From: Deltaproteobacteria bacterium
GTDB taxonomy: Bacteria; Myxococcota_A; Polyangia; JAAYKL01
Reading direction: 5' to 3'
Assembly: GCA_016935665.1 (NCBI GenBank)
Contig: JAFGQN010000025.1
Location: forward strand, 1-49,193
DNA length: 49,193 nucleotides
Under the pieces are notes generated by a model that saw nothing but the letters and a program-made list of their open reading frames with translations, was not told the origin of the DNA and did no database searches. A program made the position numbers and the translations under genes. Below, piece by piece: positions 1 to 49,193 of this stretch. Positions within the stretch are counted from its first letter, which is position 1; each line of letters opens with the position of its first letter.

Positions 1-68
1 AATGAGCAAATTCAGACGAAATCCGGGCCACCCAGTCCGCAAACACCTTGAATCTCGAGAAAATCACC

Positions 69-1064
69 TTAAGTGATCGGCATTGGGTTTACACCGGCTG
101 CGATTTTGGATATGGTCACTTCCGAATTCGTTGGCAAGCCAACAACTGGCTCAACAACCGCACTGCTTAATTCGTCCCCCGTGTCGCGTCCCAATTGGCC
201 AAATAAATTCGAACCCCAACATTGAATTGTGTTATTGGAGAGATGAACACAAGTGTGGCTAGCCCCATTCGCAACAGCTGTTAAAGTCACGCCCACAGTA
301 GGCGGTAGCCCATCCACAGACGCAGGTTCATTTCCAGATGTCTGATTTCCCGTGTCACGTCCCAGTTCACCGTTGCGATTTGTACCCCAACATTTAATTG
401 AGCTGTTGGAAAAAAGCGCACAGGAATAGCCATATCCCGGCGCCAGCTGTGTGATGAACAAATTGCAGTCCGGGTAAGAAGACAGCGGATCGTCTTTGTA
501 ACCAGTATCGCAGGCGGCCACTTCGCAATACCCTCTGTAACATTTCGCTTCCTTCATATGCGGTGGAAACTGACCTCCAAAGTCGCTCCACACGCCGGGT
601 ACGGTGGTACAGTCGTTTTGACAGCCGCCGCATTGGTTGGGGTTGTTTTGCAGGTCATAGTCTTCATCCACGTTTCCGTCGCAGTCGTTGTCGATATTGT
701 CGCACAGTTCGATGCCGTTGTTGGTGGGGGTGCATGGGGTGACGGTGTCGAGTGTGGTGTCCGGAGCAAAGCCGGTGTCTGTGTCAGTGGCAGTGTCGGG
801 ATCAGGGGTGGTGTCGATTGAGGTGGCGGAGGTGGTATCGGGGAGTTCTCCTGTGGTTGTTGCGGTGTCTGGTGTGGTGATTGTCGCAGTGGCGCTGTCC
901 CAATGGGATTCGGTGTCGTTTCCAATAACAGAGATGGGATCGGAAGTGGTGTCAATGGTTGTGTCGCTGCCTGTGTCGTCGGTGAAGTTGTATCCTTCCA
1001 CGTTAGCGAAATTCTGGCAGCCGGTCGCCAGCAGACAGAGAAACAGGCCCTTGATGAATCTCAT
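69..1064 (-). CDS. Lipoprotein with MopE-type metal-binding motif and RCC1 repeats
   Basis: Start chosen at the ATG at 1064, because AAGGAG lies 7 nt upstream and the product then opens with a clean lipoprotein signal (MRFIKGLF...LLATGC). An in-frame ATG at 1079 and one at 1118 lack this. After the Cys comes an Asp/Thr-rich linker of about 90 residues (TDTTSDP, DTDTDTG). Next is CDNIDNDCDGNVDED, the DNDCDG-type motif of PF11617 (MopE copper-binding family), then a Cys-rich stretch. The C-terminus has two RCC1-type units (SCALFSNSSIKCWGTN..GELG and TCVHLSNNTIQCWGSN..GQLG). A third unit begins (KIAAG) but stops after a few residues. RCC1 proteins normally have about seven blades, so this one looks truncated or works as an oligomer. 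Probably surface-anchored; function unknown. Confidence 0.8.
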   Translation of the reverse strand: MRFIKGLFLCLLATGCQNFANVEGYNFTDDTGSDTTIDTTSDPISVIGNDTESHWDSATATITTPDTATTTGELPDTTSATSIDTTPDPDTATDTDTGFAPDTTLDTVTPCTPTNNGIELCDNIDNDCDGNVDEDYDLQNNPNQCGGCQNDCTTVPGVWSDFGGQFPPHMKEAKCYRGYCEVAACDTGYKDDPLSSYPDCNLFITQLAPGYGYSCALFSNSSIKCWGTNRNGELGRDTGNQTSGNEPASVDGLPPTVGVTLTAVANGASHTCVHLSNNTIQCWGSNLFGQLGRDTGDELSSAVVEPVVGLPTNSEVTISKIAAGVNPMPIT

Positions 1065-1216
1065 GAAAAACTCCTTCATAAGTCGCAGTGGTTTGTAATT
1101 GGGGCAAAACCATAGCATTGGAAGGGCGTTCGTTGAACCGAAATCTGCTTTTTTTCCAACAGGCGATTAGCTAAAGGGGAAGTTGGTTTTTGTGAAAAGA
1201 TGAACGGATGATGAAC

Positions 1217-3070
1217 CTAAATATTTCCATCGCAAACAACGCCGGTGCCGCCGTTGACAACGCTCACCGGGCCATCCGTGCACATGTAGGTATTCCAAAC
1301 GTTTGTACAGGTGGTGGCGCAGGTTTTTTCCACTAGACTGCAGGGAGCGCCTGGCTGGAGCATGGCTACGCATCGGTCAGTTTGATCATTGCAGGCCAGT
1401 CCAGGCTTGCAGCGAAATTGACCATCAGTGAAATCATAGGGGAGGTCGTCACAGAATTCGTTCAATTCCAAGCCGGCAAAACAATTTCTGTCAGTGGATC
1501 CAGAGGAGCCTCCCCCCATCGTCTCACAGAGTCCGGACGCGCAGTCATAGTCCTCCAGGCACTCGGTGCCATTGGGCAGTTTTGTGGCACTGCAGTAAAG
1601 CCCTGGAGTTGTGGCAGCCGCATCGTAAATACAGCCGATGGCCGCGGCGCTGCATTCCTCGGTTATGAAAGTAGTGGCATTTCGAGTGCACGCTTCAGTG
1701 TTGCTTTTTAGTACCTCACATGAGTTTGCCGGGCAATACAGGCCAGCGGCGCAGTCGGTGTGCACCCCGGCAGTACATGGGCCACTGACTTGCGAATCTG
1801 GAGTGCATGTACTTAGATTGGGCGCCGTTCCAGGAACACAGTGCGCTGATTCCACGCAATCAGCGTGGTCATCGCAATAGGCCGAGGAATCCGTGCCCAG
1901 AACGCGGCAGGCGTGGAAGCCAAAATTATCGTTGCCAACGACCAGTGGTGCGCAGGATTGGCCTGCCGGGCATTGGCTGTCCACGGTGCACAGGGAGCCG
2001 ACGCTGCAGGGGGCGACGCATTTGCCGGTGCCGATGGTGGTGGCGTCCAGGTTGGGGTTGCAGGTGAGGCCTTCGGCGCAGGGGACGGAGAGGACGCCGT
2101 TGGTGGGGGCCACCTGGTCGCTGTAGCTGCAGGTTTGGCCGGCGGTGGCTTTGGGGGCGCAGTAGCCGGTGGCGTCGCAGTACAGACCAAAGTCGCACTC
2201 ATCGCTGCCGATGGTGCAGGGGTCGCCTTCGAGGCCGCGGTTGATGCACATGGCGCGGTCGGAGTTGTTGCCGTCCCGTCCGGGTGGGATACAGGTGGAG
2301 CCGGCTTCGCATTCCACATCGTTGTAGGCGCCTTCTATCAGGTTGGCGTTGTTGGTGCAGTAGTCGCCTTCGGCCTGGGCCGGGTTGAACAGTTTGGCCA
2401 GGGCGCAGGGGTTGGCGTCGGCGTCGCTCACACCGGCGGTGCAATTTGCGGGGGCGCTGGTGTCTGCAGGCTGATTGCAGGCCATGGTGTTCAGATGGGC
2501 AACACAGGCGTTGACGCCTTCCACGTTAACGGTCACCCGGTCCAAATCCACCAGGTAGGCAATCTGGGGCACGACAGTCATGGGATTGCCCTGAAGCATC
2601 AGAGGCATATCGGTGTTGTTGGACTCGTAGAGTTCATAGGACAGGCGCTGCACACAGGTTTCCACCGACGTGTACGCGGCGCTCAGTCGATATGCCCGTT
2701 CGCCATCGGTGCAGCAGTTGAACTCCCATTGGCAGAACACAGTAATTAAGTCCAGCATGGCCTGCTTTTCGGGGGGCAGTGCGTCGGTGGTGTCGGTGTT
2801 GGAATCGGTATCGGTGTTGGAATCGGTGTCGGTGCTGGAATCGGTATCGCTGACGCTATCGGTGCCTGCGACAGAATCGGTACCCCCAATAACGCCTGTT
2901 GCCGAATCGGAATTGGAATCGGTGCCGTACACAGTGATATCTTCACTTGTGGTGTCAATTTCACTGTCGGTGGGGGTGTCATTTCCTTTGGAGCCGCCGT
3001 CATCCTTGCAACCAATGGCTAATAGCAGCGCTGCCAGTACTGTTACATTTCTTAAAAGTATGAGTCTCAT
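1217..3070 (-). CDS. Cys-rich lipoprotein with Asp/Thr/Ser repeat linker
   Basis: 617 residues. The start at 3070 is preceded by AAAGGA and followed by a lipoprotein signal (MRLILLRN...LLAIGC). Residues about 25-95 are a low-complexity linker of DTDS units. The rest has many Cys residues in short modules such as GLYCDATGYC and GQSCAPL, resembling the Dickkopf/EB-like Cys modules common in Myxococcota surface lipoproteins. It is probably disulfide-rich and exposed on the outer membrane. It shares orientation and architecture (lipobox, acidic linker, Cys modules) with the neighbour at 69-1064; 152 nt separate them, so one transcript is possible but unproven. No catalytic motif is visible. Confidence 0.8.
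   Translation of the reverse strand: MRLILLRNVTVLAALLLAIGCKDDGGSKGNDTPTDSEIDTTSEDITVYGTDSNSDSATGVIGGTDSVAGTDSVSDTDSSTDTDSNTDTDSNTDTTDALPPEKQAMLDLITVFCQWEFNCCTDGERAYRLSAAYTSVETCVQRLSYELYESNNTDMPLMLQGNPMTVVPQIAYLVDLDRVTVNVEGVNACVAHLNTMACNQPADTSAPANCTAGVSDADANPCALAKLFNPAQAEGDYCTNNANLIEGAYNDVECEAGSTCIPPGRDGNNSDRAMCINRGLEGDPCTIGSDECDFGLYCDATGYCAPKATAGQTCSYSDQVAPTNGVLSVPCAEGLTCNPNLDATTIGTGKCVAPCSVGSLCTVDSQCPAGQSCAPLVVGNDNFGFHACRVLGTDSSAYCDDHADCVESAHCVPGTAPNLSTCTPDSQVSGPCTAGVHTDCAAGLYCPANSCEVLKSNTEACTRNATTFITEECSAAAIGCIYDAAATTPGLYCSATKLPNGTECLEDYDCASGLCETMGGGSSGSTDRNCFAGLELNEFCDDLPYDFTDGQFRCKPGLACNDQTDRCVAMLQPGAPCSLVEKTCATTCTNVWNTYMCTDGPVSVVNGGTGVVCDGNI
2794..2870 (-). repeat. In-frame 18-bp tandem repeat encoding a DTDS linker
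   Basis: Imperfect tandem copies of an 18-bp unit of the type tcggtgttggaatcggta lie inside the lipoprotein gene. Each copy adds six residues of Asp/Thr/Ser/Asn linker, so gain or loss of a copy keeps the frame. Confidence 0.75.
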
Positions 3071-3274
3071 TTTTTTCCTTTCGTCGAACCTGAAAAAAGG
3101 TCCAGTGCCAGGTTCTTCAAGTCCAATTGGCGCTGTTTTATGTTTAGAACGCCAACAATGTTAACCGGTCTGTGCAAGGCAAAAGACATCAGCGGGAAGA
3201 TGCAGTTAGTCTGCGCGGGATTTTTTTTCTATTGCCGTAGCCGCCACCATATCACATTCGCGGGGACGAACCAA

Positions 3275-6055
3275 CTAGAACGTTTGGGTGACCCCCCAGG
3301 TGATGCGCCATTTCTCCCGCTGATAAACGCGCTCGACGCCATTGTCATCTTCGTTGACATACGAACGATCTCTGGGGAACACAGGCATGACAAAATCGAG
3401 AGCGATCAGATAGGGGACGGCGCCCAAAAGCAAAAAATGAAACCGCAATCCGTAGCCCACTTCCATAAATCGGCGCTCTTTGGCAAACAGACTGTCGTAA
3501 TTCTTTGGCCTGGAGGCAGATCCCAGTCCAGTAAACAGCACTCCCTGCACCCGGCTGAGCAGGGTGCGCATGGGAAACGACAACGTGGTGCTGCCCAAAA
3601 GGGTGTGGCGGTATTCGGTAACCCCGTACACGCCAATGCGACCGTAGGTTTCTCCCAAATCGAATCCCCGCAGAATCTGCTGATGAGACAGGGTGACCAG
3701 GTTGGACGCGGGCGGCTGCCCTGCCACTGCCGCAATGCCGCCGTATGCCACCAGCGTATGTCCCAGCGAAAGCGGAAACACCTTAAAGAGGCGCATACTC
3801 CCTTTGGCGTGTTGCACCGCACCGTTGCCTTCGCCCTTTCCCACCCAGTATCCCAGGCTGATTTGAAACGCCTTGCCGGACTGGGGGTCCAAATGAAATT
3901 GCCGGTCGTCCATTCCCGCTAAAATGCTGATGGACGCCATGGTGGCGGTGTAGCGATTGTCTTCGTGAATGCTCGATTCAGTTAATGAAGCATCGCGATA
4001 TTTAAAAATGCCAAGCCTCGGGCCGGTGTACCAGGTCCTGGAATTGAGGGTTCTGTTGTAGCCGTAGTGCCGAAAATAGCTGAAATCTCCCCCTACCTGT
4101 CTGGGCGTGTAGGCGGCGCCCACATGAAATGAATTGGAAATATCGTACTTGCGCTTGAAACTGAACGACACCAGGACGAACGGATCGCGGGTGACCGAAT
4201 CGCCAAAGATGAGCAAATCGGTAAGCAGTGGGGGACGCATGCCCAGCGGCCTTGAGTTGTCGCTTAAGGGATGGCCCTGTACTTTTGCGGTTTCCACCAG
4301 ACGATAATCGGGGTCGATTTTTGTGGATTTGAGGGGCGCACTCGAATGCCAGTGCAGAACGGCGCGAGTGCCTTCCCCATTCCAGTGCAAACGCTTCTGA
4401 TGATCCCGCCAGTCGGTGACCAGCACGGTGACCGGCTCCACAATAGGCTCGCCCGTCTGGATAACCTCCACTTCGTGATCGTATCCGGTTGCTGTCTTTT
4501 TGGTTTTGTGTTTACCCAGCGCATAGCCCACGATGGGATACTTTCCAAACCACTGCTTTTGGAACCGCTCTCCGTTTTCAATACGAGTGTCGAGGAGCGC
4601 AATAAACGACTGCGGCGACTGCAGCCAGTCGTTGAAGAACGCTTCGGTCTGCGCTTCTCCAAGCAAGTCCAGCAGCTTGGCCACGATGCGCTTGCCCCGG
4701 GGAAGAGAGTTCATCGTTCGCCACAATTCGCCGCGAAACACATCGGTTTCCTCGATACTGCGAATGTAGGCGTGATCAAACGGCATTTGCGGCGCGTAGA
4801 TGAGGTTGTCCACATACGGGTTGAACGACAGAAACCGCAACAATTGCGCCAGTTCCTCCCGCTTTTCTTCGGCGGCTTTTATGTACCGCTGTTGAAAATG
4901 GTAGCCCACAATCTCGGCCACAAACGGCGCGAGCGTATTTTCTTTTTGCGCCACTGGCTGTGCCAGCAGAGTGGCTACGGTTTTGGCCACATCGCTTTGA
5001 TGAAACATGAGCGCCTTGGGATATGGCACCACTTCGAAAGTGCGGTCCGACAGCAGAAGCACATTGTCGCTCACCTGCGAGAGGCGATCCCAGGCGGGAA
5101 TCTCCACAACGAACAGCGGTTTGGAAGAGGATTTTGCTACCGGAAACAGAGTGCGCATATCGTCAATCACCTGTATTGTACGTCGGATGCGTTTAGCCTC
5201 TGCGGTGAGTGCCCGCTTTAACTTGGCCGATATGGGATGCGTGGGATCCACAGGCGCTTTTTGGGGAGAGCCCACGTAGTGATTGGTAATGTAGTGAATA
5301 TCTCCCGCCGGACGCTGCACCTGGCGGTGCTCCATTTTGTCCATCAACACAAGCGTCGCTTCAGAGAGATGGCTGGCGGCTGCGGTCACCTGTTGCGGCG
5401 TCTGTGATTCGACCACTATTCGATTGAGTACATATCCCCCAAGTCCCTCTGGAATCGTCGCGCTCAAATTCAATGCAATTGGAAACGGGCGGCGATTGAA
5501 CGTCGCTTTTTTGGGGACGGGCCTTGGCATCCAGCCGCCGGCCAGTGACAGCACTCCTCCAAAATAACCGAATCGCCCCCGACGTTTGGGCACTTCGACA
5601 GACCAGGCGATTTTCAGGCCCACGCTCTGCCCCGGCGCCAGGGCCTTTGGCAGCACCACTTGCGCCACCAAACCATCCACGGTGGTTTTCCCAATCTGTC
5701 CAGGCAACATCCGGAGTTTCAGTGTTTGCCCACTGTCCATAAGGAGTACCTTTTGAATTTTCATGTGACCGGAACTGAAGCCGGAGGGGTAAATCCAGCT
5801 GCGCGCGTACACGGGCAGGTCCCTGGACATTTCGCGGAACCGGTTGGGATACAGCATAAACGAGACGTCGGAAATCGGCGTGTCATCTGTGTTGGTAATC
5901 GTATAAATCGCTTCGGCGCTCAGTTGCCTCACAGAAGCGATGTCCACCTTTGCGGTCACCTGAACTGCCAATGGTTCTGCAGAGATAACCTTCGAGGACC
6001 AACAAAGCGTCAAGATAAGAGAAAAAAAGAATCGTATTTTAATGTTTCCGAGCAT
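3275..6055 (-). CDS. Degenerate M1-peptidase-like domain fused to an Omp85-type outer-membrane barrel
   Basis: 926 residues with an N-terminal signal peptide (hydrophobic FFFSLILTLCWSS, cleavage near ISA-EP). Residues about 25-560 resemble the M1 aminopeptidase fold: an early beta domain with FMLYPNRFREM, then a helical region. Where HExxH is expected the sequence reads FHQSDVAKT (H352) and no zinc triad is visible, although VAEIVGYHF may correspond to the usual downstream glutamate helix. Residues about 640-926 alternate like beta-strands and carry LRGF at 795-798, matching the (V/L)RGF/Y motif of Omp85/BamA/TamA barrels, followed by GVYGVTEYRH. The protein ends in Phe, as barrels often do. 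It is probably an outer-membrane protein with a non-catalytic periplasmic peptidase-like domain; the role is unknown. Confidence 0.8.
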   Translation of the reverse strand: MLGNIKIRFFFSLILTLCWSSKVISAEPLAVQVTAKVDIASVRQLSAEAIYTITNTDDTPISDVSFMLYPNRFREMSRDLPVYARSWIYPSGFSSGHMKIQKVLLMDSGQTLKLRMLPGQIGKTTVDGLVAQVVLPKALAPGQSVGLKIAWSVEVPKRRGRFGYFGGVLSLAGGWMPRPVPKKATFNRRPFPIALNLSATIPEGLGGYVLNRIVVESQTPQQVTAAASHLSEATLVLMDKMEHRQVQRPAGDIHYITNHYVGSPQKAPVDPTHPISAKLKRALTAEAKRIRRTIQVIDDMRTLFPVAKSSSKPLFVVEIPAWDRLSQVSDNVLLLSDRTFEVVPYPKALMFHQSDVAKTVATLLAQPVAQKENTLAPFVAEIVGYHFQQRYIKAAEEKREELAQLLRFLSFNPYVDNLIYAPQMPFDHAYIRSIEETDVFRGELWRTMNSLPRGKRIVAKLLDLLGEAQTEAFFNDWLQSPQSFIALLDTRIENGERFQKQWFGKYPIVGYALGKHKTKKTATGYDHEVEVIQTGEPIVEPVTVLVTDWRDHQKRLHWNGEGTRAVLHWHSSAPLKSTKIDPDYRLVETAKVQGHPLSDNSRPLGMRPPLLTDLLIFGDSVTRDPFVLVSFSFKRKYDISNSFHVGAAYTPRQVGGDFSYFRHYGYNRTLNSRTWYTGPRLGIFKYRDASLTESSIHEDNRYTATMASISILAGMDDRQFHLDPQSGKAFQISLGYWVGKGEGNGAVQHAKGSMRLFKVFPLSLGHTLVAYGGIAAVAGQPPASNLVTLSHQQILRGFDLGETYGRIGVYGVTEYRHTLLGSTTLSFPMRTLLSRVQGVLFTGLGSASRPKNYDSLFAKERRFMEVGYGLRFHFLLLGAVPYLIALDFVMPVFPRDRSYVNEDDNGVERVYQREKWRITWGVTQTF

Positions 6056-6213
6056 CGCGTCATGCTATATTGGCCGATGTCTGCGGTCAAGAGAGCGAAT
6101 CGCTCGTTTTGAAATGAGTTTGAAAGCAAAGAATAGAAAAAATCGGAATTTTACAGTTGTGTCAGATTCGGGGTGACACATGGGCCAAATTTATACCATG
6201 TGCCCAACAAATC

Positions 6214-7578
6214 TCATTTGATCATCGGCGCCATATGCGGTTTGAGAGCGTTGATTTTCCACTCGAGGGGCGTCAGCCAGTCGTATTGCAGGATGCCTTC
6301 GGTGTCCCCGGAATTGGGATTGAGACTCCAGAATGTCCACGAATACCCATCACTTTTACTCATGTAGTCCAAAAATGTGTTGAACCATTGCCCGGCCACA
6401 CCTCCGGCGGAATCAGGGTCTCGAATACCAAACTCGCCAATGAACACGTGCCCCTTTTCTTCGTTGACCAGATATCCAAAGTTCTTTTGCCAGATGCTGC
6501 TCATATTGTCCGGAAAGTCGCTCGCTTCAAACCATGGCTGAGCAAACACTTCCGGGCCGTATTCATGAGCCGAATACACCAGTTTTTCCGGAATGGGCAG
6601 TTGAATGGGGTCGGATTTTGCGCCCATCAGGTTTCCGCCCCACCAGTAACCATTCCCCTTCCATTCCTCCACGCCTTCCACCACAATCAGCACATCGGGA
6701 TTGGCCTGCTGAATGGCCGCGCCGCATCGTTCGGCCGCCTTGTTCCAATCCGTGGATTCCGCTCCGGCGCCCCAGGTGGCCCCATCGTGGGGTTCGTTGT
6801 TGAGGTCAAACGCAATCACCGTGGTATTGCCCTTGTATCGCTTCGCCATAAACACCCAGTCTTCCACCCATTGATTTTCGGAACAGGTATCGGTGTACCA
6901 CAGGTCTTCTTCCATATAGCCATCGGGGTTTCGCGAGTGGTTGTCCAGCATCACCTTGAGTCCCACCGCTGTGGCGGCATCGATGACCTTGTCCATCACT
7001 TCGATGGGGGGGAGCCCTTCAATGTCGCCGTTCATGGGATCGGTTCCATCGTATTTGTCCGCTCCATAGGTGTTGATGGATTGGGTCGCTGCACCGTCCC
7101 GCAGCATTTCGTTGCACCAGGGAATACGGACAGTATTAAATCCCAAATCGGCTATCTGTTTCATCATGCTGCGATAATCGCGTTCCCAAAGCCCGTGAGG
7201 AGAGAGATTTCCTGTTTCAAAGCCAAACCAGTTCACACCGGTTAGCCTGGCCACATTGCCATTGTCGTCCACCAGGCGATTGCCGGATACGTGCAAAAAT
7301 CCGGATGCCTGCGCTGGGGGTTTTGAATCGGAATCAGGTTCATATTTGTCATTCAAATCGTCACTGTCTCCGTCGTTGTTACCGTCGTTGTTGCCGTCGT
7401 TGTTGCCGTCGTTATTGCCGTCGTTGTTGCCGTCGTTATTGCCGTCATTGCTGCCGTCGTTGTTGCCATCCGTTGAACGGGTATCGGTTCGACCGGGGCC
7501 ATCGCTGTCAGTGCAGGTAACAATAGTGGTACACATCATCAACAGGACTGCGGGAAGTAAGAAGATCTGTTTTAACAT
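6214..7578 (-). CDS. Glycoside hydrolase family 5 endoglucanase-like lipoprotein
   Basis: 454 residues. The N-terminus is a hydrophobic lipoprotein-type signal (lipidated Cys at 16 or, more likely, 22 in TIVTC), followed by a Gly-Asn-Asn-Asp repeat linker (about residues 38-70). The rest is a GH5 catalytic domain: FNTVRIPWCNEML, the acid/base in DLNNEPHD (E262), SAHEYGP, and the nucleophile in FIGEFGI (E382). The spacing of the two glutamates fits clan GH-A retaining enzymes acting on beta-1,4-glucans or related mannans. Surface tethering through a flexible linker suggests attack on external polysaccharide. No carbohydrate-binding module and no partner hydrolases are seen nearby. The ribosome-binding site is weak (GCGAG). 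Confidence 0.9.
   Translation of the reverse strand: MLKQIFLLPAVLLMMCTTIVTCTDSDGPGRTDTRSTDGNNDGSNDGNNDGNNDGNNDGNNDGNNDGNNDGDSDDLNDKYEPDSDSKPPAQASGFLHVSGNRLVDDNGNVARLTGVNWFGFETGNLSPHGLWERDYRSMMKQIADLGFNTVRIPWCNEMLRDGAATQSINTYGADKYDGTDPMNGDIEGLPPIEVMDKVIDAATAVGLKVMLDNHSRNPDGYMEEDLWYTDTCSENQWVEDWVFMAKRYKGNTTVIAFDLNNEPHDGATWGAGAESTDWNKAAERCGAAIQQANPDVLIVVEGVEEWKGNGYWWGGNLMGAKSDPIQLPIPEKLVYSAHEYGPEVFAQPWFEASDFPDNMSSIWQKNFGYLVNEEKGHVFIGEFGIRDPDSAGGVAGQWFNTFLDYMSKSDGYSWTFWSLNPNSGDTEGILQYDWLTPLEWKINALKPHMAPMIK
7367..7468 (-). repeat. In-frame 12-bp tandem repeat encoding the GNND linker
   Basis: About eight copies of a 12-bp unit (gccgtcgttgtt on the plus strand) encode the Gly-Asn-Asn-Asp spacer between lipid anchor and GH5 domain. 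Copies differ by single bases (gttatt, attgct). The unit is a multiple of three, so slippage would change linker length, not frame. Confidence 0.85.
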
Positions 7579-7797
7579 AAGTGAACTCGCTTGCAGTTTA
7601 AGGCGACATTGAGTGAATGCCGCAAATTTAAATCTGATTATACCGATTCAAGCAGTGGAACGCCACGATTTCCTTGTCAGGTAATACATCTCAAAGCCGT
7701 GCGTGCCACTTTATACGTGGTGTCTGGACGGGGGACTCAAGTGTCAAAAATAACGGAATTTGTCATAAAAGAAGCGTTGTCGTCGAAATCCACTCCC

Positions 7798-8451
7798 TCA
7801 GTCTTTTATTAAAAGCATTATTCTGGCGCACTCCTCTTCAATGACCAGGCATTGTGGCGGCAACGCAGGCTCCTCTTCCTCTTTTCCAGATGTTGTATCG
7901 ATGGCTCGGTAATATCTGGCATTCAGGTCGCTGCACTCTGGAATCTGATCATCGTATTCGTATGCATCGTCAAGTTGCCGCTCCAGGATGGTGTTAAAAC
8001 AGTCAACAATATCGCCCACTTCCTGTTCGCACCCCGTTAGTCTGTCCGCCGCGACCCTGCAGGCATCCTCAGGGTCGATGTACTCCACATCCATATCTTC
8101 CGCTGACGGCGGATCTCTCTTGCAGTCTCTCACTGCATCCCGGCACGCATCCTGAATATCATCGTTGGATTCACCTTCCGCCTCGGCAATACCGCCAGCG
8201 GTAATGCCCACTAAATCGCAGGCCTGAGTGGCCACGATTTTGTCGATTTTTTCCTCCACATTCATCCGGGCGGTAAAAATGGTTTCACACAACTCTGTTG
8301 CCTCATCATCGTCCAGGTCTACACCCGGAGTATCGTCATCGACATTGGCCTCGATTTTCATATCGGCATCCGGATCTTCCTTCTTCACCTCACATCCACC
8401 CCAAATCAGCGTCCCAAGCAACGCCGCCCATACGCATTTCAATTTTGTCAT
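7798..8451 (-). CDS. Small acidic Cys-containing lipoprotein, unknown function
   Basis: 217 residues from the ATG at 8451, chosen because AAGGAG lies about 8 nt upstream and because the product then starts MTKLKCVWAALLGTLIWGGC with a GGC lipobox. A longer in-frame start at 8478 would bury the signal. The mature protein is strongly acidic (DDDTPGVDLDDDEATE). It has about ten Cys residues in helical, pairwise spacing (ACRDAVRDC, ACRVAADRLTGC), typical of disulfide-stapled helical lipoproteins in Myxococcota. No enzyme motif seen. A fragment with similar Cys spacing lies just beyond it (8649-8935). Confidence 0.7.
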   Translation of the reverse strand: MTKLKCVWAALLGTLIWGGCEVKKEDPDADMKIEANVDDDTPGVDLDDDEATELCETIFTARMNVEEKIDKIVATQACDLVGITAGGIAEAEGESNDDIQDACRDAVRDCKRDPPSAEDMDVEYIDPEDACRVAADRLTGCEQEVGDIVDCFNTILERQLDDAYEYDDQIPECSDLNARYYRAIDTTSGKEEEEPALPPQCLVIEEECARIMLLIKD

Positions 8452-8648
8452 ATCACTCTCCTTACAAAATCCAGGCATTCATCTGGCATGGAAACCAGCT
8501 GTGCACTATCCCAGTCAACTCATTTGTACACACTAACGGTATTACGTCCGACGGCAAAAACTTTGTAGATACAGTAAAGATTTTTTTTTTAAGATGGTCT
8601 GACGCGACAAAGAAGAGACCGTTGATTCGAAAATTCACATGTCTTCCA

Positions 8649-8935
8649 TCAGCAGTCCGCTGGATTACGATATTCCGTAACGAGGATACACTCCCATACC
8701 GCCAGCTCATGACACGTTTGTAATTCATCAATACATGAGGCTGCCGCACCGAAATCGATTGTATTGTCAGACATACACGCTTTGTATTCGTCAACGCCAC
8801 CAACAGCATCGCCAACAGCAGAATCAGTCTGTGCGCACAAATCGACTACCGCATCCCTGATATCGTCAAAATCGTCGTTTCCATCTGTATTTTCACTAAG
8901 TGTAACTCCATTTGCCAATATCGTATACCTCGTAT
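8649..8935 (-). pseudogene. Probable 3' remnant of a Cys-rich lipoprotein gene
   Basis: This open stretch ends at 8649. It encodes an acidic segment (NTDGNDDFDDIRD) followed by Cys pairs spaced as in the neighbouring small lipoprotein (CIDELQTC, CHELAVWEC). No start codon with a ribosome-binding site, signal peptide or lipobox precedes it. Further upstream the same frame runs into the TetR gene, where the translation is out-of-frame shadow. I read it as the tail of a deleted paralogue of the 7798-8451 gene family. It could instead be a short secreted peptide with an unusual start. Confidence 0.35.
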
Positions 8936-8983
8936 CGATGTGCAGCAGTGCTTTGTTTTTAAGGCGAATGAACCCGTAGTATT

Positions 8984-9646
8984 TTACGCGGGCGACGCCA
9001 GAAAATGAAACAGTGGCTGGAGCAGCTGTCGAACATACCTGGAACGACATTCCTTGACGTCCAGCTGAAGTGGTATAAACGAATCGTACAGTTGAGGCAG
9101 GAGTGCGGTCATCATCAGACTGCTCCACAGCTGAACGAGGATAAGCCGTAATTGTTCACCATCGCAATTGCTGTTTTTGAGAGCCAGGCGTTCTTCCAGT
9201 TGTGAAAGAAACTGGTTTCCCTGCTGCACGGCTGGCCCATCATAGCGCTGATCGACAAGCGCATCGCGCAAGTGCGCATAGCTGAGTCTTGGCGCGCGGT
9301 ACAAATCCGCCGCAAATGCCTCGAAGACGTCTGTCAGGGCATCGTTGAGTGGCATGCCATTTCGGGTCAGGTTATCCAGTGCGTCAATAATTTCTCCAAA
9401 AGTCCATTCGAGGGATTTCTCCATCGCAAGTCGAATCAGATTGTCCTTGCTGCGAAAATAGTAATTGATGGCGGCGCTGTTGACGCCCGCTTCCCTGGCA
9501 ATGTCGCGAATGCCGGTGGATTCAATCCCTCGCTGTTCCATACAGACAAGCGCAGCACTTACGATTCGGTCATGGGGGCTCAACGGAATAGCCTCACCGC
9601 CTTTGTCACCAGCTGACTGCAAGCCGATCTTTGTGGATTTTTTCAT
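8984..9646 (-). CDS. TetR-family transcriptional regulator
   Basis: The N-terminal TetR helix-turn-helix is clear: RIVSAALVCMEQRGIESTGIRDIAREAGVNSAAINYYFRSKDNL, with the usual INYYF recognition helix. The C-terminal ligand/dimerisation domain is divergent, as is normal. I prefer the ATG at 9646 (GGTGCGGGA just upstream) over the GTG at 9670. A TTGACA at 9692-9697 (minus strand) with AATAGT 17 nt downstream would place the transcript start after that GTG. The gene is divergent from the TPR/barrel gene at 9745, with a tandem dyad between them, so it probably represses that gene and itself. The ligand is unknown; envelope or lipid stress is a guess. Confidence 0.9.
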   Translation of the reverse strand: MKKSTKIGLQSAGDKGGEAIPLSPHDRIVSAALVCMEQRGIESTGIRDIAREAGVNSAAINYYFRSKDNLIRLAMEKSLEWTFGEIIDALDNLTRNGMPLNDALTDVFEAFAADLYRAPRLSYAHLRDALVDQRYDGPAVQQGNQFLSQLEERLALKNSNCDGEQLRLILVQLWSSLMMTALLPQLYDSFIPLQLDVKECRSRYVRQLLQPLFHFLASPA

Positions 9647-9703
9647 CTTTTCCCGCACCTCTGTTGACACTATTCCCGAGTTTTGTCACACTGTCAAACG
9701 TTA

Positions 9704-9730
9704 GATTAAATCAATTGATTAAATCAATTG
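9704..9730. promoter_or_regulatory. Candidate TetR operator in the divergent intergenic region
   Basis: Two adjacent copies of the 13-mer gattaaatcaatt (9704-9716 and 9717-9729). Their junction forms the perfect palindrome aatcaattgatt (9709-9720). The element overlaps a plausible plus-strand -10 (ttaaat, 9706-9711) 16 nt downstream of ttgtca (9684-9689). Binding here would block transcription of the barrel gene starting at 9745. Binding by the adjacent TetR is inferred. Confidence 0.5.
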
Positions 9731-9744
9731 AACAGGTTGAAAAT

Positions 9745-11811
9745 ATGATTAAAATTATGATTTCGGTTTGGCTTCCATTTCTTATATTGGTTGCAACTCC
9801 TGCATATAGTAGCCTGCCGTGTCAATCCCATTCATCCACCGCGAATGCGGCTGGTACAAAATCGAATGCCGAACGTTCAGATCAACAAACCAATGATTGC
9901 ATTGAAAAATGTTTGAATGACGCCGACGCACGATATGACAAAAACGCGGTCAAAGCAGTTATGGCGACTGTTCAGGATACGTTCCCGCCAACGTCCCATG
10001 CCTACAATTATTATTTGGCCAGAGGATATGAAATTTTATCCCGGGCGACAGATGCGGTCACCAATACTCGAACCAGGGCAAATGAAAAGCTGGCCATAAA
10101 ATCTTTATACTACATCGAAAAGGCGCTTTTGATGAATCCGCAGCATGCGGACAGTTATCGCATTTATTCAGAGATGCTGGGGCGACGCATTTATGGTGCG
10201 TCGACCGGCATGAAGTACGACGCAATTTCATTGGCCGCGCTCGATAAAGCACTTTCCATTGACCCGAAGAACCATCGGGCGCTGCTGAGAAAAGCTGTCA
10301 ATTGTTTGCAGCGGCCCGTCCGATATGGTGGCAATCCGGATGAGGCGTTGCGGATTTTAACCCGGCTAAACAAAACATATCCTCAAAATTCCCGGGTGAT
10401 ATATTATGTTGGCGACTATTACCGCAGAGTGGGAAACCTTGCGTTGTACAGAGCGTCTCTCAAGCAGGCAGTGGCAATAAATCCACAGGAATGGCCCGCC
10501 ATCCGGGAACTCGAAGAACAGCAATTGCAAAAACGGCGGATTCGCATTCATGCGATCGATGTGCGCAATAAACTCAATACCTCGGAACTCCTTATAAAAA
10601 GACGGCTTTCGCCATTTGTGGGACAAATCTTTACACTCGAAAGCAAAACGCAGATTGAGACAGCTTTAACATCCATTCCACCCATCGATGGTGTTTCATT
10701 TAACTACACCTTGAACAAAGAGGGCCTCGACATCGAACTGCAGATTGATGAAGACAATATGAGAGTTTTTAACCTTGCCCTCGGACTGAATCTCTCCCTG
10801 GATGCCGAACGCAACGTAAATTGGTTTTTCGGGGATGCTCCCAGCGCAGTGTTCGGGCTGTTCTATTTCGAAACCAATAATTTTCTCGGAACGGGTGATA
10901 CGTTCAGTCTGGCATCCGCCGCCGTTTATAATGATATGCGCTATCAGCATTTCACCAGGGGGCTGGATTCCCGCTTTTTTCTGACGTTCAACGTCTTTCC
11001 CCTTGAAAAGACATGGTACCATAATGGCGAACGCACCGGCCCCGAGCCGTATCAATACATATGGGTGAAAGGAGAGGTCGGACTCGGAAAATCTTTTGAG
11101 ATGGCCGACGTGTTTTTGATGCAGTCTATAAAAAAAGACGTCGTTGTTAAAACCCATGACTATTTCAAAAAGCCTGCGGAATCGGTCACAATGTCTACCT
11201 ATCTTCATGCATCCTTTGGCTCTATTGCATACCTGGACACCTTTTGGCTGATGGATGGCATAAAACTGGAGCTAACGCCTGAGATGATATTCAAACCGGG
11301 ATACGCCAGGTGGGGTTATACAGACCAGCCTCTGAATCACAACGGCCGACCCATGTTTAAACTGGCCGGCCGATTGGGGATGTACAAAACTATTTTCAAG
11401 ACGATTTCGCTGCGTGAAGACATATTTTATCTGTACTGCGCAAACCCCTTTCTGCTGGAGCAGTTTGCCGTTGGCAAAGACGCTGTTATCGACCCGTTTA
11501 GCATGAAGCTGAGGGGATTTTATCAGGAGGAGTTTGTGACCCGCCATGGGATTGTGGCCAATACTTTCGTTTCCTTTCCACTCTTTACAAAAAACATGCG
11601 AATGGGATTGTTTTATGATTTTGCGGTGCTTTTTGAGACCCCCCAACAACGGAAAAATCAAACCAAATACGGTGCCGGAATGCAGCTATTGTTTAAGCTG
11701 CCATGGCATCTGGAATTTGTTGCACAGGGCGCTATCGGCATCAACGCCCACCGAAAACGCGGCCCAGGGATTGAGATGGACTTTTATATCTCAAGGCTGT
11801 TTGTGCGTTAA
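9745..11811 (+). CDS. TPR-POTRA-like outer-membrane barrel protein
   Basis: 688 residues from the ATG at 9745 (AGG 8 nt upstream), which gives a signal peptide MIKIMISVWLPFLILVATPAYS. The frame is open further upstream, but that part runs through the promoter region. Residues about 80-260 hold TPR-like helices (KSLYYIEKALLMNPQHADSY, AALDKALSIDPKNHRALL). Residues about 275-335 read like one POTRA domain (ELLIKRRLSPFVGQIFT...IDGVSFNYTLNKEGLDIELQI). The remainder is strand-rich and has KLRGF (L589-F592), the Omp85 RGF motif, then a typical last strand GIEMDFYISRLFVR. Probably an outer-membrane assembly or secretion pore, controlled by the divergent TetR. Confidence 0.75.
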   Translation: MIKIMISVWLPFLILVATPAYSSLPCQSHSSTANAAGTKSNAERSDQQTNDCIEKCLNDADARYDKNAVKAVMATVQDTFPPTSHAYNYYLARGYEILSRATDAVTNTRTRANEKLAIKSLYYIEKALLMNPQHADSYRIYSEMLGRRIYGASTGMKYDAISLAALDKALSIDPKNHRALLRKAVNCLQRPVRYGGNPDEALRILTRLNKTYPQNSRVIYYVGDYYRRVGNLALYRASLKQAVAINPQEWPAIRELEEQQLQKRRIRIHAIDVRNKLNTSELLIKRRLSPFVGQIFTLESKTQIETALTSIPPIDGVSFNYTLNKEGLDIELQIDEDNMRVFNLALGLNLSLDAERNVNWFFGDAPSAVFGLFYFETNNFLGTGDTFSLASAAVYNDMRYQHFTRGLDSRFFLTFNVFPLEKTWYHNGERTGPEPYQYIWVKGEVGLGKSFEMADVFLMQSIKKDVVVKTHDYFKKPAESVTMSTYLHASFGSIAYLDTFWLMDGIKLELTPEMIFKPGYARWGYTDQPLNHNGRPMFKLAGRLGMYKTIFKTISLREDIFYLYCANPFLLEQFAVGKDAVIDPFSMKLRGFYQEEFVTRHGIVANTFVSFPLFTKNMRMGLFYDFAVLFETPQQRKNQTKYGAGMQLLFKLPWHLEFVAQGAIGINAHRKRGPGIEMDFYISRLFVR

Positions 11812-11885
11812 GTAATGCGGTGTTGAAAAATATTGAAAATGTAAAAATCAGGAATTTTTCGTGATCATAATGGCATCGGACATCC

Positions 11886-11891
11886 TATAAT
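11886..11891 (+). promoter_or_regulatory. Candidate -10 element (TATAAT)
   Basis: A consensus TATAAT lies about 72 nt upstream of the propeller lipoprotein start. No good -35 hexamer sits 16-18 nt before it. A second TATATT-type element occurs at 11922-11927, so the true promoter is uncertain. Confidence 0.25.
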
Positions 11892-11963
11892 CATAACTAG
11901 ACGAATTGAAGATTGGTCGCGTATATTGAGAAGTAACGTTTTTTGCTGATGAAGAAGGTGCTT

Positions 11964-13208
11964 ATGATAATTACCCAAAAAATTATATGGTTTTTGCTGT
12001 TGCTGATTGGTTTCGCTTTTTTTGCAATTGCGTGCAGAGACCGCGCAGATTCATCGGCAACCACCAGTGATGAAAGCAGTGATGCGGATGTTGATGGTGA
12101 CAGCGATACCGATGCTGATTCCGATACTGATGGTGACAGCGATACCGATGCTGATTCTGACACCGACGCTGATTCCGACACTGATGGTGACAGCGATACC
12201 GATGCTGATTCTGACACTGACGCTGATTCCGACACTGATGCTGACAGCGATACCGTTACAGACACGGATACGGATAGCGTCACTGACAATGATACTGCAA
12301 CGGATTCACAGACGGATACGGCGGGTTGCAGCAATTTGCCGGCGCTGCCCCGAACTGCCACACGACTGGAGTATTTTCCCGCATCGGAAGATTTCGTTTT
12401 TGACAATGCCGGAAACATTGTTCAGGTGACCAATGATGGCGCGACTCTTGTAATGAAATCCTCATACAGCGGCGAATCCACTGTTTTTGCATCTATCAGC
12501 AACAATTGGCCCCAGGGAACCCGCATATTGCCTTCCGGGGAAATAGTGGTGACCAACGCGGACAAAAATGAACTGCTGCGCATCTATACAAACGGCGGTT
12601 TCGAATCTTTCGTCAAAGGTATCGCCAGCCCCAACGGTCTGGCGGTTGATATGGATGGGTTTATTTATGCCACCAGTGCGGAAGGAAAAATTTTTCGAGT
12701 CGATCCGGTTGCCAACAGTTATGAAACCGTTCTCGAAGTCCCCGGGGCTTCATTTGATGGCATAACATTCAGTCCGGACTATAAAACACTGTATTTCGAT
12801 GAAGAGATGGGCAACGTGCACAAAGCGGTGGTCAATGCAGATGGTACGCTGGGTGAAGATGAGGTAATCGTCAATGTCCTGGATGAAGTGTTCCAGGATA
12901 ACGAATACATGATGGGGTGGGGAATGCTGGACGGCATGACCATTGATGCCTGTGGCAATCTATATGTGGTGGAAATGGACGGTTTCATTATTCGTGTCAC
13001 GCCATCCGGTGAAGTGGAAACGGCAGTCTCATTGGGGGGCGATGAAGACATGGAAGATTTTCAGGGAATGGAAATGATTCCAGCGGTGAATTTTGGTTCC
13101 GGCAAAGGCGGCTGGAAGAAGGACCATCTGTATATCGTTAGTTTTAATGGCGGCCTGTATGAAGTGGAAATGGGCGTCACTGGAAAACAGGAACCGCATC
13201 TTCAATAA
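11964..13208 (+). CDS. Beta-propeller (SMP-30/NHL-like) lipoprotein with [10 protein letters not shown] linker
   Basis: I start at the ATG at 11964, with AAGGTG 5 nt upstream; in-frame starts at 11943 (TTG) and 11949 (ATG) are also possible. The signal is [24 protein letters not shown]. About 75 residues of Asp/Ser/Thr/Ala/Gly repeats follow. The globular part repeats propeller-blade patterns ([52 protein letters not shown]), as in SMP-30/gluconolactonase and NHL proteins. These blades can bind Ca2+ and hydrolyse lactones, or serve only for binding. Substrate unknown; probably surface exposed. The acidic repeats resemble thrombospondin type-3 Ca2+ sites (DxDxDG). Confidence 0.8.
12093..12260 (+). 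repeat. In-frame minisatellite (36/54-bp units) encoding an acidic linker
   Basis: Units begin with gatggtgacagcgatacc. The first copy is about 36 bp, followed by two 54-bp copies differing at one visible position (caccgac versus cactgac) and a partial fourth. The high nucleotide identity between the long copies suggests recent duplication. Confidence 0.8.
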
Positions 13209-13252
13209 CGATGACGTCTGGTAACCATGGGTCAACCAATAGCTCCTCAAGG

Positions 13253-13292
13253 CCCCCTTTCAACTTTTCTCTATGGCGGACTTGAAAGGGGG
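13253..13292. terminator. Inverted repeat between convergent genes
   Basis: Perfect 11-bp arms, ccccctttcaa (13253-13263) and ttgaaaggggg (13282-13292), with an 18-nt loop. They lie between the convergent propeller lipoprotein and peptidase genes. The position fits a bidirectional terminator, but there is no T-tract on either side, so it could instead be a dispersed palindromic element. Confidence 0.4.
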
Positions 13293-13345
13293 GACCCCAA
13301 AAAGGCGACACGAGCCACGCTCCGCAGATTTCTTCCATCGCTGTT

Positions 13346-14926
13346 TTAATCCTGCGGGGCAGCGTTGAGCTGGATACAGGCGTTCTTTTCGATTTTAGCA
13401 CGTTCGGCCAATCCCCGATCCTCGAAGATGGCGCTGAGCATGCAGTGGGCGTCGGCGTGAAACGGATTGAGCGCGATGGTGACCAGTAAATCCTGTTCCG
13501 CTTCCTTTTGGCGGCCCAGTTTGGTTTGGGCTTCACCGGCCTGCAGAAAAACTGTGGAATGATTGGGATACAGCTTTTTCATCGGGTTGAGCAGTTCCAA
13601 CGCCCGTTCCGCCTGGTCGCGCGCCAACAGAGTGCTCGCCAATCGATCCACAATGTCGGTGGTGGGAATTTCGTTTTTGTGCAGCGCCCACTCGTATTCC
13701 TTTTGCGCCGCCTCGATATGACCGCGAATGCGCAATAAGTCGCCTACCCGGATGTGCCGTCGCACCTCTCTGCCGAGGATGGGGTCAATGTAGGCGTTCT
13801 CGGGGCCCTCTCCACTTTTAAATCTGCGCTGCATCAGTGGTACCAGAGTGGTCTGCACCGTCTGGGTGGCGGGTAGACTTTTTTGCCACCATCGAAACAG
13901 TTGATTAATATCGTAACCGGTGGTGGCGGCGAACGCGTCATCCAGAGACATGCGTGCACTGAGTTTGAGCAGTGTCTTAAGGGAGTTGTCGTCGCGAAAC
14001 CGTCCGGTAACAAATCGCAAAAAGCTAAGGCCCTGGGCGTAGGCCAGCGCGGCATCCTCCTGGTTTGGCAGATACGATACCGACGGATGGAACCGCCTTA
14101 AGGGAATGAGCCGTTTTTCCCGCGTGGCCTGATCGAGAAGATATGCCAGTACAGGTGTTAAATCGCTATAATTTACATTGCGCCATTGGGCCTCCAGCAG
14201 TTTGGCAATGCCTTCATGCAGCCAAATGGGAGCGCGATTGTCCGTCACCCGGGTTATCGCCATATGAGTGAGTTCGTGGGCGAGGGTATCCAGCCAGGGA
14301 TATCCGCCCACAATGAGCCTTGGGGAAAGAATCATAATGCGGTTGTACTTTGAAATCGCCACCGTCCCGGTGGCTTCAATCTGCTCGGTGGAGAGACCGC
14401 ACAAATCGGACAGCATCTCCACGCTGGGCACAATGTACACGCGAATGGCAGATGCTGTATCACCCAGGACGCCTTTGAGCTTTTTTTGCTGCTTTTGGAG
14501 TGTGTCCATGGCGTACGGCACCAGCAGTGCATCATTATTGTTGCGATAGTAAAAGGAAATGCCTTTGCCTGGCGTTACATTTTTTAAAGATGCGCTGTGC
14601 CGTCTGGAAATCTCCACCTGGTCGCGCAGATATTTCCAATCCAGCTCTGTGCGTTCTTTTTGAATGGCGTCATTGAGCAGGGAGTTGGCTTTTTTATAAT
14701 TACCGCCAAAAAAAGCAAACTTGCCGCGCACATACTTGCCTTCCGCCGAATTCTGCTGCTCATCGGTCAATGCCAAAAGTTCATCCCTGGCCGTTTCCAG
14801 CTGATAGCTGTCAATATGGCGTTCAATGACTTTAAGATTCGACGATTCCTTTGCGCCGGCCAATGCGCAGTATAGAAAAACGATCAGCGACGCAAAGGTC
14901 GATTTTTTATCGAACCAGTGTTTCAT
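13346..14926 (-). CDS. Secreted gluzincin-type metallopeptidase with C-terminal TPRs
   Basis: 526 residues from the ATG at 14926. This start gives a signal peptide (FASLIVFLYCALAGA) and overlaps the upstream stop codon (14907) by 20 nt, indicating translational coupling. The zinc site is HELTH (H217, E218, H221) with a downstream glutamate in WLHEGIAKLLE (E238), the pattern of the peptidase MA-like/M48-type gluzincin group. TPR-like helices precede the catalytic domain and follow it (EKNACIQLNA region at the end). A role with the coiled-coil membrane protein upstream, such as periplasmic or cell-wall protein turnover, is inferred from coupling only. Confidence 0.85.
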   Translation of the reverse strand: MKHWFDKKSTFASLIVFLYCALAGAKESSNLKVIERHIDSYQLETARDELLALTDEQQNSAEGKYVRGKFAFFGGNYKKANSLLNDAIQKERTELDWKYLRDQVEISRRHSASLKNVTPGKGISFYYRNNNDALLVPYAMDTLQKQQKKLKGVLGDTASAIRVYIVPSVEMLSDLCGLSTEQIEATGTVAISKYNRIMILSPRLIVGGYPWLDTLAHELTHMAITRVTDNRAPIWLHEGIAKLLEAQWRNVNYSDLTPVLAYLLDQATREKRLIPLRRFHPSVSYLPNQEDAALAYAQGLSFLRFVTGRFRDDNSLKTLLKLSARMSLDDAFAATTGYDINQLFRWWQKSLPATQTVQTTLVPLMQRRFKSGEGPENAYIDPILGREVRRHIRVGDLLRIRGHIEAAQKEYEWALHKNEIPTTDIVDRLASTLLARDQAERALELLNPMKKLYPNHSTVFLQAGEAQTKLGRQKEAEQDLLVTIALNPFHADAHCMLSAIFEDRGLAERAKIEKNACIQLNAAPQD

Positions 14927-17882
14927 AATACTTTCTAATGGCTTCCCGATAATGCTCGGGCAGTTGGGCACGCATGGCATTTAAAATATCTTCCCTGTAT
15001 TTTTTGGGCACGTTGTATTCGCTGGGACCGGGAATATACACCTCTCTGGATTCGCTGGTGACGGTGCTCTGCACCAAAACCGTGTTGCCGGTTTTTTTCA
15101 GATTCTGACGTAATGTCGTCAGTTCATCGAGGGCCATGGTCTGATACCGGGCCGCATCCTGCAATTCTCTTTTTTCAAGCGCACTGGTGCCCGCCCGCAT
15201 ATGTTGGCTCACTGTTTTGAGCGCCTGCTGGGTTTGCGAACTGATGTATTGAAAATCATTTTTCTGCTCTTTGACCCAGGTGGCTATTTTGCGGGTGTTG
15301 ACCGTGAGACGACGCTGGTCAAATGAAAATGTTCGGATGGTGCGCTTGTCGCGTTCATTGAAAATGCGCTGCGGATTGGGGAAGGCTGCATCAATGTTAT
15401 CAACGATTTGCGTGGACAGTTTTTCAACTGCATCCAGTTGGGCGAAGGTTTTGTCGGAGATAGTGCTGCTTTTGGCCAGTTGAATCCGTGTTTTGATTTC
15501 CTGGGCAATGTCCAAAGTGCGGTCCAGGTCCCCCTGGCGCAGCACGTCGTTCATGCGCCGGGTCAACTCTCGAAGCTGTCCCACAGTACGCGCCGACGTC
15601 ACCAGTTTGGGGTCCCTGATTTTCTCGATAGCGGTGCGAATCCGTTTAACCAGCCGGGATTGAGACTGCACCAGACCATCGATTTCACTGCCCATCATGT
15701 TGAGCACTTTTTCCTTGTATCGTCGCTGCAGACCAATGGTTTTTCGTCTCAGCTGCAATTGTGAGGTTTCGGTGTTGCCCAGTTTTTCCAGCAGCGACTC
15801 CACAAACTGATTGTGTTTGCCAAACCGCTCATTCTTAAACGCCAGGTGCCCGCCTTCCAGACTGGCCATCAGTTGCGAAACGGTATTGGACAGTTTTTCG
15901 GCGATTTCCAGCGCCTTCTTTATTTCGCCACTGCTCAACGCCTGCTCGATTTTTTTAAAGTATCGGTCCAAATCGACCGTTTCCTCCAGCGCCTGATTCA
16001 CCCCCGCCGACGCCACCTGGCCGCGAACTTTTCCCATTTTTTCCGCCAGGTAGTGCGCTGTACGCTGCATGCGACGAATAGATTCCAGAATACTGCGACG
16101 GGTACGCTCCGAGCGTTTGGTTTGGTACAGTTTGAGCAGTTCTGACAAATCATCCCGCTGCTGCGCCAGCAATTCCCCGCTCTCGTTCATGGTGTAAAAC
16201 TGCATATCCAAAATCAGGTCATCCACCTGCGCAATGGATTTTTCAAGCAGACGCACCGTGACCGAATCCACTCCCAGACGCTTTTTGTGGGGCGCCAGGG
16301 GGGGCTCATTCAACCGGGCTTCAAACAACAACTGATTGGTCAAATCTTCGCGAATCTGTCGCCAGGTATCCCGCAACATCGGCGTTATGCCCGGGACTTC
16401 TTCAAACCGGCGCAGCAGTTTCACAATGGCGCTGGTCACGTCTTCGGTTTCGCCACGCAGTTTTAAAAAGCGCTCGCGCACGTCGTTATCAATGTCTTTG
16501 CCGGTGGGCATGGGCGTGGTTAAACGATGGGCCAGAAGGTCCACCATGGCATCGAGAATTTGCCCCTGACGCACAACAAGTTCCTGCTGCCGTGACCGGG
16601 GCGTCATGATTTTCACCGTCACCGGCTCGGAATTGCTGAACTTGGGACCGCGAATGGTGTCATCGTCGTACACCCGCACCAGCAACTCCACATCGTGCAC
16701 ATCCTCCAGTTTGACGCTGGTCACGTTCCAACGGTAATCGCTGCGCAGATGCGTCACATTGGGAGCCGCATGGGCAATGGTGCGTTGCACATTTACATCT
16801 CTGGCACTGCGCACAATCAAATCGATGTGTTGAATACCGTGGTCGTCATGGGCCTCAAATTCCACCAGCACGTCCCCATCGGCATCGACTTCGATGGCTT
16901 TGGCCGGGCGCAACAGCCGAATGGTGGGGCGACGATCGGTTTCCACCAGCACACTGCGGCGAGGCCCGCGTATCAGTTGCCGCTCATTGCCAAGGGCCAG
17001 AGAAAACCATTCAATATCATCCACCAGAAACTTTCCCGCCACCCGGCCATCGGATAAAAATCCCAAATCCAGTCGATCGCCGTTCGACAGTTCAATGCTT
17101 CCCACAGTGGCGTCGGACTCGATGGGGGTAGCCTCCACAATAACCGTGGTGCCCAAAGGTGCTTCCAGACCTCCCGAGAAGGCGTGAAGCACTTTGTCCT
17201 TCTTGCCCAGATATTCGGGGTATTTCAGTTTGAGTGACAAATCGCGCACCACCGGATGCAACCGCTCCTGAATCACCGGGGACTCGGGCAGTTCCTGATC
17301 TGTAAAAAAACTGTTCATCCCCGCCTCGATGACGGGCTGGTATGTGGCGCTGAAAAAAAACGTCGTCAGCGACGCCAGCATAAACAGAATTACGGCGGGC
17401 AATAACCGCCGCAAAGGAATGACCAGCCGGGGGGGGATTTCAGCCAAAATTCTATAGGTTGTGGCCAGGTGCTGCTGCAACAGGAAACTGGAAAAGGGCG
17501 GTGCAGCTCCCGGGACGGCGTGGGCGGCAATAAACTGGTCGGCACTGATAATGGCGGATCGATAACCGGGTGAGGCACTGCCGATTTTTTCCGCGATGGC
17601 GGAGGGTTGACGCAGCTGGCGCAGTGGCAGAAGCAACGTGGTGACCAGAGTGCCGCCCACCACGCCCAGCCAGATAACAAATCCACTGATGCGAACGTTG
17701 GCGCCGCCCCACCACCCCAGAGCAAACAGCAATGAAGAGGTCAACACCGGTATCGCAATCCCCAGCCATAAAAGCGAACTCGCCAGCAAATGGGTTCGGG
17801 CTCGTCGTCGATAGCGTTCAAATGCGCTGGAAACGCGGGCGATTTCCTGTTCCAGTGTGAGTTGTTCTTCCATTGGCTGCAT
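14907..17882 (-). CDS. DUF4175-like large coiled-coil membrane protein
   Basis: 991 residues. Three membrane segments lie near the N-terminus (about residues 30-57, 66-90 and 165-190). The third is followed by periplasmic beta-rich segments (LSLKLKYPEYLGKKDKVL, VEFEAHDDHGIQHIDLIV), then about 500 residues of helical, coiled-coil-prone sequence. It ends LPEHYREAIRKYYETLVR. This layout matches the DUF4175 family (TIGR02302-like) of Proteobacteria, of unknown function and often near MoxR/BatA-type genes, which are absent here. Two nearby ATGs (17882, 17873) lack a strong ribosome-binding site. It is divergent from the ParA-like fusion at 17984, sharing a short promoter region. The downstream peptidase gene overlaps its stop codon. 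Confidence 0.75.
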   Translation of the reverse strand: MQPMEEQLTLEQEIARVSSAFERYRRRARTHLLASSLLWLGIAIPVLTSSLLFALGWWGGANVRISGFVIWLGVVGGTLVTTLLLPLRQLRQPSAIAEKIGSASPGYRSAIISADQFIAAHAVPGAAPPFSSFLLQQHLATTYRILAEIPPRLVIPLRRLLPAVILFMLASLTTFFFSATYQPVIEAGMNSFFTDQELPESPVIQERLHPVVRDLSLKLKYPEYLGKKDKVLHAFSGGLEAPLGTTVIVEATPIESDATVGSIELSNGDRLDLGFLSDGRVAGKFLVDDIEWFSLALGNERQLIRGPRRSVLVETDRRPTIRLLRPAKAIEVDADGDVLVEFEAHDDHGIQHIDLIVRSARDVNVQRTIAHAAPNVTHLRSDYRWNVTSVKLEDVHDVELLVRVYDDDTIRGPKFSNSEPVTVKIMTPRSRQQELVVRQGQILDAMVDLLAHRLTTPMPTGKDIDNDVRERFLKLRGETEDVTSAIVKLLRRFEEVPGITPMLRDTWRQIREDLTNQLLFEARLNEPPLAPHKKRLGVDSVTVRLLEKSIAQVDDLILDMQFYTMNESGELLAQQRDDLSELLKLYQTKRSERTRRSILESIRRMQRTAHYLAEKMGKVRGQVASAGVNQALEETVDLDRYFKKIEQALSSGEIKKALEIAEKLSNTVSQLMASLEGGHLAFKNERFGKHNQFVESLLEKLGNTETSQLQLRRKTIGLQRRYKEKVLNMMGSEIDGLVQSQSRLVKRIRTAIEKIRDPKLVTSARTVGQLRELTRRMNDVLRQGDLDRTLDIAQEIKTRIQLAKSSTISDKTFAQLDAVEKLSTQIVDNIDAAFPNPQRIFNERDKRTIRTFSFDQRRLTVNTRKIATWVKEQKNDFQYISSQTQQALKTVSQHMRAGTSALEKRELQDAARYQTMALDELTTLRQNLKKTGNTVLVQSTVTSESREVYIPGPSEYNVPKKYREDILNAMRAQLPEHYREAIRKYYETLVR

Positions 17883-17983
17883 GCAATATGTACAGTTTCA
17901 CGAAAACGCGCTACCATGCCCGCTTTCTTTTAAATGAATCAAGGTAACTTTGTGCAATGTATGGATAGTACAAAAGAAAAACA

Positions 17984-19549
17984 ATGACAAATACAGCGAA
18001 CACATCAGAGAGCGGCCCCTCGGGCATCGGAAACCGACGCATCATTGCTATTCGCGGGTGTAAAGGCGGTGTGGGCGCCAGTATGATTGCCACCAATCTG
18101 GGAATTTTTCTGGCGCAAATAGGCAAGCGGGTCTTGCTGGTGGATGCGGATTTTAGCAATGGCGCCATGCACTGCTGGCTGGGAAAACTGCAACCGGAAC
18201 GGTTTATCACTCAGGTGCTTCACGAGGGGATGACCATCGAAAAAGCGGCCACGACCACCGATATTACCGGACTGTATCTGTTGGCAGGACGTGCGGGGGC
18301 AGGCGGTACCGGATCCCTGTCCGCGGCACGGGCCGAAACCTTTCTGTGCCAGCTGCGCGCAGTGAGCGTAGACTATGTGATTATCGATTTATCAAGTGAT
18401 TTCGAGGACTTCACGTTGTCGATATTTACCGAAGCCGATTATCCCATCCTGGTGACGGCCCCATTGCCCGATGCGGTTGAAGTTACCTACCGGTTTATGA
18501 ACGCCGCCTGGCTGCATCTGCTATTGGCATCCGACGAAATTCAGGACGAAAAGCTGCTGGCGCAGATTCGAGGGGCGTTGTACCAGCAGGGCGCCCCGGT
18601 TTCACCCCGAGAATTTACATCGACACTTGCAAATTTGGACAGCGATGCCGGCGAAACGGCTAAGGAACTGTCCGTGATGTTTCACCCCCTGCTCGTTATC
18701 AATCAGGTGAAAATAAAGGAAGACGAAGAACTTGGCGCGGCCATGGTATCTGCCGCAGCCCGATGGACCGGACTCAATCCGATGGTGCTGGGCACCATTG
18801 GCTGGGATGAAAATGTGTGGCTCGCCATGCGTCGCTCCCGGGTCCTTCTAATCGAATTCTCCCGCAGCCAGGTATGTAAGGACCTGGAGCAGGTTCTGCG
18901 CCGTATCCTCAGTCTGCAGCACACGGATGTCGCCTCCCGGGTCACCGTTCCGCCGCCCACATTGCGGCAGAACTACTACCAGTTGCTCGAAATATATCCC
19001 GGGGCGTCCGAGGAGGAGATTCGCCGGGCGCACAAGCAGCTGTTCAATTGGTTTGGTCTCGAGGGTCTGGCGGTACGGGGCGCGGCCACCGAGCCGGAAC
19101 GCGAACTGTTGCAGCGCCGTGCCGAAGAAGCCCATGCCAGATTGCTGGACAGGTCTGTAAGGCGCGAGTACGACCGAAAGAATTTTCCCGAGGGATTTAT
19201 CCCCACAGAAGAACAGGACGCCGCCCCCCGTGATAGCATCGCCGGAACGGTAACCGCCACACATGAATCACTGCCCAAAGTGGTGCTGAGGGAAGGGGAT
19301 GTGGTAGACGGGGCCTTTTTAGGCAACCTGCGCAAGGAGCGGGGCGTGGAACTGGCCGACATCTCCAACCGGGCCAAAGTGTCTGTGCGCTACCTAAAGG
19401 CCATCGAACAGGAAAAATTCGCTGATTTGCCCGCTGCCGTATTTACCCGGGGATTTGTCACCGAATTCGCCCGCTTTTTAAAAGTCGACCCCCGAAGAGC
19501 CGCTACGGATTTCATGCGAAAGTACGACAATTGGCAGCGAAAAAGATAG
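17984..19549 (+). CDS. ParA/MinD-like ATPase fused to J-like domain and RodZ-type HTH
   Basis: 521 residues in three parts. Residues 18-300 are a deviant P-loop ATPase of the ParA/MinD class, RGCKGGVGASMIATNLG. It keeps the signature lysine (K27) but has Ala (A32) where the P-loop lysine is expected, as in CpaE/TadZ-type proteins, then VLLVDADFSNG. Residues about 330-395 match a J-domain outline (NYYQLLEI...ASEEEIRRAHKQL...RREYDR), but the HPD tripeptide is missing. Residues about 448-515 resemble the N-terminal HTH of RodZ (LRKERGVELADISNRAKVSVRYLKAIEQ...AVFTRGFV). It is probably a cytoplasmic positioning or regulatory adaptor. The ribosome-binding site is weak. Confidence 0.85.
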   Translation: MTNTANTSESGPSGIGNRRIIAIRGCKGGVGASMIATNLGIFLAQIGKRVLLVDADFSNGAMHCWLGKLQPERFITQVLHEGMTIEKAATTTDITGLYLLAGRAGAGGTGSLSAARAETFLCQLRAVSVDYVIIDLSSDFEDFTLSIFTEADYPILVTAPLPDAVEVTYRFMNAAWLHLLLASDEIQDEKLLAQIRGALYQQGAPVSPREFTSTLANLDSDAGETAKELSVMFHPLLVINQVKIKEDEELGAAMVSAAARWTGLNPMVLGTIGWDENVWLAMRRSRVLLIEFSRSQVCKDLEQVLRRILSLQHTDVASRVTVPPPTLRQNYYQLLEIYPGASEEEIRRAHKQLFNWFGLEGLAVRGAATEPERELLQRRAEEAHARLLDRSVRREYDRKNFPEGFIPTEEQDAAPRDSIAGTVTATHESLPKVVLREGDVVDGAFLGNLRKERGVELADISNRAKVSVRYLKAIEQEKFADLPAAVFTRGFVTEFARFLKVDPRRAATDFMRKYDNWQRKR

Positions 19550-19643
19550 GGCATATTCCTGTTTTGTGCCGCAAACACGAATGGACATCGGCAGACCCCA
19601 ACGCTGGGGCCAGGGGAATGAATCGTTTTGGATACATGTATTG

Positions 19644-19661
19644 TACGGCTTCGCCGTTTAA
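19644..19661 (+). terminator. Weak candidate terminator after the ParA-J-HTH gene
   Basis: The hairpin acggcttcgccgt is followed by a mixed T-rich stretch (ttaacttgattt). It sits in the 218-nt gap between two plus-strand genes. A second small hairpin, ccccaacgctgggg, lies near 19600. Neither has a clean T-run. Confidence 0.25.
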
Positions 19662-19767
19662 CTTGATTTACAATGTTCACCTACCATATTATCGTTAGAG
19701 AATTGGTTTCCGACTGCCACAGTATGTTTCAGATGTTGCAGGTGGAAACGCGACAGGGGTTCAATTT

Positions 19768-21714
19768 ATGAAATCTTCCACGCAAGTTGCGGATTTATTA
19801 CTGTCAAACGGTGTGATTACAAAGGGAGCTCACAACAAAGCGGTCGAGTATATGAATAACTTCGACTGCCATATCATTGATGCCCTGATTGACAGCAATA
19901 TGATAGAAGAAGAAGCGCTGATAAAATGGCTGGCGCAGCAGCACCGCACTAAGTTTGTGACCACTTCCAAACTCAAAATCGCTAAAATCGGCCAACTGGT
20001 GCTGCAGAAAATTCCACCGGACGTGGCGTCAAAATACAACGTGTTTCCCATTCTTTTCGACCAACCGTCGGGGACCCTGTCGGTGGTGACCAGCGATCCT
20101 GCCAATATTTCAATGATTGATGGGATTCGCAAGTTGGCCGGCGCCGCCCAAATCCGGTGCTTTGTGGCGCGCCCTGCAGCGATAAATGCGGCCATCAATA
20201 AGTTTTACAAGGGCGATATTCATGCATTTACCGCCATCGACAAGGAATCCATCGCCGCATTCCAAAGCATGATGGATGTTTACGAGCGCAACCTGCTCGA
20301 TGAGGGGGCCATGGTGGCGGCCAGTGCCGAGGCGTCCACGATGGGGCGCAAGGAACAGGTGTTGTCGGAGGAGGATTTGGCCCGCAGTGATCGTGTCAGT
20401 CTGATGTCCGGCGGCGCCAAATCCAGTGGCCACTCTCTGGAGCTGGCCAAAGTGATGGTGTCTCTTCTGGAAAGCACCCGGGAAAATCTGAGTGGACACT
20501 CGGTGCTCACTTCCAATTACACGCAAAAGATGTGCGAACGAATGGGGCTGCCCCATTCGGAAACATCGGCCATTACGCTGGCGGCTCTGCTGCACGACGT
20601 GGGTAAAAGCGGCCCCTACCATCTGACAGCATTCAATGTGGCCGAATGGCAGGGACATCGCACCAATGCCCAAAAGCGATATGAAACACCGGTGCGTATT
20701 TTTGAAACAGCGGAATTGCCGCGTTCCACCATCCAGTCCCTGCGCAGCATGTACGAGCGCGTGGATGGTCTGGGAATGCCCGACGGATTGCGCAAAAACG
20801 AAATACCGCTGGGATCACGCATCATTGCCATTGCCGACACCTTTACCGATTTAACATCCAATCCGCGAAATCCCTACCGTCGGCAGTTGACCACCACAGA
20901 AGCGATGCAGGTGATTGACCAGGGCAAAAATACAGTTTTCGACGGCAATCTGGTCGCCCTGTTTACACTGGTAGTCACCGGCGACGATTTGAAGCGGAAA
21001 TTGCTCACCGGCGCGCAATCCGTGCTGGTGGTGGATTCAGATGCGGAGCAGTGCGCCATTATGGAGATGCAGCTCACCGCCCGGGGCTTTAAAACAAAAA
21101 CGGTTCGACGCGCCGATGAAGCGATTCGCATGCTTATCAATGAACCGGCAAATCTGATTTTGTCCGAGGTGGAGTTGAAGCCGTTCGACGGATTTGAGTT
21201 TAAAAGTCGCCTCAATGAAGACAAACGCACATCGGATATTCCACTGTTTTATTTTACCGCCCGGGCCGATGGCAAAGACGTGGACCGGGGCTTCAGTCTG
21301 GGCGCCGCCGATTATCTGGTAAAGCCGTCAAACATTGAAGTGGTGGCCACCAAAATCCAGAAGTATCTCTCCAGGGAAGCGCCCCGCGCCGGTGCCGACG
21401 GTGTGTCGGGGTCCCTCAAGGAAATGTCCATTCCGGATTTGGTTCAAATTCTGTCCCACGGTCAAAAGACCGGCATGCTGAAATTGGGATTTCAAAACGG
21501 ACTTCATGGGGAAATTCACTTTGTGCGGGGCGACATTTACAACGCCATGTACGGCAAATCCCGAGGCGAAGAGGCGTTTTTTACCATGTTAAAACACCGG
21601 GAAGGCAATTTTTCGATTGATCCTGGATTTGAAGCGGAATCCAAAATTATCAATATGACTGCCGAGATGCTGCTGCTGGAAGGCATGCGGCGCATGGATG
21701 AAGAAAACCGGTGA
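19768..21714 (+). CDS. HD-GYP-type protein with MshEN-like, degenerate receiver and DUF4388 domains
   Basis: 648 residues. Residues 1-145 resemble the MshEN/T2SSE N-terminal domain, which binds c-di-GMP in some ATPases. Residues about 245-390 are an HD-GYP-like domain with LLHDVGK (H276, D277) and ERVDGLGMPDG, where GYP is replaced by G336-M337-P338. Residues about 415-530 are a CheY-like receiver with the acidic pair (D423, D425) and the conserved lysine (K519), but the phosphorylation site is Glu (SEVEL, E467). The C-terminus (about 545-640) is a DUF4388 domain, common in Myxococcota regulators. It is likely a c-di-GMP effector or hydrolase with a locked-on or dead receiver. AGGGG lies 8 nt before the ATG. 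Confidence 0.85.
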   Translation: MKSSTQVADLLLSNGVITKGAHNKAVEYMNNFDCHIIDALIDSNMIEEEALIKWLAQQHRTKFVTTSKLKIAKIGQLVLQKIPPDVASKYNVFPILFDQPSGTLSVVTSDPANISMIDGIRKLAGAAQIRCFVARPAAINAAINKFYKGDIHAFTAIDKESIAAFQSMMDVYERNLLDEGAMVAASAEASTMGRKEQVLSEEDLARSDRVSLMSGGAKSSGHSLELAKVMVSLLESTRENLSGHSVLTSNYTQKMCERMGLPHSETSAITLAALLHDVGKSGPYHLTAFNVAEWQGHRTNAQKRYETPVRIFETAELPRSTIQSLRSMYERVDGLGMPDGLRKNEIPLGSRIIAIADTFTDLTSNPRNPYRRQLTTTEAMQVIDQGKNTVFDGNLVALFTLVVTGDDLKRKLLTGAQSVLVVDSDAEQCAIMEMQLTARGFKTKTVRRADEAIRMLINEPANLILSEVELKPFDGFEFKSRLNEDKRTSDIPLFYFTARADGKDVDRGFSLGAADYLVKPSNIEVVATKIQKYLSREAPRAGADGVSGSLKEMSIPDLVQILSHGQKTGMLKLGFQNGLHGEIHFVRGDIYNAMYGKSRGEEAFFTMLKHREGNFSIDPGFEAESKIINMTAEMLLLEGMRRMDEENR

Positions 21715-21744
21715 CGCCGGCGCCTGGACCCATTTCGGAATCGG

Positions 21745-22503
21745 CTAACGGTTCAATCTGGCATGAACCGCGATTTGCCGGGTATCTTCGGTAAGCCCAC
21801 CCGCCTCATCACTTTCGGCGAAATCCGCACGAATGGCCGTGACTACAAAGCCCGCATGGTGCAACAGGTCGCGTATCTGATGCACGTACAGGCAGCGCTG
21901 AGCGATGGTGTGTTCCAGCTGCTGTTCCTTTGCCGTTCCTGCGTTCATCACGAAAATATAAGATGTATCGAATCGCTGAGGATCGCCGGTGGACAGGGTT
22001 TTTTCGTACACCTCCACCCGTTTGCCGTCATCGTCAATAACCGCGGTGTCCACGTAGGCCTCATCTTCGATGCCGTCGTTCTCGAAATCATCGGGAACGT
22101 GGTACACATCAAAAATCAATTCGCCGTCGTCCAGCAGATGCGCGGCCGCACGCGCAAATACCTTTGCCACGTCGTCCAGGGACAACATGCAGAGCAACCC
22201 ATTAAAAGGAATGATAATTCGGTGAAACTTTTCGCCCAAATCAAAGGAGCGCATATCTGACAGATGAACTGGAACCGGTGAGGCAAAACGGGACATGGCG
22301 TTTAAAAATCCATCGCGCATCTGCGCATCGTTGTCCAGCCCCACCACATGACAGCCGGCGTCCATAAGTGCGGCGGCCACGCGACCATTTCCGCACCCCA
22401 GCTCCAAAACAGTCATCCCTGCCTGGCAGTGTTTGACGTAGTATGCCACATCCCCTGGATTTCCGGTATGCAGCAGGTTGTACAATCTGTGAATGGTGGA
22501 CAT
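21745..22503 (-). CDS. SAM-dependent class I methyltransferase
   Basis: 252 residues from the ATG at 22503, preceded by AGGGAG within the end of the upstream gene; a longer open frame to 22590 is ignored. Motif I is TVLELGCGNGRVAAALMDAGCHVVGLDND, which binds SAM, and a motif-IV-like region reads RIIIPFNGLLCMLSLDDV. The substrate cannot be read from the sequence; the fold is that of small-molecule methyltransferases. It starts 1 nt after the stop codon of the HEAT lipoprotein gene, so translation is probably coupled, and it is the last gene of the run beginning at 28163. Confidence 0.85.
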   Translation of the reverse strand: MSTIHRLYNLLHTGNPGDVAYYVKHCQAGMTVLELGCGNGRVAAALMDAGCHVVGLDNDAQMRDGFLNAMSRFASPVPVHLSDMRSFDLGEKFHRIIIPFNGLLCMLSLDDVAKVFARAAAHLLDDGELIFDVYHVPDDFENDGIEDEAYVDTAVIDDDGKRVEVYEKTLSTGDPQRFDTSYIFVMNAGTAKEQQLEHTIAQRCLYVHQIRDLLHHAGFVVTAIRADFAESDEAGGLTEDTRQIAVHARLNR

Positions 22504-22504
22504 A

Positions 22505-23749
22505 TTACTCCCTTTGCCACTGTGAAACCGCCACTGCTGCCGCCAGCCGAACATCCTGACGCGAATGGGCCAGCAAAGACACAAACACATCTCTCAATTG
22601 GGGGATAAATCGATATCGGGCCACCGTATCTGCAGCTACATCAGCGGATCTCAACCGCCAGCGCAATTGCCGAAGCGCCCGAATGTCTCCGGACTGGGCC
22701 AGCAGCAGCTGGGCATTTTCGTTTCCCGCTTTCCCGTTTTCTTCCAGTTTCGTCCGCGCCTTTTCAAGATACACGCCCCGTCCAAACAGATACATGGCCG
22801 CAGCGGTGCTTACCGCCGAAGACGGATCATCAATGAGGTGCAAAATTCGCTCATCGGCGTTTTCGATATTTCCATAGCGTAACAAGGTAATTGCTTCGAC
22901 GCGAATGGCGTCATTCGTTGCGTCCAGGGCATCGAGCAACCGCGCTTTCCCTTCTGGCAGATGCCGATGGGCCAGCTCCGCCGCTGCCTGCAATCGGGCC
23001 TCTGTCATGGGGCCTTTGGCAAATCGCACCAGCCAGTTCATGTCTGTTTGTGTGGCGATTTGCAGCAACCCCTGCAGCGCAGCGCGCTGGACACCCATGT
23101 TGGCATCATTGGCGATGGTCTCTCTGAGTAAAATGGTGTGACGCTGTTCCAGCACGAAACCGCATCGAGCTGCGGCGGCCCGAACATGGGGGAGTGGATC
23201 GTTTTTCAGTCGTTCCACCAGAATGTCAGCGGTGTCGAACTGTGCAGGAAGGCGACACAGCGCAGCGACCGCCGCCGCGCGAACGGTGCTGTTCAAATCC
23301 TGGGTCATCAGGTGCAGTTTGCTGCGTGAAAGCATTGACGAAAGCGTGGTGGCCGCCAGTGCGCGCAGGTCGCTATTGTCACTGTCCAGATAGTAGCGGC
23401 CGGGATTTTGGGCCAGACGCGTGTTGCGGTTCAGAACAATTTCGGCCATTTGTGCCGCAACTTCATTCCGGTGCTGTCCGCGGAGTGCCAACAGCGCCTC
23501 GTGGCCCGCGTCCGTGGATTCGGGCAGTGCCAATACCATGGATTTGGGCGCGTCGCTTTCGAGGGCAGCCTGTTGAATGATGCGCACTGCCAGTTGAAAC
23601 TCCAGCTGGGCATTTCCATTTGTGCGACGTAAAGCCGTTTGCCAGTCTTTTTGAACGACCGCTGTTTCAATGGGGGCAAACGCAGCACCACAGCCCGCAT
23701 ACAACGCGGCCCAAAAGAGACATCCACACAAATAAAAACGGTGATTCAT
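22505..23749 (-). CDS. HEAT-repeat lipoprotein
   Basis: 414 residues with a lipoprotein signal (MNHRFYLCGCLFWAALYAGC). The mature part is built of HEAT/PBS-lyase-like helical pairs: LRALAATTLSSMLSRS, VRAAAVAALCRLP, VRAAAARCGFVL, IRVEAITLLRYGN. Such solenoids act as scaffolds rather than enzymes. Its ATG overlaps the stop of the upstream ROK kinase gene by the ATGA arrangement (23746-23749), and the methyltransferase follows after 1 nt, so the three are very likely co-translated. Lipidation implies a periplasmic or outer-membrane place, which is odd beside two cytoplasmic enzymes. Confidence 0.8.
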   Translation of the reverse strand: MNHRFYLCGCLFWAALYAGCGAAFAPIETAVVQKDWQTALRRTNGNAQLEFQLAVRIIQQAALESDAPKSMVLALPESTDAGHEALLALRGQHRNEVAAQMAEIVLNRNTRLAQNPGRYYLDSDNSDLRALAATTLSSMLSRSKLHLMTQDLNSTVRAAAVAALCRLPAQFDTADILVERLKNDPLPHVRAAAARCGFVLEQRHTILLRETIANDANMGVQRAALQGLLQIATQTDMNWLVRFAKGPMTEARLQAAAELAHRHLPEGKARLLDALDATNDAIRVEAITLLRYGNIENADERILHLIDDPSSAVSTAAAMYLFGRGVYLEKARTKLEENGKAGNENAQLLLAQSGDIRALRQLRWRLRSADVAADTVARYRFIPQLRDVFVSLLAHSRQDVRLAAAVAVSQWQRE

Positions 23750-24645
23750 GAATCAACACTCAGCAGCGCCGCACCCAGGACGCCCGCGGAATCGCCCAGT
23801 TGATTTTGAACGATGGGCGTATGACAGATATCGCTGAACACATACTGCGCTACTTTTTCAAATCCGAGTCCATAGAGCTGGGGCACATTGGAAACGCCTC
23901 CTCCCAGAACGATGATGTCCGGGTCGAGAATATTGATCACATTGGAAAGGGCGCGTCCATAGTTGTCCAACAGGGTTTCGATGCTCTGACACGCCGCAAT
24001 ATCGCCCGAATTTTCCTTTTCGAGAATTCTTTGCAATGGCAGGCGCATGCCGGTGATGGATTCAAAAAAGTTTTCCACCCCAGGACCCGAAATAAACTGT
24101 TCCACGCAACCGCGTTTTCCGCAGTAGCATCGATCGGGGTGATCGGGCCAGAGCGTGGTATGACCCCATTCGCCGCAGATGGTGTGTGGGCCATCGCGAA
24201 ACGCGCCGTTGATCACCAGCCCGCCGCCAACGCCGGTGCCCATAATGACACCAAATACCATATCGTGTCCTTTGCCCGCCCCCAGTTGCGCTTCCGCCAG
24301 GGCGAAGCAGTTGGCGTCGTTGGCAAAGCGCAGCAAAAGCGGCACTCTGGCCTGAACATCCTGTCTGAACAGGCGGCCATTAAGGCATGTAGTGTTTGAG
24401 TTTTTAATTCGTCCTTCGCCATCGGTACTGCCCGGCATGCCCACACCAACGGCATGGATGCCGGGATAGTCTTTGATGAACTCCACAATAAAGCGGGACA
24501 CGGTTTCCACCAGCGCATCATATCCGTTGTGGGCGCGGGTGGGAATCCGCGTTCGGTTGAGGACGTGTAATTCGCCGGCCCGCTCGATGGCGACTGCCTC
24601 AATCTTTGTTCCACCAATATCAATGCCAACCGATGCGATGCTCAT
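23746..24645 (-). CDS. ROK-family sugar kinase (fructokinase/glucokinase-like)
   Basis: 299 residues, the usual ROK length. It has the phosphate-1 motif VGIDIGGTKIEAVAI, catalytic-region FANDANCFALAEA, GTGVGGGLVING, GEWGH, and the ROK zinc motif CYCGKRGCVEQFISGPG. IKNSNTTCLNG and GEWGH...CYCGK look closest to E. coli Mak fructokinase among ROK kinases I can recall. Glucose or N-acetyl sugars remain possible substrates. It phosphorylates a free hexose at C6 in the cytoplasm. It lies 16 nt after the zinc-ribbon gene and overlaps the HEAT gene. Confidence 0.9.
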   Translation of the reverse strand: MSIASVGIDIGGTKIEAVAIERAGELHVLNRTRIPTRAHNGYDALVETVSRFIVEFIKDYPGIHAVGVGMPGSTDGEGRIKNSNTTCLNGRLFRQDVQARVPLLLRFANDANCFALAEAQLGAGKGHDMVFGVIMGTGVGGGLVINGAFRDGPHTICGEWGHTTLWPDHPDRCYCGKRGCVEQFISGPGVENFFESITGMRLPLQRILEKENSGDIAACQSIETLLDNYGRALSNVINILDPDIIVLGGGVSNVPQLYGLGFEKVAQYVFSDICHTPIVQNQLGDSAGVLGAALLSVDS

Positions 24646-24661
24646 GGTTTAATGGAGATCC

Positions 24662-25150
24662 TTAAAAGCCGCTCTTGTTGCCACCGCACATAAAGCACCC
24701 CACCACTTTGCCGTCGGTGCTGTAGTGCAGATTGTAGCTGTGAACGCTGCGATTGCAGACGGGACAGACAGATGGGCCCGACACAGGGGCGGAAAATTCC
24801 GGCTCAGCATGGGACTTCGCGTTCATCGCGTCATTCTCCATGTCGGATTCGTCGGGATCCTTGAAAACCGGTACCGGCGGCGCCACCGAATACAATTTAA
24901 TCGATTCGAATCGAATGCGCTGCTCAGACCCCAGTGCCATCAATTTGCGATGCACCCGCCGACAGGTGTCTTCCATGTCGCTGTTGGAAAGCGTATCCCC
25001 CACCCGTTCACCGGCAATCCAGTCCTTGCGTCCCACAGGGGTGAGTTCAATTTCGGTATCCGTCTGCTCAACGAGCGTGCGCACCGCATCTCTGAGGGAC
25101 TGTTCCGCCTTTATTCCAATTAAGATATCCAAACTTTTTATAGTACTCAT
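24662..25150 (-). CDS. Conserved-looking zinc-ribbon protein, unknown function
   Basis: 162 residues; start at 25150 with AGAAAG upstream. The N-terminal 85 residues form a compact, charged alpha/beta-like region (DILIGIKAEQSLRDAVRTLVEQ). The C-terminus has two CxxC knuckles (CPVCNRS and CFMCGG) with a His-rich stretch between, as in a zinc ribbon. No signal peptide or membrane segment. It sits between the glycosyltransferase and the ROK kinase and probably shares their transcript. I do not recognise a named family. Confidence 0.6.
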   Translation of the reverse strand: MSTIKSLDILIGIKAEQSLRDAVRTLVEQTDTEIELTPVGRKDWIAGERVGDTLSNSDMEDTCRRVHRKLMALGSEQRIRFESIKLYSVAPPVPVFKDPDESDMENDAMNAKSHAEPEFSAPVSGPSVCPVCNRSVHSYNLHYSTDGKVVGCFMCGGNKSGF

Positions 25151-25209
25151 ATTGTCTTTCTGAGATAAACCAACTTGGAAAATTTCGCAATATGCCTCAT
25201 TGGTCTCTC

Positions 25210-26259
25210 CTAATTCAATACATCCTGAAATACCGACATGAAATCATTGTATTGCTTTTCAAGTGAAAAATTCTCCATATGCAGATTGCCCGCTTCTATC
25301 ATTTGATTGCGGTAGGCTTCGTCTTCCATTTGATGAATGGCCCTGGCCCATGAATGGACGTTGGCGAAATCATCGATGAGCAGTCCTCCATCGCCCACCG
25401 ATTCCGGCAGTCCCCCCGTGTTGGACGCGACAACGGGAATCTGGTTGTACATGGCCTCAAGGGCCACCCGCCCAAACGGTTCTTCCCACTGGGACGGGAT
25501 TATCAGTGTTCGCGTCAAATTGTAGATGGTGGCCACATCCGGTGATCTGCGCGCGTGAACCACATTTCCCGACCGCACCAGCGCCACCCCGTGAGAACGG
25601 GCGTCCATAAACCCCTCCACAAACAGAAAGGAGTGGTCCGGCAGCTCTTCTTTGACCAGCTGTTCCACAATATCAAGGCCTTTGCGGGAACTGGGATTGA
25701 AAAAGGTAATGAAATCGCCATGGGCTTCGGTCACTTTAAAGGTCTTGCTGCTGGGCACGGGATAAATCACTTTTGCCTCCCGTTGCCACTGTTCGCGAAT
25801 ACGGCCCACCATAAATTCGCTGTTGGTCATGATTTGCGCGATTTTGTGATGGATGTCCTCAAACAGTTTCATTACCGGTTCCAGTTCATGGATGTAAATG
25901 ACCACCGGAAGTGAATAGTGGTCGAACAGATGCATCATTCGATGAACGTCATCAACGCTGCAGGAGGTTTCCGGTGAAGACGTCATTACAATATCGGGGC
26001 GAAAAGATTCAATGGTGGCGGAAAGTCGCCGGATAAAATCACTTTGAACCAGGTTTACCCGAACCCCATCGGCCACGTATCCCCGCTGCCTGGTGGTGCC
26101 CTCCACATTCGGCGCCACCATGCCAAATACCCGTACGTTCACCCCGTTTCGCCGAAGGCGCCTGGCGAACTCATGATTGGCGATGTCCGCGCCGCTCACC
26201 ATGGTGGGAAACCACCAGCGGTGATTTGCTATCAGCAATTTGAGCGCTTTTCGGGGCAT
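25210..26259 (-). CDS. GT-B glycosyltransferase (GT4-like)
   Basis: 349 residues. The N-terminal half has the Rossmann entry LLIANHRWWFPTMVSGADIANHEFARRLRRNGVNVRVF. The C-terminal half carries the GT4 donor-binding signature PSQWEEPFGRVALEAMYNQIPVVASNTGGLPESVGDGG, with the E-x7-E pair. It probably transfers a sugar from a nucleotide-sugar donor to lipid, protein or polysaccharide. AGGA stands about 9 nt before the ATG. It starts 35 nt after the methionine-cycle gene and is read in the same direction. Confidence 0.9.
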   Translation of the reverse strand: MPRKALKLLIANHRWWFPTMVSGADIANHEFARRLRRNGVNVRVFGMVAPNVEGTTRQRGYVADGVRVNLVQSDFIRRLSATIESFRPDIVMTSSPETSCSVDDVHRMMHLFDHYSLPVVIYIHELEPVMKLFEDIHHKIAQIMTNSEFMVGRIREQWQREAKVIYPVPSSKTFKVTEAHGDFITFFNPSSRKGLDIVEQLVKEELPDHSFLFVEGFMDARSHGVALVRSGNVVHARRSPDVATIYNLTRTLIIPSQWEEPFGRVALEAMYNQIPVVASNTGGLPESVGDGGLLIDDFANVHSWARAIHQMEDEAYRNQMIEAGNLHMENFSLEKQYNDFMSVFQDVLN

Positions 26260-26294
26260 GATGCATTCCTGTTGTGTCGATTTATGTCGACAGT

Positions 26295-28163
26295 CTATAT
26301 CATTTTTTTGGCCGCATCCAAAACGGCAACTGCGGATTTTATGCGACCGAATGGCGCCGCCACCTGTATACCCTGAACCCTCGGCAGCACTTTCTCCATC
26401 AGTTCTATGGCGATTTGCAGCCCTTCCTGGCGCTCGTCGCCGTCTTTGTGGGCCTTTGCCATTCTGGCAAGAACCGCTTCGGGGACAGATACACCAGGCA
26501 TTTCATTGGCCAGAAATTCCGCGTTTCTAAGACTCTGCAACGGCCAAATGCCCGCCAGAACTGGCACCCTGGCGCCGGGGTCCACTCTGTCTAGAAACGA
26601 TAACAGCTGGTCGGCGTCAAAGACCGGCTGAGTGATGACCCCCAGCGCGCCGGCATCCACCTTAAGCTTCAGTCGTTTCAGTTCCTTTTGCTGATTAACG
26701 GCCGTGGGATTCAACCCCACCAGCGGCACATACCCGGTGGGCTGCCCAATGGAGCGACCGCTTAAATCCAGGCCGGTATTGAGCTTCTTTATCATTTTGG
26801 TCAACCCAATGGCGTCCACGTCGAAAACGGCGGTGGCGTTGGGGTAATCGCCCATGATAGGCGGATCGCCGGTAATAACCAGTATATTTTTGAGTCCCAG
26901 CGCGTAAGCGCCCAGTAAATCCGCCTGCATGCCCACCAGATTGCGATCGCGACAGGCGTAATGCATTACCGTCTCTATCTGAACATCTCTTTCAATCACC
27001 ACCGCCATGGCCATGGGGCCCATGCGCGCCGAGGCTCTGGGACCGTCCGGAATATTAATGGCGTCAAATCCCGCATCTTTGACCGATTGGCTGCTCACCA
27101 GTATGCGCTTGAGATCCCATCCCTGCGGCGGTGTCAGTTCAACGGTGGCCACAAACTCCCCGGCAGCCAGCCTGGCCCCCAGATTCGACCGTTTCGCAAG
27201 CGGGATTTCCGGTTTGGCTTCTTCCACTTCCACGATGGTATCCGCAGATACGATCAATGATCGCGCCTCCCCGCTCATCTGTCGAATGGAGGCGGAGATG
27301 GCCTGAATGTGCGTCGGCGTGGATCCGCAACAACCGCCCACCACCTGTGCGCCCACCGACACGAACCGCCGTGCGTAATTGGCCATGTAATCCGGCGAGC
27401 AAACATAAATGGTGCGGCCTTCCACCTGAGTGGGCAATCCGGCGTTGGGCATGACACTTAAGGGCACGTGGGTCACGCGGCGAATGCGCTCCAGAGCGTC
27501 AAGCATGGGCTTGGGACCTACCGAGCAGTTGAGGCCAATCACATCCGCTCCATCCCGCTCCAGCTGAATGGCCAAATCCTCTGCTTTGGCGCCGTACACG
27601 GTATTGCCCTCCTGGTTCACCGTGATGGAGCAAATCATGGGGACATCCAATTGCCTCAAACTGGCCACCTGTTTCACCGCCAGCATGGCATGCCGGATTT
27701 CATCCAAATCCGAGAAGGTTTCCAGGATGATAACATCCACCCCGCCCTCCACCAGTGCATCGATTTGCTCCACAAATGCGTCGGTAACAGTAAAATCCGC
27801 ATCCGGTTCCAGCAGCGGCTCAATTTTAACCCCCAAAGGTCCCACCGCGCCTGCCACCAGCACATTGTCCCCGGCCGCCTCTTTGGCCAGCCGCACCCCG
27901 GCCAGATTGATTTCTTTTACTTTGCCGGACAAATCAAACGACGCCAGCTTAAACCGATTGGCGCCAAAGGTGTTGGTTTCGATGACCATGGCCCCGGCCG
28001 CCACAAAATCCCTGTGAACGCGCGTGACCAGTTTGGGGTCGGTCAGATTGAGCTGATCAAAACAGCGGTTAATGAATACGCCGTGATCAAAAAGGGTTGT
28101 TCCCATACCGCCATCAAAGATAACTGTCTGTTTTTCAATTAATGTACGAAAACGATTTTTCAT
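26295..28163 (-). CDS. Bifunctional homocysteine S-methyltransferase / methylenetetrahydrofolate reductase
   Basis: 622 residues, the length of the fused enzymes typified by B. subtilis YitJ. Residues 1-300 are the homocysteine methyltransferase barrel: IFDGGMGTTLFDHG, ETNTFGAN, and the zinc ligands in LNCSVGP and GGCCGSTPTHI. Residues about 325-610 are a MetF-type flavin barrel (FVATVELTPPQGWD, NILVITGDPP, GVITQPVFDADQLLSFLD). Together they reduce methylene-THF and methylate homocysteine to methionine. It heads a six-gene minus-strand run. The upstream region holds two dyads (28187-28208 and 28280-28297), but I see no SAM riboswitch. Confidence 0.92.
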   Translation of the reverse strand: MKNRFRTLIEKQTVIFDGGMGTTLFDHGVFINRCFDQLNLTDPKLVTRVHRDFVAAGAMVIETNTFGANRFKLASFDLSGKVKEINLAGVRLAKEAAGDNVLVAGAVGPLGVKIEPLLEPDADFTVTDAFVEQIDALVEGGVDVIILETFSDLDEIRHAMLAVKQVASLRQLDVPMICSITVNQEGNTVYGAKAEDLAIQLERDGADVIGLNCSVGPKPMLDALERIRRVTHVPLSVMPNAGLPTQVEGRTIYVCSPDYMANYARRFVSVGAQVVGGCCGSTPTHIQAISASIRQMSGEARSLIVSADTIVEVEEAKPEIPLAKRSNLGARLAAGEFVATVELTPPQGWDLKRILVSSQSVKDAGFDAINIPDGPRASARMGPMAMAVVIERDVQIETVMHYACRDRNLVGMQADLLGAYALGLKNILVITGDPPIMGDYPNATAVFDVDAIGLTKMIKKLNTGLDLSGRSIGQPTGYVPLVGLNPTAVNQQKELKRLKLKVDAGALGVITQPVFDADQLLSFLDRVDPGARVPVLAGIWPLQSLRNAEFLANEMPGVSVPEAVLARMAKAHKDGDERQEGLQIAIELMEKVLPRVQGIQVAAPFGRIKSAVAVLDAAKKMI

Positions 28164-28186
28164 ATTTTTCTATCGGGTTACTGTTG

Positions 28187-28208
28187 AACACTGTGTTATT
28201 GCAGTGTT
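28187..28208. promoter_or_regulatory. Dyad upstream of the methionine-cycle gene
   Basis: Inverted repeat aacactg (28187-28193) and cagtgtt (28202-28208) with 8 nt between, about 24 nt upstream of the start at 28163. The placement fits an operator for a dimeric repressor. The regulator is unknown. Confidence 0.35.
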
Positions 28209-28279
28209 GTCGGTTTTGTTGCAATTTTTTTTGATTCTGTGTCGGCCGTTCTTAACATGAAAAACGGATTTTACCAATT

Positions 28280-28297
28280 CCGATACCCCGGTATCGG
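28280..28297. promoter_or_regulatory. 18-bp dyad in the divergent region
   Basis: Perfect 8-bp arms ccgatacc and ggtatcgg flank a 2-bp spacer, between genes transcribed away from each other. An operator is more likely than a terminator, because no gene ends here. A T-rich stretch follows on the plus strand. Confidence 0.4.
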
Positions 28298-28431
28298 TCC
28301 TTTTCAGTTTTGTCCATTCAAAGCTGGACTGTAAAAGGACATTGCTCTATATGTGCATAGGAAATCTAATGTAATTAAAAGGGATTCAAGCATTTTATCC
28401 CCCTTTGTCACGGCCCTTGAGGAGGACAATT

Positions 28432-30372
28432 TTGTTGAAAAGGCTACGTAAACTATTAGCTCTCTTTGTAATGATGTCTTTGTTTTTGCTGAATGCCACT
28501 GCGTTTGCACAGGCAGAGGAAACCGATGCGGCGACCGCGGATGAAGCGGATGGGGACGAAGCGACGGAAGACGAAGCGACGGAAGACGAAGAGGAAGCGT
28601 CTGATGCTGACGCGGAAGACGATGACAATGACGGCGAAAACGACGGCGATGGCGATGACGATGATGACGACGACGACGACGGAGATGAAGAGAAATCCAA
28701 ATCCGCCGATGATTTGGCGCTGGATTACGCCGCTCTTGGAGAAATGAATCCCGAAGAGGAGTTGTCCGCTGCGGCCGCCAACAACGGTCCGGCCATCGCT
28801 GTCAGCGAAGACTGGACGCAGCGCAATCTGGATATTTTCGAAGTGCACGGCTATTTCCGCATTCGACCCGGGTTGTACAACAAGTTTTTCATCCGCAACG
28901 ATGATTCCCTGTTTCCGCTGAACACCGATCGGAAAGCCGGTTGCGACGATAAAGACAAGTGCAAGACACTGGCCGGGGCGGATATGCGATTCCTGTTGGC
29001 GCCCACCATCAATCTGAGCGAGGAAGTTCGCATTCATTCCGAATTGATTTTCTTCGACAACATGATGATGGGCTCCACGCCATCCTACTCCCAGGACTTC
29101 AGCGCCACAACCACGGCCACCGGTTCGGTGATGAACAGCCGACAGGGTGGGACCTCCAACGATTATTTCACCATGAATCGCGTGTGGGGCGAAATGGAAG
29201 GTCCCATCGGCAAGCTTAGGTTCGGCCGCATGCCCGAACACTGGGGAACCGGCATGCTCTACAACAGTGGTGACGGGCTCAACGACGATTTTGGCGACTC
29301 GGTGGATCGCATTTCGTTTGCGTTTAAAATCAACGGCTGGACCATTATGCCCGCATTTGATTTTCCCAACGAAGGCCTGCAGCTGAACAGCAAAGCAGGA
29401 CGCCCCTTCGATGTGTCTCAGCTCGACGAGGGCTATCGCGTGGTGGGCGTTCTGGCCTACCAGCACGAAAAAGAAGACCAAATCGCCATGCTCAAGCGCG
29501 GCGATTGGCTCATTAACACCGGTCTGCATTTCTCCTATCGATCCCAGTCCATGGATTTCCACTGGACCGGGACTGGCGATTATCCGAACGATGTGCCAGA
29601 TGACGATGTGGAAAATCAAATTACGGCATACGACCGCGACATGTGGACGGTCACCCCGGACCTGTGGTTCCAGTTTCTGGTCGATACCTTCCATCTCGAA
29701 TTGGAGCTGGCGCTCAACGTGGGCGAAGTGGGCAGTGCAAACATTGCGCCGCAGTCCAGTGATGCAGCAAAAGCCATGAAAATCCTGTCGTGGGGCGGCG
29801 TCCTGCAAATCGATTACGGTTTGCTGTCTGACCAGCTGCGGCTGGGTCTGGAATTTGGAATTGCCTCCGGCGATAAAGACGTGTACGGCCTGAGCGCCCC
29901 CGAATCATTTGATCAACGGGAGCGAGAGGATGGCAGCCGCGATAACAAATTTTCGGTTTTTTCTTTTAATCCCGCGTTTGGCGTGGACAATATTCTGTAC
30001 CGACACATTCTGGGATCTGTCTCCGGCACCTACTATTTCAAGCCGTGGCTGCGCTATGACTTCCTCAATGCCGCCATGGGCAAGAAGCTGGGCGTGCAGT
30101 TGGATATCGTTTTTGTCAGAGCCATGTATGAAGAATCCACCATCTATGAACGCGCCGCCAATCTGGGATTGGAAGTCGATGGGCGGGTGGATTTTGTTAC
30201 CGCCGATCGATTCCACGCCAGTCTGAAATACGGCGTATTGTTCCCGCTCAACGGTTTCAAGGGAACTTACAGCTGGCCGAATCCCAACAGTTCAGATGAC
30301 CCCCTTACAAAACTGGACGATGAACTCACCATTCCCCAAACCCTGCAGTTGCTCCTGGGCATCACCTTTTAA
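28432..30372 (+). CDS. TIGR04551-like outer-membrane barrel protein with acidic N-terminal tract
   Basis: The frame is open from 28405, but a perfect GAGGAGG at 28419-28425 points to a TTG start at 28432 or 28435. This gives the signal peptide LKRLRKLLALFVMMSLFLLNATAFAQA. A run of about 60 mostly Asp/Glu residues follows, then a strand-rich domain. RVWGEMEGPIGKLRFGRMPEHWGTGML and IHSELIFFDNMMMGSTP match my recollection of the TIGR04551 family, known mainly from Myxococcota, function unknown. The protein ends ...TLQLLLGITF, with a terminal Phe typical of barrels. The Lnb-like gene starts 6 nt after its stop, so the two form an operon. Confidence 0.75.
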   Translation: MLKRLRKLLALFVMMSLFLLNATAFAQAEETDAATADEADGDEATEDEATEDEEEASDADAEDDDNDGENDGDGDDDDDDDDDGDEEKSKSADDLALDYAALGEMNPEEELSAAAANNGPAIAVSEDWTQRNLDIFEVHGYFRIRPGLYNKFFIRNDDSLFPLNTDRKAGCDDKDKCKTLAGADMRFLLAPTINLSEEVRIHSELIFFDNMMMGSTPSYSQDFSATTTATGSVMNSRQGGTSNDYFTMNRVWGEMEGPIGKLRFGRMPEHWGTGMLYNSGDGLNDDFGDSVDRISFAFKINGWTIMPAFDFPNEGLQLNSKAGRPFDVSQLDEGYRVVGVLAYQHEKEDQIAMLKRGDWLINTGLHFSYRSQSMDFHWTGTGDYPNDVPDDDVENQITAYDRDMWTVTPDLWFQFLVDTFHLELELALNVGEVGSANIAPQSSDAAKAMKILSWGGVLQIDYGLLSDQLRLGLEFGIASGDKDVYGLSAPESFDQREREDGSRDNKFSVFSFNPAFGVDNILYRHILGSVSGTYYFKPWLRYDFLNAAMGKKLGVQLDIVFVRAMYEESTIYERAANLGLEVDGRVDFVTADRFHASLKYGVLFPLNGFKGTYSWPNPNSSDDPLTKLDDELTIPQTLQLLLGITF

Positions 30373-30378
30373 TCGGCC

Positions 30379-31608
30379 ATGCAAAAAATCCTTCCAGTTG
30401 TTCTGGTGTCGCTTCTGTTTTTGGGAGCGCGAACTGCGGTGGCCCATTCCCACAATGGGGAAGACGGGCCATACCGCATTCATGTCATTACAATCGGCCA
30501 GGGAGAAGAGCTGTTCACCCGATTCGGCCATATTGCGCTGATGGTGGAAAACACGGCCACCAACGAACGGCTGGTGTACAACTACGGCACCTTTAATTTC
30601 GACGATCCCGAGCTGCGGTTCAAGTATGCCAGGGGATTTCTCAATTATTGGCTATCGGTGGTGCGTTTTGAAAATTTCTTTTACCACTATGCCCAATCCA
30701 ACCGGGACATGTGGCTGCAAACCCTCAATCTGAGCGACGAAGCGGCCCTTGAAGTGGCTCACAGGCTCGAAGAAAATGCCAAACCCGAAAACCGCTACTA
30801 TATGTATCGTCATTTTCTCGACAACTGTTGCACCCGCATTCGGGACGTGGTGGATGACGCCACCTTGGGCGCCGTATCAAAGCAGTTTAAAAACCAGAAG
30901 GTGGACCGGGATTTTCGATACTGGACGGCTCAGTGTCTTAAAGGATTGCCGCTTTATAAAAGTGTGATTCTCTACTCTCTGGGCCCGGCCATTGACCAGC
31001 CCCTCACGCGCTGGGACGAAGAATTTTTACCCGAAGTCTTTTTCGAGGATTTGGACAAGGTGACTGTGGGCAAATCCAAAGTGCCGCTGGTGGCCCGCAA
31101 GCAGAAGCTCCTGGAGCGGGAAGGCCCAGCCATTGGTCAACGCATTCCAGACATTGATCTTCTGGTGATTGGCATTGTGCTGGTCCTTTTTATCGCCGGC
31201 TTTATTGTTCCCATCATTGCCAAAGACCGCCCCTTTAGCCGTCGTCTGTTGGGTCTGGGCCTCTTTTTCTGGGGACTGCTGGCCGGACTGGGCAGCCTGA
31301 TGCTCATTCTGTACTGGACAGCGACCACCCACTTTGACACCCATTACAATGAAAATCTGCTGGTTAATCCCATTTTGCATCTCTGGCTGCTGGGCCCCGC
31401 GGTGGCGCTGATGGTGAAGGCCAGACTGCGTCCCCTGACGCAAAAAGTCATTCGCTGGTATCTGCTCTTCGCGTTGGGACTTATCGCTCTGGACATCCTT
31501 TTAAAAATCGGCCCGTTTATCCAGGGCAACTGGGGCCCCATCACAGTGGCCGTGGTAGCCAATGGAACTGCCCTGCTGGCCCTGAAGCGCACCAAAGCCA
31601 TCAAATAA
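30379..31608 (+). CDS. Lnb/DUF4105-type membrane protein, candidate lipoprotein N-acyltransferase
   Basis: 409 residues: signal peptide (LPVVLVSLLFLGARTAVA), then a DUF4105 (Lnb N-terminal periplasmic) domain with RFGHIALMV (H51), VYNYGTFNF, Y-rich ENRYYMYRHF and DNCCTRIRD (C150). The His and Cys are the expected papain-like catalytic pair. At least four membrane helices follow (from about residue 258). In Bacteroides, a protein of this family (Lnb) completes lipoprotein N-acylation. This genome is rich in lipoproteins, so the same role is attractive here but unproven. An apolipoprotein N-acyltransferase (Lnt) elsewhere would make another acyl-transfer role more likely. Co-operonic with the barrel gene upstream. 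Confidence 0.8.
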   Translation: MQKILPVVLVSLLFLGARTAVAHSHNGEDGPYRIHVITIGQGEELFTRFGHIALMVENTATNERLVYNYGTFNFDDPELRFKYARGFLNYWLSVVRFENFFYHYAQSNRDMWLQTLNLSDEAALEVAHRLEENAKPENRYYMYRHFLDNCCTRIRDVVDDATLGAVSKQFKNQKVDRDFRYWTAQCLKGLPLYKSVILYSLGPAIDQPLTRWDEEFLPEVFFEDLDKVTVGKSKVPLVARKQKLLEREGPAIGQRIPDIDLLVIGIVLVLFIAGFIVPIIAKDRPFSRRLLGLGLFFWGLLAGLGSLMLILYWTATTHFDTHYNENLLVNPILHLWLLGPAVALMVKARLRPLTQKVIRWYLLFALGLIALDILLKIGPFIQGNWGPITVAVVANGTALLALKRTKAIK

Positions 31609-31706
31609 ATCACTCGAATTCCTTTAAAACCAAAAAATTCCGTCAGACGCGTATTTTGTGGCGTATATTATGAAGATTCACTTCTGTTGAGCCAAAGGAG
31701 CGCAGT

Positions 31707-32810
31707 ATGAAAACGGTTTTAATTCTCATGATTTTTGCAATCGTTGGTTGGGGCATGGGGGGATGTGGGGATGCCGAGGGCGACGAAGGCACGCATCCCC
31801 GCTACACCGATTTTACCGACGACCTCCCTGCGGCCGGGAATCCAGAGGGCAACTTTCTGGTGCCCAGTGCCGCACTGGAAGAAGACGTCAGTTTGCCCAC
31901 CACCGTTGTCGGCGATGGCGCCGAAGAAAGCTGTACCAGTGCCAAAGTGGTTGAAGCAGTGGCCAAAGGCGGCATTATCACCTTTAACTGCGGACCGGAA
32001 CCCGTACGCATTCTTATGGATGAAACCGCCAAAATCGTCAATGACACCGGTCCGAAAATCGTTATCGATGGCGGGGGAAGGGTGACTTTGAGCGGGCAGG
32101 GGGAACGCCGAATTCTGTACATGAACACCTGCGATGAAAATCAAAAGTGGACCACCTCTCATTGTCAGGATCAGGACCATCCGCAGCTGACCATTCAGAA
32201 TCTCACATTTGTGGATGGCGACTCCCGGGGGGAAACCGAGTACGACGGCGGCGGCGCCATATGGATTCGCGGCGGACGCTTTAAGGTGGTCAACAGCCGC
32301 TTCTTTGCCAACACCTGTGCCAGTTCGGGCCCCGATGTGGGGGGCGGCGCCATCCGTGTCTTCTCTCAGTACAACGGCGAGCCGGTGTATGTGGCCAACA
32401 GCACCTTTGGCGGAAGCGAGGAGCTGGGTAACGAGGGATCCAACGGTGGCGCACTGAGCAGTATTGGCGTGTCGTGGTCCATTTACAACAGTTATTTCAG
32501 CCACAATCGCGCCATCGGCAACGGGGGAAACCCCGCCGAATCGGGCTCCGAAGGTGGAGGCAGCGGCGGCGCCATTTATAATGACGGCAACACAATGACA
32601 TTGGCCATTTATGGCAGCGTCATTGAAGATAACCAGGTCAATGCGTACGGCAGCGGCATTTTCTTTGTCACCAACGACCACAGCGGCAACATTCACATCG
32701 AAGATTCCATTATCCGCAACAACACCGGCGGCTCCTGGGAAAGCGTCCTGCCAGGCATCTCCATGCACGACGACACCCGACACACCGTGGTCAATTCAAC
32801 TGTTGAATAG
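31707..32810 (+). CDS. Parallel beta-helix lipoprotein
   Basis: 367 residues. AGGAG sits 6 nt before the ATG, and the signal ends in GWGMGGC, a good lipobox. From about residue 110 the sequence shows right-handed beta-helix turns like those of polymorphic outer-membrane proteins and pectate-lyase-type folds: LTIQNLTFVDGD, GGGAIWIRGGRFKVVNSRFFANT, GGAIRVF, GGALSSIGVSWSIYNSYFSHN, GGAIYNDGNTMTLAIYGSVIEDN. The GGAI/GGAL turns are regular. No catalytic residues are evident, so it is probably an adhesin or binding protein on the surface. A TATATT-type element at 31664-31669 may be its -10. It ends 10 nt from the convergent neighbour. Confidence 0.8.
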   Translation: MKTVLILMIFAIVGWGMGGCGDAEGDEGTHPRYTDFTDDLPAAGNPEGNFLVPSAALEEDVSLPTTVVGDGAEESCTSAKVVEAVAKGGIITFNCGPEPVRILMDETAKIVNDTGPKIVIDGGGRVTLSGQGERRILYMNTCDENQKWTTSHCQDQDHPQLTIQNLTFVDGDSRGETEYDGGGAIWIRGGRFKVVNSRFFANTCASSGPDVGGGAIRVFSQYNGEPVYVANSTFGGSEELGNEGSNGGALSSIGVSWSIYNSYFSHNRAIGNGGNPAESGSEGGGSGGAIYNDGNTMTLAIYGSVIEDNQVNAYGSGIFFVTNDHSGNIHIEDSIIRNNTGGSWESVLPGISMHDDTRHTVVNSTVE

Positions 32811-32820
32811 AAATAACCAA

Positions 32821-33900
32821 TTAATAGCGCAGGCCCACCAGCGCAGAAGCGTAATAGAACTGGTCATGGAATTCCGGTCGTTTATCAAAGTCGTGTCTGG
32901 CGCCATTGGGGTTTTCATCCCAATCGTCCTGCCGATACTTCACGCCCGCTTTGAGCGATAAATCAAGGGGCAGTTTGCGACTGTTCAAATGCCAGGCCAT
33001 CTCCACCGCCGTGCCCAGATCTTTTTGACGGGGCATGGCAAAGCCAATATCGGCCTCGTAACTGGCTTCAAACGATAGCGGCGAGTGGATCCCAAAAATG
33101 AAGCCCATCTTCAGGTTCAAGTCCAGCAGCACAAAACCGTTGTAATTATTAATACTTTTATACTGAGTGGGTTTGCGGACCCGGTTCGTGTAGTATTCCC
33201 GGTGTCGGTACCCCAGCGCGCTGGTGGTCAACGTAAACGCAAAGTGTTTAAGGGCACCACCCGCCGCATACTCAAAGGCCTGGACGTCGGCTGTGAACTT
33301 TTCGTTCATGGCTCGCTCCCGGTCCGCAGAAATGACGCCAATGGAAAACGCCCCGCCGTTGAGATAACTGTAAACAGCCAGTCTTCCGTGAAAAGCATCC
33401 AGTCCCCAGCCGGCGTTCAATTGCGGATCGTGATCGCTGGGATCATCCATCCTATAAGCGTCCTCCAACACTGTGCCATTTTCGTCTTTCACGGCGGGAA
33501 CAAGCATCGTGCCTGGGGAATACCATGGGGACTCGGCGCCGTGATAACCCAATCCAACGCCCGCATATAATGCGAACAGCCTGGAGTACCGTCTGTGTTT
33601 GAAGCCGTAAAACGTCACTTCGGCCAGGTACCGGTACTTGCCTGGCGGTTTTTTCTGGTCCGAAACGCGTGCTAAAACTTCCATGCCGCTTTTCAGTTGG
33701 AAGTAACTGCGGTCGAGGCGTTTGGTGTACACCATGCTGGCCATCGCGGCGTCCCAGAATTCGCCGTCGTCAGCGCGGACATTTAGCGAGAGCGCCATAC
33801 CCGTCACCAGTACGATGGCAAAGACAGCATTAAAAGGAACCCACTTCTTTTTTGGCAGGCAGGCAGAGGCAATTAATCGATTATATATCAAGCGTCGCAT
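32821..33900 (-). CDS. Small outer-membrane beta-barrel protein, unknown function
   Basis: 359 residues. A long, basic N-region precedes the hydrophobic core FNAVFAIVLVTGMALSLNVRA, consistent with a signal peptide cleaved after NVRA. The rest alternates polar and apolar residues with many aromatic strand ends (YRYLAEVTFYGFKHRRYSRLFALYAGVGLGYHG). It closes with FYYASALVGLRY, a terminal aromatic typical of barrels. No ribosome-binding site is clear at 33900, and no better internal start is visible. Convergent with the beta-helix lipoprotein. Confidence 0.6.
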   Translation of the reverse strand: MRRLIYNRLIASACLPKKKWVPFNAVFAIVLVTGMALSLNVRADDGEFWDAAMASMVYTKRLDRSYFQLKSGMEVLARVSDQKKPPGKYRYLAEVTFYGFKHRRYSRLFALYAGVGLGYHGAESPWYSPGTMLVPAVKDENGTVLEDAYRMDDPSDHDPQLNAGWGLDAFHGRLAVYSYLNGGAFSIGVISADRERAMNEKFTADVQAFEYAAGGALKHFAFTLTTSALGYRHREYYTNRVRKPTQYKSINNYNGFVLLDLNLKMGFIFGIHSPLSFEASYEADIGFAMPRQKDLGTAVEMAWHLNSRKLPLDLSLKAGVKYRQDDWDENPNGARHDFDKRPEFHDQFYYASALVGLRY

Positions 33901-34222
33901 GGCGAGTGTTTATCAGTGATCACTTTTTTTGTAAATCACTACATGCGGAGTCTGCAGAACATCCCATTTGTCGATATTGTCCCTTGAAATGAATTGAAAA
34001 AGGCCAATTGTACTTCTTTTGAAATATCCAATGCCGTTCATCAGTTCAACGCGCAACGGATAATTATTTTTCAAGGGGGATTTGTTTGTTTAGATTCGGA
34101 AAATCGGGAAAAAAAGTTGCGGAGAAACTGAACGTCCGTATATCCTACGGTGAAATTTGGCCCTTTGCCCAATTGAACCAACGGACATAGGCACAGGTCT
34201 GGCAAGGAAAAGAAAACGCATT
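33901..34222. other. Intergenic region between divergent genes
   Basis: 322 nt without a credible gene. It should hold promoters for the barrel gene (minus) and exbB/tolQ (plus). It is A/T-rich around 33990-34120, with several T- and A-runs. I see no strong dyad, riboswitch-like fold or open frame with codon bias. Confidence 0.5.
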
Positions 34223-34996
34223 ATGAATGAAATTGTAAACACTGTACTGGTAAGCGGCATGGCAGGACAAACCGAAGGGGGGGCGGTGAGCGAGGCGGGC
34301 AGCATCGATCAAATGCTGGGTCTGATAGCGGACGCATCTCCCATTGTAAAAGGGGTGATTGCCCTGCTGGTGATTTTTATCTTATCGGGCGTTTTTATTG
34401 TTGTGTACAAGTACATCCAGATAAAGCGCGCCCACAGACAAACCGGCCGGTTTCTCGACATTTTCTGGTCGTCCAAAAGGCTCGACGAAATCTATCAGGC
34501 CGCCGATCAGTATGAGCGCAGCCCCATCTCCAAGCTGTTTAAGGCCGGATACATTGAGCTTTCCAAGCTTAAAAGCAGTGAAAAGGCGCAGCAGGAGGGC
34601 GATGGTCGGCAACGTGACGAAACCAGCGCCGGCGCCATTGGCAACGTGGAGCGATCATTGCGTCGCGCCATGACCTCGGAAGTGACGTACCTGGAAAGCA
34701 TGGTGCCCTTTTTGGCCACCATTGGTTCCACCGCGCCGTTTGTGGGCCTCTTTGGTACGGTAATCGGTATCATGATTTCGTTTATGCAAATCAATCAGAG
34801 TGGGTCGGCGGGAATGGATGTGGTCTCTCAGGGCATCTCCGAAGCGCTGATTGCCACCGCCATTGGTCTTTTGGCCGCTATTCCCGCGGTGATTGCCTAT
34901 AACTATTTTCTTCGCAGAATTCGCGTGCTGTCGTCGGAGATGGAAAACTTTTCCAGCGATTTCATTAACATTGTGAAGCGGCATTTCTTCAAATAG
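34223..34996 (+). CDS. MotA/TolQ/ExbB proton-channel family protein
   Basis: 257 residues from the ATG at 34223; the frame is open from 34157, but the extra residues are basic and out of character. Three membrane segments fit the family: IVKGVIALLVIFILSGVFIVVYKYI near the N-terminus, then MVPFLATIGSTAPFVGLFGTVIGIM and ALIATAIGLLAAIPAVIAYNYF after a cytoplasmic loop. The TxGxxAPxxGLxGTVxGxM signature is intact. With the ExbD/TolR protein encoded 12 nt downstream it would form a proton-driven motor for outer-membrane transport or Tol-Pal-type envelope work. No TonB, TolA or Pal gene is in the window. Confidence 0.9.
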   Translation: MNEIVNTVLVSGMAGQTEGGAVSEAGSIDQMLGLIADASPIVKGVIALLVIFILSGVFIVVYKYIQIKRAHRQTGRFLDIFWSSKRLDEIYQAADQYERSPISKLFKAGYIELSKLKSSEKAQQEGDGRQRDETSAGAIGNVERSLRRAMTSEVTYLESMVPFLATIGSTAPFVGLFGTVIGIMISFMQINQSGSAGMDVVSQGISEALIATAIGLLAAIPAVIAYNYFLRRIRVLSSEMENFSSDFINIVKRHFFK

Positions 34997-35008
34997 ACGG
35001 AGTTACCC

Positions 35009-35476
35009 ATGGCAATGGCAACAGGCGGCGGCAATGGTCCAATGAGCGAAATCAACATCACGCCCCTCGTGGATGTGATGCTGGTGTTGCTGATTATTTT
35101 TATGATTACGGCACCGATGATAAACGACAAGGGGGTAGAGCTGGATTTGCCCAAAGCAGAGGCCACTCCCATGGAGGTGGATGAATCCAAACTGGTAATG
35201 ACCATCGACAAAGATCGTCAGGTGTTTCTGGGCGAAACGCTCATCCCCAACGCCAATCTGGAAGACGCACTGGGCAACAACGCCCGACTGCAGCGGGAAG
35301 GCGAACTTTACTTACAGGCCGATAAAGACGTCCCCTATGGCTTTGTGGTGCAGGTCATGGCCATCGTTAAAAAGGCGGGCATCCCCAAACTGGGAATGGT
35401 TACCGACCCCAATGGCGGACAATGGCCGCCCCCTCCGGAAGATATGGGCGACCAGCCTGCATCCCCTAAAGAATAG
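35009..35476 (+). CDS. ExbD/TolR biopolymer transport protein
   Basis: 155 residues with GGAG 6 nt before the ATG. The family signature is clear: MSEINITPLVDVMLVLLIIFMITAP, a single membrane helix with the essential Asp (D22). Next comes a periplasmic domain (VELDLPKAEATPME, ...VPYGFVVQVMAIVKKAGIPKLGMVTDP) and a Pro-rich tail. It partners the ExbB/TolQ protein encoded immediately upstream in an inner-membrane proton channel. TolR and ExbD cannot be separated by sequence here. Convergent with the next gene, 28 nt away. Confidence 0.92.
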   Translation: MAMATGGGNGPMSEINITPLVDVMLVLLIIFMITAPMINDKGVELDLPKAEATPMEVDESKLVMTIDKDRQVFLGETLIPNANLEDALGNNARLQREGELYLQADKDVPYGFVVQVMAIVKKAGIPKLGMVTDPNGGQWPPPPEDMGDQPASPKE

Positions 35477-35504
35477 TCCCGAAATCCGGTCATTCCGTTT
35501 TGGG

Positions 35505-35999
35505 TCATTCCTTTTTGGACCAGGGATCTTTCATGTAGTAGGAGATACTGCCCAGAATGGCGACCAGGTACCACACCAGAAATACCGCGATGGAAAAGAG
35601 ACGGCTCAATGATGGCAGCACAAAAATCATGGCGATGCCCGCGCCAAACAGTACGGTTAGAACAAACCAGAAGCCGATGCGGCCGTAAATGAGCGAACCC
35701 AGCCCCGGGATAAACACATTTAACAGCAGATGATACAGGGCGGCGGAGCTTTTGGGGGCCATCACCGACGATACCCCCGGCGTGGTTTCGCAGGTGGCGT
35801 GTCCCACTCGTTTATACGTGGCGGTGGTGCCGCTGCCGGACGTCAGCTCCATTTTTCCTGCCTCCACCAGGGCGTCCAGCACATTTATCGCGTCATCGGC
35901 ATCGATGCAAAGGACAAATCCCACATTGACGGGGGTTAAAATCAGACTTTCCTTTTCGAGATGTTCCAAAAGCTGTTTTTCAAGAGATCTTGTATCCAT
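35505..35999 (-). CDS. Small membrane protein with N-terminal winged-helix-like domain
   Basis: 164 residues from the ATG at 35999, which has AGAGG 6 nt upstream; the longer frame to 36116 adds unlikely sequence. Residues 1-70 resemble a small helical, winged-helix-like unit (LEKQLLEHLEKE...DADDAINVLDALVEAGKMEL). The second half has two or three membrane helices (ALYHLLLNVFIPGLGSLIYGRIGFWFVLTVLFGAGIAMIFVL, LFSIAVFLVWYLVAILGSISYY). The PGLGSLIYGR turn resembles TM2/DUF5683-type proteins. Divergent from rseP. Function unknown. Confidence 0.65.
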   Translation of the reverse strand: MDTRSLEKQLLEHLEKESLILTPVNVGFVLCIDADDAINVLDALVEAGKMELTSGSGTTATYKRVGHATCETTPGVSSVMAPKSSAALYHLLLNVFIPGLGSLIYGRIGFWFVLTVLFGAGIAMIFVLPSLSRLFSIAVFLVWYLVAILGSISYYMKDPWSKKE

Positions 36000-36136
36000 A
36001 AATACCTCTGTTTTTTTTGTTGATTGCAGATGCACAGCATACGGTGTTCCCCAAAAAAGAACAATTGGAATTCCCTGGTGTCTGTCTGGTGCGGTAGAAA
36101 CTCGACAATCGGACAAATGAGAGTTAAAAGCGACGA

Positions 36137-37165
36137 ATGGTTTGGATAATCGTTATTATTGCACTTGGTATTCTCATTGCGTTTCACGAGCTGGGGCACT
36201 ACGGCCTGGCGCGCATACTGGGGATGAAGGTGGTGAAATACTCCATCGGTTTTTTTAAGCCCATCTTCACCTGGACCTCTCAAAAATCGGGCATCACCTA
36301 CCAGATTGGCGCCGTTCCGCTGGGCGGATTTGTGCAGGTCAAGGGAATGAATCCGTTTGAAGAGGGCGCATTTGAGGACGTGGATTCCTATCAGATGCAG
36401 TCCCCCTGGAAGCGGGGACTGGTGATTGTGGCAGGGCCAGTGGCCAACCTGCTCATTGCCTGGGTGATTCTGTTTGCGCTGGTGGGCATGGTGGGGTTTC
36501 CCAATCCTGTCAATGAAGCGGGGGTGGGGCAGCTGGTGCCCGAGGCGCCGGCAGAAAAAGCCGGATTGAAGACGGGCGACGAAGTCCTTCAGATAAACGG
36601 CATTGCCGTAAAAACCTTCGATGACATGGTGGAACAGATTGGCGCCAACGCCGGTAAAAAAACGCTGCTGCTCATTCAGCGGGAGGGTCGCCGTATACCG
36701 GTTACCATTGTGCCTAAAGACGAAGATGGCGTGGGTAAAATCGGCGTGTATCCCCCCAGCGAGTTGGTGCATTTGAGTATTGGCGACGCGGCAAAGTTTG
36801 CCACGCTCAAATGCGTTCAGGTGCTTTCCGACGCACTGGGCGGCTTGTGGGGCATGATTTCGCGCACGCGCACCGATGTGAAGCCCGCTGGACCGCCCGC
36901 CATTTTAAAAATGGCCAAGGTGCAGTACGAAAGCGGCTTCATCAACTTCCTGGCGTTCATGTCGTTTATCAGTCTGATGCTCTTTTTATTCAATCTGCTG
37001 CCCATCCCCGCGCTCGACGGCGGTCGGACCGTGTTTTTACTGTACGAACTGATCACCCGCAAACGGGTGAACAAGCGGCTGGACGCCACACTCAATACCA
37101 TCTTTTTCTTTATTTTGATTACCCTGGTTGGCGTCATTTCAGTTAAAGAAGTGTTTTTCGATTAG
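36137..37165 (+). CDS. rseP: RseP-type site-2 intramembrane metalloprotease
   Basis: 342 residues. HELGH (H17, E18, H21) lies in the first membrane helix and PIPALDGGR (D294) near the C-terminus, completing the zinc site of M50B proteases. One PDZ domain (about 120-195: [30 protein letters not shown]) sits between, as in the shorter RseP homologues; E. coli RseP has two. It cleaves membrane-anchored anti-sigma factors and leftover signal peptides. The single-pass anti-sigma factor encoded at 45873-46724 is a conceivable client, but this is inference. ettA follows 76 nt downstream. Confidence 0.92.
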
Positions 37166-37177
37166 CGGTGCGAATGG

Positions 37178-37189
37178 CGCATTAATGCG
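37178..37189. promoter_or_regulatory. 12-bp palindrome upstream of ettA
   Basis: The perfect palindrome cgcattaatgcg lies 53 nt before the ettA start, in the 76-nt gap after rseP. It may be an operator; nothing else supports this. Confidence 0.2.
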
Positions 37190-37241
37190 GCTGTTCGCTG
37201 GATTCAGACAACCCAATATACACAACAGTGAGCCAAAAAAT

Positions 37242-38927
37242 ATGAGTGAAAAATTTGTATTCACAATGAACAACGTGAGAAAGGTGTTTCCCCCGGACCG
37301 CACGGTCATCAAGGGGATGACGCTGGCGTTTTTGCCAGGCGCCAAAATCGGCGTCATCGGAGCCAACGGTTCGGGTAAAAGTACCCTGCTTAAAATTATC
37401 GCCGGAGTGGAAACCGAATACTTTGGCGATATTTGGCGCAGCGAGAATATTACCTTTGGCTATTTGCCCCAGGAGCCTGCTCTCGATGAATCCATGGACG
37501 TGCGCGGCAACGTGGAGCTGGCGGTCAAGCCCATGCGCGACATGATGATACGCTACAACGACCTCAATGCAAAGCTGTGCGAAGACATCACCCCCGAGGA
37601 AATGGAAAAGGTGCTCGCAGAAGTGGCCGATGTGCAGGACGCCATCGAAGCGGGCGACGGCTGGGAGCTGGACAGCGTTGTCGAACGCGCCATGGATGCC
37701 CTAAGGCTTCCCCCGGCCGATGCAGATGTGAGCGTATTGTCCGGTGGCGAAAAAAGGCGTGTGGCCCTTTGCCGACTGCTTTTGGAAAAACCCGATGTGC
37801 TGCTTTTGGACGAGCCCACCAACCACCTGGACGCAGAGACCGTGGCCTGGCTCGAACGGCATCTGCAGGAATATCAGGGCACGGTGATTTCCATCACCCA
37901 CGATCGCTACTTTCTCGACAACGTGGCGGGCTGGATTCTGGAACTCGACAGGGGCGAGGGCATTCCGTGGAAAGGCAACTATTCGTCATGGCTGGAGCAA
38001 AAACAAAAGCGCCTGGCCGTGGAAGAGAAACAGAGCACGGCCCGTCAGAAAACCCTGGCGCAGGAACTGGAGTGGGTGCGGATGAATCCAAGGGCCCGCC
38101 AGGCCAAAAGCAAGGCGCGCATCAATCGCTACGAAGAGCTTTTGCAGGCGGAAAACAACGCCGCCGAAAAGGAAAAATTTTCCGAAATTATCATTCCCGC
38201 GGGCAACCGGCTGGGCAATGATGTGATTGTGGCGGAAAAACTGGTCAAAGGATACGGCGACAAACTGCTCATCGACGGTCTGGATTTCCGCCTTCCCCCC
38301 GGTGGCATTGTGGGCGTGATTGGGGCCAACGGCGCGGGAAAAACCACCCTTTTTCGAATGCTTACCAGAAAAGAAGAGGCCGATGGCGGCACCATCAGCG
38401 TGGGCGACACGGTGGAGATGGCTTACGTGGATCAGTCTCGGGACGCACTAAATGGCAACAACACTGTGTGGCAGGAAATATCAGAAGGCAAAGACATGAT
38501 TATGGTGGGCCACCGGGAAGTGAACTCCCGGGCGTATGTATCCAGATTTAATTTCAACGGCACGGACCAGCAAAAAAAGGTGGGCGAACTGTCGGGCGGT
38601 GAACGCAACCGGGTCCATCTGGCCAAACTGCTCAAGAGCGGCGGCAACCTGCTGTTGCTGGACGAGCCCACCAACGATTTGGATGTGCACACTCTACGCG
38701 CCCTCGAAGAAGCCCTGCTCAATTTCGCCGGCTGCGCCGTGGTCATCAGTCACGATCGCTGGTTCCTTGACCGTATCGCCACTCATATCCTCGCTTTCGA
38801 AGGCGACAGCAATGTGTTGTGGTTTGAAGGCAACTACGAAGCGTACGAAACCGACCGTAAACGCCGCCTCGGCGCCCGCGCCGATCAGCCTCACCGCATA
38901 AAGTACCGCAAGCTGACCCGGAGTTAG
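37242..38927 (+). CDS. ettA: EttA, energy-dependent translational throttle ABC-F protein
   Basis: 561 residues from the ATG at 37242, close to E. coli EttA (555). The start gives [18 protein letters not shown], collinear with the EttA N-terminus; the open frame upstream overlaps rseP. There are two ABC domains: Walker [10 protein letters not shown] and GANGAGKTT, signatures LSGGEKRR and LSGGERNR, Walker [12 protein letters not shown] and [11 protein letters not shown]. The EttA-type linker ([19 protein letters not shown]...[20 protein letters not shown]) and the end [11 protein letters not shown] match. There is no membrane domain. It binds the ribosomal E site and couples elongation to the ATP/ADP ratio. 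Confidence 0.95.
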
Positions 38928-38955
38928 TTTTTGGGGGAGGCGTGCCGGGGCGGGA

Positions 38956-39023
38956 TGGACAGGGTGGACAGAATGGACAGAATGGACAGAATGGACAGAA
39001 TGGACAGAATGGACAGAATGGAC
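38956..39023. repeat. 9-bp tandem repeat (minisatellite)
   Basis: About eight head-to-tail copies of atggacaga, with variants at both ends (atggacagg, gtggacaga, atggacggg), lie in the region after ettA. The unit is a multiple of three, but no start codon with a ribosome-binding site precedes it on either strand. A minus-strand frame through it (Ile-Leu-Ser repeats) is a by-product. Confidence 0.85.
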
Positions 39024-39057
39024 GGGGCGTGTTTGGAATTTTGAAGCGAAGACTGTA

Positions 39058-39158
39058 AACAGGGGGAGTGAACCATCATTGAACGCAGGATTCGGCGTGG
39101 GGTATCACGGCCATGCCGAAAGTGCAAGTGCGTTCAAATACGGATGCCTCCCCCTGTT
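39058..39158 (+). ncRNA. Nested three-stem hairpin element, candidate structured RNA or MITE-like element
   Basis: Three inverted repeats nest around one centre. The outer stem is aacagggggag (39058-39068) with ctccccctgtt (39148-39158). The middle stem is ttgaacgca (39079-39087) with tgcgttcaa (39129-39137). The inner stem is ttcggcgtgg (39091-39100) with ccatgccgaa (39111-39120), closing on a 10-nt loop. The inner stem has one G-U wobble on the plus strand, which would be a C-A mismatch on the minus strand, so a plus-strand transcript folds better. A short catc/gatg pairing is also possible. It lies between ettA and the convergent Nif11 gene. No known family recognised. Confidence 0.55.
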
Positions 39159-39191
39159 CCAGAGGGGTCTTTGATTTAATTCGAATTCACT

Positions 39192-39207
39192 CAGGCGGCG
39201 GCGCCTG
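39192..39207 (-). terminator. Short GC hairpin beyond the Nif11 gene
   Basis: The hairpin caggcg-gcgg-cgcctg lies just downstream of the Nif11 stop codon on the minus strand. There is no T-run, so it is at best a weak or 3'-end-protecting structure. Confidence 0.3.
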
Positions 39208-39222
39208 GGAATAGCGGTTGGG

Positions 39223-39444
39223 CTAGAACCACCAGATATCCCTTTTGCGCGGATTTCCGAAAGATTCAAAGGAATCACCGGAATCTTTCAGTGCCGCATC
39301 GAGTTCATCAAGGGTGAAATCGTAGCCTTCCGCATTGGCAGTGGCAACGAATTCCTCTTTGGTTTCAATAAAATCGTATTTAAGTCTCAGGTCTTTATTT
39401 TCGCCGCCGGCGACAAATAATCTTTCCGCTTCTTTTTTCGACAT
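39223..39444 (-). CDS. Nif11-type leader peptide (candidate RiPP precursor), orphan
   Basis: 73 residues from the ATG at 39444, preceded by GGAGGA at 7 nt; an ATG at 39459 overlaps that site. MSKKEAERLFVAGGENKDLRLKYDFIETKEEFVATANAEGYDFTLDELDAAL fits the Nif11/nitrile-hydratase-alpha-like leader family (TIGR03798), including the GYDFT turn and the following helix. After DSGDS comes a short tail, FESFGNPRKRDIWWF, where a core peptide would lie. The tail has no Cys, unlike lanthipeptide cores, but has Ser, Arg/Lys and a terminal Trp-Trp-Phe. No lanthipeptide synthetase, radical SAM enzyme, YcaO or peptidase-ABC transporter is encoded in the window, so it is an orphan. Confidence 0.75.
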   Translation of the reverse strand: MSKKEAERLFVAGGENKDLRLKYDFIETKEEFVATANAEGYDFTLDELDAALKDSGDSFESFGNPRKRDIWWF

Positions 39445-39703
39445 AACGGTTTCCTCCATGGGATGTCATTTATGCAACCAGTATCTGGTGGTGCCATGTC
39501 AAAAGGTGCGCTGTGTCGTCGGAACAGTCAGCGCGCCCTGTCCAAAAAGACTACTAAGCATGAGGGATGCCAGGTTTTTCATCAGACGCATGAGCCCGTA
39601 AAATTCAGTAAATTTCTCAACACCAGCGTTGAATGAATATCGGCGCGAACAAATCTTTGGGAACATTTTAGTACAATTGTGTGTGGCAGGTTACAAATTG
39701 GAA

Positions 39704-40357
39704 TCAATTTTCGAAATCGAACGCCAGAGTGACGCCCTTAAAAGGAATGGTTCCCGAAAGTTCCACCACTGCGTTTTGATACAGACCCAAAAGGCATGTG
39801 GCCACATCGGAATCGCGAATCGAAAAAGTTTGGTTCGGTTGGGCGCGAATCGAAAAAGTGAGCTTTTCGTAAATGATTTGGTGGCCATTTGTGACGCGAA
39901 ACTGCACCATATAGGTTTTGCTATCGCTTTCTTTCCCGTAAACGCGCGCACACGCAAACAGCTCGTCGTGGTACGGGCCCACCAACAGCTCCAACATATG
40001 ATGCCGTTGCGTCTGCACCGGGTTGAACGAAACGGCGACGGTAAATCGATGTTTGCCATCTGCGCTGACAATGCGCGATGGTCCGTCGTAATTTGGAGCT
40101 GGAACCGGGGCTGCCGGTGGTGCGGATGTCCTGACATCGAGTGATATTGTTTTCCCGTTGGCCCCATCTTTTCCCCGCAGACCCGCGTCCCTGGATGCAG
40201 ACGCGTTATCAGACTGCTTTTCCCCGGCATTCTCCCCGCTGCGGGTGCCACAGCCAAACATGGCCAGTATCAGCAGCAGCAGTGCATACGAAAAGGACAC
40301 GTCATTGATTCGGTCACATCGCAATGCCTGTACAAAATTGAAACACTGTTCTCTCAT
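39704..40357 (-). CDS. Lipoprotein coupled to the GGDEF gene, unknown function
   Basis: 217 residues from the ATG at 40357, which overlaps the GGDEF stop codon (ATGA) and has AAGGGG about 9 nt upstream; a TTG at 40378 is a poorer choice. The signal has the hydrophobic core SYALLLLILAMFGC with a lipobox-like end. A linker (NASASRDAGLRGKDGANGK, Pro/Ala stretch) leads to a beta-rich domain of about 130 residues ending FDFEN. It may sense an envelope signal for the diguanylate cyclase encoded upstream, or simply share its transcript. Confidence 0.65.
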   Translation of the reverse strand: MREQCFNFVQALRCDRINDVSFSYALLLLILAMFGCGTRSGENAGEKQSDNASASRDAGLRGKDGANGKTISLDVRTSAPPAAPVPAPNYDGPSRIVSADGKHRFTVAVSFNPVQTQRHHMLELLVGPYHDELFACARVYGKESDSKTYMVQFRVTNGHQIIYEKLTFSIRAQPNQTFSIRDSDVATCLLGLYQNAVVELSGTIPFKGVTLAFDFEN

Positions 40358-42501
40358 TTGACCATTCCCCTTGTCCAAACGCGCACCTGATTGCGCCCCC
40401 CTTCCTTGGCCGCGTAAAGCGCCAAATCCGCCCGTTCCACCAGGTCCTCACGGGAATTGGCATGGAGGGGGAATTCGGCCACGCCCATGGAAATCGTGCA
40501 GCAAAGTTCGCCTTTGTCTGTGTGAAACACCTGTCGCTCCAAATCCTTTCGGATTCGTTCTCCCAGTTGAACCGCGCCCGCGGTATCGGTACCGCCGCAA
40601 ACGATGACAAACTCTTCACCACCGTATCGGGCCGGCATGTCCGTGTCGCGCACCACATTGCGCCGGAGTGTTTCCCCAAGCGCTTTTAAAACGATATCGC
40701 CAACTGTATGACCATACGTATCGTTGACGCCCTTGAACTTGTCCACATCGCACAGAATAACGGAGGTGGGCTTACCGAAACGACTGGAGTGCGCCAACTG
40801 CCGTGTCAGCTCATCCTGGAACGATCGGTGATTGGGCAGGCCGGTGAGACCGTCAGTGGTGGCCAATTCCCGAAGCTGCTGCACCATGGCCGCATTCTGC
40901 AGTTTGGTGCCCAGCTGATTGATCATCACCTGAAGCGTGGTGCGAATTTCTTCGGTGTAGACGCCCACGGTGGCTGACGCCATCATCAGCGTGCCCAGCA
41001 CTTCATCACCACTGGAAAGGGGAAGCACCAGAAGCGAACACATGCGCTCAAACGCCGATTGCGCCTTTTTGGTGTAAACAATCTGCTGCTTCGCGTCGAA
41101 GTTGCCTCGGTAGGGCAGGTAGTGCCCGGTTTTGTACACCGATCCGGCGAGCCCGCAGCGGGTGGTCATCTCCAGGGATGCCAGCTGTTCCGCATTGTCC
41201 CCCCGGGCTTCGATGACGCGTTGTTTATCTTCGCCGTCGTTCAGGGTGACCGCTGCCATGTCAAATGGCGCAATCAGTGCGGCGGCGTCGAGGGCGGCCC
41301 GCACCACATCGCTGGTACTGAGCGCCTTGCTCAGGGATTCGGAAGCACTCAGCAGCAGGGATTGTTCGGATTTTGCCTTTTGCAGCTGCACAAACACGCG
41401 CTCGTTGGACACATTTTGCAAAATGCTCTCTACCGATGCCGAGAAAATGGCTTTGTCCCTTTCGCTGAAACGGTGATTATTTTTTCGGTCCCCGCAAAGA
41501 ACGCCGTGAATGGCCGCGCCTTCGCGAATGGGGACGCCAATAAAGTCTGTCACTGTGGTTTCCTCGGAATAGTACACCAGCGAGGGGTGCCCTGGCCGAA
41601 GATCCCGCAATGCCATGGGCCTGCCGCTTTGATAAATGGCTCCCACCACGCCTTCTTTGACGTTGTACTCTCGATGGGCAATGGCATCGCTGTCGGTGAC
41701 ACACTCAAGAACACGCAGGGTTCGCTTCCCCTCTTTTTGCCAGAAAAGAATGCAGGTATTGAGGTCCATGGTCTGTTTGAGCAGGTCCACATGCTGGTAC
41801 ATGGCTCGCCGAACTTCGCTCACGGTGCAGCGGGACAGTCGCTCTTCCTCTTCCTGCCTGGAACGGCCTTTGTCCCGACCGGTGGTGGCCGATGTGAGCC
41901 GAAACGCCCGGGCATCGCTGTGCAGCTGCTGTTTCTCCTGTTCAATTTTCTGCAGCGCTTTGTGGCGCACGCGCGTGACTTCGGTGCGGGTGAAAATCAG
42001 ATTAATGACTGAGAACAGCGCCACAAACACCCCGTGCAAAATGGCCTGCTGCCAACCCGCATCACTGGGATGGGCTGCGATAACGGCAAATTCGAGTAAA
42101 ATGGTCACCACCACCAGTGTGAAACCGACCCATTGCGACGTGTATACCACCAGAAACGCCACCAGAACGAACAGGGCGGGGTAATACGGTGATGCAAAAC
42201 CGCCCGCCATTTGAATGCCGGCGTGGGTCGCCAGAACCAGCATCAGTCCCAGTTCGAAACTGGTGCGGTTCAGCGACGATTCACTTTGAGAGGGGGTAAA
42301 AAAGCGCGCATACACTTTAAAACCAAACAGCAGGGTCCACACGGCAAACATCGCCATGACGATAGTTCGGTGGGTACCGGTGAATTCGGCCGCGAATATG
42401 CCGTTGACCAGCAGAGCAGCGAACGCGCCGGAAAAGATGAATGTACGAGAGAACCGAAGCCCTCGTTTGATACCATATATAGTGTATTCAAGTGTAGACA
42501 C
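40354..42501 (-). CDS. Membrane diguanylate cyclase (GAF-GAF-GGDEF)
   Basis: 715 residues. Five or six N-terminal membrane helices (about 20-175) form an integral sensor region. A short coiled coil (KALQKIEQEKQQL) and two GAF-like domains follow (about 225-370: VGAIYQSGRPMALRDLRPG...FIGVPIREGAAIHGVLCGD; about 385-535: LAGSVYKTGHYLPYRG...LLVLPLSSGDEVLGTLMMA). The GGDEF domain ends the protein, with an active GGEEF site (G627-F631) and an upstream RDTD motif at the inhibitory-site position (RxxD, then five residues). It should make c-di-GMP under product feedback. Confidence 0.92.
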   Translation of the reverse strand: MSTLEYTIYGIKRGLRFSRTFIFSGAFAALLVNGIFAAEFTGTHRTIVMAMFAVWTLLFGFKVYARFFTPSQSESSLNRTSFELGLMLVLATHAGIQMAGGFASPYYPALFVLVAFLVVYTSQWVGFTLVVVTILLEFAVIAAHPSDAGWQQAILHGVFVALFSVINLIFTRTEVTRVRHKALQKIEQEKQQLHSDARAFRLTSATTGRDKGRSRQEEEERLSRCTVSEVRRAMYQHVDLLKQTMDLNTCILFWQKEGKRTLRVLECVTDSDAIAHREYNVKEGVVGAIYQSGRPMALRDLRPGHPSLVYYSEETTVTDFIGVPIREGAAIHGVLCGDRKNNHRFSERDKAIFSASVESILQNVSNERVFVQLQKAKSEQSLLLSASESLSKALSTSDVVRAALDAAALIAPFDMAAVTLNDGEDKQRVIEARGDNAEQLASLEMTTRCGLAGSVYKTGHYLPYRGNFDAKQQIVYTKKAQSAFERMCSLLVLPLSSGDEVLGTLMMASATVGVYTEEIRTTLQVMINQLGTKLQNAAMVQQLRELATTDGLTGLPNHRSFQDELTRQLAHSSRFGKPTSVILCDVDKFKGVNDTYGHTVGDIVLKALGETLRRNVVRDTDMPARYGGEEFVIVCGGTDTAGAVQLGERIRKDLERQVFHTDKGELCCTISMGVAEFPLHANSREDLVERADLALYAAKEGGRNQVRVWTRGMVK

Positions 42502-42817
42502 GCAGTTGTCTCCAAACAGAAAGTAGCCTGCATACCAAACTACCCAACCGGTTTTGCGCGGTCAAAATAACGGCCGATTTTTTGGCGATTTTTTTTCAGG
42601 CAGCGCACTGTGTCTTCCCTGTGAACAGCGCCGCTTCCTTACAATTGTCATGGAATCCAAAGTTCCGGTGCACCTGCTTTGGCAGAAAAATACTAAAAAT
42701 GATATATCGGATTGGCCTGTTTTACGGGTTGTTGCTACATTTTATAGGTGAACCGGAAATATTGAGGTAAATTGCAGCGGTTCACACAACGGGTAACCAA
42801 CTGGAAAGTAACGCTGT
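42502..42817. other. Intergenic region between divergent signalling genes
   Basis: 316 nt that should hold promoters for the GGDEF gene (minus) and the hybrid kinase gene (plus). A 7-bp inverted repeat, gtgaacc (42748-42754) and ggttcac (42779-42785), lies 33 nt before the kinase start. The open frames across it have no ribosome-binding site or recognisable protein. Confidence 0.5.
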
Positions 42818-44314
42818 ATGGAAAGCAGTCCGCCAATTCTGGCAACTCATCTGGTCGACGCCACATTTTGCATCCAAATGGCCTGTCCGCAAACCGTGGC
42901 ATGGGCCCGTCGTTTGGGACATGATGATATATGGGGTCAGAATCTTTTTGAGGTGTTTGATGAATTTATGAACGACGAGGTGCAACGGGAATACGAGGCG
43001 GTTCTCGCTACAGGGGAAGTCCGTCATTCCACCCGTCGGTTGTCTACGGAATTGGGCGACATTATTACGGAAATTCGCAAGATTCCAATGCTGCGATATG
43101 GAAAAACGGCGCAGATTTTAACGGTTGTTCACAACATCACCGAGCAAAAAGTGATGGAGGAGCGATTGCTGCAGAGCCGAAAACTGGAGTCGCTCAGTGT
43201 ACTGGCGGGTGGAATTGCTCACGATTTCAATAATCTATTGGGTGGGATATTTGGAAATCTGAATCTGGCACGCAGACGATCAGAGGAGGGGCACGCGGAT
43301 GTGTTGCGTTATCTGGATCGCGCCATGGGCGCCTTTGAACGGGCGCGCCATCTCTCTCATCAGTTGCTGACATTTTCTAAATTTGGCGCCCCGGCCCGAC
43401 AGCCCATTCGATTGCTGCCGGTATGTCATGAAGCTATGGAAGCCGCTCTGTCGGGATCGACCATGCGCTGTCGGCTCAGGCTGGACGATGATCTGCCACT
43501 GGTAAACGCCGACAGAAATCAGATTCGTCAGGTGCTGGTCAATCTGCTGTTCAACGCGCGTCAGGCAATGCCCGTGGGCGGCAAAGTGACGCTTTCGGCA
43601 GAGACATGCCAGATTGTGACCGATGACCGAACCGGTTTACCACCGGGACAGTACGTTCGGGTAACGGTCCAGGATAACGGCCCGGGAATTCCTGAGGAAA
43701 TATTGGCGCTGGTGTTCGATCCTTTTTTTTCGACCAAAACCTCGGGCTCCGGCCTTGGGTTGGCCACCGCACATTCCGTGGTGACCCAGCACGGCGGTGT
43801 TATCAGTGTGGAATCGTCCAACGAAACCGGTACAGCCGTTATCTTTTATTTGGAAACGACAGTGGCCAGGGAGCAGTTTGACGCAGCGGCGCCGCCGCCA
43901 CGGCAATCCATGGTTGAAAAACGCATTTTGCTGCTGGAGGACGATGTGCTGCTGCAGGAAGTAACCAGAGAGTTTCTGGAGGCGCTGGGATGGGAAGTAA
44001 CGGCAGAGTCCGTTGGAGACGTGGCGGTGACCCGTTACATAGAGGCGAAAGAAGCGGGGCAGCCGTTTGGGCTTGTCATATTTGACCTTACCGTGGAAGG
44101 GGGTATTGGGGGGCAGGAGGCCATGGCGCGGCTACGGACGAAATATCCCGATATTTGCGGCATTGTGACCAGTGGCTATGCGGACAGTCCCGTGTTGTCG
44201 AATCCGGAGAAGTTCGGTTTTTGCGCCAGACTGGTCAAGCCGTACCAGCCCCATGAACTGCGCGCGGCGCTGCATGAGGCGTTGAGCAAAATTGATACGA
44301 TAAAAGCATCGTGA
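42818..44314 (+). CDS. Hybrid histidine kinase (PAS-like, HisKA, HATPase, receiver)
   Basis: 498 residues, no membrane segment, so cytoplasmic. The N-terminal 115 residues look like a PAS domain (GQNLFEVFDEFMNDEV...VVHNITEQK). HisKA carries LAGGIAHDFNNLLGGIFGNL with H135. HATPase has the N box NLLFNARQAM, DNGPGIP and GSGLGLATAHSVVTQHGG. The C-terminal receiver has the acidic pair in LLLEDD, the phospho-acceptor in LVIFDLTVEGG (D423) and the conserved Lys in ARLVKPY. There is no DNA-binding output domain, so the signal must pass to another protein. GGAAAG is upstream. It ends 5 nt from the convergent rubredoxin gene. Confidence 0.9.
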   Translation: MESSPPILATHLVDATFCIQMACPQTVAWARRLGHDDIWGQNLFEVFDEFMNDEVQREYEAVLATGEVRHSTRRLSTELGDIITEIRKIPMLRYGKTAQILTVVHNITEQKVMEERLLQSRKLESLSVLAGGIAHDFNNLLGGIFGNLNLARRRSEEGHADVLRYLDRAMGAFERARHLSHQLLTFSKFGAPARQPIRLLPVCHEAMEAALSGSTMRCRLRLDDDLPLVNADRNQIRQVLVNLLFNARQAMPVGGKVTLSAETCQIVTDDRTGLPPGQYVRVTVQDNGPGIPEEILALVFDPFFSTKTSGSGLGLATAHSVVTQHGGVISVESSNETGTAVIFYLETTVAREQFDAAAPPPRQSMVEKRILLLEDDVLLQEVTREFLEALGWEVTAESVGDVAVTRYIEAKEAGQPFGLVIFDLTVEGGIGGQEAMARLRTKYPDICGIVTSGYADSPVLSNPEKFGFCARLVKPYQPHELRAALHEALSKIDTIKAS

Positions 44315-44319
44315 ACCGA

Positions 44320-44481
44320 CTATTTTACTTCTTCGAAATGTTGCTTTCCCGCGCCACAGATGGGGCAACGCCATTGTGCAGGAACTTCTTCCCAGGCTGT
44401 GTTGCTCTTGACGCCGGTGGCAGGCTGACCTTTTTTGGGGTCGTACACATATCCACAAAGTTTGCATTTCCAGGAATTCAT
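44320..44481 (-). CDS. Rubredoxin
   Basis: 53 residues, a typical rubredoxin length. The protein begins MNSWKCKLCGYVYDP and ends RCPICGAGKQHFEEV, with the four Cys iron ligands C6, C9, C39 and C42 in two CxxCG loops and the usual aromatic core. AAAGGA precedes the ATG. It is a one-electron carrier, often feeding peroxide- or superoxide-reducing diiron proteins. The ferritin-like protein encoded 62 nt upstream on the same strand is a natural partner. A longer frame on the opposite strand over this gene is shadow. Confidence 0.95.
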   Translation of the reverse strand: MNSWKCKLCGYVYDPKKGQPATGVKSNTAWEEVPAQWRCPICGAGKQHFEEVK

Positions 44482-44543
44482 AAACCTATCCTTTCCCAAT
44501 CAACTGGATTTTCAATATTTCCGTTCAATCTCGCTGGCCCAAT

Positions 44544-45041
44544 TCAGCGTGTCCGGCTGGCCAGCGAAATAATTTTTTTGTTGATGATGACCACATGCTC
44601 CTGTTCCTCCATGATGACCTTTTTCAGCTTATCTCTGCCGAAATCCGATGGCATATTGTCAAAAATTCCCTGAAAAAAGGCAATGGATGCAAATTCCGCA
44701 TTCAGCGCCTCTCGCAGCACATCTCTGGCGGTGGCCTCCGGTCCAAAAATCTTCTCCGGGTGCACGCCGGACACAAATACGTGATTTCCAGCGATGGCCT
44801 TCAGATAGGATGCTGCAGTACCGTCCGGATCCGTCAGGAAATCGTTGAATTCCCTGGAGTGAGATTTCATATCCTCAAATACGGCCTCGTGACCGTCTTC
44901 CATATCCGCCAGCTGCAACAGCAATTCGCGGGCGCTGTGCAACTCCACCAGTTCGGCTGCCGCCCGATAGAATTTGCAACCATTTCGCTCTATCTGGCAC
45001 GCGATTTCCAGCACTTCCTCCGCATTGAATTGGCTCGTCAT
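44544..45041 (-). CDS. Ferritin-like diiron protein (rubrerythrin-related)
   Basis: 165 residues from the ATG at 45041, with GGGAG 6 nt upstream; the longer frame adds unlikely sequence. Four helices carry the diiron ligand pattern: EIACQIERNGCKFY, LADMEDGHEAVFEDM, ALNAEFASIAFFQG and IMEEQEHVVIINKKI, that is, two E...ExxH-type pairs. There is no C-terminal rubredoxin domain as in classical rubrerythrin; a stand-alone rubredoxin is encoded next to it and may supply the electrons. Likely role: peroxide reduction or iron handling. Confidence 0.88.
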   Translation of the reverse strand: MTSQFNAEEVLEIACQIERNGCKFYRAAAELVELHSARELLLQLADMEDGHEAVFEDMKSHSREFNDFLTDPDGTAASYLKAIAGNHVFVSGVHPEKIFGPEATARDVLREALNAEFASIAFFQGIFDNMPSDFGRDKLKKVIMEEQEHVVIINKKIISLASRTR

Positions 45042-45313
45042 GTTTACTCCCTGATAAATATCGCGGGTCATTTCTGTATTCGGGTTTGTCACTGTTTATC
45101 ACCTGTCTTAGCCATTGTCGAATGCTTTTGCCACTTAACAATGACGGTACACGGCATATCGCACCACTTGTTTTATGGAACGCCCCGCGCAAAGGAAACC
45201 GCAACGGATTTCGTTATTCCTGCTCGTGATGTCATCATATCAGCAACGGATGGATTGCATAAAAAATCATAAACTATAGGTTTACCTTTCGCTGGATTCC
45301 AGGTCATCAGCTA

Positions 45314-45880
45314 ATGGAACACAGAAAAGGAGGCATTTTGCAAATCGGTGCGGAAATGGTGGCGCAGTTAAGACAGGGAAACAGCGACACACGTCAGCGA
45401 TTCTGGGAAGAGTCGTTTGATGCAGTACTGGCTATCTGTTCACGTATTCTGGGGTCGGGACCCCAGTCCATTGATGTCACCACGGATTTGCTGAATGACT
45501 TCTTGTTTCATTATGTACAGAATCTTAAAAATCCGCATGGCGCATGGTCATATCTCAAGTTAATGGCCATTCGACGCGCCGTGCGAGAGAGGCAGCGAAT
45601 GATGACCGGTGAACCTTTTGATGATCAACAGATGGACTATCCCGGAGGGGAGATGGATGACGTCGAGACAACCGTTTTGCTCCCAAAGTTGAATCAGTGT
45701 CTGGCGTTGCTCACCCCTAAAGCGCAGAGTACAGTGCGGCTGAAGTATCGACAGGGAATGTCTAACGAACAGATTGGTCATGTGGTGGGAGGCTCCAAAC
45801 AGTACATCGGCAGACTGTTGACCCAGAGTCTGGCCGCACTTCGCGAGTGTCTGCAGCGAAAGGCGGTGGCCAATGGATAA
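45314..45880 (+). CDS. ECF-type RNA polymerase sigma factor
   Basis: 188 residues if the ATG at 45314 is used. A strong AAAGGAGG at 45326-45333 is placed for the TTG at 45338 (4-nt spacer), so the true start may be there. Region 2 spans about residues 25-95 (FDAVLAICSRILG...LLNDFLFHYVQNL...WSYLKLMAIRRAVRERQ). Region 4 spans about 125-180 (LLPKLNQCLALLTPKAQSTVRLKYRQGMSNEQIGHVVGGSKQYIGRLLTQSLAALRECL). The region 3 linker is short, as in ECF factors. It overlaps the next gene, an anti-sigma factor, by 8 nt. It should direct polymerase to this operon and others when released. Confidence 0.88.
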   Translation: MEHRKGGILQIGAEMVAQLRQGNSDTRQRFWEESFDAVLAICSRILGSGPQSIDVTTDLLNDFLFHYVQNLKNPHGAWSYLKLMAIRRAVRERQRMMTGEPFDDQQMDYPGGEMDDVETTVLLPKLNQCLALLTPKAQSTVRLKYRQGMSNEQIGHVVGGSKQYIGRLLTQSLAALRECLQRKAVANG

Positions 45881-46724
45881 AAAAACACCCATTGCAAAGC
45901 TCCCGGTATCCCGGGTCGAAGATCTGTTGCGTCAGCGTCCGTTTTACGACATGGCAGACGATTGTCCCCATACCGAGGAAATAGCCAATGCCCTGGCGGA
46001 TGGCACAACGCCGGCAGAGCTTGAAAAGCGCTTTCCCCATGTGCAGCAGTGCGATATTTGCAAAGCGTCCATTCATCTTTTTAACCAAATGGCCAATGAA
46101 ATTGGCAGCCCCGAACAAAAACCGGCGCCACGGCCGGCTAAGAATGTGATTTCGCTGTCGAAGCGGACGCGAGTATCCCGGCGGACGGTGTTTGTTTTTT
46201 CAATGGCAGCGGTGCTGCTGGCGGGGCTGGCGGCAGGCGTTGGATTCGTGATATGGCAATCGCAGCAGACACAGTCACAGCCGGACACGCTGGTTCCCAA
46301 AGGGGCATCCTATGATTTGGAAATCGCAGTGAGTCGAAACGGTTTGGGATTTCCTTTGAGAGAGGGCGAAATGGTGGAAACCGGCGATCGCCTGGGCTTC
46401 TTTTACAGTGCATCCGAAGGGTCGCATATGGCGCTGTTTCACGTGGATGGACAGCGGCAGATGACGGTACTGTACCCCGTAGAAGGCAAACGGACGGCGT
46501 TTGTTCAAAAAGGGGAACGGATTCGCATTCGGGACGGTGCGCTGGTGACGCCATCCACCACTTGTGAGTGGATTGTGGCGCTGTTCACTCCCAAAGAGAC
46601 GTCGCTTTCACGCCTTATAAGTCATTTGCGACGAAATGTGCGTGTTGGAGAGAATTGCAACTTAAAGATTACGGATATGGACACCGCCAGAATAAAAGTA
46701 CAGCAGATACGAAAAATAGAATGA
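45873..46724 (+). CDS. Membrane anti-sigma factor with ZAS-like zinc site and DUF4384-like sensor domain
   Basis: 283 residues. The cytoplasmic N-terminus holds Hx3Cx2C (H56, C60, C63 in FPHVQQCDIC) plus an upstream CPH (C31-H33), the zinc-binding anti-sigma pattern. One membrane helix follows at about 104-126 (FVFSMAAVLLAGLAAGVGFVIW). The C-terminal domain outside the membrane (PLREGEMVETGDRLGFFYSASEGSHMALFHVDGQRQMTVLYP) resembles DUF4384, often found with caspase-fold proteins. Its start overlaps the sigma gene end, a standard coupled pair. Redox-active Cys ligands would allow signal release by thiol oxidation, or the protein could be cleaved by RseP. Confidence 0.85.
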   Translation: MDKKTPIAKLPVSRVEDLLRQRPFYDMADDCPHTEEIANALADGTTPAELEKRFPHVQQCDICKASIHLFNQMANEIGSPEQKPAPRPAKNVISLSKRTRVSRRTVFVFSMAAVLLAGLAAGVGFVIWQSQQTQSQPDTLVPKGASYDLEIAVSRNGLGFPLREGEMVETGDRLGFFYSASEGSHMALFHVDGQRQMTVLYPVEGKRTAFVQKGERIRIRDGALVTPSTTCEWIVALFTPKETSLSRLISHLRRNVRVGENCNLKITDMDTARIKVQQIRKIE

Positions 46725-46732
46725 GGGATTGA

Positions 46733-48361
46733 ATGAAAAAAGCGCTGTTCGCAGCCATGACGTTACTGATATTGACCACCAGCACGAGCGCTTCGCAGGC
46801 GGCCACGATGCGGTATGCGCTGATTATTGGCAACAATTCGGGCCTCGATGGCGATGGGAACACACCGTTTGCCCCGTTGAGGTACGCAGAAAAAGAAGCC
46901 AAAAGGCTCAAAAAGAAGCTGGTGGGACTGTCCAATTTTGCGGCGGATTCCAAACGCACGCTCCTGTTGACTGCGGCAACGCGCCAGGATGTGCGCAACG
47001 CGGTAAACCGGCTGGCGAGGCAAAAGAAAAACGACGAGCAGATGCTGGGCGAAGTGGAGTCCATTTTTCTGTTTTACTTTACGGGGCATGGCCTGCAGGG
47101 GAGGCTGCTGCTGAACGACGGACCGCTCTATTCCAGTGAAATCGGAAACATGTTCGAACGGGTGGATGCGGATTTCGCAGTGGGCGTGTTTGATGCCTGT
47201 CACAGCGGATCGCTCTCTCCCAAAGGGGTGGTGTCCACGCCAGGGTTCAACATGTTCAATGAGATGCCCAAAGAGGTGTTGAATGCCCGGGGACGAGTCT
47301 GGTACGTGTCCAGTTCGGCGCAACAAATGAGTTACGAGGATACCCAAATCGGTGGCGTGTTTACCCATTTTTTCATCAAGGCACTCACCGATGCACCGCG
47401 CAACGGGCCAGGGATTACCCTTGAGAGCATTTGGAACTTTGCCAGGGAAAAAACCGTACAGTTTACCCGAAAGCAAAATCGCACGCAGGAGCCTCAGCAA
47501 TACATATCCGAACTGAAATCCAGTGCGCCGGTGTATTTTTCCTTCCCCCTCAAACGCACCGCCACATTGCGCATGTCAAGGGAGTTGCGCGGCCGATATG
47601 CGTTGTCGTATGCGCAGGGACAGCTCACTGAAATCATAGACAAAAAATCGGGAGTCGCCAAGTCTGTGGCGCTGTATTCGGGTAAAGTGACACTGAGTTA
47701 TATTCAGGGAGAAACCGTCACGCTGGTCAAAACGTTTCATGTGGAAGATGGCGGGGATTTGATTTTAAGGAGCCAGTCGGACCTGGAAGCCGCTGTCCCC
47801 CTGGCATATCAGAGTGAAACGCTTTGGGCCAAAGGGACCGATGATTTGCAGATGCTGGAGTTGCGCCGGAAAACCGGCGGCACCTCCATGCTTCTTGGTG
47901 GATCATATGGATACAGCTTTGCCGCTGATGGGCTGCTGACCAATGGTCACATAGTATCAATGCCGATTCGCCTGGATTTCAAACGCCTGTATCTGGCCAG
48001 CAAAGTGGGTTGGGTGGGGGAGGATCGCGATACGGGTGTTTGGGGGTACGATGCCGACAGTGTGGTGATGAGTGTGGAAGGGGGACCGGCCTTCGACATC
48101 TATTCCAATCGCATCACCGTGGGGCCGGACTTTGAATACATGCATTTGTGGCAGGAATTCAACGATGAAACCCGGCAGCAGTCCGACGCGTTCAGCCTGG
48201 GCGCAAAGGCCACGTGGCTGTTTCACAAGGATCGCCGGTTCAACGCTTCGTTCTTTGTACGGGCCGGGGAAGTGTACGCCAAGGCCGCCGCCGCTTCCAA
48301 TGACTATTTCTGGGGATTCTGCATGAATGCGGGTCTGACTCTTTTTGTACGGCTGATATGA
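46733..48361 (+). CDS. Secreted caspase-fold (C14) protein with barrel-like C-terminal half
   Basis: 542 residues with a signal peptide (MKKALFAAMTLLILTTSTSASQA). Residues about 25-260 are a caspase/metacaspase p20-type domain: YALIIGNN, catalytic His in FYFTGHG (H119) and catalytic Cys in VGVFDACHSGS (C156), then VSSSAQQMSYED and GVFTHFFIKAL. Both active-site residues are intact. The C-terminal 250 residues alternate like beta-strands (RLYLASKVGW, VVMSVEGGPAFDIYSNRITVGPDFEYMHLW) and end GLTLFVRLI, suggestive of an outer-membrane barrel. The protein would then be a protease in the envelope rather than the cytosol. Third gene of the sigma operon, 8 nt after the anti-sigma gene. Confidence 0.85.
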   Translation: MKKALFAAMTLLILTTSTSASQAATMRYALIIGNNSGLDGDGNTPFAPLRYAEKEAKRLKKKLVGLSNFAADSKRTLLLTAATRQDVRNAVNRLARQKKNDEQMLGEVESIFLFYFTGHGLQGRLLLNDGPLYSSEIGNMFERVDADFAVGVFDACHSGSLSPKGVVSTPGFNMFNEMPKEVLNARGRVWYVSSSAQQMSYEDTQIGGVFTHFFIKALTDAPRNGPGITLESIWNFAREKTVQFTRKQNRTQEPQQYISELKSSAPVYFSFPLKRTATLRMSRELRGRYALSYAQGQLTEIIDKKSGVAKSVALYSGKVTLSYIQGETVTLVKTFHVEDGGDLILRSQSDLEAAVPLAYQSETLWAKGTDDLQMLELRRKTGGTSMLLGGSYGYSFAADGLLTNGHIVSMPIRLDFKRLYLASKVGWVGEDRDTGVWGYDADSVVMSVEGGPAFDIYSNRITVGPDFEYMHLWQEFNDETRQQSDAFSLGAKATWLFHKDRRFNASFFVRAGEVYAKAAAASNDYFWGFCMNAGLTLFVRLI

Positions 48362-49164
48362 CACAGGTGAAAATATCAAAAGTGTCCGCAAAGTGCACAA
48401 AGGAACGTTTAATTGGCCCGATTTCGCCACTGTTTTTGTTGCTGGCCTCAATGACCTGGGGCTGCATCGAGGATGTCAACGGAATCGCCTGCGTGCTGCA
48501 CTCGGACTGCGCAAGCCAGGAATGCAGAAACGGGGTGTGCGTGGGAGATCCTCTGCCGTCTTCTGAAGAAACAGAAAAAGACAGCGATTCCTCTTCCGAA
48601 TCGGTAGAAGGAACAGACGACACGGATACCTATCCCCCCCTGACGGATACCTATCCCCCCCTGGAGGGAGTCGATATTTTGTTTGTGGTGGATAACAGCA
48701 ACTCCATGGCCGAGGAACAGCAAATGTTGTCCACGGCCCTTTACAATCTGATGAATGTGCTCAGCCTCACCCAGGAGATGGGGCAACTGGATATGCACCT
48801 GGGGGTGACCACCACGGATATGGGCGTCGCCTATGGCGAGAATTATTTTCAGGGGAGTTCAACGGAGATGCTGTTTTCCAATGACCGCGTCAGATGCTAC
48901 GGCCGCGGGACGGACGGGGCACTGCTGACCGAATATCTCAGCAAGGATATTTATTTTACCGTATCGGTAAGCGATGAGGAAATTGAATGCTACGATGGGC
49001 GTTCCAATTGCCCAATCGATTGGGTATGCACCAACATGGACAGCGTCAGTGGAAAAGGGGTATGTACACCGCTTTACAAGGACAGGCAAGCCATCGTGGG
49101 ATGTCCGCAGGGGGATCGCAATGTCGTCCGATGTATTTTCGCTGATCATTTAGAGATTCTTTGA
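48358..49164 (+). CDS. VWA-domain lipoprotein, possibly truncated
   Basis: 268 residues. Its ATG overlaps the stop codon of the caspase gene (ATGA). A long N-region is followed by a lipoprotein-type signal (FLLLASMTWGC), a Cys-rich segment (CVLHSDCASQECRNGVC, DKK/EB-like), an acidic Ser/Glu linker with a TDTYPPL repeat, then a von Willebrand A domain beginning VDILFVVDNSNSM with an intact MIDAS start (D-x-S-x-S). GVTTTDMG fits the next strand. The frame closes at 49162 soon after CIFADHLEIL, shorter than related lipoproteins I recall, so a frameshift or a truncated copy is possible. The window ends 29 nt later. Confidence 0.75.
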   Translation: MTQVKISKVSAKCTKERLIGPISPLFLLLASMTWGCIEDVNGIACVLHSDCASQECRNGVCVGDPLPSSEETEKDSDSSSESVEGTDDTDTYPPLTDTYPPLEGVDILFVVDNSNSMAEEQQMLSTALYNLMNVLSLTQEMGQLDMHLGVTTTDMGVAYGENYFQGSSTEMLFSNDRVRCYGRGTDGALLTEYLSKDIYFTVSVSDEEIECYDGRSNCPIDWVCTNMDSVSGKGVCTPLYKDRQAIVGCPQGDRNVVRCIFADHLEIL

Positions 49165-49193
49165 CATGGCGCTTCGAATGTGATCGATACTGT

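Follow-up and report, generated by a model that had tools for sequence, protein, structure and literature searches.

A predicted outer-membrane-anchored caspase as candidate site-1 protease of a DUF4384-type ECF anti-sigma factor in Myxococcota

The genes for an ECF sigma factor, a membrane-bound anti-sigma factor and a secreted caspase-fold protein form a phylum-wide module in Myxococcota, and we propose, with a probability of about 0.5, that the caspase, anchored in the outer membrane and facing the periplasm, makes the site-1 cut in the anti-sigma factor, with RseP acting next. This reading draws on the pairing of the genes, on an intact catalytic dyad with an acidic S1 pocket, and on a basic residue that never varies within the disordered linker of the anti-sigma factor. 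Further points in its favour are the barrel and the N-terminal placement of the caspase domain, a promoter motif with its regulon, and the presence of an RseP-type protease. The broader picture is given a somewhat less than even probability: in Myxococcota, an outer-membrane-tethered caspase would reach across the periplasm, cut the anti-sigma factor after Lys or Arg and pass surface signals on to gene expression, as an envelope transducer and not a death enzyme, with several copies per genome wired to interchangeable lipoproteins. For most bacterial caspase homologues the natural role is not known, and they are usually discussed in terms of programmed cell death. The relatives described here may control genes instead of cell death.

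The window, by which we mean the whole stretch of DNA that was analysed, is the entire contig C16 of 49,193 bp and belongs to a genome of 8.16 Mb in 249 contigs, the publicly available relatives of which are MAGs from Deltaproteobacteria/Myxococcota. At its right end lie four packed genes, which a first-pass annotation had described as overlapping or at most 8 nt apart and as encoding an ECF sigma factor, a ZAS-type anti-sigma factor with a DUF4384 domain, a caspase-fold protein and a VWA lipoprotein (Table 1). Order and spacing were confirmed: the sigma and anti-sigma genes overlap by 8 nt, a gap of 8 nt precedes the caspase gene, and the caspase stop codon overlaps the lipoprotein start as ATGA. 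The first two assignments hold as well, with TIGR02937 and DUF4384 scoring above their cut-offs and the zinc-binding motif being present. The Pfam region-4 models stayed below cut-off on the sigma protein. The true start of the sigma gene is probably the TTG at 45338 and not the ATG at 45314, because the TTG is preceded by a perfect AGGAGG and agrees with the start in the closest relative, whereas the ATG lies merely 8 nt past the -10 element of the promoter. Matches to DUF433 and Haemadin in the domain search were below cut-off and were disregarded.

Table 1. Features of the sigma/anti-sigma/caspase locus and the RseP-type gene, in window coordinates
Feature	Position	Strand	Remarks
RseP-type site-2 protease, candidate for the second step	36137..37165	+	Peptidase_M50 1.1e-52, with PDZ
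ECF-type promoter motif GGTTTAC-N16-GGTC	45279..45305	+	shared upstream of relatives' sigma genes
ECF sigma factor	45314..45880	+	TIGR02937 44.3 bits (cut-off 42.9); short protein
ZAS-type anti-sigma factor, membrane-bound, outer domain DUF4384	45873..46724	+	DUF4384 28.2 bits (cut-off 27); HxxxCxxC
ZAS zinc-binding motif HVQQCDIC, residues 56-63	46038..46061	+	H56, C60 and C63 each in 17/20 of the alignment
Transmembrane helix, residues 103-133	46179..46271	+	AlphaFold; hydrophobic stretch in the homologues examined
K143-G144, candidate site-1 cleavage site	46299..46304	+	basic in 20/20 and 49/49; disordered linker
DUF4384 beta domain, predicted periplasmic, residues 147-280	46311..46712	+	Pfam; pLDDT ~90
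Caspase-fold protein, predicted to be secreted and to end in an outer-membrane barrel	46733..48361	+	Peptidase_C14 3.8e-17; model pLDDT 83
Signal peptide, residues 1-24	46733..46804	+	hydrophobic N-terminus ending ASQAA; equivalent in homologues
E55, acidic S1-pocket residue (= TbMC2 D95)	46895..46897	+	E/D in all sequences covering it
Catalytic His119	47087..47089	+	invariant in the 28/28 and 29/29 alignments
D154-A-C156, S1 Asp and catalytic Cys	47192..47200	+	D and C invariant
Small beta domain following the caspase fold and preceding the barrel, residues 275-368	47555..47836	+	AlphaFold strands, pLDDT 74-85
Eight-strand beta-barrel, residues 385-541	47885..48355	+	AlphaFold pLDDT ~90; Foldseek
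VWA lipoprotein gene, 3' part missing	48358..49164	+	frame ends 29 bp before contig end

Full-length caspase-barrel proteins are encoded five times in the genome of the window, occur in five of 13 other genomes of the family, and were found in further Myxococcota-type MAGs. The gene order is conserved, with sigma and anti-sigma genes directly upstream of the caspase gene in 13 of the 16 full-length loci. Two paralogues in the same genome (L011 and L012) and the locus L031 contain a full-length caspase gene without adjacent sigma and anti-sigma genes, so the caspase also works without that pair. Both orphan paralogues (L011:7523-9223 and L012:6992-8767) are followed by lipoprotein genes, whose products contain DUF285 in L011 and are Asp/Thr-rich with a Gly-rich distal part in L012. 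In another locus of this genome (L009:3692-5128, contig C231), the sigma and anti-sigma homologues upstream of a caspase paralogue share a single open frame of 478 aa, which is either a natural fusion or an assembly slip. Seen from the side of the anti-sigma factor, five of the six DUF4384 matches in the genome are anti-sigma proteins encoded directly upstream of caspase genes; the sixth (G000:C224:30251-30460) does not adjoin the caspase gene of its contig. A profile search of the phylum with the anti-sigma alignment matched 87 of 379 genomes, and a caspase gene lies within 1.5 kb of the anti-sigma gene in 28 of the 29 non-window loci kept from this search. Such near-exclusive pairing of DUF4384 anti-sigma factors with caspases across the phylum suggests a direct link.

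The caspase-fold protein reached 63.2 bits with Pfam Peptidase_C14 (cut-off 21.4). Searched by sequence against the PDB, the caspase alignment gave no match, so that a fold search was required. In an AlphaFold model built with 12 homologues, residues 25-270 adopt the caspase fold, and VIA-align gave a Z of 21.7 to caspase-6/-7 across residues 22-271. The C-terminal part, previously annotated as barrel-like, was modelled with eight strands, and Foldseek matched it to OmpX (3.1e-6) and OmpA (4.3e-6) as well as to Ail and OprF; Pfam OMP_b-brl was matched by one homologue in A2 and by two of nine phylum relatives. As to the aromatic C-terminal signature of outer-membrane proteins, the window protein ends in FVRLI, and F or Y is the last residue in several relatives from the phylum. 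On the basis of these models, the C-terminus is predicted to be embedded in the membrane as a barrel of the OmpA/OmpX type. Since the barrel behind it is even-stranded, the caspase domain should sit in the periplasm according to established barrel topology, and the earlier view of an envelope-facing caspase under ECF/anti-sigma control is supported to this extent. The analysis gave no support to the response to surface damage that had been suggested with it.

Both catalytic residues, His119 and Cys156, are intact as annotated, and E55 and D154 occupy the positions of D95 and D211 of TbMC2 in a sequence alignment. In metacaspases and orthocaspases, the acidic S1 pocket (Asp95 and Asp211 in TbMC2) accommodates a basic P1 residue (PMC6426788), and the orthocaspase MaOC1 has a preference for basic clusters (PMC7935541). 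Because the dyad and both acidic S1 residues are kept, cleavage after Lys or Arg is predicted for the protein described here. It has the fold, the His/Cys dyad and the acidic pocket in common with MaOC1 and TbMC2 of Peptidase C14, but differs from them in its predicted signal peptide, C-terminal outer-membrane barrel, envelope location and coupling to an ECF sigma factor.

A matching residue is found in the anti-sigma factor, the AlphaFold model of which consists of a helical N-terminus and the transmembrane helix, followed by disordered residues 134-144 (pLDDT < 50) ahead of the DUF4384 domain. Linker position 143 is K in 19 and R in one of 20 aligned homologues and thereby better conserved than the ZAS residues, which are kept in 17 of the 20. 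When the phylum loci are added, the basic residue is K in 45 and R in four of 49 linkers, the residue after it is G in 43, S in five and A in one, and R stands at P3, two residues before it, in 27; of these 49 linkers, the 29 from the phylum were read by eye, are not all independent of each other and had been gathered with a profile containing the Lys column. Proteins collected by means of Pfam DUF4384 are free of selection on this residue, since that model begins about 25 residues past the Lys, and among them all six of the ZAS type have Lys-Gly at -24 to -29 together with a neighbouring caspase gene. The idea that Lys-Gly is a general trait of DUF4384 proteins was rejected for those without a ZAS domain: in secreted DUF4384 proteins it is missing at the anti-sigma position, and KG occurs at -11 or -14 in three. 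One DUF4384 protein with a transmembrane anchor and no ZAS motif (L079) has Lys-Gly at -21, and no caspase was seen within 1.5 kb of it.

The ZAS zinc residues are lost in the homologue at L027:8405-9211 (genome G004), which retains DUF4384 as well as Lys-Gly in the linker, and in that of L018, which keeps the basic residue. Some linkers carry additional basic residues. The Lys-Gly lies three to four residues ahead of the first DUF4384 strand and could have a structural role instead. A Foldseek search with the anti-sigma model returned weak immunoglobulin-like matches only, for example the Bacillus proteinase inhibitor 3isy (E 0.01), which were not counted as evidence. Judged by these alignments, the linker is a better conserved candidate substrate than the VWA protein.

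The proposed circuit would start from a resting state in which the anti-sigma factor, located in the inner membrane, holds the ECF sigma factor by its ZAS domain. Upon an envelope or surface cue, the barrel-tethered caspase would cut the linker after the invariant Lys/Arg and remove the DUF4384 domain, leaving a short stub, the cleavage of which by RseP would free the sigma factor. The caspase would thus take the place of DegS-type site-1 proteases. In cutting a single-pass anti-sigma factor in two steps, the proposed circuit would resemble RseA/DegS/RseP, but the site-1 enzyme would be a caspase-fold cysteine protease with a basic P1 and not a trypsin-fold PDZ protease. Release of the sigma factor by RseP had been suggested in the first-pass annotation; an RseP-type gene is present in the window and the step is plausible, but the gene lies 8 kb off and is unlinked to the operon. 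An ExbB/ExbD-type pair is encoded close upstream of it (34157-35476). If the proposal is true, it would extend regulated intramembrane proteolysis by a new class of protease, with a caspase-fold protease serving as envelope signal transducer instead of death enzyme. Cleavage of a sigma inhibitor by a caspase-like protease is known from Craspase (Csx29, Csx30 and CASP-sigma of type III-E CRISPR), where an ECF-like sigma factor is relieved of inhibition in this way (PMC10028731). This system differs in being cytosolic and RNA-activated and in using a TPR-CHAT protease, and none of its genes was seen here: the four operon proteins gave no TPR or CHAT match, and no Cas gene was found among the window genes scanned.

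The combination of an outer-membrane barrel protein, an inner-membrane anti-sigma factor, an ECF sigma factor and RseP is also the architecture of cell-surface signalling. Together with Craspase, TonB-dependent signalling through FecA/FecR/FecI and FoxA/FoxR/FoxI is the nearest analogue; it shares with the present system the outer-membrane barrel, the inner-membrane anti-sigma factor with a periplasmic domain, the ECF sigma factor and proteolysis of the anti-sigma factor (PMC11637429). The systems differ in that the outer-membrane component here is a caspase on an eight-strand barrel and not a TonB receptor with an STN signalling domain, and in that the outer domain of the anti-sigma factor is DUF4384. 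TonB-dependent transducers gate the proteolysis of FoxR-type anti-sigma factors. The periplasmic domain of the Fox outer-membrane protein shields the anti-sigma factor from proteolysis (PMC11637429). Furthermore, DUF4384 is also found fused to caspase-type proteins (PMC6426788). The outer-membrane caspase protein might, by analogy, bind DUF4384 and gate the proteolysis of the anti-sigma factor by other proteases, its own protease activity being used for another substrate or for maturation. We consider this unlikely, since the system described here has no TonB receptor and the domain search detected no STN or TonB-dependent transducer domain in the four operon proteins. Gating would also leave the invariant basic residue of the linker, the invariant active site and the acidic S1 pocket unexplained.

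Returning to the proposed caspase-driven circuit, its transcriptional output can be followed through the promoter motif. The motif ahead of the window's sigma gene also precedes the sigma genes of L027, L028, L029 and L052; L026 and L010 have a variant, and L030 has the -35 half alone. In L028, L029 and L052, a motif of the type GGTTTAC-N15/16-GGTC stands between the caspase gene and that of the lipoprotein as well. A scan for standard sigma-70 promoters and terminators yielded nothing useful on the plus strand. The strict form GGTTTACYTTTN12GGTC has three exact matches in the 8.2 Mb genome, compared with a chance expectation of about 0.03 per genome calculated from base composition, and these sites belong to the window's sigma operon and to the upstream regions of two VWA lipoprotein genes. 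When three genomes of the genus were searched blind for the strict form, four exact matches emerged, two at sigma operons and two at VWA lipoprotein genes elsewhere. In G004, a site with two mismatches lies 15 nt ahead of a second VWA gene, and in G005 a site with one mismatch precedes a gene for a lipoprotein with an Asp/Ser-rich linker. In general, matches with two mismatches were taken to be mostly due to chance (37 in the genome of the window, G000, versus 94 for the reversed control). Exact matches of a looser pattern on contigs C36 and C102 fall within other ORFs and were set aside.

Since the motif stands before sigma operons and VWA lipoprotein genes alike, it is very likely that surface lipoproteins are under the control of the sigma factor along with its own operon. 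Once free, it would act on its own operon in a positive feedback, raising caspase and lipoproteins, and on other GGTTTAC-N15/16-GGTC promoters before surface lipoprotein genes, which are of the VWA type in this genus. At one of the further sites in the genome of the window (L091:693-2918, contig C103), a gene for a VWA lipoprotein of 741 aa begins about 100 bp past an exact copy of the motif; no caspase gene is present within the 6 kb read around it.

Of the features expected from the annotation of the fourth gene as a VWA lipoprotein gene, DNSNS, corresponding to the DxSxS of a MIDAS, is present, but the VWA match is weak (E 0.07) in a fragment cut by the contig end, and the lipobox MTWGC is non-canonical (the relative L027b has ILGC). 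Related lipoproteins have 430-490 aa and the contig ends here, so the C-terminal half is missing from the window frame, which tracks its relatives as far as residue 255 or so before it stops. Contig C217 opens with the C-terminal part of a VWA lipoprotein gene followed by two more VWA lipoprotein genes and by a further lipoprotein gene that is present at the same place in the relative G004. Owing to this leading part and the lipoprotein shared with G004, C217 is probably the continuation of the window contig. The VWA lipoprotein genes of C217 stand in tandem (L092, 63-3945), one of them behind the same promoter motif.

A lipoprotein gene follows the caspase gene in most loci, and what its product keeps is a head rich in Cys and a linker rich in Asp and Thr. 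The domain beyond them is VWA in the window, L026, L027, L028 and L029, a beta-propeller in L030 and L048, and amidase-like in L010 (read by eye); others are DUF285 in L011, a CBM96-like domain in L009 and EGF/FGE in L050. With this variation among relatives, the VWA protein, earlier suggested as substrate or partner of the caspase, was rejected as a dedicated, conserved one. The products of the fourth gene look like interchangeable surface-exposed modules and not like a fixed partner.

These lipoproteins also bear on a different reading, in which the sigma/anti-sigma pair answers a cue of its own, such as thiol oxidation of the ZAS domain or a DUF4384 ligand, and the caspase is only one of its products, which processes surface lipoproteins or kills the cell. 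The caspase gene is co-transcribed downstream of the sigma gene, some lipoproteins of the regulon have long linkers of low complexity, and the orphan paralogues in L011 and L012 are accompanied by lipoproteins, all of which would fit. We regard it as doubtful and place it behind gating by other proteases, because the loss of ZAS residues in L027 and L018 with retention of the linker basic residue argues against a purely ZAS-based switch, and the near-exclusive gene pairing points to a direct link. A module for conflict or cell death like those with EACC1/EACC2, with the ECF sigma factor as accessory to a caspase effector, is very improbable: ECF sigma genes are found near EACC2-caspase genes (PMC8195603), but NCBIfam caspase_w_EACC1 (NF047832) scored 43.4 bits against a cut-off of 140 with no EACC domain detected, the caspase protein is predicted to be secreted and to have an outer-membrane barrel, and the scan of window genes turned up none for defence.

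The association of sigma factors with caspases is not new, as it was reported in 2012 (Asplund-Samuelsson 2012, PMC3501461). The operon passage of that study places four of the five M. xanthus metacaspases in operons with sigma factors and names further cases in Anaeromyxobacter, Haliangium, Sorangium, Ralstonia and Fibrobacter. The myxobacterial examples combine a sigma-70 factor and a metacaspase in one predicted operon within the same phylum and are very probably the same system as the one described here; the passage itself names only sigma factors, with no anti-sigma factor, linker residue, promoter, regulon or barrel. A search of the open literature, which leaves subscription journals largely uncovered, found no paper tying caspases to this type of anti-sigma factor. 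In the present case, a specific substrate, cleavage residue, transcriptional output and promoter are proposed for a bacterial caspase from sequence alone. With M. xanthus as a tractable organism for which four sigma-linked metacaspase operons are reported (PMC3501461), an old question becomes an experiment with few mutants.

Two observations concern other parts of the window. The gene at 26295-28163 encodes homocysteine S-methyltransferase and methylenetetrahydrofolate reductase domains in one fused protein, and a gene of the GH5 cellulase family is located at 6214-7578.
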